Of a stretch of DNA of 64,000 nt, positions 1-64,000 are shown piece by piece. Source of the DNA: Acidobacteriota bacterium. Lineage in GTDB: Bacteria; Acidobacteriota; Terriglobia; Acidiferrales; UBA7541. The first letter of the stretch is position 1; every line of letters begins with the position of its first letter. A program made the position numbers and the translations under genes. The stretch covers positions 124,001 through 188,000 of the forward strand of contig QHZD01000017.1 of NCBI GenBank assembly GCA_003225315.1. The letters run 5' to 3'. The notes under the pieces are model-generated. The model ran no database searches and was not told where the DNA came from. It saw only the letters and a list, made by a program, of their open reading frames with translations.

Positions 1-40
1 ACTTGACTGTGCCCAAGAAGTTGAGGCATTGGCTTACGCT

Positions 41-1138
41 TTACACAGTCAGAGCCTCCACAGATTTGGCGGCGAGCCAATCGCCCACCTCTGCCGTTCG
101 CTTATTCCCGCCAAGGTCCGGCGTGACGCAGCTCTCGCGCAAAGCTGCTCTCACGGCAGCACGGAGAGCTGCGGTTTCCGTTTTCCAGCCGAGGAATTCC
201 AGCATCATCGCCGAAGTGAGGACCGAACCCAATGGATTGGCGATTCCCTTTCCTGCAATATTTGGTGCCGAGCCGTGTACTGGCTCGAACAGAGAAGTCT
301 TGCCTGGGTGAATGTTTCCTGACGGAGCAAGACCCAGCCCGCCCGCGAGCTGCGCGCCCAAGTCGCTGATGATGTCACCGAAAAGATTGCACGTCACGAT
401 GACGTCGAACTGGCTGGGGTCGCGCACGATCTCCATCGCCAGCGCATCAATGTACAAGTGGCGCGAATCAACGTCCGCATACTCCTGGCGGACTTGCCTA
501 AACACCCTCTGCCAGAGGTCGTGGGCGAAAGTCATGGCGTTGGATTTGTCGCTCATGCACACGCGCTTCAGGCCATTCTTACGCGCGTATTCGAACGCAT
601 AGCGGATGATGCGCTCTACGCCCTTGCGTGAGTTCACGTCCTCCTGAACGGCGATCTCGTCCGGCGTACCCTTCTTAAAGAATCCACCCACGCCAACGTA
701 AAGGCCCTCCGTGTTCTCCCGGAACACCATCAGGCGAATGTCTTTTTCCGTGCGGTCGCGCAGCGGCGTGAGGCGGTGGTGCAGAAGCTCCACAGGCCTG
801 GCATTGACGTACAGGTCGAGCTTGAAACGGAGGCCCAGCAGGATGTCGGCAGCATGCTGATTCGAAGGCACCCGCGGGTCGCCAAGCGCGCCAAAAAGGA
901 TGGCGTCAAACTCGTCGCGCAGCATCTCGACGGCTCCCGGCGGCAATGAAACGCCTTCGCGAAGATACTTGTCCGCGCTCCAATCGAACTCGACGAATTC
1001 AATCGCCAGCTTGGCCGGTGCGGCCACAGCCTTCAGCACCTTGACGGCTTGCGGCGTAACTTCCGGCCCGATACCGTCACCGGGAATGACCGCGATTCGT
1101 GCCGCTGGGCCTCCGCTTCGCAAAGGAACACCGGGCAA
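41..1138 (-). CDS. Isopropylmalate/isocitrate-family dehydrogenase
   Basis: Predicted cytosolic NAD(P)-dependent beta-decarboxylating dehydrogenase, 365 residues, normal length. Visible motifs are VIPGDGIGPEV (about 18-27), FRENTEGLY (139-147), SDKSNAM with the catalytic lysine K198, and CNLFGDIISD with the metal-binding aspartates D255 and D259. FEPVHGSAP (284-292) resembles isocitrate, homoisocitrate and tartrate dehydrogenases more than the YEPxGGSAP of classical LeuB. The substrate is therefore uncertain, although a role in leucine synthesis is the usual annotation. No other leu genes are in the window. The gene ends 40 bases from the window edge, so its downstream neighbour is unseen. 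Confidence 0.85.
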   Translation of the reverse strand: MPGVPLRSGGPAARIAVIPGDGIGPEVTPQAVKVLKAVAAPAKLAIEFVEFDWSADKYLREGVSLPPGAVEMLRDEFDAILFGALGDPRVPSNQHAADILLGLRFKLDLYVNARPVELLHHRLTPLRDRTEKDIRLMVFRENTEGLYVGVGGFFKKGTPDEIAVQEDVNSRKGVERIIRYAFEYARKNGLKRVCMSDKSNAMTFAHDLWQRVFRQVRQEYADVDSRHLYIDALAMEIVRDPSQFDVIVTCNLFGDIISDLGAQLAGGLGLAPSGNIHPGKTSLFEPVHGSAPNIAGKGIANPLGSVLTSAMMLEFLGWKTETAALRAAVRAALRESCVTPDLGGNKRTAEVGDWLAAKSVEALTV

Positions 1139-1271
1139 AGTCGTGTCTCCTTAACGGCCGATCTTCGCGCCGTCAGTTGAATAGCTTTTGTGTAAAAGCC
1201 GGGCGCTATTCTTCCATCAAAGCGCGGTTCGCGCCACTATTACCAAATCCGCGTTCGAATGGAAGGGATTG

Positions 1272-3194
1272 CTACTTCAGTTTGGCGAATTCAGCGCGCG
1301 CAGATTTTAGGATGGGCACCTCCGAATCGGCGCTTTTCCAAAGGGAGAAGAACTCCTGGTAAGACGCTCGCGCCGCATTCGTCGATCCTGACTGCGCTTG
1401 AGCGCGGCCCCGCCCCAGGTAGGCCAGTGCGCCGGACCAGCAGTTGCCCACTACTCCCCGGCTATCGACCAACTTCTGGAATTCCGCCGCGGCTTGCGGG
1501 CCTCGTTTCGCCCCCAGGTATGCTTCGGCGCGCAGGTAGACCGGGATCATGCAGGAATAACTCAAATTCCCAATAAGCTGCCCACGCTCGTAGGGCTTCA
1601 CAACATCGAGCAGCTCCAAGGCTCTTAATGGTTTTTGGCCTGCCATCTCGGCCTGCGCGCGAATCGCGGGCACCCAGGCGGATTGCACAATGGTATTCGT
1701 GATATTGCTGGCAGCCAGATCGTCGAGCATGGTTTGCGCGCGGCGCAAATCGCCAACGCGGGTCAGCACAAGAATTGCCAGAATCTGCGCGTCGCGGCTC
1801 TTCGGCGCAAGATCGAGAACCTTGTCCGCGCCCTTGCGAGCTTCCTCAACATTGCCGTACACCGCTTCGCGCAACCCAGCCATTCCCTGCCAGATGGCTG
1901 CCGGTTCGTTGAGCTGCGCGTTCTGCGCGGCCTCGACAGCCCGTCGGGAGAGCTCGCGCGCTTTTTTCAAATGTCCCCCGTACGCTTCCGTGTCTGCCTG
2001 GAGAGCCAGCATCGTGTCTTCACCGCCTGGCTTGCCCGCGGACCAGGCCATCTCGCGCTCCATGCCCGAGGGCTCGCTGCGCAAAAAAGCCAACGCATAA
2101 AGGTCAGCGTGCATGGAAGGATCATCGAGCTTGCGCGCGAATGCCTGGTTCAATATGTTTTGCGCCTCTTCCAGGCGCTGCAGAGCGATGTAAGCGGTCG
2201 CCAGATTCTCGTACCAAGCGGCGCTTCCCGCGTCGAGCCGTAGCGCCTGTTGCGCGAGGGCGGCGGCTTCTTCGTAGTCTCCAATCAAAAAATATTCCGA
2301 GGACAAATTGCCTTTCGCAATGTCGTCGCGGGGATAGAGTTGCACCCACTCTTTGTAGCTCTTGATGGCCTTTTGAACGTCTCCAGTGGCCAGGTCGTAG
2401 TACAGCGTGGTGATGTGCAGGCGGTCACGCACCGTTTGGCGATCCGCCGCTTCGAAAGCCCGCCGGATGTGATCGGCGGCTAGAGCGTTTTGGTTGAGGT
2501 TGTAATAAGCGACCGCAAGATTGGAGTGCGCGAGAGCAAACCTGGAGTCCAGCTCGACGGCTTTCTTAAGAGAGGGCACCGCGTCCATTGCGCCTTTATC
2601 GCGTACGAGCCGCCGTCCTTCCGTGAAAGCAGCCAGGGCGTCCAGGGAAGCGGTAGTGGCGCGCTCGAGGGGCAAATTGAGTTTTTGCAAGGAGGCCGGA
2701 TCCTCGCCGAATTTTCCGCGAAGCTCAGTGGCGGCCAGCCCGAGCGCGTGCAATCCTTGACCCTTGTTTGCAGCGTCGCTCTTCACGCTTGCAACCGCGT
2801 CGCCGGTAGCGCATTGCGTCGCGTCCAGCTTCAAACTGTACCCGCTTCCGTCTTTGGCGATACTTCCAGCCAGGTAGACTGTGGCGCCGAGGCGCTGGCA
2901 CAACTGAGGGGCAAGATCCCGCGTGATGGGCGCATCGACAGGGCGGCCGAGAGCACGAAGCACCTCACTGACTTTCTCAACCGAGATGAGGTTCAGTGAC
3001 GGGGATTGAGCCAAGCCAACGGCCAGCGCTTCCCGGAGCGTGCCGTCAAAGACAGGATCGCCGGCGGAATTCGCAAAATCCCCAATTAGAATCGTGTCGG
3101 TTTCAGAAAGTTTCGTGCCGCGCTGCGAATTCCAGTAGAATCCCGCGCCCACAAGGGCGAGGAACACTCCAGCGATAACGAGCTTGGCCCTCAT
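1272..3194 (-). CDS. Membrane-anchored TPR protein, receptor-kinase sensor-like
   Basis: 640 residues. An N-terminal hydrophobic segment (about 5-24) should act as signal anchor. Residues 35-150 resemble the TolB/CsgG-like domain (ILIGDFANSAGDPVFDGTL) that follows the transmembrane helix in acidobacterial Ser/Thr receptor kinases. The remainder is helical tetratricopeptide repeats, for example ALAHSNLAVAYYNLNQNALA and YENLATAYIALQRLEEAQ. No kinase domain is present. The ATG at 3194 is preceded by a GAGAGG ribosome site nine bases upstream, so the kinase has not simply been missed by a wrong start. It probably acts as a periplasmic protein-interaction scaffold; the function is not known. Confidence 0.75.
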   Translation of the reverse strand: MRAKLVIAGVFLALVGAGFYWNSQRGTKLSETDTILIGDFANSAGDPVFDGTLREALAVGLAQSPSLNLISVEKVSEVLRALGRPVDAPITRDLAPQLCQRLGATVYLAGSIAKDGSGYSLKLDATQCATGDAVASVKSDAANKGQGLHALGLAATELRGKFGEDPASLQKLNLPLERATTASLDALAAFTEGRRLVRDKGAMDAVPSLKKAVELDSRFALAHSNLAVAYYNLNQNALAADHIRRAFEAADRQTVRDRLHITTLYYDLATGDVQKAIKSYKEWVQLYPRDDIAKGNLSSEYFLIGDYEEAAALAQQALRLDAGSAAWYENLATAYIALQRLEEAQNILNQAFARKLDDPSMHADLYALAFLRSEPSGMEREMAWSAGKPGGEDTMLALQADTEAYGGHLKKARELSRRAVEAAQNAQLNEPAAIWQGMAGLREAVYGNVEEARKGADKVLDLAPKSRDAQILAILVLTRVGDLRRAQTMLDDLAASNITNTIVQSAWVPAIRAQAEMAGQKPLRALELLDVVKPYERGQLIGNLSYSCMIPVYLRAEAYLGAKRGPQAAAEFQKLVDSRGVVGNCWSGALAYLGRGRAQAQSGSTNAARASYQEFFSLWKSADSEVPILKSARAEFAKLK

Positions 3195-3312
3195 GAACGG
3201 TGACCTCTCTAACCGAAAGTCAGCTGCCGCGTACTGCGGTCGCTCTAGGAGCCTGCTTTCTCGTATGCATGGTGTAGGGATGACATCGAGAGATCAGGGC
3301 TGATTTCTACTA

Positions 3313-3341
3313 ATAGTAGGTGTCGAGACAAAAGCCGTCAA
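3313..3341 (-). promoter_or_regulatory. Sigma-70-type promoter for the TPR gene
   Basis: On the minus strand TTGACG is followed by a 17-base spacer and TACTAT, a near-consensus housekeeping promoter about 120 bases upstream of the TPR gene start at 3194. It lies in the intergenic region after eamA and points the right way. Sequence match only. Confidence 0.5.
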
Positions 3342-3360
3342 CGATGGTGGTGAACGGAGT

Positions 3361-4338
3361 TTACGGGGTGGCAATAGCTTTCACGACAGCGGCCCGGCCC
3401 GACTCAATCCAATAAACTCCACTGAGCGCAAGAACTCCGCCGAGCACCTGGCCCCACGAGCCTTTTTCGCCGAGCCACACAATTCCGAGAATGGTAGCGA
3501 CCACTGGCAAGAGATAAGTGAAGGCGCTCAATTGCGAGGCTTCCAGATAGCGCAGAACCCAGAAGTAAAAGACGTAAGCGACCGCCGAACTGAAGACCGC
3601 CATATACAACAGCGCGGCCCAGCCGGTCCACGCTACGGCGCGCCATTGCTCCGCGGACCCCAGTAGGACAGCTCGATAGACCGCAACGGGCAGGACAATC
3701 ACTGCTCCCGCATAATGGCTGAACGCCGTCATGGTCAACGCGTCGTAATGTCCTCCAAGGCGTTTCCCTAGCACCACGTACATTGCGAAACCAATCGAGC
3801 CGGTCATGGTGATGGCATCGCCTAACACCGATGGCGAGTGCGGGGAAATACCATTCTCCGACGCCAGCACCGCAACGCCTCCAAACGCAATGGCCGTGCC
3901 GATCGCTTTGCGCCACGTGGCTTTTTCCACGTGGAAGAGGACTGCAAGGATCAGCGTGTAGATTGGCCCCATCCCCACGATCACCGCGGCATGGCTGACG
4001 GACGTGTATCGCAATCCAACCGTGAAGCACACCTGATTCATCACCACGCCGAAGAAGCCCATGTAGAGGAAAGTCCAGAGGTCGCGTCCGGTGAACTTGC
4101 GTCGCCGGCTTTCCGCTGTTTCGGCAAAGGCCGGCAGCCGCGAACAGAATCGGTAGAAAGGAAGCATCACCGCGCCGGCCAGCACGACACGAAAAGACGC
4201 CAGCGTCTCCGCCGGCAGGGACCGCAACCCAATTTTCGCGGCGATGAAGTTGACCGCCCAAATCAGGATGACCAGACCGATGGAAGCGCCAAGGACGATA
4301 CGGCTCGGCTCTTGTCCGCTGGAAGTTTCGATTCTCAC
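3361..4338 (-). CDS. EamA/DMT-superfamily permease
   Basis: 325-residue integral inner-membrane protein with about ten hydrophobic helices arranged as two EamA repeats, typical of drug/metabolite or amino-acid exporters (RhaT/YdcZ-like). Visible signatures are AVNFIAAKIGLRSLPAETLASFR in repeat one, where the loop after helix 1 is characteristic, and LEASQLSAFTYLLPVVATI in repeat two. The start is GTG at 4338, only three bases after the stop of the upstream menC-like gene, so it is the last gene of the mazG-GNAT-menC-eamA operon. That context hints at export of an amino acid or its N-acyl derivative, but the substrate cannot be read from sequence. Confidence 0.85.
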   Translation of the reverse strand: MRIETSSGQEPSRIVLGASIGLVILIWAVNFIAAKIGLRSLPAETLASFRVVLAGAVMLPFYRFCSRLPAFAETAESRRRKFTGRDLWTFLYMGFFGVVMNQVCFTVGLRYTSVSHAAVIVGMGPIYTLILAVLFHVEKATWRKAIGTAIAFGGVAVLASENGISPHSPSVLGDAITMTGSIGFAMYVVLGKRLGGHYDALTMTAFSHYAGAVIVLPVAVYRAVLLGSAEQWRAVAWTGWAALLYMAVFSSAVAYVFYFWVLRYLEASQLSAFTYLLPVVATILGIVWLGEKGSWGQVLGGVLALSGVYWIESGRAAVVKAIATP

Positions 4339-4341
4339 CGT

Positions 4342-5448
4342 TCAGGCCAGGCGTTCTTTGCGCACGGTAAGTTTGTCGATGCGGTCGAGGCGCGGTTCAA
4401 ATCCAATGCCCGGACCGGTTGGTACGCGAATCGTACCCTTCGGCGACACGGCGACTTCGGGATCGATAATGTCTTCTTCCCAATAGCGCTTACTGGCGCT
4501 CACGTCGCCGGGGAGTATGAAGTTAGGTAATGTCGAAAGTGCAATATTGTGCGCGCGGCCGATGCCGGATTCCACCATCCCGCCGCACCACACGGGGATT
4601 CCATGTTGTTGGCAAAGATCGTGAATGCGCCGCGCAACCGCGTGTCCGCCGACGCGCCCAAGTTTGATGTTGATGATTTTGCAGGCGCCCAACTCGATGG
4701 CGGCGCGCGCCTGCTCTTCCGAGTGGATGCACTCGTCCAGGCAGATCGGTGTGTCCAGCCTTTTCTGCAGTTCGATGTGGCTGTAGAGATCGTCCCACCC
4801 CAGCGGCTGCTCGATCATCATCAGGTAGAAGCCTTCGAGTTGCTTAAGGAGCGGCCAGTCCTTGAGGGTGTAGGCAGAGTTGGCGTCGACCATCAGCTTG
4901 ATGCGCGGAAAGTCCTGCCGCAAGCGGCGCACCAGCTCCAGGTCTTTCCCTGGCTTGATTTTTATCTTGACGCGCTGATACCCGGCCGCAAGTTCCTTTT
5001 GCACAGCCGCCGCAAGTTCATCCAGCGATTCCTTGATTCCAACCGAGACGCCGCAAGCGATCTCCTGGCGAACGCCGCCAATTAATTTTGCAAGCGGAAC
5101 GCCCTTTTGTCTGGCCTCCGCATCCCATACGGCTGCTTCCAGGGCAGCCTTGGCCATGTTGTGTCCGCGGACACGCTTGAGCAAATCCCAGACATCATTT
5201 GCTGTTGCGAATTCCTTACCTTTGATCAGCGGCCAAAGGAAATCGCGAAAGATGAACCACGCGGTATCGATCATTTCCGGGCTGTAGTATGGCGACTCGC
5301 CCGCGACGCATTCCGCCCAGCCCGTCACTCCGTCCACGTTCACCTGCACCAGCAGAATGCGGCGCGCCTCCGTGCGTTCCATACTGGTTTCGAACGGTGC
5401 GACCAACTTCATCCGGATTTCCTGCAGAGTGACCTCGTGTATTCGCAT
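4342..5448 (-). CDS. menC: o-Succinylbenzoate synthase / N-succinylamino acid racemase
   Basis: Enolase-superfamily protein of the OSBS/NSAR (MenC type 2) group, 368 residues from the ATG at 5448. That start is chosen because the longer frame would run into the preceding GNAT gene and adds 50 residues without homology. The active-site set is complete: KIKIK (K163 and K165), D188 in VDAN, E213 in IEQP, D238 in CLDE, and K262 in NIKLGR. Proteins of this group either dehydrate SHCHC to o-succinylbenzoate in menaquinone synthesis or racemise N-succinyl amino acids. No men gene is nearby, whereas a GNAT acyltransferase sits 25 bases upstream, which favours the racemase role. The activity is inferred. 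Confidence 0.85.
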   Translation of the reverse strand: MRIHEVTLQEIRMKLVAPFETSMERTEARRILLVQVNVDGVTGWAECVAGESPYYSPEMIDTAWFIFRDFLWPLIKGKEFATANDVWDLLKRVRGHNMAKAALEAAVWDAEARQKGVPLAKLIGGVRQEIACGVSVGIKESLDELAAAVQKELAAGYQRVKIKIKPGKDLELVRRLRQDFPRIKLMVDANSAYTLKDWPLLKQLEGFYLMMIEQPLGWDDLYSHIELQKRLDTPICLDECIHSEEQARAAIELGACKIINIKLGRVGGHAVARRIHDLCQQHGIPVWCGGMVESGIGRAHNIALSTLPNFILPGDVSASKRYWEEDIIDPEVAVSPKGTIRVPTGPGIGFEPRLDRIDKLTVRKERLA

Positions 5449-5473
5449 GATGGCTCGGTCGATGAACCTTATC

Positions 5474-6214
5474 CTAGAAATCGCTCCAGGGAGCAAGCAG
5501 ATAAGCCTGATTTCCAGGCCCCGTTCGCAAAGCGACTGCCGCATAGCCCTTGGCAAACCATTTCGTGAACTCTTCCCGCAAGCGCTTCTGGACCGCACCG
5601 ACTTGCGGAGAATCCTCCCGTTGCCAGCGCTCCAGTTCCGTCGGCAATTCGATAACCGCCGGAGCCTCTGCTGGGTCTTTGACTAGATTCTCGATTGCGG
5701 CAACCACGCGCGCGGAATCCAGGTGCCACTCGACCAGCAGCCGGTCGGTCTCCAATCCCCTGTGCAGTGGGCTGGTCGTGACGCCATACAAATTTGGCTG
5801 GTATTCCCGGCAGATGGCGCCCAGCCGGTTCAAATTGAAGTGCGCGTTGCGCAACTCAAGCGGGTCGAACGTCCATTGAACCAATCGAATTCCCCGGCCC
5901 AGCGCTTCGCTGCGCTGAAAAAGCTTCAGCATCCGGCCAACTCCGCGGTTGCGGTATTCGCTGTGTACGCCGGTCATGTGCGAGTGCAGGTAAGGTACAC
6001 GGCCGCGCAATCCAACCACGGCGAGCGTGTAGCCTACCAGCCGGTCGCCATCGAATGCGCCCAGCACTTCCCCGCCGGTGTGCGCAGCGACCACAAACGT
6101 CGTTGCAGGCTCAACCTCCAGGTCGGCTTCCCCCCAAATCTCGCGCTGAAGGTCGACGCAACGATGAAATTCATCCAGACTCTCGCATTTCCGAACGATG
6201 ATCCCCTGGCTCAT
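5474..6214 (-). CDS. GNAT-superfamily N-acyltransferase (COG3375-like)
   Basis: 246 residues. GNAT fold features include the HTGGEVLGAFDGDRLVGYTL strand pair and the acyl-CoA loop around HSEYRNRGVGRMLK (R/Q-x-x-G-x-G/A type) followed by helix 3. The NAHFNLNRLGAICREYQPNLYG stretch is typical of the predicted acyltransferases that neighbour OSBS/NSAR genes. In Geobacillus an NSAR cluster contains a GNAT that N-succinylates D-amino acids, and by analogy this one may supply substrate for the downstream enolase-family enzyme. The ATG overlaps the mazG stop by four bases (ATGA), showing translational coupling. Confidence 0.8.
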   Translation of the reverse strand: MSQGIIVRKCESLDEFHRCVDLQREIWGEADLEVEPATTFVVAAHTGGEVLGAFDGDRLVGYTLAVVGLRGRVPYLHSHMTGVHSEYRNRGVGRMLKLFQRSEALGRGIRLVQWTFDPLELRNAHFNLNRLGAICREYQPNLYGVTTSPLHRGLETDRLLVEWHLDSARVVAAIENLVKDPAEAPAVIELPTELERWQREDSPQVGAVQKRLREEFTKWFAKGYAAVALRTGPGNQAYLLAPWSDF

Positions 6215-7152
6215 CCTTTCCTCTGCGCTCCGATCATTTGCGGCAAGCGCGTGTTCGCTTCGGACTTCTTCGCGGCGTCCCAGAACGTTTCCATCTCCTC
6301 GCGCGGAAGGTCTGTGAACTCTCTGCCGGATTCGCGGGCGAGCCGCTCCATGGCGCGGAATCGCCTCGTGAATTTCGCGTTGGCCTTCTTGAGCGCGATT
6401 TCCGGATCCACCTTCAAGAATCGTGAGAGGTTTACAGCGGCAAAGAGCAAGTCGCCAAGCTCTTCTTCCGTCTTCAAATGATCAGCTTCCTCCAGCGCTT
6501 TCTTCAGCTCTTCGGTTTCCTCCCGCATTTTTTCGAAAACGCCGCCGGTGTTTTCCCAATCAAAGCCGATCCGTGAGGCCTTGCGAGTAAGCTGAAAGCC
6601 TTCCAGCGTCGCAGGCAGCGCGCGGGAGACGCCATCCAGCAAAGAGGCCTCCTTCGGCAGGCCATCGCTGGGCTTTGCACCGCCTTTGCTGCCACTACCG
6701 CGCCGCTCTTCGGCTTTGATCTGTTCCCAGTTTCTTAGCACCTCGGCGGAATCTTTCGCGTGCGTCTCTCCGAACACATGCGGGTGCCGCCGAATCATCT
6801 TGTCATGGATTTCGCGAATCACCTCGGCCACCGTGAAGCGGCCTTCTTCGCGGGCAATCTGCGAATGAAAGACAATCTGCAAAAGCAGATCGCCCATCTC
6901 TTCCGCGAACTTGGCGTCGTTTCCGCCATCGAGAGCTTCCACAACTTCGTAGGCTTCTTCAATCAAGTACGTTCGCAGCGATAGGTGGGTCTGTTCGCGG
7001 TCCCACGGGCACCCGTTCGGGGCGCGCAATCTGGCCTGCACGGCCACGAGCTTCTCAAACCATTGCCCTGGCGTCAGTTGCTTTGATTTCGCCTCCTTGC
7101 TTTTGCGAGGCGCTTTTCTTGCTTGCTTCGCGTGCTTCTTGCGTGTAGGCAT
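6211..7152 (-). CDS. mazG: Nucleoside triphosphate pyrophosphohydrolase MazG
   Basis: Hydrolyses (d)NTPs to NMP and pyrophosphate and so cleans the nucleotide pool. 313 residues, longer than the usual 260-270 because of a lysine/arginine-rich N-terminal tail (1-25) and a glycine/lysine linker near 170. The first MazG repeat has CPWDREQTHLSL (48-59) and the EE..E/EEMGD metal-binding helices (65-88). The second repeat near the C-terminus has EETEELKKALEE and EEELGDLLFAAVNLSRF, so both halves look intact. First gene of the minus-strand operon that continues with the GNAT gene. Confidence 0.93.
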   Translation of the reverse strand: MPTRKKHAKQARKAPRKSKEAKSKQLTPGQWFEKLVAVQARLRAPNGCPWDREQTHLSLRTYLIEEAYEVVEALDGGNDAKFAEEMGDLLLQIVFHSQIAREEGRFTVAEVIREIHDKMIRRHPHVFGETHAKDSAEVLRNWEQIKAEERRGSGSKGGAKPSDGLPKEASLLDGVSRALPATLEGFQLTRKASRIGFDWENTGGVFEKMREETEELKKALEEADHLKTEEELGDLLFAAVNLSRFLKVDPEIALKKANAKFTRRFRAMERLARESGREFTDLPREEMETFWDAAKKSEANTRLPQMIGAQRKG

Positions 7153-7312
7153 TGCAATTTCAGCTATTTCCAGGCGGAATCAAACGTTCCACTTTACGGT
7201 GCAACCGCGCCTTTGACAAGCATCCCAAATCGGAACCGTAGCGACGCCACAGCGACTCCGGCTGGCAACCCGTGATAAACTGCAAGCGAGATAAATACCT
7301 GAGGAAATTGCC

Positions 7313-7792
7313 TTGTCGGACCATAAACCGGAAGAAGCATTTCGCGTTATCGACCGTCGTCCTTTCACGGCCGAAGGAGAATTACGCAAGGAAGTCGTCG
7401 AGCAAGAAGAGCGAGAGGCTAAACGCGAGGCCGCAAAGGTTCCTGCCACTCCATCCGAAGCGCCCAAAACAGCCCCTGCTCCTCCTCCCGCCGAAACTCC
7501 CAATCGCATCGCTGCTTTTGAGAACCTCGTCCGCATGCTAGGCAGCAACGCGGCTATGGTGCTGGGCGCCTATGCCGACCCGCACACCGGCCAGCCCATG
7601 ATCGATCCCGAGGCCGCGCGCGAACTGATCGACATGCTCGACGCCTTGCACGAGAAGACCAAAGGCAATCTTTCGCCGGAAGAGGACACCTTGCTCTTGG
7701 ACCTTCTCGGAAAACTGAAGATGACCTATCTCGAAGTCAATCAGGCGGTTGCGGCTGAAGCCGCCAAAGCCAAAGCCAAGGCGCGCCCTTAA
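7313..7792 (+). CDS. DUF1844 domain protein
   Basis: 159 residues. The first 60 residues are charged and then Ala/Pro-rich (disordered). The C-terminal part (about 63-150: AAFENLVRMLGSNAAMVLGA, ARELIDMLDALHEKTKGNLS) matches the DUF1844 family of short helical proteins common in Acidobacteria and Deltaproteobacteria. The start is TTG at 7313 with GAGGAAA six to eight bases upstream, and no ATG is available in frame near the domain. Function unknown. It lies 57 bases upstream of the MBL-RibF ORF on the same strand and may share a transcript with it. Confidence 0.8.
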   Translation: MSDHKPEEAFRVIDRRPFTAEGELRKEVVEQEEREAKREAAKVPATPSEAPKTAPAPPPAETPNRIAAFENLVRMLGSNAAMVLGAYADPHTGQPMIDPEAARELIDMLDALHEKTKGNLSPEEDTLLLDLLGKLKMTYLEVNQAVAAEAAKAKAKARP

Positions 7793-7849
7793 GAAGCGTC
7801 CGGCGGTCGTACCCGGCTCCGCGTAACGATAGGTATTATTGCTCTCAAC

Positions 7850-9706
7850 ATGCCTTCCGCTCCGTTAAAAATTACCGTCCTTGGGTCCGGCACCTCCATG
7901 GGCGTTCCCACTCTTGGATGTCCCTGCCGCGTGTGCAAGTCGAGCGATCCCCACGATAAGCGGCTGCGCCCTTCTGTCCTGATTTCTCGCCACGGCCAGA
8001 ATGTCTTGATTGACACCACGCCGGACTTTCGCCAGCAGGCGCTCCGCATCGGACTGGAACGCCTCGACGCCATCTTGCTGACGCACGGCCACGCCGACCA
8101 CATTCTCGGTTTTGATGACATTCGCCCTTTCAATATCCGTCAACGCTCAGCCATGCCCGTCTATAGCAACGAAGAAACATTCCGGGTCATCCGGCGTGTG
8201 TTTGCCTACGTTTTCGACGACAAGCCGACCCTCAGTACCGTGCCAAGCGTAACGCTCAACACTGTTCAAAGCCCCTTTGAACTTCTCGGTATCCCTTTCA
8301 TTCCCGTTCCTCTGCTCCACGGCGAGTTGGAGGTGCTGGGTTTTCGTTTTGGGCGAGCAGCCTATCTCACCGACTTTAGCAAGGTTCCGGACTCATCGAT
8401 GGCGCTCCTGCAAGGTCTCGATGAGCTGGTGCTGGACGCGCTGCGTGATATTCCACATCCCATGCATCAAACCGTCGAGCAAGCGCTCGCGCTCATTCAA
8501 CAACTCAAGCCGCGTCGTGCCTGGTTCACACACATCGCTCACGACCTGCCTCATGCCGAGACTAACGAGCGCCTGATAAAAATGGGCTACCCTCATGTGC
8601 AGCTCGCTTACGATGGCCTCGAATTTGAAGTTCAGGCGGCCTCCGCAAATGAAATTTCACGCGAGCGGAAAGATTCGCGAGCATCGCGCGCTGCCACGGG
8701 AGGCGCGAGGTCAACCAGGCTATCCGCCTTTTCTTCTTCGCAGGCGTGGGCTTCGCGATATGCAACCTTCGGCCATACCAGCGTGCTGGCGATTGGCAAC
8801 TTCGATGGCATCCATTTGGGCCATCAGGCGATTCTTTGCGCGACGGTCGCGCGCGCCCAAGCTCTCAATGCGGTCTCCACGGCTCTGACGTTTGATCCCT
8901 CGCCGCGAAAGGTGCTCCACCCGGACTCTGCCCCGCTGCGGCTCTCGACCAACGCGCAGCGCATGGAGTGGTTCAACGCGCTCGGACTCGAAGCCGTCGT
9001 GGTTTTGCCATTCACTCTCGAGCTCGCCCGCCTCTCCCCCACCGAATTTGTCGAGCAAATTCTTGTCCGCGATCTGCATGGTAAAGCCGTTCTCGTCGGC
9101 GAAAATTTCCGGTTCGGCCATAAGCAAGCCGGCGACGTGAGCTTGCTCACCGATCTCGGTAAGAAACATGGGTTCGACGTGGTGATTGTTCCGCCGGTGG
9201 TCTATCGCGGCGAAGTCGTTTCCAGCACCATCATCCGCCGCGAAATCGCCGAAGGCGACGTGTCCCACGCCGCGCGTCTTCTAGGCCGTCCCTTCGCGCT
9301 AACAGGTGAAGTGGTCGGCGGCACGGGAACGGGCCGCCGCTTCACCTTCCCTACCCTGAACCTCGTCCCTGAACAGGAGCTGCTCCCCGCTCGCGGCGTC
9401 TACATCACGCGCACTTGCATCGAAGGCGAGTCTCGCAGTCACCGCTCCGTCACCAACATTGGCACGCGCCCGACATTCAATGGCTCGTCGCTCAGCGTTG
9501 AGACGCATTTGCTCGATAGCCAACCCGTGGGAACACCCAAGCGGATGGAAGTGCGGTTTTGGAAACGCCTTCGCGCCGAGAAAAAATTCAGCGGTCCTGA
9601 AGAGTTGCGCGCGCAGATCGCCACCGACATTACCCGCGCTAATGAGTTCTTCTCGCGCTTGCGCCATTCCCGCGCCATCCGACAGCCGACCACCGCTGGC
9701 GGTTGA
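7850..9706 (+). CDS. ribF: MBL-fold hydrolase fused to riboflavin kinase/FAD synthetase
   Basis: 618-residue single ORF with two enzymes. Residues 1 to about 258 form a PhnP/COG1235-like metallo-beta-lactamase domain with a Cys cluster C24/C26/C29 and the metal motif HGHADH (79-84). Residues 259-304 form a low-complexity Ser/Arg/Ala linker. From about 307, VLAIGNFDGIHLGHQ opens the FAD synthetase nucleotidyl-transferase domain, followed by STIIRREIAEGDV and the flavokinase domain (GTGTGRRFTFPTLNL, NIGTRPTFNG). RibF makes FMN and FAD from riboflavin. RibF is normally a separate protein of about 310 residues. No in-frame ATG occurs between the domains, so a fusion is the simplest reading. A sequencing error joining neighbours is the alternative. 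Confidence 0.88.
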   Translation: MPSAPLKITVLGSGTSMGVPTLGCPCRVCKSSDPHDKRLRPSVLISRHGQNVLIDTTPDFRQQALRIGLERLDAILLTHGHADHILGFDDIRPFNIRQRSAMPVYSNEETFRVIRRVFAYVFDDKPTLSTVPSVTLNTVQSPFELLGIPFIPVPLLHGELEVLGFRFGRAAYLTDFSKVPDSSMALLQGLDELVLDALRDIPHPMHQTVEQALALIQQLKPRRAWFTHIAHDLPHAETNERLIKMGYPHVQLAYDGLEFEVQAASANEISRERKDSRASRAATGGARSTRLSAFSSSQAWASRYATFGHTSVLAIGNFDGIHLGHQAILCATVARAQALNAVSTALTFDPSPRKVLHPDSAPLRLSTNAQRMEWFNALGLEAVVVLPFTLELARLSPTEFVEQILVRDLHGKAVLVGENFRFGHKQAGDVSLLTDLGKKHGFDVVIVPPVVYRGEVVSSTIIRREIAEGDVSHAARLLGRPFALTGEVVGGTGTGRRFTFPTLNLVPEQELLPARGVYITRTCIEGESRSHRSVTNIGTRPTFNGSSLSVETHLLDSQPVGTPKRMEVRFWKRLRAEKKFSGPEELRAQIATDITRANEFFSRLRHSRAIRQPTTAGG

Positions 9707-9809
9707 CAGTAGCCGTGGGCGTAAGGCTTGCCACTCGCCCCCTCGGCCTGCGTCTGGCGGATTTATCAGGTTGCAGGTATTGTTATATTGCAATCTGGAT
9801 GAATGAGCT

Positions 9810-10433
9810 ATGCCGAACTCCATGCGTTACTGCCAAACCTGCCGGTTCCAACTTGACAAACGCGGTTTTAAGCGCCACACCCTTTCCGCTGTTCACAGAA
9901 AGGGAAAACTGATCCGCGCCATGTTGGAGCGGAATTGCATCACCCATGCCGAAATTGCCAGACGCATCGGGCTAACGCGGGAGCGCGTGCGTCAACTAGC
10001 TCTGCAAATGGGTTTCGCCGCCGGGAGATCGCGGCACGCCATTTGCCGAATGGAGCGCCGTAGGAAAGCAATGCCGGAGTTTTTTGTGCAAGCGCAAAAA
10101 CGCGGGTTTGCAGTCGAACTGCTCGGGACGAGGAATGCTTACATAAACGGGAAACTTTGTATTCAACGGAAAGCGTGCTGGCACGACGTAGGGAGAGGCG
10201 AATACAAATATACTTACCTTAGCATTCGTCAGCCCGGAGGGCGGTTTGATATCTGCGCGTGGAAACTACCGGATGGCCGCTTTCTGATTCTGCCTAAGAA
10301 GCTGACGGGTTTCAGGCAAACAACCTTCAACCCGGAAGAGAGCGAGCACCTGGGTACTGCCAGCTCGTCGCACTACTATCGACAACATATAGAAAGATGG
10401 AGCCTGCTCGGGCGACCCCGCCGCTCGAAATGA
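9810..10433 (+). CDS. Zinc-finger/HTH protein of unknown function
   Basis: 207 residues, not a family I can name. The N-terminus has CQTCRFQLDKRGFKRHTLSA, a Cys2-His2-like spacing (C8, C11, H22, H28). Residues 46-66 (HAEIARRIGLTRERVRQLA) form a sigma-region-4/LuxR-like helix-turn-helix. The C-terminal third has a beta-rich pattern (YKYTYLSI, FDICAWKLPDGRFLILPK) of the kind seen in some phage HTH proteins with nuclease-like folds; that resemblance is an inference. There is no clear ribosome site before the ATG at 9810, and M5 at 9822 is an alternative start. It sits at the edge of an accessory island next to a transposase. Confidence 0.55.
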   Translation: MPNSMRYCQTCRFQLDKRGFKRHTLSAVHRKGKLIRAMLERNCITHAEIARRIGLTRERVRQLALQMGFAAGRSRHAICRMERRRKAMPEFFVQAQKRGFAVELLGTRNAYINGKLCIQRKACWHDVGRGEYKYTYLSIRQPGGRFDICAWKLPDGRFLILPKKLTGFRQTTFNPEESEHLGTASSSHYYRQHIERWSLLGRPRRSK

Positions 10434-10762
10434 GGCTCGGGCAATCCCCGCAACGGTGCTCCGTCCCGCCATCCCAAAGCTTGTCATCCCGAACCCGGTC
10501 GCGCACTGGCACGCGGTGCGGGCTGCAAAGAATTGGCGCGAACGGCGGTGAGGGCTGCCTGCCGCGGGCAGGGATCCGCTTTTCGTTTTCTCGCCACTCG
10601 TCACTCGCCGCGACGACCCTTTGCGTCCGCTTGCGGCGCTTTGGCTCGATCCGTCAACGCGTTCCTCAAGCGCCGGAGGCGCGTCACCCTTTTAACCCAG
10701 CCCGTTAGGGCTGGGTTAAAAGGCAAAAGAATGGCGAGCACCGTAGGTGTAGCACCTAACCC
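10434..10762. other. Intergenic region with repeat elements
   Basis: 329 bases without a convincing gene. It holds, in order, a CATTCCGA-type composite element (10482-10590), a short patch of CTCGCCA/CTCGTCA heptads (10582-10612), and palindromic repeat copy A (10667-10755) abutting the 3' end of the transposase gene. Confidence 0.7.
10667..10755 (+). repeat. REP-like palindromic element, copy A
   Basis: Three hairpins in a row: GCGCC-GGA-GGCGC (10670-10682); a perfect 16-bp stem with a GTTA loop (10688-10703 pairing with 10708-10723, core AACCCAGCCC); and GCACC-GTA-GGTGT (near 10738-10750). It lies just beyond the 3' end of the RAYT gene. Copies B and C show the same three-part layout. Confidence 0.85.
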
Positions 10763-11206
10763 CTAATCAAAAACATATTTCGGGTCAAACTCGATTCCAT
10801 GTTTCTTCAACAACGCAACAAACTCCACATCAAAATCCATTTTCTTATGATGCTCTTCCTGATTGCGTATGTACCGAATCACGATGGGAATCACCGAAGC
10901 GCTCACACTGAATGCCGCATACCCTTGCTGCCACGCGAACTTGTGACCTTCCTCACTGGCCCATCGTGACGAGTTTGCCTTGAGCGTTGCAACGGTCTTC
11001 GACAACGTCAACACCGGAGGAATCTGAATTAGGAGATGAAGGTGATCTTCCATCCCACCCACGGAATGAACATAGATATCCAGCTTTCTACAAATGCCCG
11101 TAATGTAAGCCCACAATTTGGGCCGAAATTCGGCCTCGATGGCTTTGTGCCTTCCTTTCGTACTGAACACCACATGCACCACGTTCTGCGCGTAGGTATG
11201 GGACAC
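10763..11206 (-). CDS. REP-associated / IS200-like tyrosine transposase (RAYT)
   Basis: Y1 single-strand transposase of the IS200/RAYT type, about 147 residues from the GTG at 11206. A longer frame starts at the GTG at 11215, inside the repeat. HUH motif in GGMEDHLHLLIQIP (H-L-H) and the catalytic tyrosine in YIRNQEEHHKK. The opening SHTYAQNVVHVVFSTKGRHK is typical of the family. These enzymes nick and join single strands at hairpins. It is flanked on both sides by copies of the same palindromic element in opposite orientations (copy B upstream, copy A downstream), the arrangement expected of a REPtron, so it probably mobilises or once mobilised those repeats. Confidence 0.88.
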   Translation of the reverse strand: MSHTYAQNVVHVVFSTKGRHKAIEAEFRPKLWAYITGICRKLDIYVHSVGGMEDHLHLLIQIPPVLTLSKTVATLKANSSRWASEEGHKFAWQQGYAAFSVSASVIPIVIRYIRNQEEHHKKMDFDVEFVALLKKHGIEFDPKYVFD

Positions 11207-11297
11207 GTGCCGCACCTCCGGTGCTCCGCATCTTATATACCACGCACCCAGCGCTTACGCGCCGGGCTAAACCATGTCGCGCCTCCGGCGCTCGAAC
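11207..11297 (-). repeat. REP-like palindromic element, copy B (inverted)
   Basis: Read on the minus strand it shows the same order as copies A and C: GAGCGCCGGAGGCGCG, a diverged middle hairpin around TTTAGCCC-GGCGCGTAAGCGC, then GAGCACCGGAGGTGCGGCAC. It overlaps the 5' end of the transposase frame and is oriented opposite to copy A. Confidence 0.75.
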
Positions 11298-11412
11298 GAG
11301 GATCTCACGCACCCTAGGCAGCAGTCGGGAATATCACGCGTGGCACTTTTGAGTCGACCTTCCCCCGATGTCCGCGATCCAATCGCGCGTCTATCTCGTG
11401 CTTCTCGCAAAC

Positions 11413-11497
11413 GAGCGCCGGAGGCGCGTCACCCTTTAGCCCAGCCCGTTAGGGCTGGGCTAAAACGCAAGAGAATGGCGAGCACCGTAGGTGCGGC
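11413..11497 (+). repeat. REP-like palindromic element, copy C
   Basis: Direct-orientation copy of element A: GCGCCGGAGGCGC, then the TTTAGCCCAGCCC stem with a GTTA loop, then GCACCGTAGGTGC. Relative to copy A the middle stem carries an A-T to G-C change on both arms, so the base pairing is preserved. Confidence 0.85.
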
Positions 11498-11551
11498 ACT
11501 CCCTTGTTAGGTTGAAGGAGCTCCATCTGCCATCTGGGATAGACTTGGCCC

Positions 11552-11920
11552 ATGCTCCGCCAGATTGCGCCTGTGTTCTTTACTATCGACATTCCCGCAA
11601 CGCTCGCCTATTACACCGGCAAGCTTGGCTTCGCATGTTTGGGGACGTGGCAGGATCCGCCGGTCTACGCCATCGTGGCGCGCGACCAGCAGGTGATTCA
11701 TTTCCGCTGCGCCCAGCCGCCCACACCCAACCCGGACAAATACGCGGACGAATTGCTCGACGCCTACCTGTTCGTTAAAGATGCCGACGCACTTTATGCC
11801 GAGTACGCAGCCCGAGACGTGGAATTCACTCGAGGACTTGGCAACATGCCCTGGCATTGCCGGGAGTTCGTGGTGAAGGATTGCGATGGCCGTCTGCTGG
11901 CTTTCGGCGCGAACCTGTAG
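11552..11920 (+). CDS. VOC-family (glyoxalase/bleomycin-resistance-like) protein
   Basis: 122 residues, the length of a single vicinal-oxygen-chelate domain. Paired beta-alpha-beta-beta-beta modules are visible: APVFFTIDIPATLAYYTGKLGF at the start, then VIHFRC, AYLFVKDADALYAEYAARDV and FVVKDCDGRLLAFGANL. Metal-ligand positions are not all obvious. Members include lyases, dioxygenases and antibiotic-binding proteins, so the substrate cannot be assigned. No good ribosome site is seen before the ATG. It stands between repeat copy C and the low-GC operon. Confidence 0.75.
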   Translation: MLRQIAPVFFTIDIPATLAYYTGKLGFACLGTWQDPPVYAIVARDQQVIHFRCAQPPTPNPDKYADELLDAYLFVKDADALYAEYAARDVEFTRGLGNMPWHCREFVVKDCDGRLLAFGANL

Positions 11921-12031
11921 CCTTCCAGGTTTTGTAGGGGCCGTCACTCGCCACTATTTTCTCGCTCGCCACTGCTCTTCACAGTCGATGGTCGGTCATG
12001 TCGCCGAAGGCCTGCCACCCGCCGCTTGCTT

Positions 12032-12700
12032 TTAAGATTCTCTTAGTAGTTTTTCAAGTTCACCGATGAGTTTGAGGTGTTGTTTAGTCTCAAGTGGGGC
12101 AATTGAAAAATATTGATTGCTAGTGAACGGCACTCCCCATTTTCTTTCTATTCTGCATATCGAAGGAGCAAGGGACGCACCCACATCCTCGCTCCAAAAA
12201 TTGACTGCGCCGACTTCAAATTGTCTCGCCTTACCGTCAAGAGCTTTGGCGTCTGCGCTAAGCATCTTGGAGATTACCTGCAATTTGGGATTGACTATTG
12301 AGAGTGATGCATCGAGTTCGACTGTAAGCTGGCTCAAATAGGCTTTGTTTAAATCTGACGGTAGCTGGAAACCGAATTCCCTAGTCATTAAAGATGTCAC
12401 ATCTTCCAGGAATTCAGTGGCGTCATTCGTGGAAGATGTGGTCTCCGCCGTGATTCCGTTGTTAAAGATGTTGAGGCTAACATTGAGGGGTTTCTTGGCT
12501 GAATTGGTGAATGTCCCTAAGAGAAACGTCAAAGCGGAAGTCTTCGGGTCCACGTCAAGAGGGTGTTTTGGCGGTTTTGCAAAGTTGTATCTCTCGTTTA
12601 GCTTCTTGAACACTTCCTGTAGACTGAAACCTTGAGCACTCAGAAGTTGCGGGTTAAAGACCCACATTGATCTAGCTATATCGACGTATAGAAGCTTCAC
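12032..12700 (-). CDS. Unknown soluble protein, last gene of low-GC operon
   Basis: 222 residues with no recognised family, signal peptide or membrane segment. The composition is rich in Asn, Lys, Ser and Ile. Readable stretches are LLYVDIARSMWVFNPQLL at the start, NVSLNIFNNGITAETTSST in the middle and RIERKWGVPFTSNQYFSI near the end. Alternating hydrophobic strands suggest a beta-rich fold. The start is GTG at 12700 with AAGGTGA overlapping the stop of the upstream gene, so it is translationally linked to it. Base composition is clearly more AT-rich than the flanks, consistent with acquisition. No function is proposed. Confidence 0.65.
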   Translation of the reverse strand: MKLLYVDIARSMWVFNPQLLSAQGFSLQEVFKKLNERYNFAKPPKHPLDVDPKTSALTFLLGTFTNSAKKPLNVSLNIFNNGITAETTSSTNDATEFLEDVTSLMTREFGFQLPSDLNKAYLSQLTVELDASLSIVNPKLQVISKMLSADAKALDGKARQFEVGAVNFWSEDVGASLAPSICRIERKWGVPFTSNQYFSIAPLETKQHLKLIGELEKLLRES

Positions 12701-12708
12701 TATTCACC

Positions 12709-12972
12709 TTAATGAATCACTGGAATCTTGCTAGGTATTTCGCCTTGCTGCTTTCGACTCATATCGCTAAATCCGATTGGCCCGAGTGGACTAGGTGTTT
12801 GATATGAGATCACATCAGCTTGTTTTTGGAGTAGTTCAGCTTCCTTCTTGAGTTGTTTAAGTTCTTTTTTGAGTTCGATTTGCCGCTTCTTCTCGTTCTT
12901 CCAGAGAAGCACAGTAATTGCTAGCACAACTAAGGAAGAAGCTACGGGAGCGACCCACGGTCCAACGCTCAT
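12709..12972 (-). CDS. Small membrane protein with coiled-coil tail
   Basis: 87 residues from the ATG at 12972, preceded by an excellent GAGGAG site. One transmembrane helix (about 8-24, VASSLVVLAITVLLW) is followed by a strongly charged Lys/Glu/Leu heptad helix (KKRQIELKKELKQLKKEAEL) and a short Pro/Ser-rich tail. The topology is probably N-out or a signal anchor with the coiled coil in the cytoplasm. It overlaps the upstream small gene by ATGA and is eight bases from the downstream unknown gene. Such single-helix proteins often tether or gate a partner; the partner here would be the 12032-12700 product. Inference only. Confidence 0.65.
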   Translation of the reverse strand: MSVGPWVAPVASSLVVLAITVLLWKNEKKRQIELKKELKQLKKEAELLQKQADVISYQTPSPLGPIGFSDMSRKQQGEIPSKIPVIH

Positions 12973-13154
12973 GACTCTCCTCTGTCGAATAGAATACCGC
13001 AAACTATCAGAGCTAATCCGATTGCTTCCATAATGGTCATCCACAACCAATCAATCTGACGACTAATGCTCTTTTCTAGGGGATACAAAACCAGTATTAG
13101 AATTCCAATTTCTCTCAAGGTTTCGCAGGCTGCTCGTAGTCTTTGGTCCGCCAC
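12969..13154 (-). CDS. Putative small two-helix membrane protein
   Basis: About 61 residues if the GTG at 13154 is used, 49 if the TTG at 13118. Two hydrophobic helices (IGILILVLYPLEKSI and MTIMEAIGLALIVCGILF) are separated by a short charged and Trp-containing loop. The stop overlaps the ATG of the next gene (ATGA), which is the main reason to believe in it. The upstream part of the frame crosses a palindromic sequence, so the true start is uncertain and no ribosome site stands out. Confidence 0.45.
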   Translation of the reverse strand: MADQRLRAACETLREIGILILVLYPLEKSISRQIDWLWMTIMEAIGLALIVCGILFDRGES

Positions 13155-13224
13155 GGGCGGACATTGTACATGGAAAGTACGGTAAAAGGCGGGTGGCCGC
13201 GCCTTAATTCCGAAAAACGCCTTT

Positions 13225-13258
13225 GGGTGCCGCATCCCTGCGGTTTTCAGGGTGCGGT
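13225..13258 (+). repeat. GGGTGCCGC hairpin element, copy 1
   Basis: GGGTGCCGCATCCCTG, then CGGTTTT, then CAGGGTGCGG: CCGCA/TGCGG and CCCTG/CAGGG form the stem. A related hairpin with compensating changes lies at 34123-34155. Confidence 0.65.
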
Positions 13259-13267
13259 CTTTGACTC

Positions 13268-13477
13268 TTAAGCGAAGGCGAGCCGGCCGCGCGGGGCGGG
13301 GATGGGGCGGCCAAGTTCTTTGGCGGTTTCGATCCATTCCTGAATGATGATTTCCACGTTGGCGAGAGCTTCCTTGTAAGTCTTTCCGTCGGCGGCGCAG
13401 CCGGGAAGTTCGGGAACTTCGGCGATAAACGCTTTGTCAGCCTGACTCCAGTAGATGATGATCTCGTATCTAGGCAT
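13268..13477 (-). CDS. hicB: HicB-family antitoxin
   Basis: 69-residue partial-RNase-H-fold protein of the HicB type: YEIIIYWSQADKAFIAEVPELPGCAADGKTYKEALANVEIIIQEWIETAKELGRPIP. The motif EVPELPGC-x3-G-x-T-x-x-EAL (about residues 20-38) is diagnostic. It lacks a C-terminal DNA-binding extension, as short HicBs do. It starts inside the 3' end of hicA (8-base overlap), the standard hicA-hicB layout. Its role is to bind and neutralise the HicA mRNA interferase. Confidence 0.88.
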   Translation of the reverse strand: MPRYEIIIYWSQADKAFIAEVPELPGCAADGKTYKEALANVEIIIQEWIETAKELGRPIPAPRGRLAFA

Positions 13478-13730
13478 CGGCTTCTCCCGCCAATCGGTAG
13501 TTAATTATAACATTCCGGACCTGTTTCACCTGGTACGGTTTGCACTTCCCGGAGTAAGGTTGCAAGTTAAGGATTTCGGCGACCCCGTCGCGGGAAAATA
13601 GGTGGTGGCTGCCCTTGATGCGCTCCTGAAACCCAAGGCGCTTCAGAAGCTGCACCATGCCGGAAAATGGGATGTTGGCGTCAGCGCCGCCTCGTAGAAT
13701 TTGGTCGAGAAGTTTGTTCGGTCGCGCCAT
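13470..13730 (-). CDS. hicA: HicA-family mRNA interferase toxin
   Basis: 86 residues from the ATG at 13730; upstream in-frame residues do not fit the family. It is a double-stranded-RNA-binding-like toxin that degrades mRNA. The core LLKRLGFQERIKGSHHLF carries the catalytic histidine in the GSHH motif, followed by strand IL and the ...VKQVRNVIINY helix. The length is slightly above the usual 60-80 because of an N-terminal 22-residue segment. Paired with the downstream hicB. Confidence 0.85.
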   Translation of the reverse strand: MARPNKLLDQILRGGADANIPFSGMVQLLKRLGFQERIKGSHHLFSRDGVAEILNLQPYSGKCKPYQVKQVRNVIINYRLAGEADA

Positions 13731-13803
13731 GGGGGATTGAGTGCTGAAGCGTAGCGCAAGGCTGCGACAACTGGCAAGGATGGGGTCTTTCTCCTGCCCT
13801 TTT

Positions 13804-13930
13804 CTAATTTCTATTTTCTTTTTCAAAATCCGGGGAGGGGCGGAGCTTGCCGGCGGCGAGGTCTTTCAAGGCGCGGAGGCGTGTGTCGAGTTCGGCAGGC
13901 GTCAGGCGCCTCTGGCGGTAGAGCGTGCGC
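13804..13930 (-). pseudogene. C-terminal remnant of the wHTH-HNH family
   Basis: The minus-strand reading contains RTLYRQRRLTPAELDTRLRA and LKDLAAGKLRP, nearly identical in pattern to the C-terminus of the intact HNH protein ending at 15190 (RTLYRLGRLTAAELDGRLRA). Everything upstream, including the HNH core, is gone. A CATTCCGA element (14044-14085) lies just beyond the break. A decayed third copy of the family. Confidence 0.7.
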
Positions 13931-14043
13931 GGAAACTCGGGGACGGAAACTCGGGGACAGACGGGATGTTTCCCTTGCGGTTTACCTGGAGGAAGTGGCC
14001 CCTCGAAGCTCGGGGTAAACGAGTGGCAAGGGGCGAAGCAAAG

Positions 14044-14085
14044 AAAAAACAGATTCCTCCTGCCGTGGCGGACTCGGAATGACAA
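14044..14085 (-). repeat. CATTCCGA composite element, inverted copy
   Basis: On the minus strand it reads TTGTCATTCCGAGTCC ... GGAGGAATCTGTTTTTTC, matching the ends of elements at 10482, 16619 and 51403. Confidence 0.6.
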
Positions 14086-14122
14086 TGGTGGAGCAGGACA
14101 AGCAACCACGCGAGCCGCACGG

Positions 14123-14371
14123 TTAGCGGAGTTGGTCTTCAGATTCCGGGGCGACCCGAGGGGCGTTGCGAAGGAATTTCATGAGGCCGTCGCCCTTGGC
14201 TTTTCCGGCGCGCTTCTTGAAGAAGTCCGCGGCGGTTTCAATTACACCCACCTTTTCGGCGACGGCGGCAGCGATCCACTGGTTCAGGGAGACACCGTCC
14301 TCTTTTGCGAGGCGCTGGGCGGCCTTCTTGACGGAGTTCGGAAGCTTCAATGGATAAGTAGCTCTACTCAT
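14123..14371 (-). CDS. Orphan ribbon-helix-helix antitoxin-like protein
   Basis: 82 residues from the ATG at 14371. The ribbon-helix-helix pattern is YPLKLPNSVKKAAQRLAKED followed by GVSLNQWIAAAVAEKVGVIE, as in HicB-type or Arc/MetJ-like antitoxins, with a basic C-terminal tail (FFKKRAGKAKGDG). The longer frame (from 14425) adds a poorly conserved leader. No toxin gene is adjacent. The sequence downstream is a decayed HNH fragment, so the partner may have been lost. Likely a DNA-binding repressor or antitoxin. Confidence 0.65.
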   Translation of the reverse strand: MSRATYPLKLPNSVKKAAQRLAKEDGVSLNQWIAAAVAEKVGVIETAADFFKKRAGKAKGDGLMKFLRNAPRVAPESEDQLR

Positions 14372-14454
14372 GGTTTCACGTATCATAGGATACTTCAATT
14401 GGCGCGCTGAGGAGCCTCTTTGCATCCGATGCTAGCAATGCTATCATTGCTGAC

Positions 14455-14703
14455 ATGGCCGCACTCACAATTCGGCAACTGGACCAGAAAACCAAGACCC
14501 GCTTGCGGGTTCGCGCCGCCCACCACGGCCGCTCGATGGAAGAAGAAGCGCGTGAGATCTTGCGCTCCGCTTTGACCACCTCCTCTCGGACCAAGGGAAA
14601 CCTGGCCGAGGCGATTCGCCGCCGGTTTGCGTCGTTTGGCGGAATCGAGATCTCCTTACCGCAGCGCGACGCCGTGCGCAAGGCCCCAGGATTCGAGGAG
14701 TGA
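14455..14703 (+). CDS. fitA: FitA/StbC-type antitoxin
   Basis: 82-residue ribbon-helix-helix protein: ALTIRQLDQKTKTRLRVRAA and HHGRSMEEEAREILRSAL are the hallmark of FitA-like antitoxins, with the conserved MEEEAREIL helix. The C-terminal part (about 45-82) should thread into the toxin. Its TGA overlaps the GTG start of the downstream PIN gene, giving strict coupling. Autoregulation through binding its own promoter is usual for the family. Confidence 0.88.
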   Translation: MAALTIRQLDQKTKTRLRVRAAHHGRSMEEEAREILRSALTTSSRTKGNLAEAIRRRFASFGGIEISLPQRDAVRKAPGFEE

Positions 14704-15122
14704 TCGTTCTGGATACGAATGTGCTGTCGGAACTCATGAGGCCGAAACCTTCCGCCCGAGTCGTGGTATGGATCGCCCAACAACCGCTGGCAGACCTCTT
14801 TACGACCGCGATCACCGAGGCGGAAATCTTTTACGGAATCGAACTGCTCGCCAAAGGTAAGCGGCGCGACGGCCTGCTGGCTGCAGCGGAAGGGATGTTT
14901 ACGGAAGACTTCGCGGGACGTGTACTCGCATTCGAGAGCGACGCTGCGCACTATTTTGCAAGGATTGCAGCACACCGTCGGGCGCTTGGAAGACCCATCA
15001 GCCACGCGGACGCCCAGATCGCAGCCATTACCCGGGCGCACGGGGCTAAGCTTGCAACAGGGAATGCCCCCGACTTTGCCGATTGCAGCATTACTGTCTT
15101 CGATCCCTGGCGCGCGCCCTAG
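14700..15122 (+). CDS. fitB: PIN-domain ribonuclease toxin FitB/VapC
   Basis: 140-residue PIN-domain endoribonuclease. Acidic metal ligands: D5 in MIVLDTNVLSEL, E41 in TEAEIFYGI, and the ISHADAQIAAIT motif (D103) with TGNAPDF near 119. Complete and of normal length. It starts at the GTG at 14700 overlapping fitA. Expected to cleave RNA when antitoxin is degraded, and held inactive as the FitAB complex. Confidence 0.9.
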   Translation: MIVLDTNVLSELMRPKPSARVVVWIAQQPLADLFTTAITEAEIFYGIELLAKGKRRDGLLAAAEGMFTEDFAGRVLAFESDAAHYFARIAAHRRALGRPISHADAQIAAITRAHGAKLATGNAPDFADCSITVFDPWRAP

Positions 15123-15189
15123 AGGGAAAGCCAGGGACGGAAGCCGGGAAGCCTGCGACAGACCGGACCCTACCAACATCACCCGACAA

Positions 15190-15924
15190 TCACTTGGATC
15201 CCTCAAATCCCACAGGGCGGAGCTTGCCTGCGTCGAGATCCTTCAAGGCGCGGAGGCGTCCGTCGAGTTCGGCCGCGGTCAGGCGCCCCAGGCGGTAGAG
15301 CGTGCGCAGAAAATCCCGGGCCGGACGGTCGCCCTTGCGCGAGTTGCATTCGAGACAGCAGGAAACCAGGTTGCGGTAGGAATTGCGTCCCAAGCGCACG
15401 CGTGGCACGACGTGGTCGAGCCCGTGCACGTGAGCGGGAGTGCGGCGAAGGCAGTAAAAGCACGCACCGCGTTCGCGATCGTGAATGGTTTTGCGGAGCG
15501 CCCAGGTTTTCAAGAAATCCGTGGTTTCGAGCGTCGCGGCAGGAGGCTCCCCGGCGGCTCCCGTTGCCCTCACCCCCACAACCCCCACAACCAATGACGC
15601 GCCATTTTTGCCCGGGCGGGCGGCGCGAATCTTCTCGGGCAGGCGCATCTCGACGAGGTGGCCGGTTTTGCACCGCTTGAGCACGCGCAAAGTCCCCAGC
15701 TCATCGAGCCGGCGCACCGCCTGGCGCGCCGCTCCGATGGCCAGACCCAGAGTGCGGGCCAGGGACATAACTGCAAACTGCAGGCGGAGCTTGCCGACGA
15801 CGAGCGAATGACGCAGCAGATAGGAATAGACGGCGCGCTCCTTGACGGTCAGGCCGAGACGCGGCGCGAGAACATCTTCGAACTGCATCCACAGGAGTTT
15901 GGCGTTTAGTTTTTTGTTTAGCAT
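15190..15924 (-). CDS. wHTH-HNH endonuclease-like protein, copy 1
   Basis: 244 residues. The N-terminal 1-100 region looks like a winged-helix DNA-binding domain (LTVKERAVYSYLLRHSL, SLARTLGLAIGAARQAVRRL, LGTLRVLKRC). Residues 101-138 form a variable Gly/Ala linker. The HNH domain has C155-x2-C158, DH at 170-171 (GLDHVVP), N185 in YRNLVSCC and C190/C193-N194-x3-KG, i.e. a zinc-stabilised HNH nuclease with all key residues. A conserved helical tail ends it. A homologue with the same layout lies at 57783-58541 and a fragment at 13804. Its biological role is unknown to me; nicking or homing-like activity is possible. Confidence 0.8.
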   Translation of the reverse strand: MLNKKLNAKLLWMQFEDVLAPRLGLTVKERAVYSYLLRHSLVVGKLRLQFAVMSLARTLGLAIGAARQAVRRLDELGTLRVLKRCKTGHLVEMRLPEKIRAARPGKNGASLVVGVVGVRATGAAGEPPAATLETTDFLKTWALRKTIHDRERGACFYCLRRTPAHVHGLDHVVPRVRLGRNSYRNLVSCCLECNSRKGDRPARDFLRTLYRLGRLTAAELDGRLRALKDLDAGKLRPVGFEGSK

Positions 15925-15975
15925 TGGTGTAGGTCCTGGAAGAGAAGAGCTATCTCACAAAAGGCTCTTTAGGAG

Positions 15976-15995
15976 GGCACGGCTTCAGCCGTGCC
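15976..15995. repeat. Palindromic hairpin element
   Basis: Perfect 8-bp stem GGCACGGC / GCCGTGCC around a TTCA loop, upstream of the HNH gene. Similar hairpins with unrelated stems but TTCA, TAAA, TACA or GGAA loops occur at 50988, 52243, 55781, 55976 and 56031. Confidence 0.7.
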
Positions 15996-16406
15996 GAAAA
16001 CGCTCAGAAAACGTGGGCTTTAGCCCCTGAAGCATCTTGATATTTCGAAAACTCTGATTTATGAGATGAGTTAGAGAAGTCTAAGAGGCGAAGAGTTGAA
16101 AAGTGCAAGAGTCGATAAAAAAGAAAAGGCAAAGACCTAACACAGAGAACACAGAGGCCGGAGCACAGAGGTCACGAAGAGAGTCGACAGCCAACAACTG
16201 ACATGGCTACTCTGGTGCTCTTCTCTGAGATCTCTGTGTTAAGCCCTTGTCCTTTCTCTTCTTGTTGGCTGATGGATGCCGTGCTCCCGACAGGGTCGGG
16301 ATAAGTTCCGCACGGCGCTACGCTAAAACTTTTTCCCAGATTGCGGATGCGTCCAGCGCTGGGACTGACTAGGGAACCCAGAAGAACCGCGGAAGAGACT
16401 AGCCCC

Positions 16407-16439
16407 AAAAAACAAAACGCCCCGACTGGTGCCGGGGCG
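16407..16439 (-). terminator. Rho-independent terminator (second) after fur operon
   Basis: On the minus strand CGCCCCG pairs with CGGGGCG across an eight-base loop and is followed by TTTTGTTTTTT. It is downstream of fur in the direction of transcription and backs up the terminator at 16472. Confidence 0.65.
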
Positions 16440-16471
16440 CGAAGAACCGGCAGGCTGTTGCCCTGCCCTAC

Positions 16472-16502
16472 AAAAAAAGCGTCCTCGGCGGAGCCGGGAC
16501 GC
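16472..16502 (-). terminator. Rho-independent terminator after fur operon
   Basis: Minus-strand hairpin GCGTCC...GGACGC with a GC-rich interior, followed directly by seven T residues. It lies some 380 bases after the fur stop, beyond the tandem array, so the array would be transcribed as the 3' UTR of the cdsA-dxr-rseP-fur message. Confidence 0.6.
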
Positions 16503-16618
16503 ACTTTTCTACAGCACTAATTGTACCAGGGTCTTGCTGCACTTGTCAAGGAAAACGTTAGTAACGGGACAGAATGGCGTAAGCGCTTAGGAAGTAAGAA
16601 GTTAGGGTTCCCGTGGCT

Positions 16619-16706
16619 GTTATTCCGAACCCGGTCCCGCGTTTGGCCCGCGGCAAGCGGTCCGCAAAAGATTGTCGCGGGAATGGCGGTGAGGAATCTG
16701 CTTTAG
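16619..16706 (+). repeat. CATTCCGA composite element
   Basis: TTATTCCGAACCCGGTC ... GAGGAATCTGCTTTAGG. The outer motifs match those at 10482-10590 and 51403-51440, and the inner part varies. It runs directly into the heptad array, as the 10482 copy does. Confidence 0.6.
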
Positions 16707-16903
16707 GTTTTCTCGCCACTCGCCACTGTCTTTCGTTTTCTCGCCACTCGTCACTCGTCACTCCCCACTGTCTTTCGTTTTTTCTCGCCACTCGCCACCC
16801 GTCATTCGCCACTGCCTTTCGTTTTCTCGCCACTCGCCACTCGTCACTCGCCACTGTCTTTCGTTTTCTCGCCACTCGCCACTCGTCACTCGCCACTGCC
16901 CTT
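16700..16903. repeat. 42-bp tandem repeat built from 7-bp heptads
   Basis: About five units of 42-44 bases. Each has a TTTCGTTTTC lead followed by CTCGCCA/CTCGTCA heptads and CTG(T/C)C. The last two full units are nearly identical. The right end supplies the final codons and stop of fur. Smaller patches of the same heptads occur at 10582-10612, 11943-11975 and inside scpB at 52517-52551. Confidence 0.85.
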
Positions 16904-17386
16904 CTTCTGCAGGCATTCCGCGCAGTAACCGCCGACTTCCGTCCGGGAAACCGTCACCTTCATGTGGAAGTCGCGCGCGATCTGCTCTTTCAATTGCTCG
17001 TATAGGCGGCTCTCGAATTCGCGCACTTTCCCGCAGCGCAGGCACGCCACGTGGATATGGTCCCGTGGCCCGTGCGTTTCGTAGTAGTGCCGGTCGCCGC
17101 GCAGGTGCAGCAAATCCAGCTCGTCGATCAGTCCCTGTTTTTTGAGAAGGTCAATCGTGCGGTAGACGGTAACCAGGTGCACGCCAGAATCGATTTTTTG
17201 CGCCCGTTCAAGGATCTGATCCACATCCAGGTGCTGCTCGGCGTCATCCATCACCTGCAGGATCACGCGGCGCTGGCGCGTCATGCGAATGCCGCGCGTC
17301 GCCATGGCCTGCTGAAGCTTACCGGTTGTCGCGGCAGTGTTGAGGCGCTCCCCAGTGGAAACCCGGTGGGACGGCGATGCAGCCAT
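16886..17386 (-). CDS. fur: Fur/PerR-family metal-dependent regulator
   Basis: 166 residues from the ATG at 17386, which has GGCGGAG eight bases upstream. Frames starting at 17425-17428 add 13-14 residues that overlap the rseP stop. N-terminal winged helix (GIRMTRQRRVILQVMDDAEQ, VTVYRTIDLLKKQGLIDEL), then the HYYETHGPRDHIHVACLRCG metal region and two CxxC pairs (ACLRC, YCAEC) for structural zinc. DNA-binding dimer that represses iron-, zinc- or peroxide-stress genes; which metal is unclear. Its last residues (GSGE and stop) come from the heptad repeat array. Last gene of the cdsA-dxr-rseP-fur operon. Confidence 0.88.
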   Translation of the reverse strand: MAASPSHRVSTGERLNTAATTGKLQQAMATRGIRMTRQRRVILQVMDDAEQHLDVDQILERAQKIDSGVHLVTVYRTIDLLKKQGLIDELDLLHLRGDRHYYETHGPRDHIHVACLRCGKVREFESRLYEQLKEQIARDFHMKVTVSRTEVGGYCAECLQKKGSGE

Positions 17387-17424
17387 TTGCAATTCTCCGC
17401 CTGTGCGGGAGTGGCACTTCACCA

Positions 17425-18759
17425 TCAAGAGTGAATCGGGAGCATCCGCACCACGTCATTGTACATAACGTATGCGAAGAGGACCAACAGAAACACAAAC
17501 CCTACCTGCACGAAGCGCTCTTTGAACGCCAAACTAAAATCGCGCCGCCGGATTCCTTCCAATGTCAGCAGAAGAATGTTTCCGCCATCAAGAATAGGAA
17601 TGGGCAGCAGGTTCAGAATCCCCAGGTTCACGCTGATCAAAACCATGAGCGAGATTACCGCCAGCGGTCCTTTTCGCACCGCTTCGCCCGCCGCGCGCGA
17701 AATGCCCACCGCGCCTTGCAGTTGCCTGACGGAAACTCTCCCGCTGAACAGCATTCCTACCACGCCGATGGTCTCCTTGGTGCGCTCGCCGGTCATTACA
17801 AACGCGTCGCGAACGCCATCCGTGAACGAAACGCGCCGGTAAGACGTCGGGTCAACCACGGCCACGCCTACTTGATACGTGGTTTCACCGGATTCCGTCA
17901 CGCCCGGCTGAGGCGTCACTTCCGCGTGGATCGCTTGGCCCTTGCGTTCCACGTCCAGCTTCATGGCTTTGCCGTTCGAACTGCTGACGTGTTCCCTGAA
18001 CTGGCCCCAGTATTCGATTTTCTGGCCATCCACGGCGAGAATTCGGTCGCCATCTTTTAGTCCTGCCCGTTCCGCCGGAGTTCCGGGCGCCACTTCATCC
18101 AGAATCGGCGGAAGCGGCGGATAGCCCAGGATGCGATCGAGTGTCGTCCTGGCGCTCACGGGCGCTTCCACTGTGCGCGTCTTCCCAGCGTTCTCTACTT
18201 CCAATTTCAATTTGTCGTCCGGGGCAGCTTGCTTCAGCGCCTTCTGCGCCTGCTCCCAGGTTGGATTGCGCACACCATTAATCGAAACGACTTTGTCGCC
18301 CACCTGCAAAACGCTCGTTTGCCCGGCTTTGTCCGCCGGCAACGCAACGACCTGCACTGGCAAATCGTAGAAGGACGAATACGGCAGCCCCACGGCGACA
18401 AACAATCCCGTGAGCAGAAGAATCGGAAAAATCAGGTTGACCGCCGGCCCAGCGAAGGAAATTAGCGCCCGTTGCCATCGCGGCTTGCTCATCAATTCGT
18501 CCGCCGCGCCGGTCGGAGCCACGTCATTCGAATCCACTTCCGATAAATCCTGCCCCGCCATGCGAACATAGCCGCCAAATGGTAGCGCGCTTACACGATA
18601 GTCCGTCGCGCCGCGTTTCCATCCAAAAAGCCGCGGGCCAAACCCAATCGAGAAAACGTCCACTCGCACGCCAAACAAACGCGCCACAATGAAGTGGCCC
18701 CACTCGTGGATCATGATCATCAGGCCCAGTACGAGGGCGACGCCCAATAACAAATTCAT
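17425..18759 (-). CDS. rseP: Site-2 intramembrane protease RseP
   Basis: 444-residue M50 zinc metalloprotease of the inner membrane. HEWGH (residues 18-22) in the first helix provides metal ligands and the catalytic Glu. NLLPIPILDGG in the C-terminal region supplies the third ligand. Two PDZ domains lie between (GDKVVSINGVRNPTWEQ and GDRILAVDGQKIEYWGQ). The FGGYVRMAGQD strand is conserved. It cleaves anti-sigma factors or signal peptides within the membrane. Follows dxr by 15 bases, with GGAG before its ATG, in the usual cdsA-dxr-rseP order. Confidence 0.95.
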   Translation of the reverse strand: MNLLLGVALVLGLMIMIHEWGHFIVARLFGVRVDVFSIGFGPRLFGWKRGATDYRVSALPFGGYVRMAGQDLSEVDSNDVAPTGAADELMSKPRWQRALISFAGPAVNLIFPILLLTGLFVAVGLPYSSFYDLPVQVVALPADKAGQTSVLQVGDKVVSINGVRNPTWEQAQKALKQAAPDDKLKLEVENAGKTRTVEAPVSARTTLDRILGYPPLPPILDEVAPGTPAERAGLKDGDRILAVDGQKIEYWGQFREHVSSSNGKAMKLDVERKGQAIHAEVTPQPGVTESGETTYQVGVAVVDPTSYRRVSFTDGVRDAFVMTGERTKETIGVVGMLFSGRVSVRQLQGAVGISRAAGEAVRKGPLAVISLMVLISVNLGILNLLPIPILDGGNILLLTLEGIRRRDFSLAFKERFVQVGFVFLLVLFAYVMYNDVVRMLPIHS

Positions 18760-18774
18760 ACGCTCCGGTTCTCC

Positions 18775-19983
18775 TTACACGGTTGACGCTGTTGACGCCG
18801 CCGCGGTCGCAACTGCCAACCGCTCGACTTCTTCCTTCGCCATTCGACGCGCTTCCGCATCAGCCGTAAGCACGTCGTCCATCTTCTCAAATTTTATCCG
18901 CGGAGTTCGCCCAAGCACGCGCTCAATCACTTCCGGGATGCCCGGGAACGGCAGTCGCCGTTCCAGAAATGCCGCCACCGCAATTTCATCGGCGGCATTC
19001 AGCGCGCAGGGCAACGCGCCGCCCTTCTTCATCGCTTCCCGCGCCAGCCGCAAACACGGAAATCGCCGCGTCGAAGCCTTCTCAAAATCCAAGCGCTTTA
19101 GCTTTGGCCAATCCAGGGCTACCTGATTATTAGATGCCACGCGCTCTGGATAGGTTAACGCATATTGGATTGGCATGCGCATGTCCGTTGGCCCCAGTTG
19201 CGCCAAAATAGAACCGTCCACAAATTCCACCATGGAATGCACCGTGGACTGCGGATGGACCACCACCTCGATTTGATCCGGCCGCATGCCAAACAGCCAC
19301 CGCGCTTCGATAATCTCGAACCCTTTGTTCATCATCGTCGCCGAATCGATCGTGATCCGGTTTCCCATTCGCCAGTTGGGATGCGCCAGCGCTTGTTCGG
19401 GCGTGACATTTGGCAGCTCCGCGAGCGGCGTCTTTCGAAACGGACCGCCTGACGCCGTCAGCACCAGCCGCCGCACTTCCCCATGCGTCCCGCCGCGCAG
19501 GCATTGATGCACGGCGTTGTGTTCGCTATCAACGGGAAGCAGTTCGCGCCCGGCTTTTTTCGCCGCGGCCATCACCAATTCGCCCGCCGCCACGAGCACT
19601 TCTTTATTCGAAAGCGCAACGGTCTTTCCCAACTTGACCGCTTCGTACGTTGCTTCTAGCCCGACGACGCCCACGGCCGCGGACACCACAATGTCCGCCT
19701 TGGAATGCGTTCCCACCGCCAACATTCCTTCCCGGCCATGATGAATCTCGGGCAACGGCGAAGTTCCTTTTTCGCGCAGCAATCGTGCCAACTCATCAGC
19801 CCGCGCGGCATCCCCGACCGAAACCACTTCCGGCCGATGCCGCCCGATTTGCCCAATCAATTCTTCCAGGTTCGCCCCGGCCGCCAGTGCAACGACACCA
19901 AACCTCTCCGGCAAAGCCTCCACGACCGAAAGGCACTGCCGCCCAATCGATCCCGTCGAGCCCAAAATGGATAGCTGTTTCAC
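18775..19983 (-). CDS. dxr: 1-Deoxy-D-xylulose 5-phosphate reductoisomerase
   Basis: Second enzyme of the non-mevalonate (MEP) isoprenoid pathway, converting DXP to 2-C-methyl-D-erythritol 4-phosphate with NADPH. 402 residues, normal. NADPH-binding GSTGSIGRQCL (8-18), the VALSNKEVLVAAGE loop, the metal and substrate motif LPVDSEHNAVHQCL and the flexible-loop region IDSATMMNKGFEIIEARWLF are intact. The start is GTG at 19983. It lies between cdsA and rseP, so isoprenoid and phospholipid precursor synthesis share a transcript. Confidence 0.96.
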   Translation of the reverse strand: MKQLSILGSTGSIGRQCLSVVEALPERFGVVALAAGANLEELIGQIGRHRPEVVSVGDAARADELARLLREKGTSPLPEIHHGREGMLAVGTHSKADIVVSAAVGVVGLEATYEAVKLGKTVALSNKEVLVAAGELVMAAAKKAGRELLPVDSEHNAVHQCLRGGTHGEVRRLVLTASGGPFRKTPLAELPNVTPEQALAHPNWRMGNRITIDSATMMNKGFEIIEARWLFGMRPDQIEVVVHPQSTVHSMVEFVDGSILAQLGPTDMRMPIQYALTYPERVASNNQVALDWPKLKRLDFEKASTRRFPCLRLAREAMKKGGALPCALNAADEIAVAAFLERRLPFPGIPEVIERVLGRTPRIKFEKMDDVLTADAEARRMAKEEVERLAVATAAASTASTV

Positions 19984-20026
19984 GGAGCCGTTCGTTTTCC
20001 TTTTTGTCGGTTGGAAACTTCTTGAC

Positions 20027-20902
20027 CTACAACTTGGGAGAGTAGATCAATACCCAATAATACCAGACAACCGGAATCGCCAGGATGAGCGCGTCGATTC
20101 GGTCAAGCACGCCTCCGTGCCCCGGCAACAAACTCCCCGAATCCTTGATCCCCGCGCTCCGCTTATAAGCCGATTCCAGCAGATCGCCCACCTGCCCCGC
20201 GACATTTCCCACCGCCGCCATCCCCAACATATGCGGCAGCGGCACAGTCATAAACCGCGCAAACACGACCGCCACGATCAGCGAACCAACTATACTCGCC
20301 GCCGTCCCCTCCCAAGTCTTATTGGGACTCAAATGCGGCGCCAGTTTGTATTTCCCGATCGATCGCCCCACGAAATAAGCTGCCGTATCTCCCACCCAGA
20401 TAATCACCATCGCAAAGAGCAGAAGCATCGGCCCCTGTGTCTCAGACCCGTGCAGGCGAATCGCATAGGAAAACGGAAACGCCACAAGCACCAGGCCACT
20501 GGAGCTAATTCCTGCCGACGGCAGTGCTTCCACAAGAGGACGCTTGGTAAAAAGCGTCAGCGCGGCGATACCTAGTACGAAGAAAAAGAGCACGGTTTCG
20601 AGCCCGGCAGCGGCATCGGGAAACCACCAGACTTTGCGATAAGCGATTAAATCGCCCGATAGCCTGTATGCTGCCCCTTCAGCCACAAGCCATTGCACAT
20701 AAATGAGCAGTAGTGCGCACGTGGCCGTCCAAAACCGGTAAGCCCGGTGCCCGATCGCATCTCCCAACGCAAAGTATTCAAACAGCGCCAGCATCGTCAC
20801 CAATCCAACAGCTAGCGCCAAAATCGCTGTCGATCCCCACAGCACAATCCCAACGACAAACGGAATCAACACGACCGCCGTCGCCACCCGCTTCCAAGTC
20901 AT
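20027..20902 (-). CDS. cdsA: Phosphatidate cytidylyltransferase
   Basis: Integral membrane enzyme making CDP-diacylglycerol from phosphatidate and CTP, the precursor of all phospholipids. 291 residues with about eight hydrophobic helices. The signature is present in two parts: LSPNKTWEGTAASIVGSL and SAYKRSAGIKDSGSLLPGHGG followed by VLDRIDAL, containing the metal-binding Asp residues. First gene of the cdsA-dxr-rseP-fur operon. In most bacteria uppS lies immediately upstream, whereas here it is 7 kb away on the same strand. Confidence 0.95.
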   Translation of the reverse strand: MTWKRVATAVVLIPFVVGIVLWGSTAILALAVGLVTMLALFEYFALGDAIGHRAYRFWTATCALLLIYVQWLVAEGAAYRLSGDLIAYRKVWWFPDAAAGLETVLFFFVLGIAALTLFTKRPLVEALPSAGISSSGLVLVAFPFSYAIRLHGSETQGPMLLLFAMVIIWVGDTAAYFVGRSIGKYKLAPHLSPNKTWEGTAASIVGSLIVAVVFARFMTVPLPHMLGMAAVGNVAGQVGDLLESAYKRSAGIKDSGSLLPGHGGVLDRIDALILAIPVVWYYWVLIYSPKL

Positions 20903-21063
20903 AGAAATGGAATCCCCTCAGAAATCGCGGCCTTCATCTCATCACATCATGAGAAATAAATCACGCCGGAAGCAGGCTCCGGGTATGAGCGTCAAAAGGG
21001 GCTATCGCATGCATCTCTGAGGGTGATTTGCAGCTAGTTGCACAAAGGAACTACGGCGTTCTC

Positions 21064-23883
21064 TCAGCGCTCCAGAATTTCCTTGTAGGCGTTGAGTGCC
21101 ACCTTCTTAGGCTTGCGGTCCAATACGAAGTTGATCGTCCTCGTGGAATTCCCGGCAATGGGCACTTGGCTCAGCCGCACCATCCCGTCTCCAAAATCGG
21201 CGAAAATCGGCAAGAACATCGCGAAATTTTCGTCCACTTCGCTCTGCGTGATTTCCGCGTGTACTTTGAATTTGCCGCCTTCCTCCGGCTGCACATCATA
21301 TTTGAAATTGTACCGGGGCACGTGCGTACCCCAGACCCATTCTCGAAAAAACCAATCCAGTCGCCCATTCTGCTGCAGGTCCATCTTCTTGGTCATGTGC
21401 TTTTCGGCGACGGCCTTGAAGGACTCCGTGGATGCGGGAATATCCCGGTGACGTTCCATGAAATCGTGCATCATGTCGATGAACGCCTGGTCGCGATTGC
21501 CTGCGGACCCCATGTCTGCGTACATCAGTGACCTCAGCATGGCTAGTACGTAAGCGCCCTTGGAATAAGTCACTCCCTGGTACGCCTGCCCGGCCCGCGG
21601 AGAAATCAGCCGGAGTCCCAGCCATAGCGGGCCGGCGTCATTCGGTGAAACGCCGAAATTATTTTTCTCGAGGATGCGCACGCGCTGGCGTTCCCAGAAA
21701 TCGATGTAATCCTTCTGCCACTTCGGCCCCATGGCTTGCTGCAGAAACAATCCCGCCGCAAACTCCGCAAAACCCTCCGAGAGCCACTGGTCGTGATAAG
21801 AAGCCCATCCCACGCCGTGGCCAAACCATTGATGCGCCACCTCATGCGGTGTGACTTCCTGCACGAATCCCGTGAATCTTGAATTGATTTGTCCGAACAG
21901 CATCCACCGCTGCGTCGAGTCGATGTACGCCGAAATCGGCAAGTACACCAGGTTCGGCCACGATTGCCCGAAGTTGAAATTCGGCTGTTCCGTGATGTAG
22001 ATGTTCTCGTAAGGCGCCTTCCCAAAATACAGTGTGCACACTTGCATCTGCGCGCGTGCCTGATCCAGCGCGTACTTCGTCATCGAACTGGGTGACATTC
22101 CCCGCAGCGCGCCGTTTTCATACGGTCGCAAGCGGTCGGGCAACTCCGTCAAGAAATATCCGGCGATCTCGTAGTGCGTGATGGAGTCGGGGAAGTCCAT
22201 TTTCACGTACTTCCCATAGTTGAATCCCGCAACGGCCACTGGCACTGGCGTCACCCAATGGGTCACGGCAAAACCCGCTTCCGTGTGTTGTCCTTCAAGC
22301 TTGCCGACGCTGATCAATACATTCGACGGCGGAACCTTGAATGTGAGATCGTACAGCGCCTTCTCACCGAAACCGTTCATGTTCGGATACCACGATTCGC
22401 GCGCCCCGATGTAGTAACTTCCGCTGCCCGCGTCGTACAGCACTTTGTCGCCGCCGTATTCCACGGTGATCGAATGGACTTGCCCCATCGCTGGAGCTTC
22501 GTCGAGAACGGCATAGAAAGAACCGTCTTCCTTTCTGTTTTCCTGAATGAAGTGCAGGTCCTTGCCGCCCTCATCGGTTACGCGCGTCACCCGTAGGGTC
22601 GGAAGCAACCCGAATTTCAGCACGCGCTCGCCCGGGACGAGCGGCTCAAACGTGATTGTCGCCCGGCTGAACAGGTGATTATTCTTCCCGATTACTGTTT
22701 CAATGTTGTACCGGCGCGTGGCAAAAAGCCGCTTGTCCTGTTGCGAACTTGCAGTGCGGTCCACAAGCTCGGATTTCAAGTGCTGGAAATACCAGATGCC
22801 GTCGTTCATTCCCCCGCCGTCGCAATTGACCAGCGCCACTTCCTCCGGCGAATCCATTTGCGGGATGGCGCCCACTCGATTGCGCAGGAAGAAACGCAGG
22901 TCTTTATGAGGTGTGCCGTGCATGTAGGCATTGAAAAACGGCGGGTGCTTCGGATTATATATAGCCGCTAGCACGTCGGCGTCCACGTTGTCGATCGTGT
23001 CGCTTTCGAGGAATGCTTCCGTCAGGCCTTCCGGTACCTCGTGGCGGTGGCGGACTTTGTCCTTCCAACGCTGAAAGGCACTGGCTGCCTCCGCTGGCGC
23101 ATCCGCCCTGGTTCCCAGCGTCGCGGCGAATTGCGAAAATTGATCCGGCGAGAACCGAAATACTACTTCGGTGAAGTCTTCTTCGGCCGTCGGACCGCCG
23201 GCGCGCCGCACCATCTCGTTTGTGTCGAGGGTTGCGAGAGGTTTAAGGGTGAAATGCCCCTGGCCGACGAAGATTGCCCCAGTTTGAGATTTGTTCACCA
23301 TCCCCAGGAAAGTAATCGTTCCGGATTTCAGCACGAAGGTTCCAACGTCCATCGGCACTGTGAAATTTTCGCAGCGGAATGTGTCGCCTAATCCGACGCT
23401 GCGAAGCTGGCGGTAGACGGGGTCTGAATTCGCGAACGTCGAGCTCTTTTCGTTGACCGTGACGCTGGTTTGTTGCGCCGTAATCGTCAGACTAAGCGGG
23501 AGGTCTGCCGTGCCATTCAGGTCGACCGCGGTCACCAGATCGTCAAACGCTTCCTTGGAGACACGCACGGAATATTTTCCGGCGCTCAAATTCGGAGCAA
23601 TGAACTTGCCGGCTCCATCGGAAGTAAGCACCAGCGGCTCCGCCAAGGCGCCGCCGCTGATCTCGATGCGCGCCCCGGCAACGACCGCTCCAGACGGGTC
23701 TTTGACGGTACCGGATATCGTGTCGGCGCGCAGAGGCGTGGTTAGCGGCGCCGAGAGCAGTGTCAAGATCAATGGATAAAGAAGTGGATGAAGAAACTGA
23801 AATCGGCCCAGAAGCCGAAATGCTCTCATCGGGCGTGAGTCGGGGGTACAGCTTGCTCGCAGCGTTTCGCTCCGTTGACGCAT
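21064..23883 (-). CDS. Secreted M1-family metallopeptidase with N-terminal Ig-like domain
   Basis: 939 residues. A long signal peptide has its hydrophobic core near 33-50 (PLLYPLILTLLSAPLTT). Residues 54-135 form a carboxypeptidase-regulatory-like beta-sandwich (TISGTVKDPSGAVVAGARIE). The C-terminal half is a gluzincin aminopeptidase with HEVAHQWFGHG near residue 680 and the second zinc ligand in LSEGFAEF about 20 residues on. The ATG at 23883 has AGGAGAGG just upstream. Probably an exported or outer-envelope aminopeptidase for peptide scavenging. The regulatory domain at the N-terminus is typical of Acidobacteria and Bacteroidetes exported proteins. Confidence 0.88.
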   Translation of the reverse strand: MRQRSETLRASCTPDSRPMRAFRLLGRFQFLHPLLYPLILTLLSAPLTTPLRADTISGTVKDPSGAVVAGARIEISGGALAEPLVLTSDGAGKFIAPNLSAGKYSVRVSKEAFDDLVTAVDLNGTADLPLSLTITAQQTSVTVNEKSSTFANSDPVYRQLRSVGLGDTFRCENFTVPMDVGTFVLKSGTITFLGMVNKSQTGAIFVGQGHFTLKPLATLDTNEMVRRAGGPTAEEDFTEVVFRFSPDQFSQFAATLGTRADAPAEAASAFQRWKDKVRHRHEVPEGLTEAFLESDTIDNVDADVLAAIYNPKHPPFFNAYMHGTPHKDLRFFLRNRVGAIPQMDSPEEVALVNCDGGGMNDGIWYFQHLKSELVDRTASSQQDKRLFATRRYNIETVIGKNNHLFSRATITFEPLVPGERVLKFGLLPTLRVTRVTDEGGKDLHFIQENRKEDGSFYAVLDEAPAMGQVHSITVEYGGDKVLYDAGSGSYYIGARESWYPNMNGFGEKALYDLTFKVPPSNVLISVGKLEGQHTEAGFAVTHWVTPVPVAVAGFNYGKYVKMDFPDSITHYEIAGYFLTELPDRLRPYENGALRGMSPSSMTKYALDQARAQMQVCTLYFGKAPYENIYITEQPNFNFGQSWPNLVYLPISAYIDSTQRWMLFGQINSRFTGFVQEVTPHEVAHQWFGHGVGWASYHDQWLSEGFAEFAAGLFLQQAMGPKWQKDYIDFWERQRVRILEKNNFGVSPNDAGPLWLGLRLISPRAGQAYQGVTYSKGAYVLAMLRSLMYADMGSAGNRDQAFIDMMHDFMERHRDIPASTESFKAVAEKHMTKKMDLQQNGRLDWFFREWVWGTHVPRYNFKYDVQPEEGGKFKVHAEITQSEVDENFAMFLPIFADFGDGMVRLSQVPIAGNSTRTINFVLDRKPKKVALNAYKEILER

Positions 23884-23988
23884 GGTCCTCTCCTAAAAGA
23901 TTGCCCAGCGCCTCCGAGCACTGGCAATACTCCCATCTTCCGGCCTGCTTTTGCAATAGTGGTTAACCCTGCGCTGCCGCCTTTCACT

Positions 23989-26031
23989 TCATTTTTCCCC
24001 AGCAATTTCATCCCATTCCCGCCGGCCACGTTCGAGCACTGCGGGCAAATCTTCCCTCAACAAAAAACGCTCCTGGATCAACTTCATGGCCGCTTCGGCA
24101 AACTTCCCCATGTATTGTTCGCGCGAAGCGTACCGTTCCGCGATCGAAAGCCGCGGATCGGCGGATTTTTCGCGCTCCGCGGCGCTGCGGGAAAACGGGA
24201 GAAACGAGCCGAGGAAGCTGCTCCGCCGGTCGGCAGCGCCGATGCCCGGATCCCGCAAATTCCACCCAGTGTAGGTAGCCAGCGGCGCTTGCAATTCCGG
24301 CAAGCGCACGCCTCCCAAGTCGTTTCCATCGCCGTCCGTTTGTGGAACCAAAACAGCAAACGCCTTTCCAACCTTAGGCGGCTCGTTCGAAATAATCCCG
24401 GATTTCCATTGCGGCCCGAAATCGAGATGGTAGGCCAGGTTCATGTCATGAGGTGTATTCACGCCGGGGATCTTCGGGAATTTCCATTTGCTCAACGGCG
24501 CCAGCGTGCCGTCCGCAATTTTCGGATAAACGCTCGGCGGGGGTTCCTTCCCGTCTTTCACCCACTGGTCCATGTCCGTGATCAGCGCGCGCCAGAACCA
24601 TTGAATGGGATTCGGATTGTGCCTTTGCTGCGCGGTCAACTCGGGCGCGCCAGCCGTGGCCTTAGCTGGCGGAAACGCCGCGGAAAAATGCTGCAAGCCC
24701 GCGAGAAAATATATCCGCGCATTCTCTCCCGGCGCGGCGTCTTTTAAGCCGTCCGCGGAAGTGTGAATCAACGACGCCGCTCGGCCCCAGTATTCATACG
24801 AAGTATTGGTGAAGAAAATCTTCGGCGCCGTTTGCGACCTGGCCGCATCCAGAAGGCCGACTGTTTCGCCCGTCTCAGGGTCGTTTTCCGGAAGGTCCGT
24901 ATACGGAAACACATCCGTCGGGAAAAAGAAGCTGGACAGCGGTTGCGCGTCGCGCGAAGGCTGCGCGAAGCGATGATTGAAACTGCCCCGCCCGGCGCCG
25001 GCCACATGGGCGATCACGCCGTCCATGACCTGCCGGCCTTGCTCGTCCGCGTTGAAGTCCTGATACAAGAAATGGCGGAGGAAGCGGCCACTTTGCGAAA
25101 TCCCCACTACATAGACGCGGCGCACCGGAGCCATCGCCTGCGGATCATATTTCAGGTAGGAAAGAAAATCGCGGACCGCTGCCAGCCCCACGCCCACAAC
25201 CGCCGGATCTTTCGCCTCGTAAACAACCTCATAAATTTTCCCCGGCAAGAACCCGCCGTCCAAATGAATGAAATGAGGATCGGCCATCAGTTTGCCCTCC
25301 ACGGAATGGGCAAAGCTCCATTGGCTGCGCGGGATGGATTGCCGCGGGCCCTCAGGAGTATCGCGCACGGTAAGAACGTTTTTCGTGCTCGCAGGGTCGT
25401 CGGCCGGATAGCTCTTTCCTCCGCTCGGTCCAAGCATGATGTGGCCCAGGGGCATGTCGTCTACTTTTTGCGATGGCGTGAAATCAGAGCGCACCAGCCC
25501 GCGAATTTCCTTGCCTCCCGCATCACGCGCAACCGGAGCGGAGAGCCGCACTTTTTGTCCTTCTTCCGCAAGATCAAACTGCCATCCCAGCCACGCAATC
25601 GTGTACCCTTCGCGCAACAGAAATCCGTCCCCGAATTCGCCGTTGGCGTCCGAAGAATTTCCGCCGTCCACCAGCCGCAGAATTCCTCTTCCGCCGCGGT
25701 TCGAAACTTCAAACAGCACGGCGCCGTTTCCCTTGTTCCTATCCTTCGGCTTGTACAGATAGAGGTCCGCGGAAAACTCCACTTCCCCTTGCGCGTTGCG
25801 CGGTGCCTTGTCCAGATCCACGATCTGCCGGTTGTGAACGTTTTCCGGACTGACCGCAAAGTACACGCGCCCGATGATCCTCTCGTAAGCGCCCGCCAAT
25901 CCGAACGCCCGGCCGCCTTGAACGTCCTCGCGCGAAAGAATCTCCACGCGCGTGACGTGCGCATCAGTTGCAGAAGCCAGGAAAACGAACACCGAAAGAG
26001 CCCAGACCAAATGTCTGCGCAGGGGATGCAT
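23989..26031 (-). CDS. Secreted alpha/beta-hydrolase-domain protein
   Basis: 680 residues from the ATG at 26031, chosen because AGGAGAAGG lies immediately upstream, while the frame's first ATG (26046) has none. The signal peptide is HLVWALSVFVFLASATDA. The body matches the large alpha/beta-hydrolase-domain family often annotated as hypothetical esterase: VSNRGGRGILRL early, YVVGISQSGRFLRHFLYQDF with the nucleophile serine in GISQSG, and NTSYEYWGRAASLIHTSADG later. Probably a periplasmic or secreted ester hydrolase; the substrate is unknown. Sits between two other exported hydrolases on the same strand. Confidence 0.8.
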   Translation of the reverse strand: MHPLRRHLVWALSVFVFLASATDAHVTRVEILSREDVQGGRAFGLAGAYERIIGRVYFAVSPENVHNRQIVDLDKAPRNAQGEVEFSADLYLYKPKDRNKGNGAVLFEVSNRGGRGILRLVDGGNSSDANGEFGDGFLLREGYTIAWLGWQFDLAEEGQKVRLSAPVARDAGGKEIRGLVRSDFTPSQKVDDMPLGHIMLGPSGGKSYPADDPASTKNVLTVRDTPEGPRQSIPRSQWSFAHSVEGKLMADPHFIHLDGGFLPGKIYEVVYEAKDPAVVGVGLAAVRDFLSYLKYDPQAMAPVRRVYVVGISQSGRFLRHFLYQDFNADEQGRQVMDGVIAHVAGAGRGSFNHRFAQPSRDAQPLSSFFFPTDVFPYTDLPENDPETGETVGLLDAARSQTAPKIFFTNTSYEYWGRAASLIHTSADGLKDAAPGENARIYFLAGLQHFSAAFPPAKATAGAPELTAQQRHNPNPIQWFWRALITDMDQWVKDGKEPPPSVYPKIADGTLAPLSKWKFPKIPGVNTPHDMNLAYHLDFGPQWKSGIISNEPPKVGKAFAVLVPQTDGDGNDLGGVRLPELQAPLATYTGWNLRDPGIGAADRRSSFLGSFLPFSRSAAEREKSADPRLSIAERYASREQYMGKFAEAAMKLIQERFLLREDLPAVLERGRREWDEIAGEK

Positions 26032-26124
26032 AAGCCTTCTCCTCATAGAGCGCCACAGCTTACAACAGATTCAAGAGAGTAGCGCGAGGCCGGGATGTTT
26101 CTCGTCGCCAGCAGTAGGAATGGT

Positions 26125-26829
26125 TCACTTCCCGCCCGCACTTGCAGGCGCAGAGAATTTTCGGGAAAGGAATCTAAGAATTTCATGCATGACTCTCTCT
26201 CCCTGGTCTGTTTGGAAGAGGAATTGTGCATGCGCGGAGCCATCCAAGATAATCAGCTCTTTCGGTTCGGGAGCCTTCTCATACTGTGCGCGAATTCCAG
26301 GGAGCCGCAGACCATCAGCGTTGGCGTCATCGCGTGCCACAATGAAAAGTGACGGTGCTTTGAGTTTTTCAGCGGGGCCGTTCGGTGACGCGCCCAGGAA
26401 CACCATACGATCAATCGTGCCGGGCTCAGACAGGATGGATGCGTCACCCGCTGCCCCGCCGCCCATACTGGCGCCAACCACTGCTACGGTCTTCGCGCCG
26501 GTCTTACGCAGGTAGCGTACCGCTGCCAAAACGTCCAAGTGCAGCGGGGCGCTCATGGGGGCGGACTCGCCTGGTCCTCGTGACTGGCCATAGCCGCGGA
26601 AGTCGATCGCCAGCACGCGAAATCCCGCGCCTGCGAGGGCTTGCGCCTGTTTCTCCCAGCTCCCTTTGTTGAAACGCCCGCCATGCGCCAATACGACGCC
26701 GCGCTCGCCTGCTCCGTAAGAGTCGGCCGAAACTACTCCGCCGTCCGAAGTCGGAAAGGAAATCGCTTTCTGTGCGCGGCCAGCCGCTGCCAGGAACAAC
26801 GCGACAATAACCGTGAAAAACGTACGCAC
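26125..26829 (-). CDS. Secreted alpha/beta hydrolase
   Basis: About 234 residues from the GTG at 26829, which gives a classical signal peptide (RTFFTVIVALFLAAAGRAQ). The longest frame begins at a TTG at 26883 and adds 18 residues that weaken the signal. The fold is complete: VVLAHGGRFNKGSWEKQA oxyanion region, DFRGYGQSRG, nucleophile elbow GASMGGGAA, the Asp in IVARDDAN and a terminal His in LDGSAHAQFLF. Dienelactone-hydrolase-like; the substrate is unknown. No clear ribosome site. Confidence 0.75.
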   Translation of the reverse strand: MRTFFTVIVALFLAAAGRAQKAISFPTSDGGVVSADSYGAGERGVVLAHGGRFNKGSWEKQAQALAGAGFRVLAIDFRGYGQSRGPGESAPMSAPLHLDVLAAVRYLRKTGAKTVAVVGASMGGGAAGDASILSEPGTIDRMVFLGASPNGPAEKLKAPSLFIVARDDANADGLRLPGIRAQYEKAPEPKELIILDGSAHAQFLFQTDQGERVMHEILRFLSRKFSAPASAGGK

Positions 26830-26945
26830 AAGGGAAGTGTACAACGGACTAAGGGGCGCCACGCGAAAACTGACCACCCGCAAGTTTTGGCAGTGGGTCT
26901 GCTTGAGCTTGGGGTGTTATGCTCCTGCATCAGGGAGGAATTAGT

Positions 26946-27338
26946 ATGCGGTTCCAGAAGAGGGCAGTCGCCTTTTGCGCGGGAGTTGCCGCGGGTGTGC
27001 TATTAGCTCTGCCACTATACGCTCAGGTGATGGTTTCATGGAAAAAGGCCGAGGTAGTTCCTATGTTGGCGGTTCAGCCTGACCCAGCAATGGGCTTTGT
27101 TCCCGTTGAGGGGAGCAAGGTCGGCAACATTGCGTCTGCCAACGCTTGGTCAAAAGGGCAGGTCGTACCGTTTGTGATGGTTCAGCCCGATCCTGTTTGG
27201 GGCTTCATCCCAGTTGAAGGTAACAAGGCTGCCAGCATTGCGATGGGCCAGTACTGGGGAAAAGAACAGGTGAAGCCAATTGTTTTTGTGAGGCCTTCGG
27301 CTGGCACTGACTTTATCCCAGCTCAACGGGCGCGATGA
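26946..27338 (+). CDS. Small secreted protein with three 36-residue repeats
   Basis: 130 residues from the ATG at 26946, which follows GGGAGGAA at ideal spacing. The signal peptide (1-27) ends at LPLYAQ. The mature part has three imperfect repeats beginning exactly at W32, W68 and W104 (36-residue period), consensus W-x-K-x-x-V-x-P-x-x-x-V-x-P followed by GF(V/I)PVEG and a short Asn/Ala segment. The third repeat is truncated. Very regular, probably beta-rich and extracytoplasmic. I recognise no family. A short gene overlaps its stop and a strong terminator lies 344 bases downstream. Confidence 0.65.
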   Translation: MRFQKRAVAFCAGVAAGVLLALPLYAQVMVSWKKAEVVPMLAVQPDPAMGFVPVEGSKVGNIASANAWSKGQVVPFVMVQPDPVWGFIPVEGNKAASIAMGQYWGKEQVKPIVFVRPSAGTDFIPAQRAR

Positions 27339-27382
27339 TACTGGTAGAATGGGCACAGACCTTCAGGAAAGGGGGCCTTGCT

Positions 27383-27598
27383 ATGATGCATGCGATGGGC
27401 CCGGACGACGTTGAGAGAATTAAGATTCTTAGGGAGAGGCATCCTTCCATTGCAAATTTCTATCGGTATCGCTGGCAGGTATTCCTTGGCCATGCCATTC
27501 CTCCGAGTAAAGACTCGGATTGGCCACCCATCGAGGAATATACCCACAGCGGTTGGGTGCTCGGATTTACTGCCGACCAGCTTAGGCCACCATCTTAG
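27383..27598 (+). CDS. Small hypothetical protein
   Basis: 71 residues from the ATG at 27383 (a run of G residues upstream may serve as ribosome site). A frame from 27335 overlaps the previous stop by ATGA and would give 87 residues. Readable features are GPDDVERIKILRERHPSIAN, then an aromatic stretch FYRYRWQVFLGHAIPP and an acidic/aromatic tail. No signal peptide or family recognised. Followed by the terminator at 27682. Confidence 0.4.
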   Translation: MMHAMGPDDVERIKILRERHPSIANFYRYRWQVFLGHAIPPSKDSDWPPIEEYTHSGWVLGFTADQLRPPS

Positions 27599-27625
27599 AA
27601 ATCAAAACTGCTACCCAAGTTTCCC

Positions 27626-27653
27626 TTGACTTTTGTTATCCCTCTGGTACCAT
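27626..27653 (+). promoter_or_regulatory. Possible sigma-70 promoter
   Basis: TTGACT, 16-base spacer, TACCAT on the plus strand, about 30-55 bases ahead of the terminator at 27682. If active it would make a transcript of roughly 50 bases. Pattern match only. Confidence 0.3.
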
Positions 27654-27681
27654 ACTGCTTAGAGAAAACTATATTTGGACT

Positions 27682-27710
27682 GCGGGAGCTGGCTCCCGCT
27701 TTTCTTTTTT
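27682..27710 (+). terminator. Strong rho-independent terminator
   Basis: GCGGGAGC-TG-GCTCCCGC followed by TTTTCTTTTTT on the plus strand. A perfect 8-bp GC-rich stem and long T tract, placed to end the transcript of the secreted-repeat gene and its small neighbour. Confidence 0.85.
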
Positions 27711-27808
27711 AGGCAGTCCTCTCGGTCGAATAGCAAACGAGCTTTCTATTTTCGCTGGACACCCCACACAAAGCTAAGGACCAGAACCTGACTCGCAGTA
27801 AGTTATTT

Positions 27809-27941
27809 GGAATCAACACTTCTGGAATCGCTCGAAAGAGTGGACGCTAACCACCTTTAGAATCAACACTTATGGGAGGCGCCCGCAAGTGTTGATTCTA
27901 AACCACTTACATAGACTTTAAGTCCTTTAGATGCAACACTT
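27809..27941. repeat. Iteron-like AATCAACACTT repeats with 16-bp inverted repeat
   Basis: AATCAACACTT occurs at 27811 and 27861 (50 bases apart). Its reverse complement AAGTGTTGATT is at 27887, and a two-mismatch version (ATGCAACACTT) is at 27931. The arms TTTAGAATCAACACTT (27856-27871) and AAGTGTTGATTCTAAA (27887-27902) are perfectly complementary around a 15-base GC-rich spacer. Confidence 0.8.
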
Positions 27942-28026
27942 ACGAAAAACACGAGGGGGTGGGGGTCGATAAAGTAAACTAGAAAATGCCGAAACCCTGG
28001 TTCAGGATCCTTGCTGGCCCGCGAGA

Positions 28027-28872
<846 letters not shown>

Positions 28873-28966
28873 GTTGTATACTCAGGCTCTTCTGGGAAAC
28901 CCCTTTACGCCGCAAAGTTAACATACCCTCCGGCTCCGACGCAACGGCATGGTGCTCTGTCAAACA

Positions 28967-30289
28967 TCAGGGCGGCGGCGGAACGCTTTGCTGGAACAGC
29001 GCGGTGTAGGTAAGAATCAGCGTCAGCGCGATCATGCCGATGGCCGTTGCCCAAGCGACAATGTTGAAGGCCATCGTGTTGACGTATTCCCCCATCAAAT
29101 CGCGCCGGTTCACTAGCAACAGAATGAATATCACTACCACGGGGAGCCAGATGCCGTTGCCCACCTGGGAAAAAATCAGAATCTTCCAAAGCGGCGCATG
29201 GGGCAGCAGGACGACGCCCGCCCCAACGACGATCAGGATCGTGTACAGCCAATAGAAAATAGGTGCCTCTTTGAATTTGTGGTCCAGCCCCGCTTCAAAT
29301 CCCAGCCCCTCGCAAATCACGTGCGCGGTGGAAAGCGGCAAAATGGATGCTGCAAAGAGGGACGCGTTCAGGAGCCCGAAAGCGAACAGAATCCCCGCGC
29401 CTTTGCCAGCAAGCGGAATCAGCGCCTGCGCCGCCTGCGCGGCATCGGTGATGTCCCGGTGCCCCGAGGTATAGAGCGTGGCAGCCGTGCAAACGATGAT
29501 GAAGAAGACGATCACCATACAGCTGATGCTGCCGACCAGAACATCCGCGCGCGCCTGCCGGTACTGGCGTGGACCGACCTTCTTTTCCACGAATCCGGCC
29601 TGAAGGTAAAAGAATTGCCACGGGGCAATCGTGGTTCCGACCAGTCCGGTCAGCATCAACAGGTACCCTGAATTGAGGCTAAGACTTGGGAGCACCGTTT
29701 CTTTCGCGGCGGTCAGCCAGTCCGGCTTGGCGAAGAATGCGGAAAATACGTACGACAGGTACAAGACGCACGCGAACAGAAAAATGGTCTCGACCTGGCG
29801 ATATGTGCCTCGAATCACCAGCACCCAAACAAGGATCGCGGCGATCGGCACCGCGACGTATCGGTTGATCCCGAAAATTTGCATGGCTGCCGCTACTCCG
29901 GCAAACTCCGCTACCACGTTGGCTAGGTCCACAAAAAAACCGGCGATCATCACAAAAAACGTCGGCCGGAATCCAAACTCCTCGCGGATGAGGTCGGAGA
30001 GCCCTTTCCCGGTCACAACTCCCATCCGCGCGCACATCTCTTCCGTGACGTACAGCGCAATGGTCATGGGAATCAGCGACCAGAGCAGCGCATAGCCGTA
30101 TTGCGCTCCGGCCTGCGTATAGACTGAAATTCCGCCCGCGTCGTTATCCACATTCGAGGTGATCAGCCCGGGCCCCACCACGGCCAGCAGCAGCGTCAGG
30201 CGCCGGCGCAGTCCGCGGATTTTTTTCTGAAAATCCGTCTCGCCGGTCCTTACGCGCTCAAACTTCGCAGCAATGGCATCCCAGTTCAT
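28967..30289 (-). CDS. Nramp-like divalent metal transporter with atypical metal site
   Basis: 440 residues, about 11 hydrophobic helices, clear Nramp superfamily. In classical Mn/Fe Nramps the metal site is DPGN in helix 1 and MPH in helix 6. Here helix 1 reads SNVDNDAGG (D48-N49-D50) and helix 6 reads TTIAPWQ (A222-P223-W224), so the proline-asparagine and the methionine are absent. Loss of that methionine is known from Nramp-related magnesium transporters. It follows the MgtE-N/CBS gene by 21 bases and is presumably its membrane partner. Mg or another hard cation is therefore plausible, but inferred. Confidence 0.85.
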   Translation of the reverse strand: MNWDAIAAKFERVRTGETDFQKKIRGLRRRLTLLLAVVGPGLITSNVDNDAGGISVYTQAGAQYGYALLWSLIPMTIALYVTEEMCARMGVVTGKGLSDLIREEFGFRPTFFVMIAGFFVDLANVVAEFAGVAAAMQIFGINRYVAVPIAAILVWVLVIRGTYRQVETIFLFACVLYLSYVFSAFFAKPDWLTAAKETVLPSLSLNSGYLLMLTGLVGTTIAPWQFFYLQAGFVEKKVGPRQYRQARADVLVGSISCMVIVFFIIVCTAATLYTSGHRDITDAAQAAQALIPLAGKGAGILFAFGLLNASLFAASILPLSTAHVICEGLGFEAGLDHKFKEAPIFYWLYTILIVVGAGVVLLPHAPLWKILIFSQVGNGIWLPVVVIFILLLVNRRDLMGEYVNTMAFNIVAWATAIGMIALTLILTYTALFQQSVPPPP

Positions 30290-30310
30290 CGGCCCGCTCG
30301 AATTCCCTTC

Positions 30311-31552
30311 TTAATCCTTCAGTAGCTTGGACACCACGTCGTCCACGGTTATGGCTCCAACGGGCCGGTTTTCCGCATCGACGACCGTCAGCATTCTCAG
30401 GTTGTACTTGTCAAAAAGTTCGAAGACTTCTTTGTCGTTCGCGTTGGGAGGCAAACTGAGCACAGGATCCATCTTCAGCTCCGCCATGCGCTGATCGCCG
30501 GCCGCCAGCAGCAGCCGCGCCACGGAGACGGCGCCGGAGAATTGCGCGAGACTATCCACCAGAACGATGGTGTCCAGCTGGTCCAGGTTAACCTCCTGCT
30601 CGCGCATCCACTCCAGCACTTCGTCACGCGCCGAAGCCTCGCCCACGAAAACGAACTCCGTGTTCATCATGCCGCCGGCTGTCGCGGGATCGAACTCCAG
30701 CAACTCACGGACTTCATTGGCTTCCTGGCCCGGCATCTCGTGCAGAAGTTCCTCGGACGTTTCCTTGGACAAATCGCCCAAGAGGTCGGCTGCCGCATCG
30801 GGGGCCATCTCTTCCAGAATGTCCGCGGCCTTCTCCGGGTCCAGTTTTTCCACGATTTGCGTGGTAAGCCGCTCGTCCAACTCCGCGAGGACCGCCGCCG
30901 CAGTCTCCTCATCCAGCGAGGCGATGATTCCCTGCCGTTCCGCCGCGGACAAATCTTCCATGATTTCCGCGATGTCAGCCGGGTGCAGGTCTTCAAGTTT
31001 TTCGTGCGTGATGCGCAGTTTCAGCCGGCGCATGGGGTCCGGCTCCACAAGGTTTACAAATTCCCAGCGGATCGCGCCTTGCGGCAATTTGCTCTGCAGC
31101 TTGCGAATCACTTTCGGAGGCACCACGCCCTGAAGCAGCCTCCGTACCGCTCCCGGGAGTCCTACATCCACTTGCGACAGACGCAGCTCGACGTTGCCAT
31201 TTGTTCGAAATGGAGTCAGATCGACGTCGTTGACGCGCACCACTTTTCGCCCGCGCGTATCAATGATCTGCTGATCCAGCAAATCTTTCTGGACGGCCAG
31301 CCATGACTCATTCGGCCGGTAGAGTTCCAGGGCTCGCTCACTGACGTTTAGTTCCAGTTTTCCTACCGCCACTGACGCGACTTGGTTGTGTTTCGCTACC
31401 AGCGGCTGAAAGTGGCCGCGCGACAGCAAATAGTGCGACACGCGGTTGGGCGCCTCCGCGGGTTCGATAAAAAATTCGCGCACCCGTCCGACGTAGTGGC
31501 CGCCCACGTCGTAAGCCTTGGCTCCCATCAATTCTGTTGCGTAGAGATCCAT
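30311..31552 (-). CDS. MgtE N-domain plus CBS regulatory protein without channel
   Basis: 413 residues and no transmembrane helix. Residues 1-190 include two PRC-barrel-like beta segments (ATELMGAKAYDVGGHYVGRV, RKVVRVNDVDL). Residues about 195-300 form the MgtE N-terminal superhelix (LHPADIAEIMEDLSAAERQG, DPEKAADILEEMAPDAAADL). A CBS pair follows (TEFVFVGEASARDEVLEWMR, ADNRPVGAITVDD-like end). In MgtE these modules sense intracellular Mg2+ and gate the channel; here the channel is replaced by the downstream Nramp-like protein. The ATG at 31552 has AGGAGGAAAA upstream. The 5' leader contains a terminator hairpin. Confidence 0.85.
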   Translation of the reverse strand: MDLYATELMGAKAYDVGGHYVGRVREFFIEPAEAPNRVSHYLLSRGHFQPLVAKHNQVASVAVGKLELNVSERALELYRPNESWLAVQKDLLDQQIIDTRGRKVVRVNDVDLTPFRTNGNVELRLSQVDVGLPGAVRRLLQGVVPPKVIRKLQSKLPQGAIRWEFVNLVEPDPMRRLKLRITHEKLEDLHPADIAEIMEDLSAAERQGIIASLDEETAAAVLAELDERLTTQIVEKLDPEKAADILEEMAPDAAADLLGDLSKETSEELLHEMPGQEANEVRELLEFDPATAGGMMNTEFVFVGEASARDEVLEWMREQEVNLDQLDTIVLVDSLAQFSGAVSVARLLLAAGDQRMAELKMDPVLSLPPNANDKEVFELFDKYNLRMLTVVDAENRPVGAITVDDVVSKLLKD

Positions 31553-31976
31553 ACGCTTTTCCTCCTCGCGCGTCTCGGTAATCGTTCGAACGGCTTCCCG
31601 CTCGAACTCATTCCGGCAACAAAAAACCCGCGCACCGAATGACCTCGGCGGCGGGCAAGTACCTCATAAAAATGGACTTACCTTTAGCCGCCAGGGAACC
31701 CTCCCCACCCGACCGCTCCCGCCTTGGCTTGCGCCGCGCGCGAAAAAGTCGAGACAATCTGCCGTGGAATCATTTTCTGGCCCCACCGCTGCCCGGACCT
31801 ACCGGGGCCAGGTTCGAGTTCGCTGCCCATACTCATGGGGACGAGATTTGCTCCGTTACGTGACTGTTTTGCAGCCACAGTTGCATTGATAAGCTGCGTG
31901 CTTCTCGAAGTCAACAAAAATCAACAGAAAACAGAGTTGCGAAGTGATTTTTTCCTTCGAATGGGATTGCAGAGCG
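31553..31976. other. Long leader/intergenic region upstream of the MgtE-N gene
   Basis: 424 bases without a gene. Toward the MgtE-N gene it holds a minus-strand terminator-like hairpin (31621-31655) 68 bases before the start codon. Further up is a 7-bp GC hairpin (TGGCCCC/GGGGCCA, 31778-31810). The remainder is GC-rich with no riboswitch class I can recognise. Confidence 0.5.
31621..31655 (-). terminator. Leader terminator / possible attenuator
   Basis: On the minus strand CCCGCCGCCGA pairs with TCGGTGCGCGGG (about 11 bp, one bulge and one GU pair) and is followed by TTTTTT. It lies in the 5' leader of the MgtE-N/Nramp operon, so it would stop transcription before the coding region unless prevented. 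Confidence 0.6.
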
Positions 31977-32633
31977 TCACTTCCGTCTTGGGAACAGCAT
32001 GTGGCGGGGTTCTTCGCCCCTGCGGCGGCATTCTTCCATGTATAAGCGGAGGTAGTTCTTCAAGACATAGTCGCGTTTCGAATAGCCCAGTTCCTCGACT
32101 GCTCGATCGATCGCTCCGGCGGGCCCCTCCAGTTCTACGAAGGTGCCGATAGGAGTTTCGTCGAGCTCAATCAGCAGCCCCTTGGCCCAGGCTTTTGACG
32201 CAGGCAGGCGGAAAGTGGTGCGGTACTTTTCATAGCGAAACCAGCCGCTCATCCCCAGGCCCTCGAAAATCCTGGCCAGATTTCCGGACTCGGCGACTTC
32301 GACCTCAATCTCGTCGCGGACTTTGTAAGGACCGTCCGACGAGCCTTCCCCTTCGGTGGCCACCGGCCGCGCCATGGGTTGCTTGAACGTCAAAATCACG
32401 CGCTGCTTCGGCCCCGCCTTCTTTGCTTTCCCCCGGACTTCGGGCGTTTCCGTTCGAATGCGCAGCAATTGGCCATGCCTAGCGAGGCCGCCCTGGGGCG
32501 TATCGAAAATTACATTTTCCTCGTGAACCTTGGAAGTGCCCGGACTGGCGGGGCGAGCTCCCATACGCTTCAATGCGCGATGAAACGCGGGCACGTCGGT
32601 GATCCTCAGCTTGATTTCGGTTTCTTTTGCCAT
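31977..32633 (-). CDS. CYTH-domain protein (class IV adenylate cyclase-like)
   Basis: 218 residues forming the triphosphate-tunnel fold. The signature ETEIKLRI (residues 4-11, ExExK) supplies the metal-binding glutamates. Later acidic/basic strands include EENVIFDTP, LLRIRTE, ILTFKQP, VRDEIEVEV, YRTTFRLP and LLIELDETPIGTFVELEG. Family members hydrolyse or cyclise nucleotide triphosphates, thiamine triphosphate or tripolyphosphate; which one cannot be told. Faces away from the RHS fragment, which begins within ten bases of its start codon. Confidence 0.85.
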   Translation of the reverse strand: MAKETEIKLRITDVPAFHRALKRMGARPASPGTSKVHEENVIFDTPQGGLARHGQLLRIRTETPEVRGKAKKAGPKQRVILTFKQPMARPVATEGEGSSDGPYKVRDEIEVEVAESGNLARIFEGLGMSGWFRYEKYRTTFRLPASKAWAKGLLIELDETPIGTFVELEGPAGAIDRAVEELGYSKRDYVLKNYLRLYMEECRRRGEEPRHMLFPRRK

Positions 32634-32639
32634 GGCAAC

Positions 32640-33806
32640 ACATTACGATACGACAACGCAGGACGGCGAAACAGTGCTGGCGGAAGCTTTGCGCGGACCG
32701 GGTTGCCAAACGCAATGACGCAGACGGCCTACAACGCGAACAATCAGCTCACGACCTGGGGCACGGCGAGCCTCTTCTACGACTTGAACGGAAACATGAC
32801 CAGCGACGGGACGCATAGTTACTCTTGGGACGCGCGGAACCGCCTGCAGCGGATCGACCTGGGGAACACAGCGAGCTTTACGTATGACCCGTTCGGACGC
32901 CGCGCGACAAAGAGCAACGTCGGAACGAGCACGACTTTTCTCTATGACGGCGCAAATCCGGTGCAGGAAGTGATTGGCGGCACAAACACAGCCAATTCTC
33001 TTAGCGGGGGCGTCGATGAAGTGTTCCAGCGGACGGATTCGGCGGGGGCGCGAAGCTTTTTGACCGACGCACTTGGCAGCACGCTGGCACTCACAGATTC
33101 CTCGGGGACTACGCAAACATCGTACACATTCGAGCCGTTCGGAAACACGAGCGCGTCCGGCAGCGCGGCAACGAACAGCTTCGCCTACACCGGCCGCGAA
33201 CTCGACGCCGGCAACTTATATTTCTATCGCGCCAGATACTACAACCCGCAACTCCAGAGATTCATCAGCGAAGACCCAATTCGATTGAGGAGTAATTCCA
33301 TCAATTTCTATCAGTATGCTTACAACAGTCCAGCTGATTTCCGAGACCCGTTTGGACTGTATACGTTTCAGCTCGGACTTACTTTGAACGGCGTATTGCC
33401 TGTTGGGCCAGTCGGAATTACATATTCAGCGTCGTTCGGCTTCGCAATCGATACGGACGGACACATTGCATGGTATGACGCCTACACCCCAGCGTATCTA
33501 CCTGGCTTGGGTGAAGGCTTAAGTGGTTCAGGCGGGGTTTCGTTCGGATTTTCGAACGCCCGGAGCGTGTGTGGTCTGGGAGGCCCGTTTTTGAACGTGA
33601 GTGGAACCGGCGGATACACTGGTGTCGCCGGAACCGTTGATTACTTCACTGGGGCTGGCGACGGCCCCAATGGTGTCGTGGATGGCGGAGGCTTCACGCT
33701 TGGCGTAGGCGGTGGGGGTTCCGCATCAGTCATGGTCACAACGACAGATGTCCACGCGTTTGGTAGATACTCAAGCGGGTCAGATGGGAAAATACATGCA
33801 CAGTGA
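32640..33806 (+). pseudogene. RHS-repeat protein, C-terminal tip only
   Basis: The frame is homologous to RHS/YD proteins only from about 32643 (LRYDNAGRRNSAGGSFARTG), so the whole N-terminal barrel is missing and the homology begins abruptly next to the CYTH start codon. It contains YD repeats (SWDARNRLQRIDLGNT, FTYDPFGRR), then the RHS-associated core ending at AYTGRELDAGNLYFYRARYY and NPQLQRFISEDPIR, where RHS proteins self-cleave. Last comes a variable 150-residue glycine-rich C-terminal domain of unknown function. It has no start codon or ribosome site of its own. An orphan tip or cassette remnant; expression is doubtful. Confidence 0.75.
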
Positions 33807-34113
33807 CCAGAAAAGGGATATCCGGAGCTATGTCCAGGTTGTATTACTGATTTGTACAATGGCCGTTGGAATATCTTGGTACTCTCTGTGGGAGAGCTAC
33901 GTTGTAACTCGGCCTAGGGTCAGTCAAGTTGAAACTGGAAGAACTATACCGCTGCGGAGTCACGGAGTTGTTGTTTATTTGACACACGATGAAAGTCAAA
34001 AGCTCAAAGTTCTCAACTCTGTCGGTGATGTCATGGCTTTCATATTCATCTCGCTTTCCATATGGAAACAATTTTTGCGCCGACAGGCGGGTGGGACAGA
34101 CGAGAGCCCGTAG
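33796..34113 (+). CDS. Small two-helix membrane protein, possible RHS immunity protein
   Basis: 105 residues from the ATG at 33796, overlapping the end of the RHS frame by 11 bases. Two transmembrane helices (VQVVLLICTMAVGISWYSLW and VMAFIFISLSIW) flank a 45-residue extracytoplasmic loop. Base composition is more AT-rich than the surroundings. Position and overlap directly behind an RHS variable C-terminus are what is expected of a cognate immunity gene, and a membrane immunity protein would fit a toxin acting at the membrane. No family recognised; the assignment rests on context. Confidence 0.5.
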   Translation: MHSDQKRDIRSYVQVVLLICTMAVGISWYSLWESYVVTRPRVSQVETGRTIPLRSHGVVVYLTHDESQKLKVLNSVGDVMAFIFISLSIWKQFLRRQAGGTDESP

Positions 34114-34122
34114 TAAGGTTCT

Positions 34123-34155
34123 GGGTGCCGCATACGCCGGTTTTGCGTGTGCGGG
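34123..34155 (+). repeat. GGGTGCCGC hairpin element, copy 2
   Basis: GGGTGCCGCATACG, CCGGTTTTG, CGTGTGCGG. The framework is the same as copy 1 at 13225, with ACG/CGT replacing CCCTG/CAGGG in the inner stem. Located just after the putative immunity gene. Confidence 0.6.
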
Positions 34156-34247
34156 TTTAGACTAAACTTCATGCAGCACCGCTTGCATTTTTCAGAGCAG
34201 TTCTTGTGGATGGATGAGATAATCAGGTTGCGCGCTGGAGGATCGCC

Positions 34248-34469
34248 ATGGGCACTGCCTCTGAAAATATAATCATCAAAGACCCGAACATTCTTGGGGG
34301 AGAACCTGTCTTTCGCGGAACCCGAGTTCCTTTCAAAGTCTTGATTGACTATCTGGAAGGAGGCGACACGTTGGATCAGTTTTTGGAAGAGTACCCTAGC
34401 GTCAGCCGCGAACTTGCCATCGCTGCTATCGAAGAAGCAAGGCTGAGTCTTGTTGCGCAGCTGAAATGA
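34248..34469 (+). CDS. DUF433 antitoxin-like protein
   Basis: 73-residue DUF433 protein with the family pattern DPNILGGEPVFRGTRVPFKV and LIDYLEGGDTLDQFLEEYPSV, ending in the helical ELAIAAIEEARL segment. These small winged-helix proteins pair with DUF5615 PIN-like toxins. GGAGG precedes the ATG and its stop overlaps the next gene's start (ATGA), so the pair is coupled. Probably the antitoxin and autorepressor. Confidence 0.85.
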   Translation: MGTASENIIIKDPNILGGEPVFRGTRVPFKVLIDYLEGGDTLDQFLEEYPSVSRELAIAAIEEARLSLVAQLK

Positions 34470-34798
34470 GAATTCTGATTGACGAGTGTGCTCCGCGAGC
34501 GCTCAAGAAGCACCTCATGAATCACGGCCATGAATGTCGTACCGTTCAGGAAGCTGGCTGGTCTGGAAAACAGAACGGCGAACTATTGAGCCTCGCGGAA
34601 CCTGCCTTTGATGTCCTGGTCACCGTGGATACAAACCTCCGATACCAACAAAACCTGAGCGGTCGCAGAATCGCCATTGTAGTTCTGCAGTCGTCCTCCA
34701 ATCGCCTGGAACATTTGCGGCAACACTTCCCGACCCTGGTTTTGGCCCTCGATAAAATCGAGCCTGGGGAGATGGTTCAGGTTGGCAGTATTAGCTAA
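34466..34798 (+). CDS. DUF5615 PIN-like toxin
   Basis: 110 residues. The opening RILIDECAPRALKKHLMNHG is the DUF5615 signature with a PIN-like first aspartate, and VLVTVDTNLRYQQNLSGR gives the second acidic motif. Predicted RNase of a type II toxin-antitoxin pair with the upstream DUF433 protein. Complete, normal length. Toxin activity has been little tested for this family. Confidence 0.82.
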   Translation: MRILIDECAPRALKKHLMNHGHECRTVQEAGWSGKQNGELLSLAEPAFDVLVTVDTNLRYQQNLSGRRIAIVVLQSSSNRLEHLRQHFPTLVLALDKIEPGEMVQVGSIS

Positions 34799-34891
34799 GC
34801 CTCTGATGGCCAGGTTCTCCGAGGTTTTTTTCGCGTCAAAATTGTTTATATTGAATCTCCTTGAGACTCGTTCGCTGCTGGAGACTCCATC

Positions 34892-35887
34892 ATGCGCATT
34901 CGGTTTTTGTGGATTCTTGCCTTGTCCCTGAGTTTGTTTGTACTTCCTTCTGCGACGCCATTGGATTCTTCGCCCGCGCCTCTCCGCCCCGGCACTCGGG
35001 TTCTCCTCGACGCGCACAATTGCTATCCCTACTACGAATGGTGGTTCGATCGCATCGAGCGTGCCCTCTCAGCAGGCACTCCCCTTGCCATCGAGCAGGA
35101 TTTGCTTTGGGCGAAAGACCCAAGAACAGGCGCGATGACTTCGCTGGTAAGTCATGGAGCCCCTCCGACAGGAACCGAGCCGGGAATGCGGGAGTATTTC
35201 TTTGAACGCGTCCGCCCCATCGTCGAAAAAGCGTTGCACGAGGGAAATCATGGGGATTGGCCGCTAATCACGTTGAATCTCGATCTCAAATCGGAGGAGC
35301 CGGAACATCTCGCCGCAATTTGGCGGTTGCTGGCGGAATATCAGGACTGGCTCACCACCGCTCCACGCACCGGTACCATCGACCGGATGGAAACGCTGGA
35401 GGTCCGTCCCGTTCTCGTCTTGACCGGCGAGTCCGAAGAGCAAAAAGCTGTCTTCTACGATCACGTCGCCGAAGGCGGAAAGTTGCTCGTTTTCGGAGCC
35501 GTGCGCACCAACACGCGTGACCCCTCCGCGCCGCCTCAAGGGCTGGCGCCGAGTCCCGCCGACAACTATCACCGATGGTGGAACAATAGTTGGCGCGTCG
35601 TTGAGCCCGAGGGCCAGTCCAAAGCAGGTGACTGGACTGTGGAGAAAGAATCGCGTCTCAGCCAGCTCGTTCGCTACGCACATAGCCACAACTTGTGGAT
35701 TCGCTTTTACACGCTCGACGGAGCCACCAAACAGGAGCTCAGTTGCAACGGCTGGTTCGGCTCCTACAATTTTGGCTCAAGGGAAGCGGTCCGCAAACGC
35801 TGGGAGGCCGCTGCCAAAGTGGGCGTGGATTACATCGCGTCGGATCAGTACGAAGAACTCGGCGCCTTACTCAAATCCCTCAGGTAG
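34892..35887 (+). CDS. Secreted PLC/GDPD-like phosphodiesterase
   Basis: 331 residues with a signal peptide (IRFLWILALSLSLFVLPSAT). The body resembles the TIM-barrel PLC-like phosphodiesterase superfamily: LLDAHNCYPYYEWWFDRIER with the first catalytic His, TPLAIEQDLLW with the acidic residue, LITLNLDLKSEE, and late IRFYTLDG and VDYIASDQYEELGALL strands. The exact substrate, phosphoinositide or glycerophosphodiester, cannot be settled. Only one of the two expected catalytic histidines is in an obvious motif. Stand-alone gene. Confidence 0.7.
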   Translation: MRIRFLWILALSLSLFVLPSATPLDSSPAPLRPGTRVLLDAHNCYPYYEWWFDRIERALSAGTPLAIEQDLLWAKDPRTGAMTSLVSHGAPPTGTEPGMREYFFERVRPIVEKALHEGNHGDWPLITLNLDLKSEEPEHLAAIWRLLAEYQDWLTTAPRTGTIDRMETLEVRPVLVLTGESEEQKAVFYDHVAEGGKLLVFGAVRTNTRDPSAPPQGLAPSPADNYHRWWNNSWRVVEPEGQSKAGDWTVEKESRLSQLVRYAHSHNLWIRFYTLDGATKQELSCNGWFGSYNFGSREAVRKRWEAAAKVGVDYIASDQYEELGALLKSLR

Positions 35888-36057
35888 AAGCCAGCAACCG
35901 TTCAACTTTCAATTTCGACCATTCCAGGCAAAACACTCCACAGCAGGCTGCTTTCTCCGGCCGCCGAGTTCCGATAGTATAGCGACGAACGGATGCATTC
36001 CGCGCGTCGTGCTACCACCCTGCCGCGCACCACGTCGGCCCGCATCTCGGCCGTCGT

Positions 36058-38262
36058 ATGAAGAGGCTCATGAACCCGGACGCCAATATCGCGACGCCAC
36101 TGACCGTCCAGGAAACTTCAACAGGTACGGTTCCCAAGCCTCCGGTTGCCCGGCGGGGACCCGTAGAGCATGTGATGCACGGCGACCGGCGTGTGGATCA
36201 TTACGCCTGGCTGCGCCACAAAGAAAATCCGGAAGTCATCGACTACCTGAAGGCCGAGAACGCTTATACCGACGCCGTTCTGAAGCCCACGGAGCCTTTT
36301 CAAGAGAAGCTCTATGAGGAAATGCTGGGACGCATCCTGCAAACGGATCTTTCCGTTCCTTATCGGCTGCGGGGCTATCTCTATTTCACGCGGACGGAAG
36401 AAGGAAAGCAGTATGCGTTCCACTGCCGGCAGCGCGACGTGGAAGGCGCGCCGGAAGAACTGCTGCTCGATCTGAACGCGCTGGCCGAAGGCCATTCGTT
36501 TCTGGGATTGGATTCATTCGAGGTTAGCGACGACAATCAACTGCTCGCCTATTCGACGGATACGACGGGCTTCCGCCAATATGTGCTGCAAGTGAAAGAC
36601 CTGAGCAACGGGACCACGCTTCCCGAGCGTTTCGAACGCGTCACCAGTGTCGCGTGGGCGTCCGACAATCGAACTTTGTTCTACACGGTCGAGGATGAAA
36701 CGACGAAGCGCTCGCACCGGCTGTATCGGCACGTTTTGGGGTCGACCGAACCGGACATTCTGCTCTACGACGAAACGGACGAGCGGTTTCGAATCGAAGT
36801 GGAACGGACGCGCAGCGGCGCTTTTCTGCTTCTGACCATCGCGAGCCATACGACCAGCGAAGTTCGCTACCTGCGCGCTGATCAGCCCAGCGGAGAATTC
36901 CGGCTCATCGCTCCGCGCGAGGACAACCATGAATACTACGCGGAACATCATCCAATCGCGCTCGCCACGAAGCGTTATGCAGTCCCGCTTGCCGCGGGAC
37001 ATCCCGGTCTAGCCCCAAACGAGACAGGTGGCGTGTTTTACATCCGTACGAATTCCGGCGGGCGGACCTTCCGCCTGATGGCTGCTCCAGTGAGCGACCC
37101 GCGCCGGGAATTCTGGCACGAAGTGATTCCCAATCGTCCGGACGTCATGCTTTCTACTGTGGAAGCTTTCCAGACGCACCTCGTACTTTTCGAACGCGAG
37201 GGTGGCCTGCCTTATCTGCGCATCGTAGATTTGACCGCAGACGCTCCGAACGCTCTTGCGGCCTCGCATCGCATCGAATTCGCCGAACCTGCCTACAACG
37301 CTTCCATCGGTGAGAACCCGGAATTCAGCGCGTCCCACGTGCGCTTCCAATACGAATCGTTCGTAACGCCACGCTCGATTTTTGACTACGACGTTCGCAC
37401 GCGGAAACGAATCCTACGCAAGCAACAACCCGTTCTTGGCGGCTACGACGCAACGCAATACGTGAGCGAGCGCCTGCACGGCACGGCTTCCGACGCCACG
37501 CGCGTACCACTTTCCATCGTCTACCGCTGCGATACGCCGCGCAATGGCTCCGCGCCGCTTCTTCTCTATGGTTACGGCAGCTACGGAATCTCCGTGCCGG
37601 TCAATTTCAGCTCGAACCGGCTGAGCTTGCTGGACCGCGGCGTGATCTACGCCGTCGCGCACGTCCGCGGCGGCGGCGAGCTAGGAAAGCCGTGGCACGA
37701 TGCGGGGCGCATGAAACAGAAGCACAACACGTTTTCGGACTTCATCGCCTCGGCCGAACACCTGATTGCACAACGCTACACGACGCCGGAAAAACTGGTG
37801 ATTGAGGGCGGCAGCGCGGGCGGGCTGCTTATGGGTGCGGTGACCAACATGCGCCCCGAACTTTTTCGCATGGTCATCACGCACGTGCCTTTTGTCGATG
37901 TGCTGAACACCATGCTCGACGCCTCGCTGCCGCTGACGGTGGGTGAATATGAAGAATGGGGCAATCCGCAGATCGCGGAAGATTATTTCCACATGAAGTC
38001 GTATTGTCCCTACACCAACCTGGAGCGAAAACCTTATCCGGCAATCCTGGCGAAGACCGGGTTGAACGACAGCCAGGTGATGTACTGGGAGCCGGCGAAA
38101 TACGTCGCGAAAATGCGCACGTTGAAAACGGATGCGAATCCGCTGCTGCTGAAGATCAACATGGGTGCGGGGCACGGCGGCGCTTCCGGCCGGTATGATT
38201 ATTTGCGAGAGATCGCGCTGGACTATGCTTTTTTGCTGACGCAGCTCGGCATCAAGGAATGA
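36058..38262 (+). CDS. ptrB: Oligopeptidase B (S9A prolyl-oligopeptidase family)
   Basis: 734 residues, typical length. Beta-propeller N-terminal domain (HYAWLRHKENPEVIDYLKAEN is the usual opening) and C-terminal alpha/beta-hydrolase peptidase. The serine nucleophile is in EGGSAGGLLMGA near residue 586, the Asp in AKTGLNDSQVMYWEPAKY and the His in GAGHGGASGR. Cleaves short peptides after Lys or Arg in the cytosol. No signal peptide. A second ATG at 36070 follows GAAGAGG and may be the real start. Lies 21 bases upstream of mutS on the same strand. Confidence 0.93.
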   Translation: MKRLMNPDANIATPLTVQETSTGTVPKPPVARRGPVEHVMHGDRRVDHYAWLRHKENPEVIDYLKAENAYTDAVLKPTEPFQEKLYEEMLGRILQTDLSVPYRLRGYLYFTRTEEGKQYAFHCRQRDVEGAPEELLLDLNALAEGHSFLGLDSFEVSDDNQLLAYSTDTTGFRQYVLQVKDLSNGTTLPERFERVTSVAWASDNRTLFYTVEDETTKRSHRLYRHVLGSTEPDILLYDETDERFRIEVERTRSGAFLLLTIASHTTSEVRYLRADQPSGEFRLIAPREDNHEYYAEHHPIALATKRYAVPLAAGHPGLAPNETGGVFYIRTNSGGRTFRLMAAPVSDPRREFWHEVIPNRPDVMLSTVEAFQTHLVLFEREGGLPYLRIVDLTADAPNALAASHRIEFAEPAYNASIGENPEFSASHVRFQYESFVTPRSIFDYDVRTRKRILRKQQPVLGGYDATQYVSERLHGTASDATRVPLSIVYRCDTPRNGSAPLLLYGYGSYGISVPVNFSSNRLSLLDRGVIYAVAHVRGGGELGKPWHDAGRMKQKHNTFSDFIASAEHLIAQRYTTPEKLVIEGGSAGGLLMGAVTNMRPELFRMVITHVPFVDVLNTMLDASLPLTVGEYEEWGNPQIAEDYFHMKSYCPYTNLERKPYPAILAKTGLNDSQVMYWEPAKYVAKMRTLKTDANPLLLKINMGAGHGGASGRYDYLREIALDYAFLLTQLGIKE

Positions 38263-38283
38263 TTCTCTGCTGACGTATTACGA

Positions 38284-40986
38284 ATGAGCGAGCCGACAAC
38301 ACCGTTGATGCAGCAGTATCACGCCATTAAGGCGCGCTACCCGCATGCGCTGCTGCTTTTCCGCCTCGGCGATTTCTACGAACTTTTTTACGAAGATGCG
38401 ATGATTGCCTCGCGCGAACTGCAGATCACGCTCACCTCGCGTAACCGGGAAAAGGGCCAGCCCATCCCGATGTGTGGCGTTCCCTATCACGCCGCGGAAG
38501 GCTACGTCGCGCGCCTGATCCGCAGCGGCTTCAAAATCGCGATTTGCGATCAGATGGAGCAGCCCGGCCCGGGCAAAAAGCTGGTCCGCCGCGAAGTCGT
38601 GCGGGTGATCACGCCGGGCACCGCCACGGACGTGGCGCTTCTCGACGCGCGCGAGAATAATTTTCTCGCGTCGGTTGCAAGACATGCTTCTGGCTCACCC
38701 ATCGGCCTTGCGTTCGTTGATTTGTCCACCGGCGAATTTCAGGCCACGGAATTCTCCGGCGCGCGCGCAGACGACGACCTTCGCGACGAACTGCAGTTGC
38801 TGCGTCCCAGGGAGACACTGCTTCCGCGGCCACAACAGCTTTTCGAGACAGCGAAGACTTCTCTTCTCGAAGGCGTCGGCGGCGTGGAATCGCGCCTGGA
38901 AGACTGGATTTTTCAGCGGGACTACGCGGAGCGCATATTGCGCGAACAGTTTGGCGTTGCCGAACTCACAGGCTTTGGCCTCGACGATCACACGCAAGCG
39001 ATGGCTGCCGCCGGGGCTATCGTTCACTATCTCCGCGAAAACGCCGCGCGCGGGGATCGCTCTGGCGTCACGAATGAAGGCGCGGGCGCATCCGGCGTTG
39101 AAGCGTTGCAGCATCTAGACCGCGTCCGCTATTACGAGCAGCACGACGCTCTGGTGCTTGATCCCGTTTCCGTGCGCAACCTGGAGCTGCTTGCGCCCAT
39201 CTTCACCGAGGAAGTTACGCGAACAAGCGGTCCGACGACGCTTATCGCCGCGCTGGACGCCACTGTAACCGGCATGGGCGCGCGCCTGCTGCGCTCCTGG
39301 CTTCTCCGGCCGCTCATTGAGAGTGAGACCATTGAGGGCCGTCTTAATGCCGTCACACACCTCGTCCAACAAACCGTTATTCGCGGTGAAATTCGCAAGG
39401 AGCTCAAGGGCATCCTCGACCTCGAACGGCTCACCAGCCGCATCACGCTGGGGCTGGCGACGCCGCGCGAACTGGTTGCGCTGCGGAAGTCGCTCGCCCA
39501 GCTTCCTGTGCTGAAGAAGTTCCTCACGCCTCCTCCCGCTGGAGGCAGCGAACTGCTTCGTCAACTACACCAGGAAATCGACGAACTCGGCGACGTCCGC
39601 GAACGGCTCGAACGCGCGATTGCGGACGAGCCGCCGGCGCTGGCCACGGATCCAGGCATGATCCGCAGCAGTTACCACGCGGAACTCGATGAACTGCGTG
39701 AGCTGAGCCAGCACAGCAAACAAATCATCGCGGCGATGGAAGAGCGCGAACGCAAACGAACCAATATTGGCTCGCTGAAGATTCGCTTCAATCAAATCTT
39801 TGGCTACTACATTGAGATTTCGAAGCCGAATCTGCATCTGGCTCCCGCGGACTACGAGCGCAAACAAACGCTGGTGAATGCCGAGAGGTTTACTTCTTCC
39901 GAGCTGAAAGAATATGAGCGGAAGATCCTGGCGGCCGACGAACGCATCCTGGAGATCGAACGGCAACTTTTTATCGATGTGCGTGCTTCCGTGGCGAGCA
40001 AAGCGGTGCGTCTGCGGCGTACTGCCGCGGCCGTCGCGCAGATGGATGTTCTCACTGCGTTTGCGAAACTGGCTGCGGATAGGGGCTATTCGCGGCCCGA
40101 GTTCAACGCGACTGGCGAACTTCTCATCATCGGCGGGCGCCATCCGGTGATCGAAGAATTGCTGCGCCAAAAGGGCGAGCGCTTCGTTCCCAACGATCTT
40201 TGCTTCGAGCCTGGACGCCAGCAGCTTCTTCTCATTACCGGGCCCAACATGGGCGGCAAGTCCACGTATCTCCGGCAGTCCGCGCTCATCGTGCTGATGG
40301 CGCAGATGGGCTGCTTTGTTCCGGCGCGACAGGCGAAACTGCCCATTACCGACCGCATTTTCACGCGCATCGGCGCGAGCGACAATCTCGCGCGCGGGCG
40401 GTCCACCTTTCTTGTCGAAATGAGCGAAGTCGCCGCGATTCTGAATCATGCGACTCCGGCGAGTCTGGTGCTACTAGATGAAGTCGGGCGCGGCACGGCC
40501 ACGTTTGACGGGCTCTCCATCGCATGGGCAGTCGTCGAACATTTGCAAAAACACACACGCGCGCGGACCCTCTTCGCCACGCATTACCACGAACTGACGG
40601 AACTCGGCGACCTGCTCCCCGCGGTGAAAAACGTTCATGTCTCGGTAAAAGAAACGCCCAGCGAGATTATTTTTCTGCGGCGCGTCGAACCCGGCAGTGC
40701 GGACAAGAGTTATGGCATCGAAGTGGCGCGACTCGCGGGGCTTCCGCGCAGCGTGATCGAACGCGCCCGCGAAGTCTTGAAGAGACATGAACAGAGCGAG
40801 CACGAACTCAGCGAGACGCTTTCCCCCGGCGCGTCCGATACAGGGAACACCAACGGCAATCAGCATGTGCTTTTCACGGCTCTGGATCGCGAGGTTCTGG
40901 AAAAGCTGCGCGGCGCCGACCTCGATCAGTTGAAGCCGCTGGATGCGCTCAATCTCCTTGCGGAATTGAAGAAACAAATTTCTTAG
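38284..40986 (+). CDS. mutS: DNA mismatch repair protein MutS
   Basis: 900 residues. Mismatch-binding domain with the F-x-E motif (DFYELFYEDA, around residue 34), connector, lever and clamp domains, and ABC-type ATPase with Walker A GPNMGGKST near residue 653, the STFLVEMSEVA signature and Walker B LVLLDEVGRGTATFDG. A C-terminal tail (about 845-900) ends in LKPLDALNLLAELKKQI, the tetramerisation/MutL-clamp type. Recognises mispairs and recruits MutL, which is not in this window. Confidence 0.97.
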   Translation: MSEPTTPLMQQYHAIKARYPHALLLFRLGDFYELFYEDAMIASRELQITLTSRNREKGQPIPMCGVPYHAAEGYVARLIRSGFKIAICDQMEQPGPGKKLVRREVVRVITPGTATDVALLDARENNFLASVARHASGSPIGLAFVDLSTGEFQATEFSGARADDDLRDELQLLRPRETLLPRPQQLFETAKTSLLEGVGGVESRLEDWIFQRDYAERILREQFGVAELTGFGLDDHTQAMAAAGAIVHYLRENAARGDRSGVTNEGAGASGVEALQHLDRVRYYEQHDALVLDPVSVRNLELLAPIFTEEVTRTSGPTTLIAALDATVTGMGARLLRSWLLRPLIESETIEGRLNAVTHLVQQTVIRGEIRKELKGILDLERLTSRITLGLATPRELVALRKSLAQLPVLKKFLTPPPAGGSELLRQLHQEIDELGDVRERLERAIADEPPALATDPGMIRSSYHAELDELRELSQHSKQIIAAMEERERKRTNIGSLKIRFNQIFGYYIEISKPNLHLAPADYERKQTLVNAERFTSSELKEYERKILAADERILEIERQLFIDVRASVASKAVRLRRTAAAVAQMDVLTAFAKLAADRGYSRPEFNATGELLIIGGRHPVIEELLRQKGERFVPNDLCFEPGRQQLLLITGPNMGGKSTYLRQSALIVLMAQMGCFVPARQAKLPITDRIFTRIGASDNLARGRSTFLVEMSEVAAILNHATPASLVLLDEVGRGTATFDGLSIAWAVVEHLQKHTRARTLFATHYHELTELGDLLPAVKNVHVSVKETPSEIIFLRRVEPGSADKSYGIEVARLAGLPRSVIERAREVLKRHEQSEHELSETLSPGASDTGNTNGNQHVLFTALDREVLEKLRGADLDQLKPLDALNLLAELKKQIS

Positions 40987-41026
40987 CATGCAGCTTTTTC
41001 TCGAACTCCAATGTTAATGTAGGGGA

Positions 41027-41605
41027 ATGACTATAGTAAGAGCTGTCATACTCGTTCCTGCCTTTTTGATCGGAATGTTCGCACAAACGATTGCTGAGGC
41101 TCAGTCCCCTCTCAAGAAGCCCAAGGTCTACCCCCTCTGGGAGTTCGACGAGCAAGGCCACACTTGCCGCGCGAAGGGTCGGCTACAAGACCGCGATTAT
41201 TGTGCATCCCATTTGATGGATCGCATTGTTGCGGACGGAAAAGACGCAATCCCAGTGCTGATCTCGCAACTCCGCGATACTCGCCCCACCACGGAGCCGA
41301 TCTACGACTATTGGTCTTTGACGACTGCCGGTGATGTCGCCTATTTCGCCTTAGACGACCTTTTTACCGACTCGGATTGGAAGACCTTCAACATGCCAGG
41401 GCTGGAGTCGCTGAAGGAACCCTGTAATAGCTACGCGGAAGATTGCTGGCTGAGATTTCTGAAAAAACACGGAAGAAAGTTCGTTCAGGACCAGTGGCTG
41501 GCAGCGTGGAAGAAGAACAAGGACCGCATCTACTGGGACGATAAAGCGCGTTGCTTTCGCTTGTCCTCTCGAGCGAAAGCTAAAATGCTTCCTCACAACC
41601 AGTGA
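41027..41605 (+). CDS. Secreted protein of unknown function
   Basis: 192 residues with an N-terminal signal peptide (VRAVILVPAFLIGMFAQTIAEAQ). The mature part has four cysteines (HTCRAKG, RDYCASH, KEPCNS, EDCWLR), likely two disulfides. The pattern DGKDAIPVLISQLRDTRPT with VAYFALDDLFTDSDW resembles exported HEAT-like helical proteins of Acidobacteria. No catalytic motif seen. Its TGA overlaps the GTG that opens the anmK frame. Function unknown. Confidence 0.65.
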   Translation: MTIVRAVILVPAFLIGMFAQTIAEAQSPLKKPKVYPLWEFDEQGHTCRAKGRLQDRDYCASHLMDRIVADGKDAIPVLISQLRDTRPTTEPIYDYWSLTTAGDVAYFALDDLFTDSDWKTFNMPGLESLKEPCNSYAEDCWLRFLKKHGRKFVQDQWLAAWKKNKDRIYWDDKARCFRLSSRAKAKMLPHNQ

Positions 41606-42783
41606 AAGGCACATCCATGCTCGTCCTCGGCATGATGTCCGGCACGTCTGCCGACGGTATTGACGTTGCACTGGCGCGGATTTCCGGCGCGCCGCCAAAT
41701 CTGAGCGCTAAGCTGCTCGGCCACACATCGGTCAAATTTCCTGACGGGATTCGCAAGGAGATTCTTCGCGTCGCGGAGCAGCAACCGATCAGCGCAGGCG
41801 CGCTTAGCCAGTTGAATTTTCGTCTGGGAGGGCTTTTTGCCCACGCGGCTCTCGCGGCCTGCCGCAAATTTCGCGTTTCGCCGAAACGCATCTCGTTAAT
41901 CGGAAGCCACGGCCAGACCATTTTCCATCAAGGACGCCCGGTTCCCTACTTTGGGGCGCCAACTGCATCCACTCTGCAGATTGGAGAGCCGTCCGTGATC
42001 GCCGGGCGCACGGGCATTACGACGGTTGGAGATTTTCGCACCGCTGACATGGCTCTTGGCGGACAAGGCGCGCCTCTCGTCCCCTACGTCGATTATCTTC
42101 TCTACCGCCACGCGAGACTGGGCCGTGTTTCGCTGAATCTCGGCGGCATTGCCAACATCACCGTTCTTCCACGCGCCGCCAAGCCGGATCAAGTTTTCGC
42201 TTTCGACACGGGACCGGCCAACATGCTCATTGACGCCTTGGTCGGGCATTTCACGCGCGGCCGCCAGCGCTTTGACAAGAACGCGCAACTCGCCGCGGAA
42301 GGCCGCAGCAACCCCGCGCTACTCGACGAACTCTTGCGCGATCCTTATCTGAGGCTTGCGCCCCCCAAATCCACTGGGCGCGAATATTACGGTAACGCTT
42401 ATCTGAAGAGAATCCTCGCGCTTGGCCGGCGTCATGGCGGCAAACCCAACGACCTCATTCGTGCCGCGACCATTTTTACGGCGCTCTCAGTCGTTGATGC
42501 TTTAAATCGTTTCGTTCTGCGCAAGACGAAGATCGACCAACTGATTGTTTCCGGCGGTGGCGCGCACAATCCGCTGATCCTTGCCCAACTTTCCGCTGCG
42601 CTTCCCGGGATCGAAGTCCTGCCCTCTTCCCGGCTGGGCGTTCCCGAAGATGCCAAGGAAGCTTTCGCATTTGCGCTTCTGGCCTACGAAACGTTTCACC
42701 AGCGGCCATCGAACGTGCCCTCCGCAACCGGCGCGCGCGGTCCCGCGATTCTCGGTAAAATCTCTTATGCCCCGCCGTGCTAA
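41602..42783 (+). CDS. anmK: Anhydro-N-acetylmuramic acid kinase
   Basis: Phosphorylates and opens 1,6-anhydro-MurNAc during recycling of cell-wall muropeptides. 393 residues. ATP and sugar motifs are intact: MMSGTSADGIDVALARI at the start, GSHGQTIFHQG, NLGGIANITVLP, FDTGPANMLIDAL with the catalytic Asp, and SGGGAHNPLIL. The start may be the GTG at 41602 overlapping the previous stop or the ATG at 41617 just before the conserved core. Recycling partner genes such as murQ are not in the window. Confidence 0.94.
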   Translation: MKGTSMLVLGMMSGTSADGIDVALARISGAPPNLSAKLLGHTSVKFPDGIRKEILRVAEQQPISAGALSQLNFRLGGLFAHAALAACRKFRVSPKRISLIGSHGQTIFHQGRPVPYFGAPTASTLQIGEPSVIAGRTGITTVGDFRTADMALGGQGAPLVPYVDYLLYRHARLGRVSLNLGGIANITVLPRAAKPDQVFAFDTGPANMLIDALVGHFTRGRQRFDKNAQLAAEGRSNPALLDELLRDPYLRLAPPKSTGREYYGNAYLKRILALGRRHGGKPNDLIRAATIFTALSVVDALNRFVLRKTKIDQLIVSGGGAHNPLILAQLSAALPGIEVLPSSRLGVPEDAKEAFAFALLAYETFHQRPSNVPSATGARGPAILGKISYAPPC

Positions 42784-42954
42784 CGTCCATTATTCAAGAC
42801 GAAATCTGTTCGTTACTTCGTTACTTCCTTACCTCATTGCTTCGCTTTGTGTTGTTTCCTGTTCGCATTCCTCTCACGGCGATTCTTCCTCGCTCACTTT
42901 TCTCAGGAACTAAATTAGCGAACGTCGTCTTGCGTCGCATGCGCAAATTAGATC

Positions 42955-43590
42955 CTATTCCAACGCCTTGGCAATCTCCATCACCGGAATGGCACCTTCG
43001 CGGCCGATTCGCCAAGTGTCGCCGTTCAGTTCCACGATGGTCGATGGCAGGGTGCCGCCGGTTTCACCGGTGTCCAGTACGAGCGGCACACGGGGCCCAA
43101 GCTGTTTCATCACCTGCTCCGCATTCGAGCATGACGGAAAGCCGGAAATGTTCGCGCTCGTTCCAGTGACCGGGCCATCGAATTCGTCGATCAAGCGCCG
43201 CACCACCGTGCTATTGGGCCAGCGCAACGCGATGCGGCCCGTGCCCGCAGTCACTTTGAGCGGGATGCGCTGCGCGGCGTTCACTACCAGCGTCAAGCCG
43301 CCTGGCCAGAACGCCTGCGCGAGCCGCAAAAACTTACGCGGTGCCTCGCGCGCGAGCAGAACGGCTTGCTCAATCGAGTTCACGAGGATCGGCAGCGCCC
43401 GCGTCTCCGGCCGTCCCTTCACGCGATAAATCTCATCGACCGCAGCCAGATTGAAGGGATCGGCCGCCAGCCCGTAAAACGTATCCGTGGGAATGGCAAT
43501 GACACTTCCGCGGGTAATAAAATCTGCCGCATAACGCAGCAGGTCCGGTTCTGGAGATTGTGCATTGACGCGCAGCAGTTCAGCTGGCAA
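42955..43590 (-). CDS. ywlC: L-threonylcarbamoyladenylate synthase (Sua5/YrdC/YwlC)
   Basis: First enzyme of tRNA t6A modification: makes threonylcarbamoyl-AMP from Thr, bicarbonate and ATP. 211 residues, a YrdC domain without the Sua5 C-terminal domain. Motifs: GSVIAIPTDTFYGLAADPF, IYRVKGRPETRALPILV (the K-x-R nucleotide site), FWPGGLTLVV and GPVTGTSANISG. Convergent with anmK, with a 170-base gap containing GTTACTTC-type phased repeats. Confidence 0.94.
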   Translation of the reverse strand: MPAELLRVNAQSPEPDLLRYAADFITRGSVIAIPTDTFYGLAADPFNLAAVDEIYRVKGRPETRALPILVNSIEQAVLLAREAPRKFLRLAQAFWPGGLTLVVNAAQRIPLKVTAGTGRIALRWPNSTVVRRLIDEFDGPVTGTSANISGFPSCSNAEQVMKQLGPRVPLVLDTGETGGTLPSTIVELNGDTWRIGREGAIPVMEIAKALE

Positions 43591-43792
43591 TTTTTTGGCC
43601 TTTGGCGAAGTCGTGACGCCACCGTGCAGCTCCCCGCCGGTGCTGCCCTTATTTGGGCGACGCTACCATACCCCCTCCACACGCGCAATAAGAGCTTATG
43701 CTGAGCCAGTTTCCACGTGACATCTCTGAGGCAGACGCGGTGGGAATCGGGAATTGGCTTCCCACGCCGAAAATTTGCTACGCTCCACGGTA

Positions 43793-44767
43793 ATGGCTGC
43801 GCCAGACAAAGTCGCACGAAGCCCTCGCCCCACCAGTGAGCCCGCGCTCTTGACCAGCCGTGACAATCGCTGGCTGAAGGAGTTCCGCATGGCTCTCCGC
43901 GGCGGGCTCCCCACGGAAAACGGCTTCGTCGGTGTTGAGGGCGTGCGCCTGGTCGAAGAAGCTCTCCGTTCCGGCTGCCGCATTCAGGCGGTGCTCTTCA
44001 GCGAATCCGGCGAACGCCATCACGAACGCCTCTCCTCCTTTATCAACAGGCCGGAAATGGCTTTTCCTGTCCTCCGCACCACGGATCGCCTGTTCGAAGG
44101 CCTCGCTGACACGGAGCACCCGCAAGGAGTCGCCGCGCTGGTGCATCCGCGGGAAACCTCGTTCGACGACCTTGTGCGCGCTCCCAGTTCAGCCTGTGCT
44201 CCGCTACTTGTCGTCCTGGCCGGGGTCCAGGATCCCGGAAACGTGGGAACGATTCTGCGCACCGCTGCGGCCTTTGGAGCAACGGGAGCCGCCACGGCCG
44301 CTTCCGGCATCAGCGGTACCGCAAACCCTTTCTCGCCGAAAGCTCTGCGGGCCTCCGCCGGTGCGGCTCTGCATCTTCCGATTCTCGCTGGCATATCGCT
44401 TCCGATTTTGCTCGCGCAGCTTAAGGTCGCGGGCGTTCGCACGCTTGCGTCCAGCGTTCATGAGCCGCGCAACGGTGAGCAGCCGCTGCTCGCTCCGTGG
44501 GAAGTGGATTGGTGCCAGCCCGTGGCGCTTCTCGTCGGCAACGAGGGCGCCGGCCTTCCCGAGGAAGTCGAGCGCGGCGCCGATGCACGCATTCGCATTC
44601 CCATGGCGGGAGGCGTCGAATCACTGAACGCCGCCGCTGCCGCTGCCGTCGTTTTTTACGAAGCCGCGCGACAAAGAAACTCCGCGCCTGCGTCGGGCAT
44701 CCAACCGTCTGCGCCGTCGCAGTCATCGAAAATGTCGGCCACTCTGCGGCCGCCAGAAAAACCGTGA
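43793..44767 (+). CDS. TrmH/SpoU-family rRNA 2'-O-methyltransferase
   Basis: 324 residues from the ATG at 43793 (a TTG at 43754 would add 13). An N-terminal substrate-binding domain (SRDNRWLKEFRMALR to EGLADTEHPQGVAALV) precedes a SPOUT knot domain: VVLAGVQDPGNVGTILRTAA (motif 1), LLVGNEGAGLPEEV (motif 2), IRIPMAGGVESLNAAAAAAV (motif 3). Methylates a ribose in 23S rRNA or tRNA; RlmB-like, but the target is not provable. Its stop overlaps the GTG start of rarA. Confidence 0.92.
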   Translation: MAAPDKVARSPRPTSEPALLTSRDNRWLKEFRMALRGGLPTENGFVGVEGVRLVEEALRSGCRIQAVLFSESGERHHERLSSFINRPEMAFPVLRTTDRLFEGLADTEHPQGVAALVHPRETSFDDLVRAPSSACAPLLVVLAGVQDPGNVGTILRTAAAFGATGAATAASGISGTANPFSPKALRASAGAALHLPILAGISLPILLAQLKVAGVRTLASSVHEPRNGEQPLLAPWEVDWCQPVALLVGNEGAGLPEEVERGADARIRIPMAGGVESLNAAAAAAVVFYEAARQRNSAPASGIQPSAPSQSSKMSATLRPPEKP

Positions 44768-46116
44768 GCCTCTTCTCCAAACTCCCGCTATCCGCGGAGC
44801 CCGACGTGCCCGCCGCAAACCAGCCACTCGCCGAGCGCATGCGCCCGCGCACCCTCGACGAATTCATCGGCCAGGAAAAACTGCTCGGCCCGGGCAAGCC
44901 TCTCCGCGTTCAAATCGAAAGCGACAATCTTGGCTCTATGCTCTTTTGGGGCCCTCCTGGTTGCGGAAAAACCACGTTGGCGCGCCTCATCGCGCGGTTG
45001 ACGCGTTCCGAATTCGTTTCCTTCAGCGCCGTTCTCGCGGGCATCAAGGAAATCAAGGAAGTGATGTCTGTGGCCGAACACAAATCCCGCTCCGGCCACC
45101 GCACCATCGTTTTCGTCGACGAGGTTCATCGCTTCAACAAAGCGCAGCAGGACGCCTTTCTCCCGCACGTCGAAGCCGGCCACATCATCTTCATCGGCGC
45201 GACCACCGAGAATCCTTCCTTCGAGGTCATTTCCCCGCTGCTCTCGCGCACCAACGTCTACGTTCTCGAGCCGCTCGCGACGCCGCAAATTGTCGAGCTT
45301 CTCCGCCGCGCCCTCAGGGACAAAGAGCACGGCTTGGGAAACGAAGCCGCGGAAGCGTCTGACGACATCCTCTTTCGCATCGCCTCGTTTGCCAATGGCG
45401 ATGCCCGCGCCGGCTACAACACGCTCGAGCTTGCCGTCCGCGGCGCGCAGCCCAATGAAAAAGGCGCGCGCGTCATCACCGCGGAGCTACTCGAAGACGT
45501 GCTGCAACGGAAACTTCTTCGCTACGACAAATCCGGCGAAGAGCACTACAACCTCATCTCTGCGCTCCACAAATCCGTGCGCAATTCCGATCCCGACGCC
45601 GCTCTCTACTGGCTCGCGCGCATGCTCGAATCCGGCGAAGATCCCCTCTATCTCGCGCGCCGCATGGTGCGTATGGCCAGCGAAGACATCGGCCTCGCCG
45701 AGCCTGGCGCTCTCGCCATCACTCTTGCGGCGAAAGACGCTTTCGATTTTCTCGGCGCGCCCGAAGGCCATCTCGCGCTCGCGCAAGCCGCCGTCTATCT
45801 ATCGCTCGCGCCAAAATCCAACGCCGTTTACACGGCCTACGGAGGAGTCATTGAGGACGTCCACAAGACCGAAGCCGAACCCGTGCCTCTCCACATCCGC
45901 AACGCCGTCACCGGCCTGATGAAAAACATCGGCTACGGCAAAGGCTACAAATACGCCCACAATTTCGATGATAAAGTCACGGACATGACCTGCCTCCCCG
46001 ACAATCTCGCTGGCCGCACCTACTACCAGCCCACCGACCAGGGCTTCGAGCAGCGCCTCCGCGCCCGCCTCGACGAAATTCGCAAGATAAAATCAAAGCC
46101 AGCGCACGAGACCTAA
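44764..46116 (+). CDS. rarA: Replication-associated recombination protein RarA/MgsA
   Basis: 450 residues from the GTG at 44764, which overlaps the preceding TGA (GTGA). The open frame extends 89 codons upstream but that stretch is an Arg-rich shadow of the methyltransferase gene. AAA+ ATPase: Walker [15 protein letters not shown] near residue 62, Walker [16 protein letters not shown], sensor 1 [12 protein letters not shown], then the tetramerisation domain ([33 protein letters not shown]). Acts at stalled replication forks. Confidence 0.95.
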
Positions 46117-46125
46117 GGTGACCCG

Positions 46126-47037
46126 ATGAAGCGTTCCGCTCTCCTCCTCGCCGCTCTTCTCTGCTGCTCCGTGGCAGCCGACAGCGATGCGCCCAAGCGC
46201 CCCCGCATTCTGGGCATCGAGGGAGTCACGATTTATGTGAGCAGTGTCGATGAGGCCCGCGCCTTCTACAATACGGTCTTCGACCAGATTCCCAAGAATT
46301 GCCCTAAGTGTAAGCAGCCTCTAAACCTCAACATCTCGCCAAACAAATTCCAATCCATTCTCCTGGCTCCTTCGCATCCGCCCACTCCGTCAAACCGAAT
46401 AGCGGAAATTACGTTCTGCACAGACAACGTGGCGGCGCTGCGCAGTTATTTTGTGGCGAACAAAATCGACGTTGGCAGCCTAGGCGGACCGGGGGTCAAG
46501 TACCTTTCCGTGACCGATCCGGAAGGTCACAAGATCAGCTTCCTCGAGACCGACGGGGTGCTTAAGGATCCCAGGCTCCAAGCTATACAGTCCCGCGGCG
46601 GCTATGAACGTGAAATCATCCATGCTGGCTTTATTGTTCACGACCGTACCGACATCGAGCACTTTTACAAAGGCATTCTCGGCTTCCGCCCCTACTGGCA
46701 TGGCGGCATGAAGGACGATCAAACCGACTGGGTCTCCATGCAAGTACCTGAAGGAGTGGATTGGCTCGAATTCATGGTAAATGTCGCTCCGGACGCGGAT
46801 CAGCGACTTCGTGGAATCATGAATCACATTGCTATCGGCACAACGGACATTCATGCGATGCAGAAGAAACTAACGGACAACGGCGTTAAGCTGACCGAGC
46901 AACCCAAGATCGGCCGCGACGGCAAGTGGCAGCTCAATCTCTACGATCCCGACGACACCCGCGTCGAGTTCATGGAATTCACGCCCACACAAAAACCTTG
47001 TTGCTCGGAATATACTGGTCCGCATCCGAAACCATGA
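46126..47037 (+). CDS. Secreted tandem VOC-domain protein
   Basis: 303 residues. Signal peptide (SALLLAALLCCSVAADS). Two vicinal-oxygen-chelate domains: about 28-145 (GIEGVTIYVSSVDEARAFYN, VTDPEGHKISFLET) and 160-290 (IIHAGFIVHDRTDIEHFYKG, ILGFRPYWH, MNHIAIGTTDIHAMQKKL, LYDPDDTRVEFMEF). His and Glu metal-ligand positions are retained in the second domain. VOC proteins exported from the cytoplasm are less usual; the substrate is unknown. Its stop overlaps the ATG of the next gene, so the two secreted products are co-expressed. Confidence 0.8.
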   Translation: MKRSALLLAALLCCSVAADSDAPKRPRILGIEGVTIYVSSVDEARAFYNTVFDQIPKNCPKCKQPLNLNISPNKFQSILLAPSHPPTPSNRIAEITFCTDNVAALRSYFVANKIDVGSLGGPGVKYLSVTDPEGHKISFLETDGVLKDPRLQAIQSRGGYEREIIHAGFIVHDRTDIEHFYKGILGFRPYWHGGMKDDQTDWVSMQVPEGVDWLEFMVNVAPDADQRLRGIMNHIAIGTTDIHAMQKKLTDNGVKLTEQPKIGRDGKWQLNLYDPDDTRVEFMEFTPTQKPCCSEYTGPHPKP

Positions 47038-48188
47038 CTTGCCCCAGCGCTCGCAGCCGCTTCCGGTGGCTTCGCCAATGCTGTTCACTGTTCTGTCTCG
47101 TCGCCGGCTGCTGCTCTCTGCCTGCAGCCCGCGCCCAAAACCTCGACAAGCCGCTCCAATCCATCGACGAAGACATCACTGCCTTCGCCTACGCTCCTGA
47201 CGGCCGCATCGTTTATTCCGTCTATCGCCGGGTGAAAACAAAAGTTTACGACGCGCTCGAGCACGACGATATCTGGATCCAGGACGCAGGTGGCAAACGC
47301 CGTCGTCTCCTTGAAGGACAAAAATACGCGCGCGGCTCGCAGGTTTTCAGCTATCTCGTCGACGGGTTCCGCTGGTCGCCCAACGGGCATTTCCTCCTCG
47401 CGGAGCTCCTCACCACCACGGTCCTCGATGACAGCGGCAAGACGGAAGACTCTTTCCAGACCATGGTCTACGATGATTCCGGCAGGGAAATCCACATCAA
47501 CAAAGGCGAGAACGTCATCCTGGACGCCGCCGATCCTTTTTTTCTTCCCGACAACGCCACCATCGCCGCTCTCTCCGAATCCGTGAAGCCCCGCCAGCTT
47601 TTCTCCTTGAAGTCCACGCGCATTGATATCGGCCCCGTCAAATCTCCTCACGACGGCCGCACTTTCCGCGACGTTTCGCCCATTCCAGGAACGGTTTCCA
47701 TTGCCGCTATTGAACAAGATCGCGCCATGAACGGCCCGCCCCGCCTCCAGCGCCTCGATCTTTTCACCGATAACGACAAAGAGCTGGCCACGCTCGAGAA
47801 CTACGAAGGCGGCCTCAGCGTATCTCCCAGCGGGAAAAAAGTTGCCTATTTCATCGACAAGGAAGTTCTCGAAGTTCGCGATCTCACTGCGCCCAATCGC
47901 GCTGCCCGTCTTCGTATTGGCTTCGGCGTTTTTCGCTGGGCGCCTGACGATTCACGAATCATCCTGAAGCGTGCTGCCGAGAAAAAATCGGGCGATCTCG
48001 TGTGGATCGACCTTGCCCCGCTTGCGCCGATTCCCGCCAATCACGAAATTCCTGTCGCGCAGCCCACGCCCATTCCCATCCTTCACGGCCTCAGCTTTCG
48101 CGATTTCGCCATCTCCCCCGACGGCCGCTCCATCGCCGTCATCATCCCCGGTAAGCGCAACCTCCTCGTCTTTCCACTTCCGCGCTAA
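47034..48188 (+). CDS. Secreted beta-propeller (TolB/WD40-like) protein
   Basis: 384 residues from the ATG at 47034, overlapping the upstream stop (ATGA). The longer frame is a shadow. Signal peptide with several cysteines (CCSLFCLVAGCCSLPAARAQ). The rest shows repeated propeller blades: ITAFAYAPDGRIVYSVYRR, GFRWSPNGHFLLAEL, GLSVSPSGKKVAYFID, VFRWAPDDSRIILKR and FAISPDGRSIAVIIPG. No peptidase or hydrolase domain follows. Likely a binding or scaffold protein working with the co-transcribed VOC protein. Role unknown. Confidence 0.78.
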   Translation: MTCPSARSRFRWLRQCCSLFCLVAGCCSLPAARAQNLDKPLQSIDEDITAFAYAPDGRIVYSVYRRVKTKVYDALEHDDIWIQDAGGKRRRLLEGQKYARGSQVFSYLVDGFRWSPNGHFLLAELLTTTVLDDSGKTEDSFQTMVYDDSGREIHINKGENVILDAADPFFLPDNATIAALSESVKPRQLFSLKSTRIDIGPVKSPHDGRTFRDVSPIPGTVSIAAIEQDRAMNGPPRLQRLDLFTDNDKELATLENYEGGLSVSPSGKKVAYFIDKEVLEVRDLTAPNRAARLRIGFGVFRWAPDDSRIILKRAAEKKSGDLVWIDLAPLAPIPANHEIPVAQPTPIPILHGLSFRDFAISPDGRSIAVIIPGKRNLLVFPLPR

Positions 48189-48204
48189 CCTCGGATCTCG
48201 GTCG

Positions 48205-48555
48205 TCAATTATGTGGAGTTCGGGGCCGCCCCGCCATCCAACGGGCGAGTAGCACTATGCCGACCCCAGAACCTACTGTAATGAAAACACCCAAAGGTGT
48301 TGGGTGAACGACTCCGTTAACGCCGGTATTTATCATGAGCCATATAAGCCCGATCACAATTAGGCCAGCCTTGTTCTCTTGAAAGAAAACTAGGGTAAGC
48401 ACCGCGACAAGAGCCAAAAATAGGCTCCCCCGCCCATATTGCCCTCTCCAGAAAAGAACAACTCCCATAATGAACAGTACCGAGGTGACGATTCCGAGCA
48501 CCACGAGCATCGCAGTGAAAAATGAGTCCCGAAAAGGTGGCTTTTTGTCGACCAT
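48205..48555 (-). CDS. Small integral membrane protein
   Basis: 116 residues from the ATG at 48555 (the longer frame reaches 48609 and would overlap the upstream CoA-binding gene). Four hydrophobic helices: FFTAMLVVLGIVTSVLFIMG, GSLFLALVAVLTLVFF, GLIVIGLIWLMINTGV and GVFITVGSGVGIVLLA. Positively charged ends. No family recognised. Lower GC than neighbours. Confidence 0.6.
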   Translation of the reverse strand: MVDKKPPFRDSFFTAMLVVLGIVTSVLFIMGVVLFWRGQYGRGSLFLALVAVLTLVFFQENKAGLIVIGLIWLMINTGVNGVVHPTPLGVFITVGSGVGIVLLARWMAGRPRTPHN

Positions 48556-48590
48556 CTCAATTCGTCGAGAGAACTGATACAAACCTAATC

Positions 48591-49043
48591 CTATCGCAGA
48601 CTCTGCCACCGCTTCTTATGCTCGACGAGAATGCACGCATCCTCAATCACCACCAGCCCTGCCGCCCGCGCTTTCTCCGCTGCCTCTTCGTTCTCAATCC
48701 CAAGCTGCATCCAAACCGCTTTGGCGCCGACTCGAATCGCACTCTCCACCACGGGAGGCACTTCCTCCGCACGCCGGAACACGTTCACGATGTCAATCTT
48801 CTCCGGCACATCTTCCAGCCGCGCGTACGACTTCTCCCCCAGCACTTCCGTCTCGTTCGGGTTCACGGGAATAATCCGGTATCCCGCGCTCTGCATATAT
48901 TCCGTCACGCCATGGCTCGGCCGCATCGGATTCGAAGACAGCCCGACCACCGCTATCGTCTTGTAATTTCTCAGGAGTTCGAGAATCGCATCGGCGCCGG
49001 GGTGCCCTAAAGAGTTTGCGCCATCCGGGAGCAGCACTCTCAT
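48591..49043 (-). CDS. CoA-binding Rossmann-fold protein (YccU-like)
   Basis: 150 residues, CoA_binding_2 family: TIAVVGLSSNPMRPSHGVTE, GYRIIPVNPNETEVLGEKSY, IVNVFRRAEEVPPVVESAI, KAVWMQLGIENEEAAEKARA, VVIEDACILVEHKK. All conserved blocks are present. Binds CoA or a related nucleotide; the physiological role is unknown. It starts four bases inside the end of hisC (ATGA overlap), so the two are translated together. Confidence 0.88.
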   Translation of the reverse strand: MRVLLPDGANSLGHPGADAILELLRNYKTIAVVGLSSNPMRPSHGVTEYMQSAGYRIIPVNPNETEVLGEKSYARLEDVPEKIDIVNVFRRAEEVPPVVESAIRVGAKAVWMQLGIENEEAAEKARAAGLVVIEDACILVEHKKRWQSLR

Positions 49044-50170
49044 CGCGCGGCGAGTTCACCCTTGCCCGCGCGCTTCAAAATCACCCGCGCCATGGACGAC
49101 AAGCACTTGTCATTTTCTTCCGCCGTCCCCACCGATATGCGGATCGCTTCCTGAAAGCCCATCCATCCCAGCGGCCGCACGATCACGCCCATTTGCAGCA
49201 AGTCATCGCTCAGCGCCTTCGCGTCCGGCCCCACAACCATAAACACAAAATTCGCTTCGCTCGGTACTGGCCGGAATCCCAGCTTCGCCAAGCCTTCGCT
49301 CAATCGCTTTCGCTCCGCTGCATTCGTCTCGATGCACCGCGTCACATGCTCCGTGTCATCCAGCGCCGCGAGCGCCGCCGCCTGCGCCACCCCCGACGTA
49401 TTAAACGGCGTCCGCAATTTATTCATCGCCGCGAGCAGCTCAGGCCGCCCGATGGCATAGCCGATGCGCAATCCCGCCAATCCATAAACTTTCGAGAACG
49501 TCCGCAGGATCAGCAGATTTTTTCTCTGGCGATACGCTTCCACGGAATCCCGCAAAGCCATGCTGACCGCGTAGTGGATGTACGCCTCATCCAGCACCAC
49601 CAGCACGCCGTCCGGAACCGCCACAAGAAATTCCTCGAACTCTTCGCGCCCAAACGCGCTTCCCGTCGGATTGTTCGGATTCGCCAGATAAATCACGGCC
49701 GTTTTCGGCGTGATGACCTTCGCCATGGCCTTCAAATCAAACGCAAACTCCCGTTGCGGCGCCCGCACCAGCTCCGCGCCGCTCGCGCGAATCGCCACGG
49801 AAAATGGCGCGTACGTTCCTTCCGACGTCAGCCCCTGCAATCCCGCGCGCAGCAGCACGCGCGCTGCCAGGTCAATCAGCTCGCTCGATCCCAGTCCGAT
49901 GAAAAGTTCATCCGGCGAAACGCCGTGCCGTTCCGCCAGCGTTTGCCGCAGCGCGTGCGTGCCGCCATCCGGATACCGATTCGCATCCGCCAGCACCGCC
50001 TTCGCGGCCGCAATCCCTTTTGGCGATGGTCCCAGCGGGTTCTCATTCGAAGCGAGCTTCACCGCATGAATCTTTAGCTCGCGCTCGACTTCTTCAATCG
50101 GTTTTCCCGGAACGTAGACGGGCAGGCCGCGCAGGTAATCGGGAATGAGGTCTTCAATCGTTCGCGTCAT
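49040..50170 (-). CDS. hisC: Histidinol-phosphate aminotransferase
   Basis: PLP enzyme of histidine synthesis converting imidazole-acetol phosphate and Glu to histidinol phosphate. 376 residues. Motifs: KLASNENPLGPSP, YPDGGTHALRQTLAERHGVS, YLANPNNPTGSAF, VVLDEAYIHYA and the PLP lysine in LRTFSKVYGLAGLRIGY. The AGLRIGY form is shared with tyrosine/phenylalanine aminotransferase side activity. No other his genes are nearby, so it may serve aromatic amino acids as well. Confidence 0.93.
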   Translation of the reverse strand: MTRTIEDLIPDYLRGLPVYVPGKPIEEVERELKIHAVKLASNENPLGPSPKGIAAAKAVLADANRYPDGGTHALRQTLAERHGVSPDELFIGLGSSELIDLAARVLLRAGLQGLTSEGTYAPFSVAIRASGAELVRAPQREFAFDLKAMAKVITPKTAVIYLANPNNPTGSAFGREEFEEFLVAVPDGVLVVLDEAYIHYAVSMALRDSVEAYRQRKNLLILRTFSKVYGLAGLRIGYAIGRPELLAAMNKLRTPFNTSGVAQAAALAALDDTEHVTRCIETNAAERKRLSEGLAKLGFRPVPSEANFVFMVVGPDAKALSDDLLQMGVIVRPLGWMGFQEAIRISVGTAEENDKCLSSMARVILKRAGKGELAAR

Positions 50171-50242
50171 CTCCTCTAGTCTACTTCCCCAAATGTTTTG
50201 CCGCCAATCCGTGGTTCACCTGAGTTGGCTATTCTCGCACTC

Positions 50243-50968
50243 TCACAGACTCTTCAATTTCGCCACTTCCCGCACGGTTAGCGCGCGATATTTCCCCGGA
50301 GGCACATCCAATGCCAGCGGCCCCAATTGCACGCGTTTGATTTTCTCCACCAGAAATCCCACGCGCTGAAACATCCTCCGGATCTGGCGATTGCGTCCTT
50401 CGATCAGAATCACTTCGTACCAGGGATTCGCGCCGTCTTCCACCAGCCGAATTTTTGCTGGCGAAGTCTTCACGCGCTCGCCATCTTCCAGTTCAATCGT
50501 GACTCCTGCTCGCAAACGCTCAATCGTCCGCTCGTCCGGCTTCCCGCTGATTTTCACCAGATACGTTTTCGGCACATGCGAGCCGGCTTTCATCAGCTTC
50601 TGCGCTAGCGCGCCGTCATTGGTCATCAGCAGCAAACCTTCGCTCGCGTAGTCCAGCCGCCCCACCGGATACACGCGCTCCGGGCAATTCTTTATCAACT
50701 CCATAACGGTCGGACGCCCCTCAGGATCGCTGACCGTCGTCACGTAACCCTTCGGCTTGTGTAGCAGGAAATACAGCAGCCGCTCCCGGCTTTTCAGCGG
50801 CTTACCATCCACGCAAATCACGTCGCGTTCCGGATCAGCCTTCGTGCCCTGCTCCACCACTACTTTTCCATTGAGCGTCACCCGCCCTGCCGCAATGATC
50901 TCCTCCGCCTTGCGCCGCGACGCAATTCCGCTCGCCGCCATGATTTTCTGCAGTCGTTCGGAAGCCAT
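50243..50968 (-). CDS. rluB: RsuA/RluB-family rRNA pseudouridine synthase (active type)
   Basis: 241 residues. S4 RNA-binding domain (RLQKIMAASGIASRRKAEEI to CVDGKPL), then the catalytic domain with VYPVGRLDYASEGLLLMTND, where the Asp of GRLD is the nucleophile, plus HVPKTYLVKISG and GRNRQIRRMFQRVG. Isomerises a uridine in 23S or 16S rRNA. A second, altered copy is encoded 500 bases upstream at 51467-52216. Confidence 0.93.
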   Translation of the reverse strand: MASERLQKIMAASGIASRRKAEEIIAAGRVTLNGKVVVEQGTKADPERDVICVDGKPLKSRERLLYFLLHKPKGYVTTVSDPEGRPTVMELIKNCPERVYPVGRLDYASEGLLLMTNDGALAQKLMKAGSHVPKTYLVKISGKPDERTIERLRAGVTIELEDGERVKTSPAKIRLVEDGANPWYEVILIEGRNRQIRRMFQRVGFLVEKIKRVQLGPLALDVPPGKYRALTVREVAKLKSL

Positions 50969-50979
50969 CGTACGAGGTC

Positions 50980-51007
50980 AACTGTAGCTCACCCCTTCAG
51001 GGGTGAG
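50980..51007 (-). repeat. Hairpin + CTACAGTT element, copy 1
   Basis: Minus-strand reading CTCACCCC-TGAA-GGGGTGAG followed by CTACAGTT. Same frame as the two copies at 55779 and 58719, in which the stem interior is GGCC/GGCC: stem changed, pairing and tail kept. Confidence 0.75.
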
Positions 51008-51069
51008 GCTTCTCTTTTTCCTTCGTGCTTTGGCTCGGTAGTTTTTTGAAGCCATGCCAGGAGCCAACG

Positions 51070-51390
51070 CTAACCGGCACCCCCGGCCGCTTTGGCGATA
51101 TCCTCGCCTGCTACGAGAAAAAACTCATTTCTGGCGCCAGCGATGCGCTCTTGCCGGTAGGGCCGGTACTCTTCACTTTCATAAAAGGCCACCGCGCTTT
51201 CCTTGGAAGGCCATTCGACGATCACAAAAATCCCCGCGGGCTTTCGCTCGCCTTCGATTCTCTCCACTTTTGGCGTGCGAGCCAGGTACCGGCCGCCGTG
51301 CCGCTCCACCAACCCGGTCACATTCTTGATGTAATCCGCGACCCAGCTTTGGTCCGTTATCTCAAGTTCTGCGATTAGGTAATACTTCAT
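51070..51390 (-). CDS. DUF1330-family protein
   Basis: 106-residue dimeric alpha/beta-barrel protein: YLIAELEITDQSWVADYIKN, VERHGGRYLARTPKVERIEG, GIFVIVEWPSKESAVAFYES, EYRPYRQERIAGARNEFFLV. All family landmarks are present. Function of the family is not known, though a monooxygenase-like fold is assumed. Lies between the two pseudouridine synthase genes. Confidence 0.85.
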   Translation of the reverse strand: MKYYLIAELEITDQSWVADYIKNVTGLVERHGGRYLARTPKVERIEGERKPAGIFVIVEWPSKESAVAFYESEEYRPYRQERIAGARNEFFLVAGEDIAKAAGGAG

Positions 51391-51402
51391 GATCTACCCC
51401 AC

Positions 51403-51440
51403 ATTGTCATTCCGAGTGCAGCGAGGAATCTGCTTTTTCT
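51403..51440 (+). repeat. CATTCCGA element, short copy
   Basis: TTGTCATTCCGAGTGCAGCG followed by AGGAATCTGCTTTTTC. The compact form of the composite element also at 10482, 14044 and 16619. Followed by a CTCTGTG-type phased stretch to about 51480. Confidence 0.65.
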
Positions 51441-51466
51441 TCTCTGCGTCCTCTGTGCCCTCTGTG

Positions 51467-52216
51467 TTAAATCTTTGTTCTTTTCTTTGTTTCCGCGCCT
51501 GCCTTCTCAATCCTTCGCAACTTCTCCGCTTCTTTCTGCTCGATCAACCTGTATCTCCCCCGCGGTATCCCCTCCAACGTCAGCGGCCCCAATCCGATGC
51601 GTTTCAGTTTTTCCAGCGGGTGTTTTTCCTTGAACAGCACGCGCCGCAACTCTTCCTTCTTCGAATCCCGCATGCGCACTTCGTACCAATAATTCGCCGC
51701 GCGTCCGCGCGTCGCATCCGGCTGCCGCACCGTTTGCATCTTCACGCCAATTTCTTTTCCCAAACGCTCCAGGTCCACGAGTGTCAACATGCCTTTCACT
51801 TTCACCTGATAGACCTGTTCCAGTTGCGCCCACTTGTCCAGCATTTCCGCCGCCAGGTCGCCGTCATTCGTTAGAAACACCAGCCCCGACGCCGCATACT
51901 CCAAATTCCCCACCGGAAACACGCGCTCCGGCAAACCGCGCAAACAATTGCGCAGCGTCTTCCGCCCTTCCGGGTCCGCCATCGCAGACACCACTTCCGG
52001 CGGCTTGTTCAGCACCATGTAAACGCGCCGTCCTGCGTTGGCTTCGACAACTTTCCCCGCCGCCTCAATCCTGTCCTTCGACGCGTCCGCCTTCGTTCCC
52101 AGCTCCTTCACCACGCGCCCATTCACGCGCACCTGTCCGCTGGCGATCAGCAGCTCCGCATGCCGCCGCGAAGCAATCCCCGCCCGCGCAATTATCTTCT
52201 GCAATCTTTCCTGCAT
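51467..52216 (-). CDS. RluB-like pseudouridine synthase paralogue, catalytic Asp replaced
   Basis: 249 residues from the ATG at 52216. S4 domain (RLQKIIARAGIASRRHAELL) and pseudouridine synthase fold (VVSAMADPEGRKTLRNCL, VYQVKVKG, RVLFKEKHPLEKLKRIGLGPLTL). The catalytic motif expected as GRLD reads VGNLEYAASGLVFLTNDGDL: Arg to Asn and Asp to Glu, codon GAG. The catalytic Asp is invariant in active pseudouridine synthases, so this copy may bind RNA without modifying it. It follows scpB in the common scpA-scpB-rluB order. The start region is preceded by a GGGCACGA/TCGTGCCC hairpin. Confidence 0.85.
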   Translation of the reverse strand: MQERLQKIIARAGIASRRHAELLIASGQVRVNGRVVKELGTKADASKDRIEAAGKVVEANAGRRVYMVLNKPPEVVSAMADPEGRKTLRNCLRGLPERVFPVGNLEYAASGLVFLTNDGDLAAEMLDKWAQLEQVYQVKVKGMLTLVDLERLGKEIGVKMQTVRQPDATRGRAANYWYEVRMRDSKKEELRRVLFKEKHPLEKLKRIGLGPLTLEGIPRGRYRLIEQKEAEKLRRIEKAGAETKKRTKI

Positions 52217-52242
52217 GGTTTCTTTCTTGCAATCTCTGGTAG

Positions 52243-52262
52243 GGGCACGATACATCGTGCCC
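52243..52262. repeat. Palindromic hairpin element
   Basis: GGGCACGA-TACA-TCGTGCCC, a perfect 8-bp stem, between the RluB-like gene and scpB. Confidence 0.65.
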
Positions 52263-52356
52263 TTCTTTCGGTTGGACTCTACTTTATGTCTGTCTTGCGG
52301 CTGCTTCTTCGTCTTTTCCTTACATCCTTACTTTGCCACCGCTTTACCTTGTCTTT

Positions 52357-53103
52357 TCACTCCCCCGCCGCCGTTGCCTTCTGCGCTTCGCCGCTTTCCC
52401 CCTCCGGCATCCCCTCATTATTCGCCGCCGTCTCCTCCAGCAATTCTTCTCGCGCTTCCATCTCCGCGTGGGTCGCGTTCCCGCTCGCGGCGCTCGGCCC
52501 CGGCTCTGCGGTTCCTCCGCTCGCCACTCGCCACTCGTCACTCGCCACTTCCCCCATATCGCTCCCGAGCGCTTCCCGCGCAAGCGCCTCAAACTCCTTC
52601 AAGCTCGGCAACTCTTCCAGGTCGCTCAATCCAAATCGCATCAAAAATTCTTTCGACGTCTTATACAAAATCGGCCGCCCCATCACTTCCTTCCGCCCCG
52701 CCGTGGTGATCAGGTGCTTGTCCAGCAGCGTGCTGATCACTCCCGAAGTATTCACGCCGCGAATCTCGGAAATTTCCGGCGAAGTCACCGGCTGCTTGTA
52801 GGCAATCACCGCCAGCGTCTCCAGCGCCGGCATCGACAGCCGCAGCGGCGGCCGCAAGCTCTTGATGAATCGCCGCACCACGTCATGTTGCTGCGGTTTG
52901 GTATAAACTTTGTACCCGCCCGCCACCGCGCGAATCTCAATCCCGCGTTCTTCGCTCGCGTAACTTGCCACCAGCTCATCCAGCGAAGCCTGCACCGCGA
53001 GCTTCTCCTCGCCCAGCGCTTTCGCCAATTGCTCGATCGTCGCCGGCTCATCCGCCGCATAAATAACCGCTTCCAACGCCGCTTTTCTCTCTTCATTCGT
53101 CAT
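52357..53103 (-). CDS. scpB: Segregation and condensation protein B
   Basis: 248 residues. Two winged helices of the kleisin-associated subunit: ALEAVIYAADEPATIEQLAK, GYKVYTKPQQHDVVRRFIKS, LSMPALETLAVIAYKQPVTS, EISEIRGVNTSGVISTLLDK and GRPILYKTSKEFLMRFGLSD. The conserved part ends at about residue 180. The rest is a low-complexity tail, whose SDMGEVASDEWRVASGG segment is encoded by the CTCGCCA/CTCGTCA heptad repeat (52517-52551). Works with ScpA and SMC in chromosome condensation. Confidence 0.92.
   Translation of the reverse strand: MTNEERKAALEAVIYAADEPATIEQLAKALGEEKLAVQASLDELVASYASEERGIEIRAVAGGYKVYTKPQQHDVVRRFIKSLRPPLRLSMPALETLAVIAYKQPVTSPEISEIRGVNTSGVISTLLDKHLITTAGRKEVMGRPILYKTSKEFLMRFGLSDLEELPSLKEFEALAREALGSDMGEVASDEWRVASGGTAEPGPSAASGNATHAEMEAREELLEETAANNEGMPEGESGEAQKATAAGE
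52517..52551. repeat. Heptad repeat patch inside scpB
   Basis: CTCGCCACTCGCCACTCGTC plus ACTCGCCACTT, five heptads in the same register as the array at 16700-16903. Translated in frame as part of the ScpB C-terminal tail. Confidence 0.85.
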
Positions 53104-53261
53104 AGAAACCCTTTGAAGTCCGCGAAGTAAAGGACGTTAAGGAGGTCAAGGAAGTAAAGGAGAAACCCAATCCGCACGCCTCGGCTAAGAAATATTCGCG
53201 TTTTCCGCTGAGGGGACGCTTCATCCTTTACCTCATTTACTTCCTCTATCTCCTGTACCTC

Positions 53262-54119
53262 CTATTTGTATTCCTCATCGATCATCTTAATCCCGCCGCT
53301 TTCATCAAAAACCAAATCAAACATCTTGTGCTTCCTCACCAGAATGTCTCCAAACTGTTTCTCCTGCACCAGCGCCACCGCTTGTAGCTTTACCATTTCC
53401 AGAACCGCCAGGAACGCCGCAATCATCGCGTGCCGCGACGGGCACGCCTCAAAAAACTGAATCAGATTCACCGAATTTTCCGCGCTGGCGATAATCTGCG
53501 TTCGCAGCGCCGCGATCATTTGCGCCACGCTAAATTGCTCGTGCCGCAATTCAATCCGCGAAACTTCCTTGCGCCGCTCCAAAACTTGCTGGAAAACTTT
53601 CACCAAATCCACGAGCGAAACCACCAGCTCGCCTTCGGTTCCTTCGTCGTTGTAGAGCGATTTGTCCGGCTTTGACCACACGTTTTCTTCAATCTGCTGC
53701 TTCTGGTACAAAAGCTGGGCGGCGTTCTTGAATTTTTCGTGTTCGACCAAACGTTGCACCAGTTCCGCGCGCGGATCGGCGGCTTGCTCTTCCTCGCTCG
53801 AAAGCGGATCCGGCGGCAGCAGCATTTTGCTCTTGATGTAAATCAGCGTCGCCGCCATGTAAATAAATTCCGCGGACACATCCACGTCCAATTCTTCCAG
53901 CTTATGCAAATAATCGAGGTATTGCGCGGTGATCTCCGAGATTCGAATGTCGTGGATATTCATCTTTTGCTGTTTGATCAAGTCCAGCAAAAGGTCGAGT
54001 GGCCCTTCGTACATCGGGATTTGGATTTTGTAGGCCGTCTTCTGCGCGGTCGTTTCCACTCTTTTCTCCTCGGGCTTTTCGGAGCCGCTTCCCGTCATCT
54101 TGTTTCCCGGCGTCGCCAT
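53262..54119 (-). CDS. scpA: Segregation and condensation protein A
   Basis: 285 residues from the ATG at 54119, chosen because the longer frame (to 54233) overlaps the upstream gene and is unlike ScpA. Kleisin: YKIQIPMYEGPLDLLLDLIK binds SMC, then MNIHDIRISEITAQYLDYL, AEFIYMAATLIYIKSKMLLP, and the C-terminal winged helix AFLAVLEMVKLQAVALVQEK. Partner scpB follows 158 bases downstream, separated by a GAAGTAAAGG-type phased repeat. Confidence 0.92.
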   Translation of the reverse strand: MATPGNKMTGSGSEKPEEKRVETTAQKTAYKIQIPMYEGPLDLLLDLIKQQKMNIHDIRISEITAQYLDYLHKLEELDVDVSAEFIYMAATLIYIKSKMLLPPDPLSSEEEQAADPRAELVQRLVEHEKFKNAAQLLYQKQQIEENVWSKPDKSLYNDEGTEGELVVSLVDLVKVFQQVLERRKEVSRIELRHEQFSVAQMIAALRTQIIASAENSVNLIQFFEACPSRHAMIAAFLAVLEMVKLQAVALVQEKQFGDILVRKHKMFDLVFDESGGIKMIDEEYK

Positions 54120-54123
54120 ATGT

Positions 54124-54423
54124 TCACTGACTTCCCGCTGTCGCATCCATGTTCTTGTTCCAGCGTCCCAGATCCTCATCCGTGCATGCATCAGAGCTCT
54201 CTGATGGGGGTGTCCGACTCGGGTGTGCATCAAGCCAATTTATTTTGCACCGCGAAAGAATGTGAAAAAATCTCCCGTTGAGATAGATTTTCGCCGAGTC
54301 CGATCTGAAAGCGGACTGAGCCGATAACGCTACAGGAACGGGCTTACTCTGGCTCTTACCCCATTTCGCGCCGCACCAGAACGCCAAAGCTAAGAGAATC
54401 AAAACCGCTGCCATTTTTCTCAT
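54124..54423 (-). CDS. Small membrane-anchored/exported hypothetical protein
   Basis: 99 residues. N-terminal hydrophobic segment (AAVLILLALAFWCGAKWG) followed by a short Lys/Pro linker and a 60-residue domain containing AKIYLNGRFFHILSRC. Two cysteines outside the signal. No family recognised. It ends four bases before the scpA start chosen here, and that arrangement is part of the case for both. Between trpS and scpA on the same strand. Confidence 0.5.
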   Translation of the reverse strand: MRKMAAVLILLALAFWCGAKWGKSQSKPVPVALSAQSAFRSDSAKIYLNGRFFHILSRCKINWLDAHPSRTPPSESSDACTDEDLGRWNKNMDATAGSQ

Positions 54424-54445
54424 TGCTTTCCCTGCATAGCGCGTT

Positions 54446-55753
54446 TCACACGCTAGCCCTGTTTACCACACCAATTTCCACCTTCTTCTTTCCCCAACCA
54501 AACACGGCTTCGCGAACGCGCGCCATTGTGCCTTGCGCGACTTTCCGCGCCTTGTTCGAACCGTCATCGAGAAGCTCCAACACTTGCTTCGGGTTCTTCT
54601 CGTACTTCACGCGGCGCTCGCGCACCGGCGTAATCCACTCAATCAAATGGTCCGCCATCTTCGCTTTGCACTCGATGCAGCCAATTCCTGCCGTGCGGCA
54701 ACCCTGCGCGGCCCATTCGAGCGTCGGCTTCGGTGAGAATAGTTTATGCCAGTCATACACCGGACACACATCAGGATTTCCAGGATCGCTGCGTCTCTTC
54801 CGCGCCGGGTCCGTCACCATCACTTTCGTTTTGGCACGAATGTCCGCGTCGCTTTCGCTCAACGTAATCGTATTCCCATAACTCTTCGACATCTTCCGCC
54901 CGTCGAGCCCAGGGATGCGAGGGGTCTTCGTGAGCATGGACTCCGGCTCGACCAAGGGGTCTGGCCTCTCAATGAATACCTTTGCATCAGGAAAATCGTC
55001 CAGAAAGTTCTCCAATCCAATCTGCTGAATCGCCTCACGAACTGCCGGTACGGTATAGTTTCTTGCATGTTCCGCAAATTCGTCAGGCCTGCGAATTTCC
55101 GATGCCTCTGCAAGTTCCATTTTAAGTTCGCCACGAAGTAATCCCGGCCCGTGCTCTGAATTAAGGAGATAATTCACGATTCCCGGCTTCACTGTAAGCA
55201 AGGTTCCGTTGAATCGCCGCACAATTTCGCGCGAAGTCTCCACATGCGAAACCTGATCTTCCCCGGTCGGCACAAACAACCCGGCAATATCAGGCGAGCT
55301 GTAAATCACAATGTCGGCACATTGCAGCACCGGGTAGCCCAGGAAGCCGTAATTATGGAGGTCCTTGTCCTTGACGTTCTCCAGTGCCTCTTTGTAGGTG
55401 GGAACGCGCTCCAGCCAGCCCAGCGGAGTCACCATGGAGAGCAGCAAGTGCAGCTCCGCATGCTCCGGCACCGCCGACTGCTGAAAAATCACACTTTTTG
55501 CCGGATCGAGCCCCGCTGCCAGATAATCGATCATGATCTGCAGCGTGTTTTCCGCGATCGCGGAGGTGTCCGCGTAGTCGCTGGTCAGCGCATGCCAGTC
55601 CGCGATGAAGTAGAAGCACTCGTAGGCAGGGTCATTTTGTAGCCGCACCCAGTTTTGCAATGCGCCAAAATAATGCCCGATGTGCAGACGGCCGGTCGGG
55701 CGCATGCCGCTCAGGACTCGGCTCTTCTTCCCCTTATCTCCCGTTGTCACCAC
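54446..55753 (-). CDS. trpS: Tryptophanyl-tRNA synthetase with internal insertion
   Basis: Class I synthetase charging tRNA-Trp. About 435 residues compared with roughly 330-350 for typical bacterial TrpS. HIGH motif in GRLHIGHYFGALQNW, VPTGEDQVSHVETSREIVRRFN, and KMSKS in GLDGRKMSKSYGN are intact. The extra length is mainly an 85-residue segment between RRFN and LVEPESMLTKTP (DNA about 54956-55215), more AT-rich than the rest. A C-terminal tail is normal. The start is uncertain: a TTG at 55768 or the GTGs at 55753/55750, the latter behind TGGAG. Confidence 0.9.
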   Translation of the reverse strand: MVTTGDKGKKSRVLSGMRPTGRLHIGHYFGALQNWVRLQNDPAYECFYFIADWHALTSDYADTSAIAENTLQIMIDYLAAGLDPAKSVIFQQSAVPEHAELHLLLSMVTPLGWLERVPTYKEALENVKDKDLHNYGFLGYPVLQCADIVIYSSPDIAGLFVPTGEDQVSHVETSREIVRRFNGTLLTVKPGIVNYLLNSEHGPGLLRGELKMELAEASEIRRPDEFAEHARNYTVPAVREAIQQIGLENFLDDFPDAKVFIERPDPLVEPESMLTKTPRIPGLDGRKMSKSYGNTITLSESDADIRAKTKVMVTDPARKRRSDPGNPDVCPVYDWHKLFSPKPTLEWAAQGCRTAGIGCIECKAKMADHLIEWITPVRERRVKYEKNPKQVLELLDDGSNKARKVAQGTMARVREAVFGWGKKKVEIGVVNRASV

Positions 55754-55778
55754 GCGCTCCAGTCCCAAACGGCAAGAA

Positions 55779-55809
55779 CCCTCAGGCCTAAAGGCCTGAG
55801 CTACAGTTC
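55779..55809 (+). repeat. Hairpin + CTACAGTT element, copy 2
   Basis: CCCTCAGGCC-TAAA-GGCCTGAG followed by CTACAGTTC. Identical over 31 bases to the copy at 58719-58749. Confidence 0.9.
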
Positions 55810-55910
55810 AGCCAAGCCCCAAGGCGGTCGGATGCTTTGGCTGATACAGCCCAATCTCCCCTCCACCGGGCAGCTTCATCTTTGTAATCGAACCCCATCG
55901 CGCTTCCTCA
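55808..55910 (-). pseudogene. C-terminal remnant of a VOC-family gene
   Basis: The minus-strand frame ends with VEEARWGSITKMKLPGGGEI followed by GLYQPKHPTAL, the usual C-terminal strand pair of cytosolic VOC/glyoxalase proteins. Upstream of it the frame loses all resemblance and runs into hairpin repeats, so the rest of the gene has been lost or displaced. Confidence 0.5.
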
Positions 55911-55975
55911 ACCTTTGTGCACTTCGCCTGGATGCAAACAACGCGGAAGACCGGCCACAACGAAAAGCGACAAAC

Positions 55976-55995
55976 GCCGGGGCTAAAGCCCCGGC
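55976..55995. repeat. Palindromic hairpin element
   Basis: GCCGGGGC-TAAA-GCCCCGGC, perfect 8-bp stem, between trpS and the acyl-CoA dehydrogenase gene. Confidence 0.7.
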
Positions 55996-56030
55996 CTCCT
56001 AAAAGCAAAACGGCGCCGCAAAGCAAACAC

Positions 56031-56054
56031 AGAACAGGCAGGAATGCCTGTTCT
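56031..56054. repeat. Palindromic hairpin element
   Basis: AGAACAGGCA-GGAA-TGCCTGTTCT followed by ACT, perfect 10-bp stem, directly beyond the 3' end of the acyl-CoA dehydrogenase gene on the minus strand. It has no T tract, so it is a repeat rather than a classic terminator. Confidence 0.7.
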
Positions 56055-56069
56055 ACTCAAACCCCGCCA

Positions 56070-57242
56070 TCAGCTCATTGCGACCTTTTGTTTCTCCCCC
56101 GCGCCCAGCAGTTCGCGGGCGATGATCATGCGCTGCACCTCGCTGGTTCCTTCGTAAATCGTGATTACACGCGCGTCGCGGTACATGCGCTCCACGTCCG
56201 TCTCCCGCGAATATCCCACAGCTCCATGCGCTTGCACCGCCTTGTACACTACGCGGTTCACCATCTCGCTGGCGTAGAGCTTGGCCTTGGAAGCGCTTGC
56301 GCCCGTTTTCGTGGGATGCGCGTCCTTCAGCCACGCCGCGTAGTGCGTCAATCCGCGCGCAGCCTCGATCTCGGTCTGCATATCCGCAATCATCCACTGA
56401 ATGGCCTGAAACTCGCTAATGTTTTTCCCAAAGGCCTTGCGCTGCTTCGCGTACTTGACGGTTTCTTCCAGCGCCCCTTGCGCGAGCCCGACAGCCTGCG
56501 CGGCGATCCCGATGCGCCCGCCATCCAGCGCGCTGAGAGCAATCTTCAGCCCCTGCCCTTCTTCGCCCAGACGATTTTCCACCGGCACGATGCAATCGTT
56601 CAGCAAAATCTCTACCGACGGCGACGACCGCTGGCCCATTTTGTCTTCATGCCGTCCCACGCGAAAGCCGGGAAAGCTTGGTTCAACCAGAAACGCGCTA
56701 ATCCCTTTACCGCCCGCCGCCGGATCGGTTTTCGCAAACACAATCAGCACGCCTGCGGCGCTCCCGTTGGTCACCCAGGTTTTTGTTCCGTTGAGCTTGT
56801 AGCAATCGCCAACGCACGCGGCACGCGCTTGAATTCCGGCAGCATCGGAGCCCGCCGCCGGCTCCGTCAGGCAAAACGCTCCGAGTGTTTCGCCGGTGGC
56901 CATGCGCCGCAAATATTTTTTCTTTTGCGCTTCCGTGCCAAACAGCAGCAGCGGCGCCTGCACCGCCGAATTCGTCACGCCCAGCGCGGTGGACATGGCC
57001 GTAAACACGCGCGCGACTTCTTCCAGCATCAACGCATACGAGACAGTGTCGAGGCCCGGCCCGCCCCATTCTTCAGGTACCAGCATGCCGCAACAGCCCA
57101 TTTCGCCGAGTTTCTTGATGGCCTCGGCCGGAAATTTCTCTGCTTTCTCCCATTCTTTGACGAACGGGCGCACTTCCGCTTCCATGAATTGGCGGACGGT
57201 ATCGCGAATCAGTTTTTGGTGGTCGTTAAGCGAAAAATCCAT
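56070..57242 (-). CDS. Acyl-CoA dehydrogenase
   Basis: FAD enzyme that introduces the alpha-beta double bond in acyl-CoA, passing electrons to ETF. 390 residues, standard. Motifs: GAFCLTEPAAGSDAAG (FAD/substrate), TWVTNGSAAGVLIVFAKTD, GRIGIAAQAVGLAQGAL, QWMIADMQTEIEAARGL, and the catalytic Glu region DARVITIYEGTSEVQRMIIA with the Glu in YEGTSE. Closest in pattern to short-chain/butyryl-CoA dehydrogenases. Stands alone; no ETF or thiolase genes here. Confidence 0.93.
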   Translation of the reverse strand: MDFSLNDHQKLIRDTVRQFMEAEVRPFVKEWEKAEKFPAEAIKKLGEMGCCGMLVPEEWGGPGLDTVSYALMLEEVARVFTAMSTALGVTNSAVQAPLLLFGTEAQKKKYLRRMATGETLGAFCLTEPAAGSDAAGIQARAACVGDCYKLNGTKTWVTNGSAAGVLIVFAKTDPAAGGKGISAFLVEPSFPGFRVGRHEDKMGQRSSPSVEILLNDCIVPVENRLGEEGQGLKIALSALDGGRIGIAAQAVGLAQGALEETVKYAKQRKAFGKNISEFQAIQWMIADMQTEIEAARGLTHYAAWLKDAHPTKTGASASKAKLYASEMVNRVVYKAVQAHGAVGYSRETDVERMYRDARVITIYEGTSEVQRMIIARELLGAGEKQKVAMS

Positions 57243-57434
57243 CAGTCCATTGTACGCGTCAAGCGCTTCACACTTGGCATGAGGAAGGTACGAATGATGC
57301 TACCACACGAAGTCAGTGAGGACGTAATGCCGAGGGCGTGGTGCTGCTGGAGAGGTTCAAGAGTTCAAAGTTCAAAAGAACCAGAGCAAACATAACGCGG
57401 AGACGCAGGGTACACAGAGAAAGCGCGCGCAATC

Positions 57435-57683
57435 TTATTTCTTTCGCGGAGCCTTGCGCCGTTCCGCAATCAATTCGTCAACCAAGGAAGTGCCTGGCTT
57501 CACATACTTGCGGACGAGCCGCTGAGCCCGCGCAAGGTTGCGTTTCAAGGTGATGATGCGTAGTTCGTCGTTCTCGTTCGGCAAGCTTGTTTTCTCGGCA
57601 ATAATCTCCGCCGCACGGTCGTCGACCTTTTTTCGCTCGGCCGGGCTCAGTTTCCGGATTATTTCATTCAACTTCACTGGCAT
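57435..57683 (-). CDS. Antitoxin-like small basic protein without HTH
   Basis: 82 residues. The opening VKLNEIIRKLSPAERKKVDD is very like the N-terminal helix of HigA-type (XRE) antitoxins, which continue with a helix-turn-helix. Here that domain is missing. The C-terminal part (YVKPGTSLVDELIAERRKA) resembles the toxin-binding tail of VapB/FitA antitoxins. No toxin gene is adjacent. It could be a chimeric or degenerate antitoxin. Uncertain. Confidence 0.5.
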   Translation of the reverse strand: MPVKLNEIIRKLSPAERKKVDDRAAEIIAEKTSLPNENDELRIITLKRNLARAQRLVRKYVKPGTSLVDELIAERRKAPRKK

Positions 57684-57782
57684 GGCTGCGGTCTCTTTGG
57701 AGTCGAAAGTATGGCATGCAATCCATGTGATGTCAGCTCGATGTTGATCGGCGCGCGCAATAGTGGTTTTCCTACCGTGCCA

Positions 57783-58541
57783 CTAGTTCTCGGCGTGAAG
57801 TGGGGACCGGCCCATGCGGCGGGGATTGTCAATGGGGGCGATCGCTGGGCGGAGCTTGCCGGAGACGAGGGCGTCGAGAGCGCGAAGGCGGTCGGCGAGT
57901 TCGGAGTCACTCAGCCGGCGCTCGCGGTAAAGCCGGCGCAGAAAATCGAGGGCGGAGCGTTCTCCTTTTTGGGAATTGCATTTCAGACAGCAGGAGACCA
58001 GGTTGCGGGAGGAATTGCCGCCGAACTGGGAGAGAGGCACGACGTGGTCAAGGCACCGGGCCTGGGGCGTAAGCTGACGCAGACAATAAAAGCAACGGCC
58101 ATGTTCCCGAGCATGGATGGACCTTCGGAGGGCCGCGGTCTTCAGGAAATCCTCTCCCTCGGAGTAGATGGCGGGGAGAAAGGCGGACGAGACAGGGCCA
58201 CCAGTTCTATCGCTTCTATCGGATCTTCCGGTGTCTGCAGCGAGGATCTCTTCCGGCAGGAGAACCTCAACCACATGTCCGGCTTTGCTACACTGCACAA
58301 GACGCAAGAGGCCGCGCGAGATGAGACGACGGACGGCCCAGCGCGTCGAGTTGCCGCAGAGGCGGATACCGCGCGAAAGCCAAGGAATCGAAAACCGGAG
58401 GCGGGGCTTGCCTTCCAGACGGCTATGGCGCACGAGATTTGAATAGACTGCACGGTCGGTGATGGAGAGGCGCAGCCGGGGGACGAGAAGGTCCTCGAAT
58501 TGTTTCCAGATATGTTCGGCGTTGGGTTTTTTGGTTTTCAT
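57783..58541 (-). CDS. wHTH-HNH endonuclease-like protein, copy 2
   Basis: 252 residues from the ATG at 58541. Same architecture as the protein at 15190-15924: winged-helix N-terminus (LSITDRAVYSNLVRHSRLEG, RGIRLCGNSTRWAVRRLISR, GLLRLVQCSKAGHVVEVLLP), a short variable linker, HNH core (CFYCLRQ, CLDHVVPLSQFGGNSSRNLV, SCCLKCNSQKG) and helical tail (RRLYRERRLSDSELADRLRA). Even the start context is shared (CTGGACCTA-AAC before ATG, then AAA-ACC-AAA-like codons). Divergence between copies excludes a very recent duplication. Confidence 0.8.
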   Translation of the reverse strand: MKTKKPNAEHIWKQFEDLLVPRLRLSITDRAVYSNLVRHSRLEGKPRLRFSIPWLSRGIRLCGNSTRWAVRRLISRGLLRLVQCSKAGHVVEVLLPEEILAADTGRSDRSDRTGGPVSSAFLPAIYSEGEDFLKTAALRRSIHAREHGRCFYCLRQLTPQARCLDHVVPLSQFGGNSSRNLVSCCLKCNSQKGERSALDFLRRLYRERRLSDSELADRLRALDALVSGKLRPAIAPIDNPRRMGRSPLHAEN

Positions 58542-59014
58542 GTTTAGGTCCAGAGGAGAGTTAAAAATTGAAAGAAAAGGCAAAGACTTAACACCCCGAC
58601 CCGGTCGGGGTAAACGCCGAGCGCAGGGACCGTGACGCAGAGGTCACGGAGAAAAAAGCAGATCCCTCGATCGAAAAGTCGAAACCAGGAACACAGAGGG
58701 TGCGAAGAAAAAGCAGGCCCCTCAGGCCTAAAGGCCTGAGCTACAGTTCCAGATGACAATTCCGCAGTCAGCACAAAGACAGGGTACGGCTGCGCCGGGT
58801 CCCAAGGTGGCCAGCGATATTCCAATCCGAGTTTTCAGTTTGGTAAAGCGGCAGCCGGAAGGGGCGCGCAAAAGAAAAAAGGAGAACTGCGCATGAGCTA
58901 CAGTTCTCCCTAAAACTATTCTAGCAGATAGGAGTGGTTTCGCAAGTAAAATTTAGTGCCTGGTAAAGTACACTCAGCGTTAGCCTTACGCGCCACAATG
59001 GAATACGCCTTCGT
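58542..59014. other. Intergenic region between HNH and LytTR genes
   Basis: About 470 bases without a gene. It holds an AAGAAAAGGCAAAGACTTAA block shared with the region upstream of the other HNH gene (16118-16142), a CCCCGACC-GGTCGGGG palindrome (58594-58612), CACAGAGG-type phased sequence, and the CTACAGTT hairpin element at 58719-58749. Confidence 0.6.
58719..58749 (+). repeat. Hairpin + CTACAGTT element, copy 3
   Basis: CCCTCAGGCC-TAAA-GGCCTGAG, then CTACAGTTC. Exact 31-base match to 55779-55809, about 2.9 kb away. Confidence 0.9.
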
Positions 59015-59818
59015 TCATCCACGCTCCGGTTTCGTGGGCCCCAGTTTGAAGAGTTCGCGCATGCGCTTGACTTGGGAGCGGCCCACGGGAATCTGGGTTT
59101 GTTTCTTGTCGTCCATTTTCAGCATGTAGGTCGCATTGAACCAGGGCACGACTTCCTTGATGTAGTGAATGTTCACCAGGAAGGAGCGGTGCGGCTTCCA
59201 AAACGATTCGGAATCGAGTGCCTCCGCCAGCTCTTCGAGGGTGCGGTAATTCGACGTGCCTTCCACTTCGCGGCCCATCACCGAAATCATGCCGCCATCA
59301 ATGGAGGCCCAAATCAAATCCTCGCCGCTCACCAGCAACAAGCGCTGCTGCGACTTCACCAAAACTTTGACCGGCGGCGAAGAATTTTGTTTCGCCGCGC
59401 CGAGCTGGCTGACGAGCTGCTCGAGCCGCTCGGTGGCGGAAGTCTGCGTCTCCAGCATTTTGCGGGCCCGCGCAATGGCCTTGGCGATGCGCGCCTTGTC
59501 GAACGGCTTCAGCACGTAGTCCACGGCATTTACATCGAATGCCTGGACCGCGTATTGGTCAAACGCAGTGGCAAAGACCACGTGCGGCATTTTCATTTTG
59601 CGCTCGACGATTTTTTTCAGGACGCCAAAACCGTCCAGACCGGGCATTTTCACGTCCAGAAAGACCAGGTCGGGCGTGTGCTCCTTGATTAAGGAGACGG
59701 CTTCGACGCCGTTCTTGCCCTGGCCGATCACATTGATTTCGGGAAAGCCCTTGAGGAGGAAGGCCAGCTCGTCGCGCGCGGGCTTTTCGTCATCCACGAT
59801 GATGGTGTTGATTGACAT
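59015..59818 (-). CDS. LytTR-family response regulator
   Basis: 267 residues. Receiver domain 1-120 with D9/D10, phospho-acceptor D55 (LVFLDVKMPG), T84 and K104 (DYVLKPF). A linker about 120-150 precedes a LytTR DNA-binding domain (VKVLVKSQQRLLLVSGEDLI, IDGGMISVMG, SESFWKPHRSFLVNIHYIKE, IPVGRSQVKRMRELFK). AlgR/LytR-like transcription factor. The cognate sensor kinase, often next door as a 5TM-LYT type, is not present in the window. Confidence 0.92.
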   Translation of the reverse strand: MSINTIIVDDEKPARDELAFLLKGFPEINVIGQGKNGVEAVSLIKEHTPDLVFLDVKMPGLDGFGVLKKIVERKMKMPHVVFATAFDQYAVQAFDVNAVDYVLKPFDKARIAKAIARARKMLETQTSATERLEQLVSQLGAAKQNSSPPVKVLVKSQQRLLLVSGEDLIWASIDGGMISVMGREVEGTSNYRTLEELAEALDSESFWKPHRSFLVNIHYIKEVVPWFNATYMLKMDDKKQTQIPVGRSQVKRMRELFKLGPTKPERG

Positions 59819-60045
59819 TCCGTTGGCCAGGCCTCAGCCTGTTTGCCTTTGACGGCGACCCTGTTGCCGAGTATAGGCGTACCGTATCTCGGCAAGCAAA
59901 CCGAGGGATGGGCCAGTTTGAATTTTGACCCCTATTGTCACGATTAAGGAAATTCAAACCGACCCAATGCCAAACCGGAGGGCCGTGGCTGGTGAGCACA
60001 GTAAATTCTGGTTTCCCAAGCATTACTGGCGGAGACGGAGAAAAA

Positions 60046-60648
60046 ATGGCCATAAGGGATGAAAATAGGAAGAAATCCGCAGATGCCAGAGGCACAAAGA
60101 TGGCGCAAGTCCTTAGCAGCACAATGATTTATAACGGGCCGGTCTTCGGGCTGCGGCGCGACGAGGTCATCGAACCGAGCGGCGTCCGGGCGACCCGCGA
60201 AGTCATCACGCATCCCGGTTCGGTCGTGGTTCTTCCGGTCCTTCCGGACGGCAGAATCCTGCTTATACGGCAGTACCGGCACGCTACGCGACAGTATCTA
60301 TGGGAGTTAGTGGCTGGGCGGATGGATCCCGGCGAAACTCCCGAAGAGGCCGCAGCTCGCGAACTGATCGAGGAAACCGGCTACCGCGCAAAGCGATTCC
60401 GAGTTTTCCTGGACGTTTTCCCGACTCCCGGCTTCCTGGAAGAACGCATGTTCATCCTGCTGGCGGAAGGGTTGACCGCCGGCGAAGCGGAGCCGGAGGA
60501 GGATGAGAAAATAATTCCCCGGGCTTACAGCCGCAAGCAATTGGATGAGATGATCGGCGAGGGGAAGCTCCGTGACGCCAAATCCATTGCGGGCATTCTC
60601 TACTACTTTCGGTATCTGGCCCCGGAAGGCCGCGTTAAGAAGTCCTAA
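60046..60648 (+). CDS. Nudix hydrolase, ADP-ribose pyrophosphatase type
   Basis: 200 residues from the ATG at 60046, which has GGAGAAAAA directly upstream. The frame extends to 59935 without support, and an ATG at 60100 is a further option. The Nudix box is complete: G-RMDPG-E-TPEEAAA-RE-LIEE-TGY (DNA 60315-60383). The flanking VVLPVLPDGRILLIRQYRHA and ...FPTPGFLEERMFILLAEGL are typical of ADP-ribose/NDP-sugar pyrophosphatases. Removes free ADP-ribose to AMP and ribose phosphate. Confidence 0.9.
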   Translation: MAIRDENRKKSADARGTKMAQVLSSTMIYNGPVFGLRRDEVIEPSGVRATREVITHPGSVVVLPVLPDGRILLIRQYRHATRQYLWELVAGRMDPGETPEEAAARELIEETGYRAKRFRVFLDVFPTPGFLEERMFILLAEGLTAGEAEPEEDEKIIPRAYSRKQLDEMIGEGKLRDAKSIAGILYYFRYLAPEGRVKKS

Positions 60649-60724
60649 GAATCGAATGCCCTTAAACCGATTTTATAGCGGGTCATAAGGCTATTTATTT
60701 TCAGCAGAGAAAGCGATTGTCCTC

Positions 60725-60752
60725 TTGACTCCGCTTCCCGTTTTGATACACT
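60725..60752 (+). promoter_or_regulatory. Sigma-70 promoter of the cold-shock gene
   Basis: TTGACT, 16-base spacer, TACACT. Transcription would start near 60759, giving an 80-base 5' UTR before the GTG at 60842, as expected for cold-shock mRNAs whose leader controls translation. Confidence 0.6.
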
Positions 60753-60841
60753 CCGCGCAATTCGTATCTTTAACAGCGTTAGGGTTATTCGACCGGCGCT
60801 GCGGAGCGAAATCTCGAGTCCCTGTCAGGAGGGTAATCGAA

Positions 60842-61045
60842 GTGCTAGGCACCGTGAAGTGGTTCAACAATTCCAAGGGATACGGCTTCATCGGGCGCGA
60901 TGACGGCCCAGACGTTTTTGTACATTACTCCGCGATTACCGGCGACGGCTATCGCACCTTACAAGAAGGAGACCCCGTCGACTTCGAAATTGTGCAGGGA
61001 CCGAAAGGCCCGCAGGCGGCCAACGTCTCAAAGGCTGTGGTGTGA
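60842..61045 (+). CDS. Cold-shock protein (CspA family)
   Basis: 67 residues from the GTG at 60842, preceded by a perfect AGGAGGG eight bases upstream. The frame's earlier ATG lies inside the promoter and gives non-homologous sequence. Single OB fold: [16 protein letters not shown] (RNP1) and DVFVHYSAI (RNP2), [20 protein letters not shown]. Binds single-stranded RNA and melts secondary structure. Has its own promoter and terminator. Confidence 0.95.
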
Positions 61046-61064
61046 AGAAGTAGGCAATTTTTTC

Positions 61065-61100
61065 GGCCGGCAGGGACGCGCCCCCCGCCGGCCTTTTTTT
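61065..61100 (+). terminator. Rho-independent terminator of the cold-shock gene
   Basis: GGCCGGC pairs with GCCGGCC across a 15-base loop and is followed by seven T residues. 20 bases after the csp stop. Confidence 0.88.
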
Positions 61101-61145
61101 ATTTTGTATCAGGGTATGCGAAGAGGCGACTATTCGCGGCGAAAC

Positions 61146-61580
61146 TCAACACGAAGCTCTGCGCCATCGAGAATCGGGAGAAAATGGCAGTCGGCATGCG
61201 CCGGGCGAGGAAAACGGGATGAAAGACAGAACTGGCGCATTCCCCACGGCTTGCGAACTGGCCACGAAACGCTGCTTCGGCTTGTCCCAACGCAAGGAGA
61301 GCAAAATTTCCTGACCCTCAACGGCAGTTCCCAGAGAGGTTTTCCCGATGAATTGCCCGTCCGCTTGAAGAAGAACGGATACCAGGAACTCGTTCGATCC
61401 CGGAACTCTCTCAAGAATCAGGAAGGCTTGCACTTCCAGGCGATGATTCGTAACGCTAGGTTTCAACAGGGACTCCTTTCGAGAACAACCGGGTGCAAAT
61501 TCGCAACAGGCGAGCCTCAGTACGTTTGTGCCGGGCCCCCACCCTGCGGGAAGCCTAAGGAGCATTCCCAGGCAGGACAA
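61146..61580 (-). CDS. Hypothetical protein, uncertain
   Basis: Open frame of 144 residues. The middle part (VTNHRLEVQAFLILERVPGS, NEFLVSVLLQADGQFIGKTS, EGQEILLSLRWDKPKQRFV) has the alternation of a real beta-rich protein and resembles conserved acidobacterial hypotheticals of about this size. The N-terminal 35 and C-terminal 25 residues look random, so the gene may be shorter or damaged. No ribosome site identified. Convergent with the csp terminator. Confidence 0.4.
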   Translation of the reverse strand: MSCLGMLLRLPAGWGPGTNVLRLACCEFAPGCSRKESLLKPSVTNHRLEVQAFLILERVPGSNEFLVSVLLQADGQFIGKTSLGTAVEGQEILLSLRWDKPKQRFVASSQAVGNAPVLSFIPFSSPGACRLPFSPDSRWRRASC

Positions 61581-61715
61581 GCGACAAGGGACGACAATCG
61601 GGCAGTGCTGGGGAGGTGTCGTGCCTTGTCGCGATGAGCGAAGCCAAGTCCAGCGGGCGGATGTAGCTGCTGTTCGCCTTTCTTGGGGCGAGGGATGGCT
61701 CTATAATCCGTGAGC

Positions 61716-63512
61716 ATGGACAACAAACAGATCGCACGAATCTTGCGGGATACGGCGCAACTCCTAGAGATCGATGGGGCCATCATCGGGCGATACCGCA
61801 GCTATGAGAAAGCCGCTGAACTCATCGACAGCTTGCCGGAATCCATCGAGCAATTGGTCAAAGAGCCGGAAAAGCTCGAAGAGTTGCCGGGAATTGGCGA
61901 GCGCATGGTGGAGCACCTGCAGGAAATCGTAAAGACGGGCGATTATTCGCTGCGCAAAAAGCTGCTGAAGAAGTATCCGGCGACGATTCTGGATTTGCTG
62001 CAGCTGCAGTCGCTAGGCCCGAAGAAGGTGGCTTTCCTGTGGTCGAACTTCAAGGCCGGCACAGTGGCGGACGTGGAAAAGCTGGCGAAGGAAGGAAAAC
62101 TTCGCGACTTGGCGGGCTTTGGCGAAAAGAGCGAACAAAATATTTTGAAAGCCGTGGAAGTGTTCAAGAAATCCAGCGGACGATTTCACATCAATACCGC
62201 AGAAGACGCCGCAAACGCAATCGTTGCGCACATTGAAAAAGCGGGAAAGGCCGCCGAGTCGGTTACGCCCGCTGGATCATTACGGAGAGGCAAGGAGACT
62301 GTCGGCGATCTGGATCTGCTGGTTACGCTTGCCGACGGACACACGTCGCAGAAGCACGTCGACGCGCTGGCTAAGCATATTCTTACATTTCCGGGCATCG
62401 ATCAGACGCTGGCGCATGGGGAAAACAAAGTCAGCTTCACGCTGGAGAATGGATTGCAGGTTGACGTTCGACTGCTCGAAAAAGAGAATTTCGGCGCTGC
62501 CCTGCTCTATTTTACCGGCTCGAAAGAGCACAACGTGGCGTTACGCGGCCGCGCCAACGACATGGGGCTGACGCTCAATGAATATGTGCTGGCGACGTTG
62601 AAGGGGGAAAAGCGCGTCGCCGGACGCACTGAAGAAGAGATTTATTCGAGGCTCAAGCTGGATTTCATTCCGCCGGAGTTGCGGGAAAACACCGGCGAAA
62701 TCGCCGCCGCCGAACACCACAGGCTGCCGCATCTGGTGACCTTGAAAGACATGAAGGGCGACTTGCAGATGCACAGCACGGCCAGCGACGGGAAGAACTC
62801 GATTGAAGAAATGGCGGAAGCGGCCAAGGACCTTGGCCACCAATACATTGCGATTACGGACCATTCGAAGGCCGTCACAGTGGCCAACGGGCTGGACGAA
62901 AAGCGCATGGCGGCGCACATCAAAAAAATCCACGTCGCCAATGAGAAAGGCCTGGGCATCCGCGTTCTAGCCGGTGCCGAAGTGGACATCCTGAAGGACG
63001 GCTCGCTCGATTACTCCGACGAAATTCTTGCGCAATTGGACGTGGTAGTTTGCTCGATCCACTCCTACTTCAATGTCGACCGCGCGGCGATGACGGAGCG
63101 CATGCTTGCGGCAATCGAAAATCCTTACACGCAAATTATCGCGCACCCGACGGGGCGACTGCTGCTGCGCCGCGATCCGCTCGATTACGACATGGAAAAG
63201 GTGCTGGAAGCGTGTGCTAAACACGGAGTAGCCATGGAGTGCAATTCCTATCCCGACCGGCTGGACCTGAAGGACGTCTATCTTCGGATGTGCAAGGAGC
63301 GGGGCGTCAGAGTGGCCATCTCGACCGACTCGCACAACACCGGCAACCTGGCCTTCATCCGCTACGGCGTCACGATGGCCCGCCGGGGCTGGCTGGAGAA
63401 AAAGGACGTGATCAATACGCTGCCAGTCAGCGATTTCCTGGCTGCCCTGCGCGCCAAACCGGGAGCTGGCCGCTCAGTGGGACAGAACAAGCGGGCGGCG
63501 AAGGGAGACTGA
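61716..63512 (+). CDS. polX: PolX: family X DNA polymerase with PHP domain
   Basis: 598 residues from the ATG at 61716 (a GTG at 61710 adds two). Helix-hairpin-helix 8-kDa-like domain (LPGIGERMVEHLQEIV, LGPKKVAFLW), palm with the catalytic aspartates in VGDLDLLVTL near residue 197 and VDVRLLEKENFGAAL, then a C-terminal PHP phosphoesterase from about 345 (DLQMHSTASDG, ITDHSKA, GAEVDIL, CSIHSYF, IIAHPTGR, ISTDSHN). All metal ligands appear present, so both gap-filling synthesis and 3'-5' or AP-endonuclease activity are expected in base excision repair. Confidence 0.95.
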   Translation: MDNKQIARILRDTAQLLEIDGAIIGRYRSYEKAAELIDSLPESIEQLVKEPEKLEELPGIGERMVEHLQEIVKTGDYSLRKKLLKKYPATILDLLQLQSLGPKKVAFLWSNFKAGTVADVEKLAKEGKLRDLAGFGEKSEQNILKAVEVFKKSSGRFHINTAEDAANAIVAHIEKAGKAAESVTPAGSLRRGKETVGDLDLLVTLADGHTSQKHVDALAKHILTFPGIDQTLAHGENKVSFTLENGLQVDVRLLEKENFGAALLYFTGSKEHNVALRGRANDMGLTLNEYVLATLKGEKRVAGRTEEEIYSRLKLDFIPPELRENTGEIAAAEHHRLPHLVTLKDMKGDLQMHSTASDGKNSIEEMAEAAKDLGHQYIAITDHSKAVTVANGLDEKRMAAHIKKIHVANEKGLGIRVLAGAEVDILKDGSLDYSDEILAQLDVVVCSIHSYFNVDRAAMTERMLAAIENPYTQIIAHPTGRLLLRRDPLDYDMEKVLEACAKHGVAMECNSYPDRLDLKDVYLRMCKERGVRVAISTDSHNTGNLAFIRYGVTMARRGWLEKKDVINTLPVSDFLAALRAKPGAGRSVGQNKRAAKGD

Positions 63513-63611
63513 GATGTGCCAGGACGCGGGACAGGTGTTGTCCCAGGGAACATTTTTGAGCCGGTTGTCGTACCTTATGGGCAGAACGGCATATTACGGA
63601 GGATATTGGAA

Positions 63612-64000
63612 ATGAAACTGTTTCTCCACCGCTCGGCTGCAATCCGGATGGGAATGGCTTGCGGGATCCTGTTGGCTGTTTCGGCGGTCGCGGCTAATGC
63701 CGAGGATGTCACCAAGTCGTTTGCCGTGACTGGGCGCGCAAATGTGCGCGTGGAAACGAATGACGGCGGAGTGCGGGTCACTTCGGGAGACGCGAAACAG
63801 GTCGAATTTCGCGTTGAATATCAGGGTTATGAGCTGGGCAAGACTCTGCGCGTTGACGCCCACCAGGACGGCGACAAAGTCCAGTTGACGGCGCGCGTCA
63901 CCGGACATTGGGGATTTTCGTGGGGCGGCAATTCGCGGCGGCTGCACATTGAAGTTCGCATGCCTCGCGAGGCTGACCTGCAGGTGGAAACGGGCGATGG
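63612..64000 (+). CDS. Secreted DUF4097-like beta-strand protein (5' part)
   Basis: Cut by the window end after 129 codons. The ATG at 63612 has GGAGG ten bases upstream. Signal peptide GMACGILLAVSAVAANA. The mature part shows the repeated strand pattern of DUF4097/adhesin-like proteins (GRANVRVETNDGGVRVTSGD, VEFRVEYQGYEL, DKVQLTARVTG, RLHIEVRMPREADLQVETGD). Such proteins are abundant and exported in Acidobacteria; function unknown. Confidence 0.75.
   Translation, partial: MKLFLHRSAAIRMGMACGILLAVSAVAANAEDVTKSFAVTGRANVRVETNDGGVRVTSGDAKQVEFRVEYQGYELGKTLRVDAHQDGDKVQLTARVTGHWGFSWGGNSRRLHIEVRMPREADLQVETGD

What the first reader, a model, noticed from the sequence alone, without database searches (positions are those of the whole stretch)
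12032..13154. Low-GC three-gene operon: two small membrane proteins plus a soluble unknown
Three genes in tight coupling (ATGA overlap, then ribosome site over the stop) encode a two-helix membrane protein, a one-helix protein with a charged coiled-coil tail and a 222-residue soluble protein. Composition is clearly more AT-rich than the flanks, and it is next to a transposase and hicAB. The layout of membrane effector plus sensor in an island with toxin-antitoxin genes is what an undescribed defence or toxin system could look like.
Basis: inference. Interest (0 to 1): 0.65.

Follow-up and report, generated by a model that had tools for sequence, protein, structure and literature searches.

The report
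TBP-fold third gene of toxin-antitoxin modules
A three-gene cluster in a soil bacterium encodes two tiny membrane proteins and a protein predicted to be shaped like the TATA-binding protein of archaea and eukaryotes; relatives of that protein sit as the third gene of toxin-antitoxin pairs, so it probably guards a toxin, but nothing has been tested at the bench.

Summary
The three genes are real: 12032-13154, minus strand, order C (61 aa), B (87 aa, one helix, charged tail), A (222 aa). They are translationally coupled and have the lowest GC in the window. The layout recurs in a congeneric genome (L007); C is clearly conserved there, B only marginally.
A belongs to an unnamed family (22 of 399 class genomes, own included). 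Of 33 loci, 29 hold a full-length A (one split). There it directly follows an HTH/Xre-type antitoxin (21), HicB (1), an unassigned soluble protein (1) or a one-helix membrane protein (6, window included); in 22 of 29 the frames overlap.
Two AlphaFold models match the two-lobed TATA-binding-protein fold, without sequence similarity to TBP. In 11 of 14 A-less loci the same kind of antitoxin carries DUF3467 instead; the antitoxin tree forces at least four exchanges.
Best reading: A does what SecB-like chaperones do in toxin-antitoxin-chaperone systems, holding the upstream partner's tail; in the window the pair would be C (putative membrane toxin) and B. No step of this mechanism is shown experimentally.

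The parts
12032..12700 (-). A: 222-aa protein, predicted two-lobed TBP-like fold, third gene of the trio
   Evidence: Open frame; family; model and fold matches; replicated with relative L063
12709..12972 (-). B: 87-aa protein, one N-terminal transmembrane helix, charged stretch and low-complexity tail; stands where relatives have the antitoxin
   Evidence: Open frame and ATGA overlap; one helix by hydropathy; marginal similarity to B of L007, z 2.0
12969..13154 (-). C: 61-aa small membrane protein of the family 'REhxVLVxVFxPLE...G', putative toxin; GTG start inferred
   Evidence: Open frame; homologous to C of L007, z 11.3; profile finds 28 of 299 class genomes at E <= 0.01, most of them weak; alignment
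13268..13477 (-). hicB antitoxin, neighbour upstream; not shown to belong to the trio
   Evidence: PF15919 E 1.4e-8
13470..13826 (-). Frame that holds hicA toxin, neighbour upstream; start not settled
   Evidence: PF07927 E 1.3e-5, just below its cut-off

Best explanation
The operon is a tripartite toxin module that works like a toxin-antitoxin-chaperone (TAC) system but is built from other parts. Shown by sequence and prediction: A has a two-lobed TBP-like fold and is the translationally coupled third gene behind antitoxins of several families and, in the window and five relatives, behind a one-helix membrane protein. Inferred: A is a dedicated holder of its upstream partner's C-terminal tail, much as SecB-like chaperones hold the chaperone-addiction tails of TAC antitoxins. 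In the window C would be the toxin, a small inner-membrane protein that harms the membrane, and B the tail-bearing membrane antitoxin or adaptor that keeps C silent while A is bound. If A is drawn away (for example by a phage protein) or lost, B fails and C acts, giving growth arrest or abortive infection.
For: In 29 of 33 loci with a full-length A (one of them split), A lies directly behind a same-strand partner: 21 HTH/Xre-type antitoxins, 1 HicB, 1 unassigned, 6 one-helix membrane proteins; 22 of 29 overlap by 4-56 nt. Antitoxin type: 19 match the antitoxin profile, L046 matches PF21716 and L065 HicB, the gene in L076 is annotated as HTH regulator. Tails of 66-151 residues follow the HTH domain in 19 of 19, 63 in L046 and 70 in the HicB partner. 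The third gene is exchangeable: DUF3467 in 11 of 14 A-less loci, at least 4 exchanges forced by well-supported branches. The same two-lobed fold from two members. A is acidic, median pI 5.5 in 26 proteins, which fits a protein partner better than DNA. TAC chaperones likewise serve HigA, MqsA and HicB antitoxins that carry a variable C-terminal extension (PMC5105189, passages).
Against: No toxicity, binding or stability data. C and B match no toxin or antitoxin family, and the C family occurs without A. The antitoxin tail is as long with DUF3467, so it is not specific to A. No shared tail motif is established. B is poorly conserved. HigB-like frames are recognised mostly by eye; family support is weak. 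SecB-likeness of A was not found.
Confidence: 0.42

Rival explanations
1. A is a nucleic-acid-binding regulator: the TBP-like saddle binds the operon's DNA or RNA and controls expression or translation of the toxin pair; the tails are incidental.
For: TBP-like lobes known in bacteria bind nucleic acid (RNase HIII) or sit in an RNA-cleaving toxin (RnlA) (PMC7221094 and PMC3710099, passages). Fold match to TBP.
Against: The proteins are acidic, median pI 5.5, median net charge -5 (26 proteins). In 21 of 29 loci an HTH/Xre-type, presumably DNA-binding antitoxin is already there. DUF3467 replaces A behind the same antitoxins.
Confidence: 0.18
2. The membrane trio is a phage-lysis-type leftover: C a small holin, B an antiholin or spanin-like protein, A a cytoplasmic timer.
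For: B matches the Rz-like spanin family at E 0.016. Two A loci lie on viral contigs, L075 with a GH108/PG_binding_3 endolysin next to it. Tail-like, portal-like and integrase-like neighbours were seen by eye in L011, L046, L008 and L109.
Against: The spanin match is weak and positive charges after the helix suggest that the tail of B is cytoplasmic (recalled positive-inside rule, no call). C gives no useful PHROGs match. No lysis gene is near the window's trio. Most relatives of A serve soluble antitoxins.
Confidence: 0.15
3. A is itself the antitoxin: it neutralises C, or other toxins, directly, and B or the Xre protein only anchors or represses.
For: One A family is paired with several toxin types, as the promiscuous antitoxin domain Panacea is (PMC8832971, search listing only).
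Against: In 22 of 29 loci the gene before A is already an antitoxin-type protein, and close relatives of these antitoxins occur without A, with DUF3467 in its place.
Confidence: 0.12
4. A is an unrelated cargo gene that is merely carried by mobile toxin-antitoxin cassettes.
For: Patchy distribution (6 of 89 genomes of the family) and low GC of the operon.
Against: 22 of 29 overlaps with the upstream frame, always on the same strand and directly behind the partner, across different partner families.
Confidence: 0.05

Closest known systems
HigBA-type toxin-antitoxin-chaperone (TAC) systems (M. tuberculosis HigBA1 with SecB-TA, E. coli C496 HigBAC) and CmdTAC
   Same: Three coupled genes, RelE/HigB-like toxin in most relatives, antitoxin with a long variable C-terminal tail, dedicated third protein that serves several antitoxin types (PMC5105189, PMC11618068 passages and PMC11980606 section 13)
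   Different: The third protein has a predicted TBP-like fold and no SecB match in Pfam; in the window toxin and antitoxin are replaced by two small membrane proteins
TATA-binding protein (TBP) of archaea and eukaryotes
   Same: Predicted two-lobed alpha/beta saddle over the whole chain, Z about 10 and 166 residues aligned
   Different: No sequence match, no detectable internal repeat, acidic, large rmsd of 4.4-5.5 A; a gene of toxin-antitoxin modules
Bacterial single TBP-like lobes: RNase HIII N-domain, RnlA toxins
   Same: TBP-like lobe in bacteria, for RnlA in a toxin-antitoxin setting (PMC7221094, PMC3710099 passages)
   Different: Those have one lobe fused to an enzyme; A has two lobes and stands alone
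DUF3467 (PF11950)
   Same: Fills the same third-gene slot behind the same antitoxin type
   Different: Shorter, no profile similarity to A; fold not determined here
HigX of Caulobacter (third gene next to higBA)
   Same: A third gene downstream of higBA (PMC13384398, abstract and section list)
   Different: HigX is a membrane-associated transcription factor that acts independently of HigBA and is not conserved in synteny with it

Membership tests
Toxin-antitoxin-chaperone (TAC) | Three coupled genes with the third downstream of toxin and antitoxin | tested here: met
   Third gene directly behind its partner in 29 of 29 loci with full-length A, overlapping in 22; a HigB-like frame before the antitoxin in 18 of 21 Xre-type loci, by eye
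Toxin-antitoxin-chaperone (TAC) | Known type of toxin and antitoxin in the window's operon itself | tested here: not met
   C and B match no toxin or antitoxin family in PADLOC, NCBIfam, Pfam or PHROGs above chance level
Toxin-antitoxin-chaperone (TAC) | Antitoxin with a C-terminal extension | tested here: met
   66-151 residues after the HTH domain in 19 of 19 relatives (L008, the longest, is matched over only a third of the domain); in the window B has about 60 residues after its helix
Toxin-antitoxin-chaperone (TAC) | Third gene is a SecB homologue | tested here: inconclusive
   No SecB model among Pfam matches of 13 members at E <= 0.1; the fold lists show TBP, which does not exclude other folds
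Toxin-antitoxin-chaperone (TAC) | Third protein protects the antitoxin from degradation | not testable with these tools
   Needs half-life measurements
TATA-binding protein (PF00352) | Two-lobed saddle fold | tested here: met
   Predicted only: Z 10.2, rmsd 4.4, 166 aligned and Z 9.7, rmsd 5.1, 167 aligned
TATA-binding protein (PF00352) | Sequence homology to TBP | tested here: not met
   No TBP match for 13 members in Pfam at E <= 0.1 nor for the profile of 17 in PDB sequences at E <= 10
TATA-binding protein (PF00352) | DNA binding by the concave face | not tested
   No coordinates at hand; the acidic charge speaks against it
HicAB | A belongs to a HicAB unit | tested here: inconclusive
   In L065 HicB directly precedes A; in the window hicAB lies 113 nt upstream with higher GC
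Phage holin/spanin | C a holin, B a spanin by family match | tested here: inconclusive
   C: only weak matches to families of unknown function; B: phrog_739 Rz-like spanin at E 0.016

The most novel reading that the evidence does not exclude
A is the first stand-alone two-lobed TBP-fold protein family recognised in bacteria, and it has been recruited as an exchangeable guardian and sensor subunit of tripartite toxin modules. It trades places with DUF3467 behind HigBA-like pairs and has also captured a pair of tiny membrane proteins, giving a TAC-like system with a membrane toxin.
Probability: 0.4. Interest if true: 0.88.

Novelty: new variant of a known kind. Interest (0 to 1): 0.72.

Why it matters
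The TAC systems in the papers I saw use SecB-like chaperones. If A fills that place, the tail-guarding principle is more general: two further protein families (the TBP-fold family and DUF3467) could fill the slot, which gives a testable function to a domain of unknown function. A two-lobed TBP-like protein in bacteria would also bear on how the TBP fold arose, since one survey states that bacterial homologues of TBP are not two-lobed (PMC7221094, passages). The membrane version suggests toxin modules whose toxin and antitoxin both sit in the membrane.

Tried and rejected
Sequence routes that led nowhere: NCBIfam and PADLOC for A, B, C, PHROGs for 13 A members, Pfam for A, PDB by profile for A and for DUF3467. 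The phage collection gave no relative of A for two queries, the plasmid collection a single distant one. A viral-contig scan with the subfamily nearest the window gave none. Hhalign shows no internal repeat between the two halves of A and no link to DUF3467. DUF3467 could not be brought in from viral contigs for modelling, so whether it has the SecB fold stays open. SecB does not appear in the fold lists shown; that excludes nothing.

Considered and rejected: that the trio is simply part of hicAB (113 nt gap, different GC), though L065 shows HicB coupled to an A. That a fixed tail peptide is shared by all partners: the pattern [YF]G[ASG] occurs in the last 40 residues of 8 of 28 partners against 1.6 expected from shuffles, but I chose it after seeing the tails, and overlap with the start of A constrains some of them. 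That the long antitoxin tail is specific to A: it is as long with DUF3467. Promoter and terminator scan: nothing above chance.

Rows dropped before counts: of 33 A loci, L051, L052 and L053 (cut or decayed) and L071 (frameshifted) were left out of the 29; L076 is counted although its A is split over two frames, and was left out of the tail test (28 of 29). L046 and L076 were left out of the antitoxin tree and tail lengths. L136 was outside the 14 A-less loci (weaker antitoxin match). The script stopped with an error after L136, so L137-L139 were not read. Most HigB-like frames, the helices of the small frames and some phage genes were recognised by eye. A GC3 value for the glyoxalase-like gene was computed on the wrong strand and is not used.

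Full report
Observation. The three genes are present as described, on the minus strand, in the order C (13154-12969), B (12972-12709), A (12700-12032). C and B overlap by ATGA; A starts 8 nt after the stop of B with its ribosome site over that stop. The operon's GC of 0.444 is practically the lowest in the window: 0.02% of all windows of equal length are as low, all starting at 12020-12032. hicAB lies 113 nt upstream on the same strand; the IS200-like transposase lies about 0.8 kb downstream beyond a glyoxalase-like gene. The hydropathy scan sees one helix in B and only one clear helix in C; the second helix of C is shorter and called by eye.

The window's genome. The window is part of a 5.0-Mb assembly. 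Two genomes that the genome search places in the same genus have contigs of the same length as records titled Acidobacteria (G023:C2 and G024:C1, 342,992 and 624,183 bases), so the host is an acidobacterium.

The A family. A has no match in PADLOC, NCBIfam or PHROGs and only chance-level ones in Pfam. Counts that include the window's own genome: 6 of 89 genomes of its family by single sequence at E <= 0.01, 22 of 399 of its class by profile, 7 of 396 of its phylum, 8 of 95 of its order with a broader profile. Two IMG/VR contigs hold it; the phage collection gave none for two queries; the plasmid collection gave one distant relative on a Bradyrhizobium plasmid, again behind a helix-turn-helix gene. 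Strictly invariant in a set of 17 are F59, G62, T91, S123, A201, P202, T205, H208 and E216; the segment YFSxAPLxTxxHL is the best conserved.

Neighbourhoods. I fetched 3.5-19 kb around the relatives and called genes. Of 33 loci, 29 hold a full-length A, one of them split over two frames. In all 29 A lies behind a gene on the same strand: 21 HTH/Xre-type antitoxins, one HicB (L065), one unassigned soluble protein (L059; no Pfam family above chance) and six one-helix membrane proteins (window, L007, L009, L011, L012, L040). In 22 of 29 the two frames overlap by 4-56 nt, in L065 they abut, in five there is a gap of 3-27 nt. Of the 21, 19 match the antitoxin profile, L046 matches PF21716 and the gene in L076 is annotated as an HTH regulator; Pfam finds HTH domains in the three that I submitted. 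In 18 of the 21 a frame that looks HigB-like precedes the antitoxin (by eye). This is weakly backed: Gp49 at E 1.3e-4 in L046 and 0.003 in L008, both below the cut-off, nothing in L036, nothing to the point in L037, nothing in NCBIfam for 7 members, and a profile of 7 whose only PDB matches at E <= 1 are M. tuberculosis HigB1, E 0.26 and 0.34.

The membrane version. In L007, a congener, the same C-B-A layout stands in another setting; C is homologous (z 11.3, 16 of 54 aligned residues identical), A is 38% identical, B is marginal (z 2.0). L011 and L040 have C and B genes homologous to each other (z 9.8 and 9.6), and C of L011 is linked to C of L007 (z 4.0); of the other pairs none exceeds z 2.6. 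L009 and L012 have different multi-helix proteins followed by a one-helix protein and A. The C family also occurs without A: 28 of 299 class genomes match at E <= 0.01, most of them weakly. In four of the nine loci I read, a frame of about 55-75 aa with a hydrophobic stretch follows C (L083, L087, L089, L108; starts uncertain), against 72-92 aa for B in the window, L007, L011 and L040.

Fold. An AlphaFold model of the window's A from 13 sequences has pLDDT 85 and pTM 0.80. Foldseek's first 29 PDB rows are TBP or TBP complexes, probability 0.99-1.00, best E 8.7e-5 (for complexes the chain is taken to be TBP from the title). VIA-align gives Z 10.2, rmsd 4.4, 166 aligned for the best TBP, with 36 such rows before the first other fold (McsB, Z 7.9). 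In the viral library the named hits include TBP-like proteins. A second model, of L063, has pLDDT 91 and pTM 0.85 and again matches TBP (best Z 9.7, rmsd 5.1, 167 aligned; first other fold Z 7.2), although one McsB chain reaches Foldseek rank 8 at E 9.9e-4. TM-scores are about 0.33-0.55 and the rmsd is large, so the likeness is one of topology and lobe arrangement, not of detail. There is no sequence match to TBP and no detectable repeat between the halves, so common descent with TBP is not shown. The proteins are acidic (median pI 5.5, median net charge -5, 26 proteins).

Interchangeable third gene. A profile of the antitoxins' first 100 residues, without the tails, finds the same kind of antitoxin in genomes without A. 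Among its 27 matches above 85 bits, 13 are known A loci and 14 are not. In these 14 no A is detectable and 11 carry a DUF3467 gene behind the antitoxin; all 11 match PF11950 at E <= 1.5e-4, seven above the cut-off and four just below it. L120, L124 and L131 carry neither. On a tree of 33 antitoxin domains (19 with A, 11 with DUF3467, 3 with neither) the two third genes are interleaved: 8 changes between A and DUF3467, and well-supported branches force at least 4 for either label; the labels are no more clustered than shuffled ones (78 and 96 of 500 shuffles as low). L008 is on a long, gappy branch and its place is unsure. So the third gene has been exchanged repeatedly behind one antitoxin type, which argues that A and DUF3467 do equivalent jobs.

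Mechanism. In TAC systems a SecB-like third protein holds a variable C-terminal extension of HigA, MqsA or, less often, HicB antitoxins (PMC5105189, passages). Phage capsid protein draws the chaperone away in CmdTAC (PMC11618068, passages), and the lambda major tail protein does so in E. coli HigBAC (PMC11980606, section 13 read). The A family shares the gene order, the breadth of antitoxin partners and the long variable tails (66-151 residues after the HTH in 19 of 19). I therefore infer that A holds its partner's tail. For the window this makes B the guarded partner and C the likely toxin. That last step rests on position alone, and the C family can exist without A.

Against this reading. 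The tail is just as long with DUF3467 (median 109 against 92); no common tail motif is established; C and B match no toxin family; a lysis-type origin is not excluded.

Prior work. Searches for TBP-like folds with toxin-antitoxin systems, for tripartite systems and for DUF3467 listed nothing, by title and abstract start, that describes this family or DUF3467 in this role; the library holds only open-licence papers, listings were capped, and I opened six papers in part. One survey states that bacterial homologues of TBP are not two-lobed and names RNase H3 and RnlA (PMC7221094, passages); a TBP-like domain fused to RNase LS toxins is in PMC3710099 (passages). HigX next to higBA is a different protein (PMC13384398, abstract and section list).

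Verdict. The finding is real and more interesting than first written: a predicted two-lobed TBP-like fold for the third gene of toxin-antitoxin-like modules, with a membrane-protein variant in the window. The fold prediction and the genomic association are strong; the mechanism is an inference.

Noticed in passing
L114, L116, L117, L121, L122, L123, L125, L130, L133, L134, L135: DUF3467 (PF11950) is the third gene behind HigA-like antitoxins with long tails: a possible function for this domain of unknown function.
   Followed up: partly
L131, antitoxin frame: A HigA-like antitoxin domain is continued by 424 residues in one frame, with neither A nor DUF3467 behind it; perhaps a fused third component.
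   Followed up: no
window 10669-10755 and 11414-11504: Two copies of a palindromic repeat (68 nt, 90% identical, plus a 24-nt unit) flank the IS200-like transposase gene at 10763-11215; looks like a REP-associated transposase with its REP-like repeats (label recalled).
   Followed up: no
window 14123-15924: More mobile or toxin-type genes beside the trio: an orphan HicB-like RHH gene (14123-14425, -), FitA-like antitoxin and PIN toxin (14455-15122, +), HNH endonuclease (15190-15924, -).
   Followed up: no
L083, L087, L089, L108, L109: The C-type small membrane protein occurs without A; in L083, L087, L089 and L108 a second small hydrophobic frame follows it, and in L109 a phage portal-like frame (by eye) follows.
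   Followed up: partly
L076 (NZ_CP100605.1), 4843-5525: A distant relative of A on a Bradyrhizobium conjugative plasmid, split over two frames and preceded by an HTH gene; the family reaches Pseudomonadota.
   Followed up: partly
L065:5062-5418: A 118-aa frame before the HicB that precedes A has no Pfam match although a HicA toxin would be expected there; possibly a new toxin partner.
   Followed up: no
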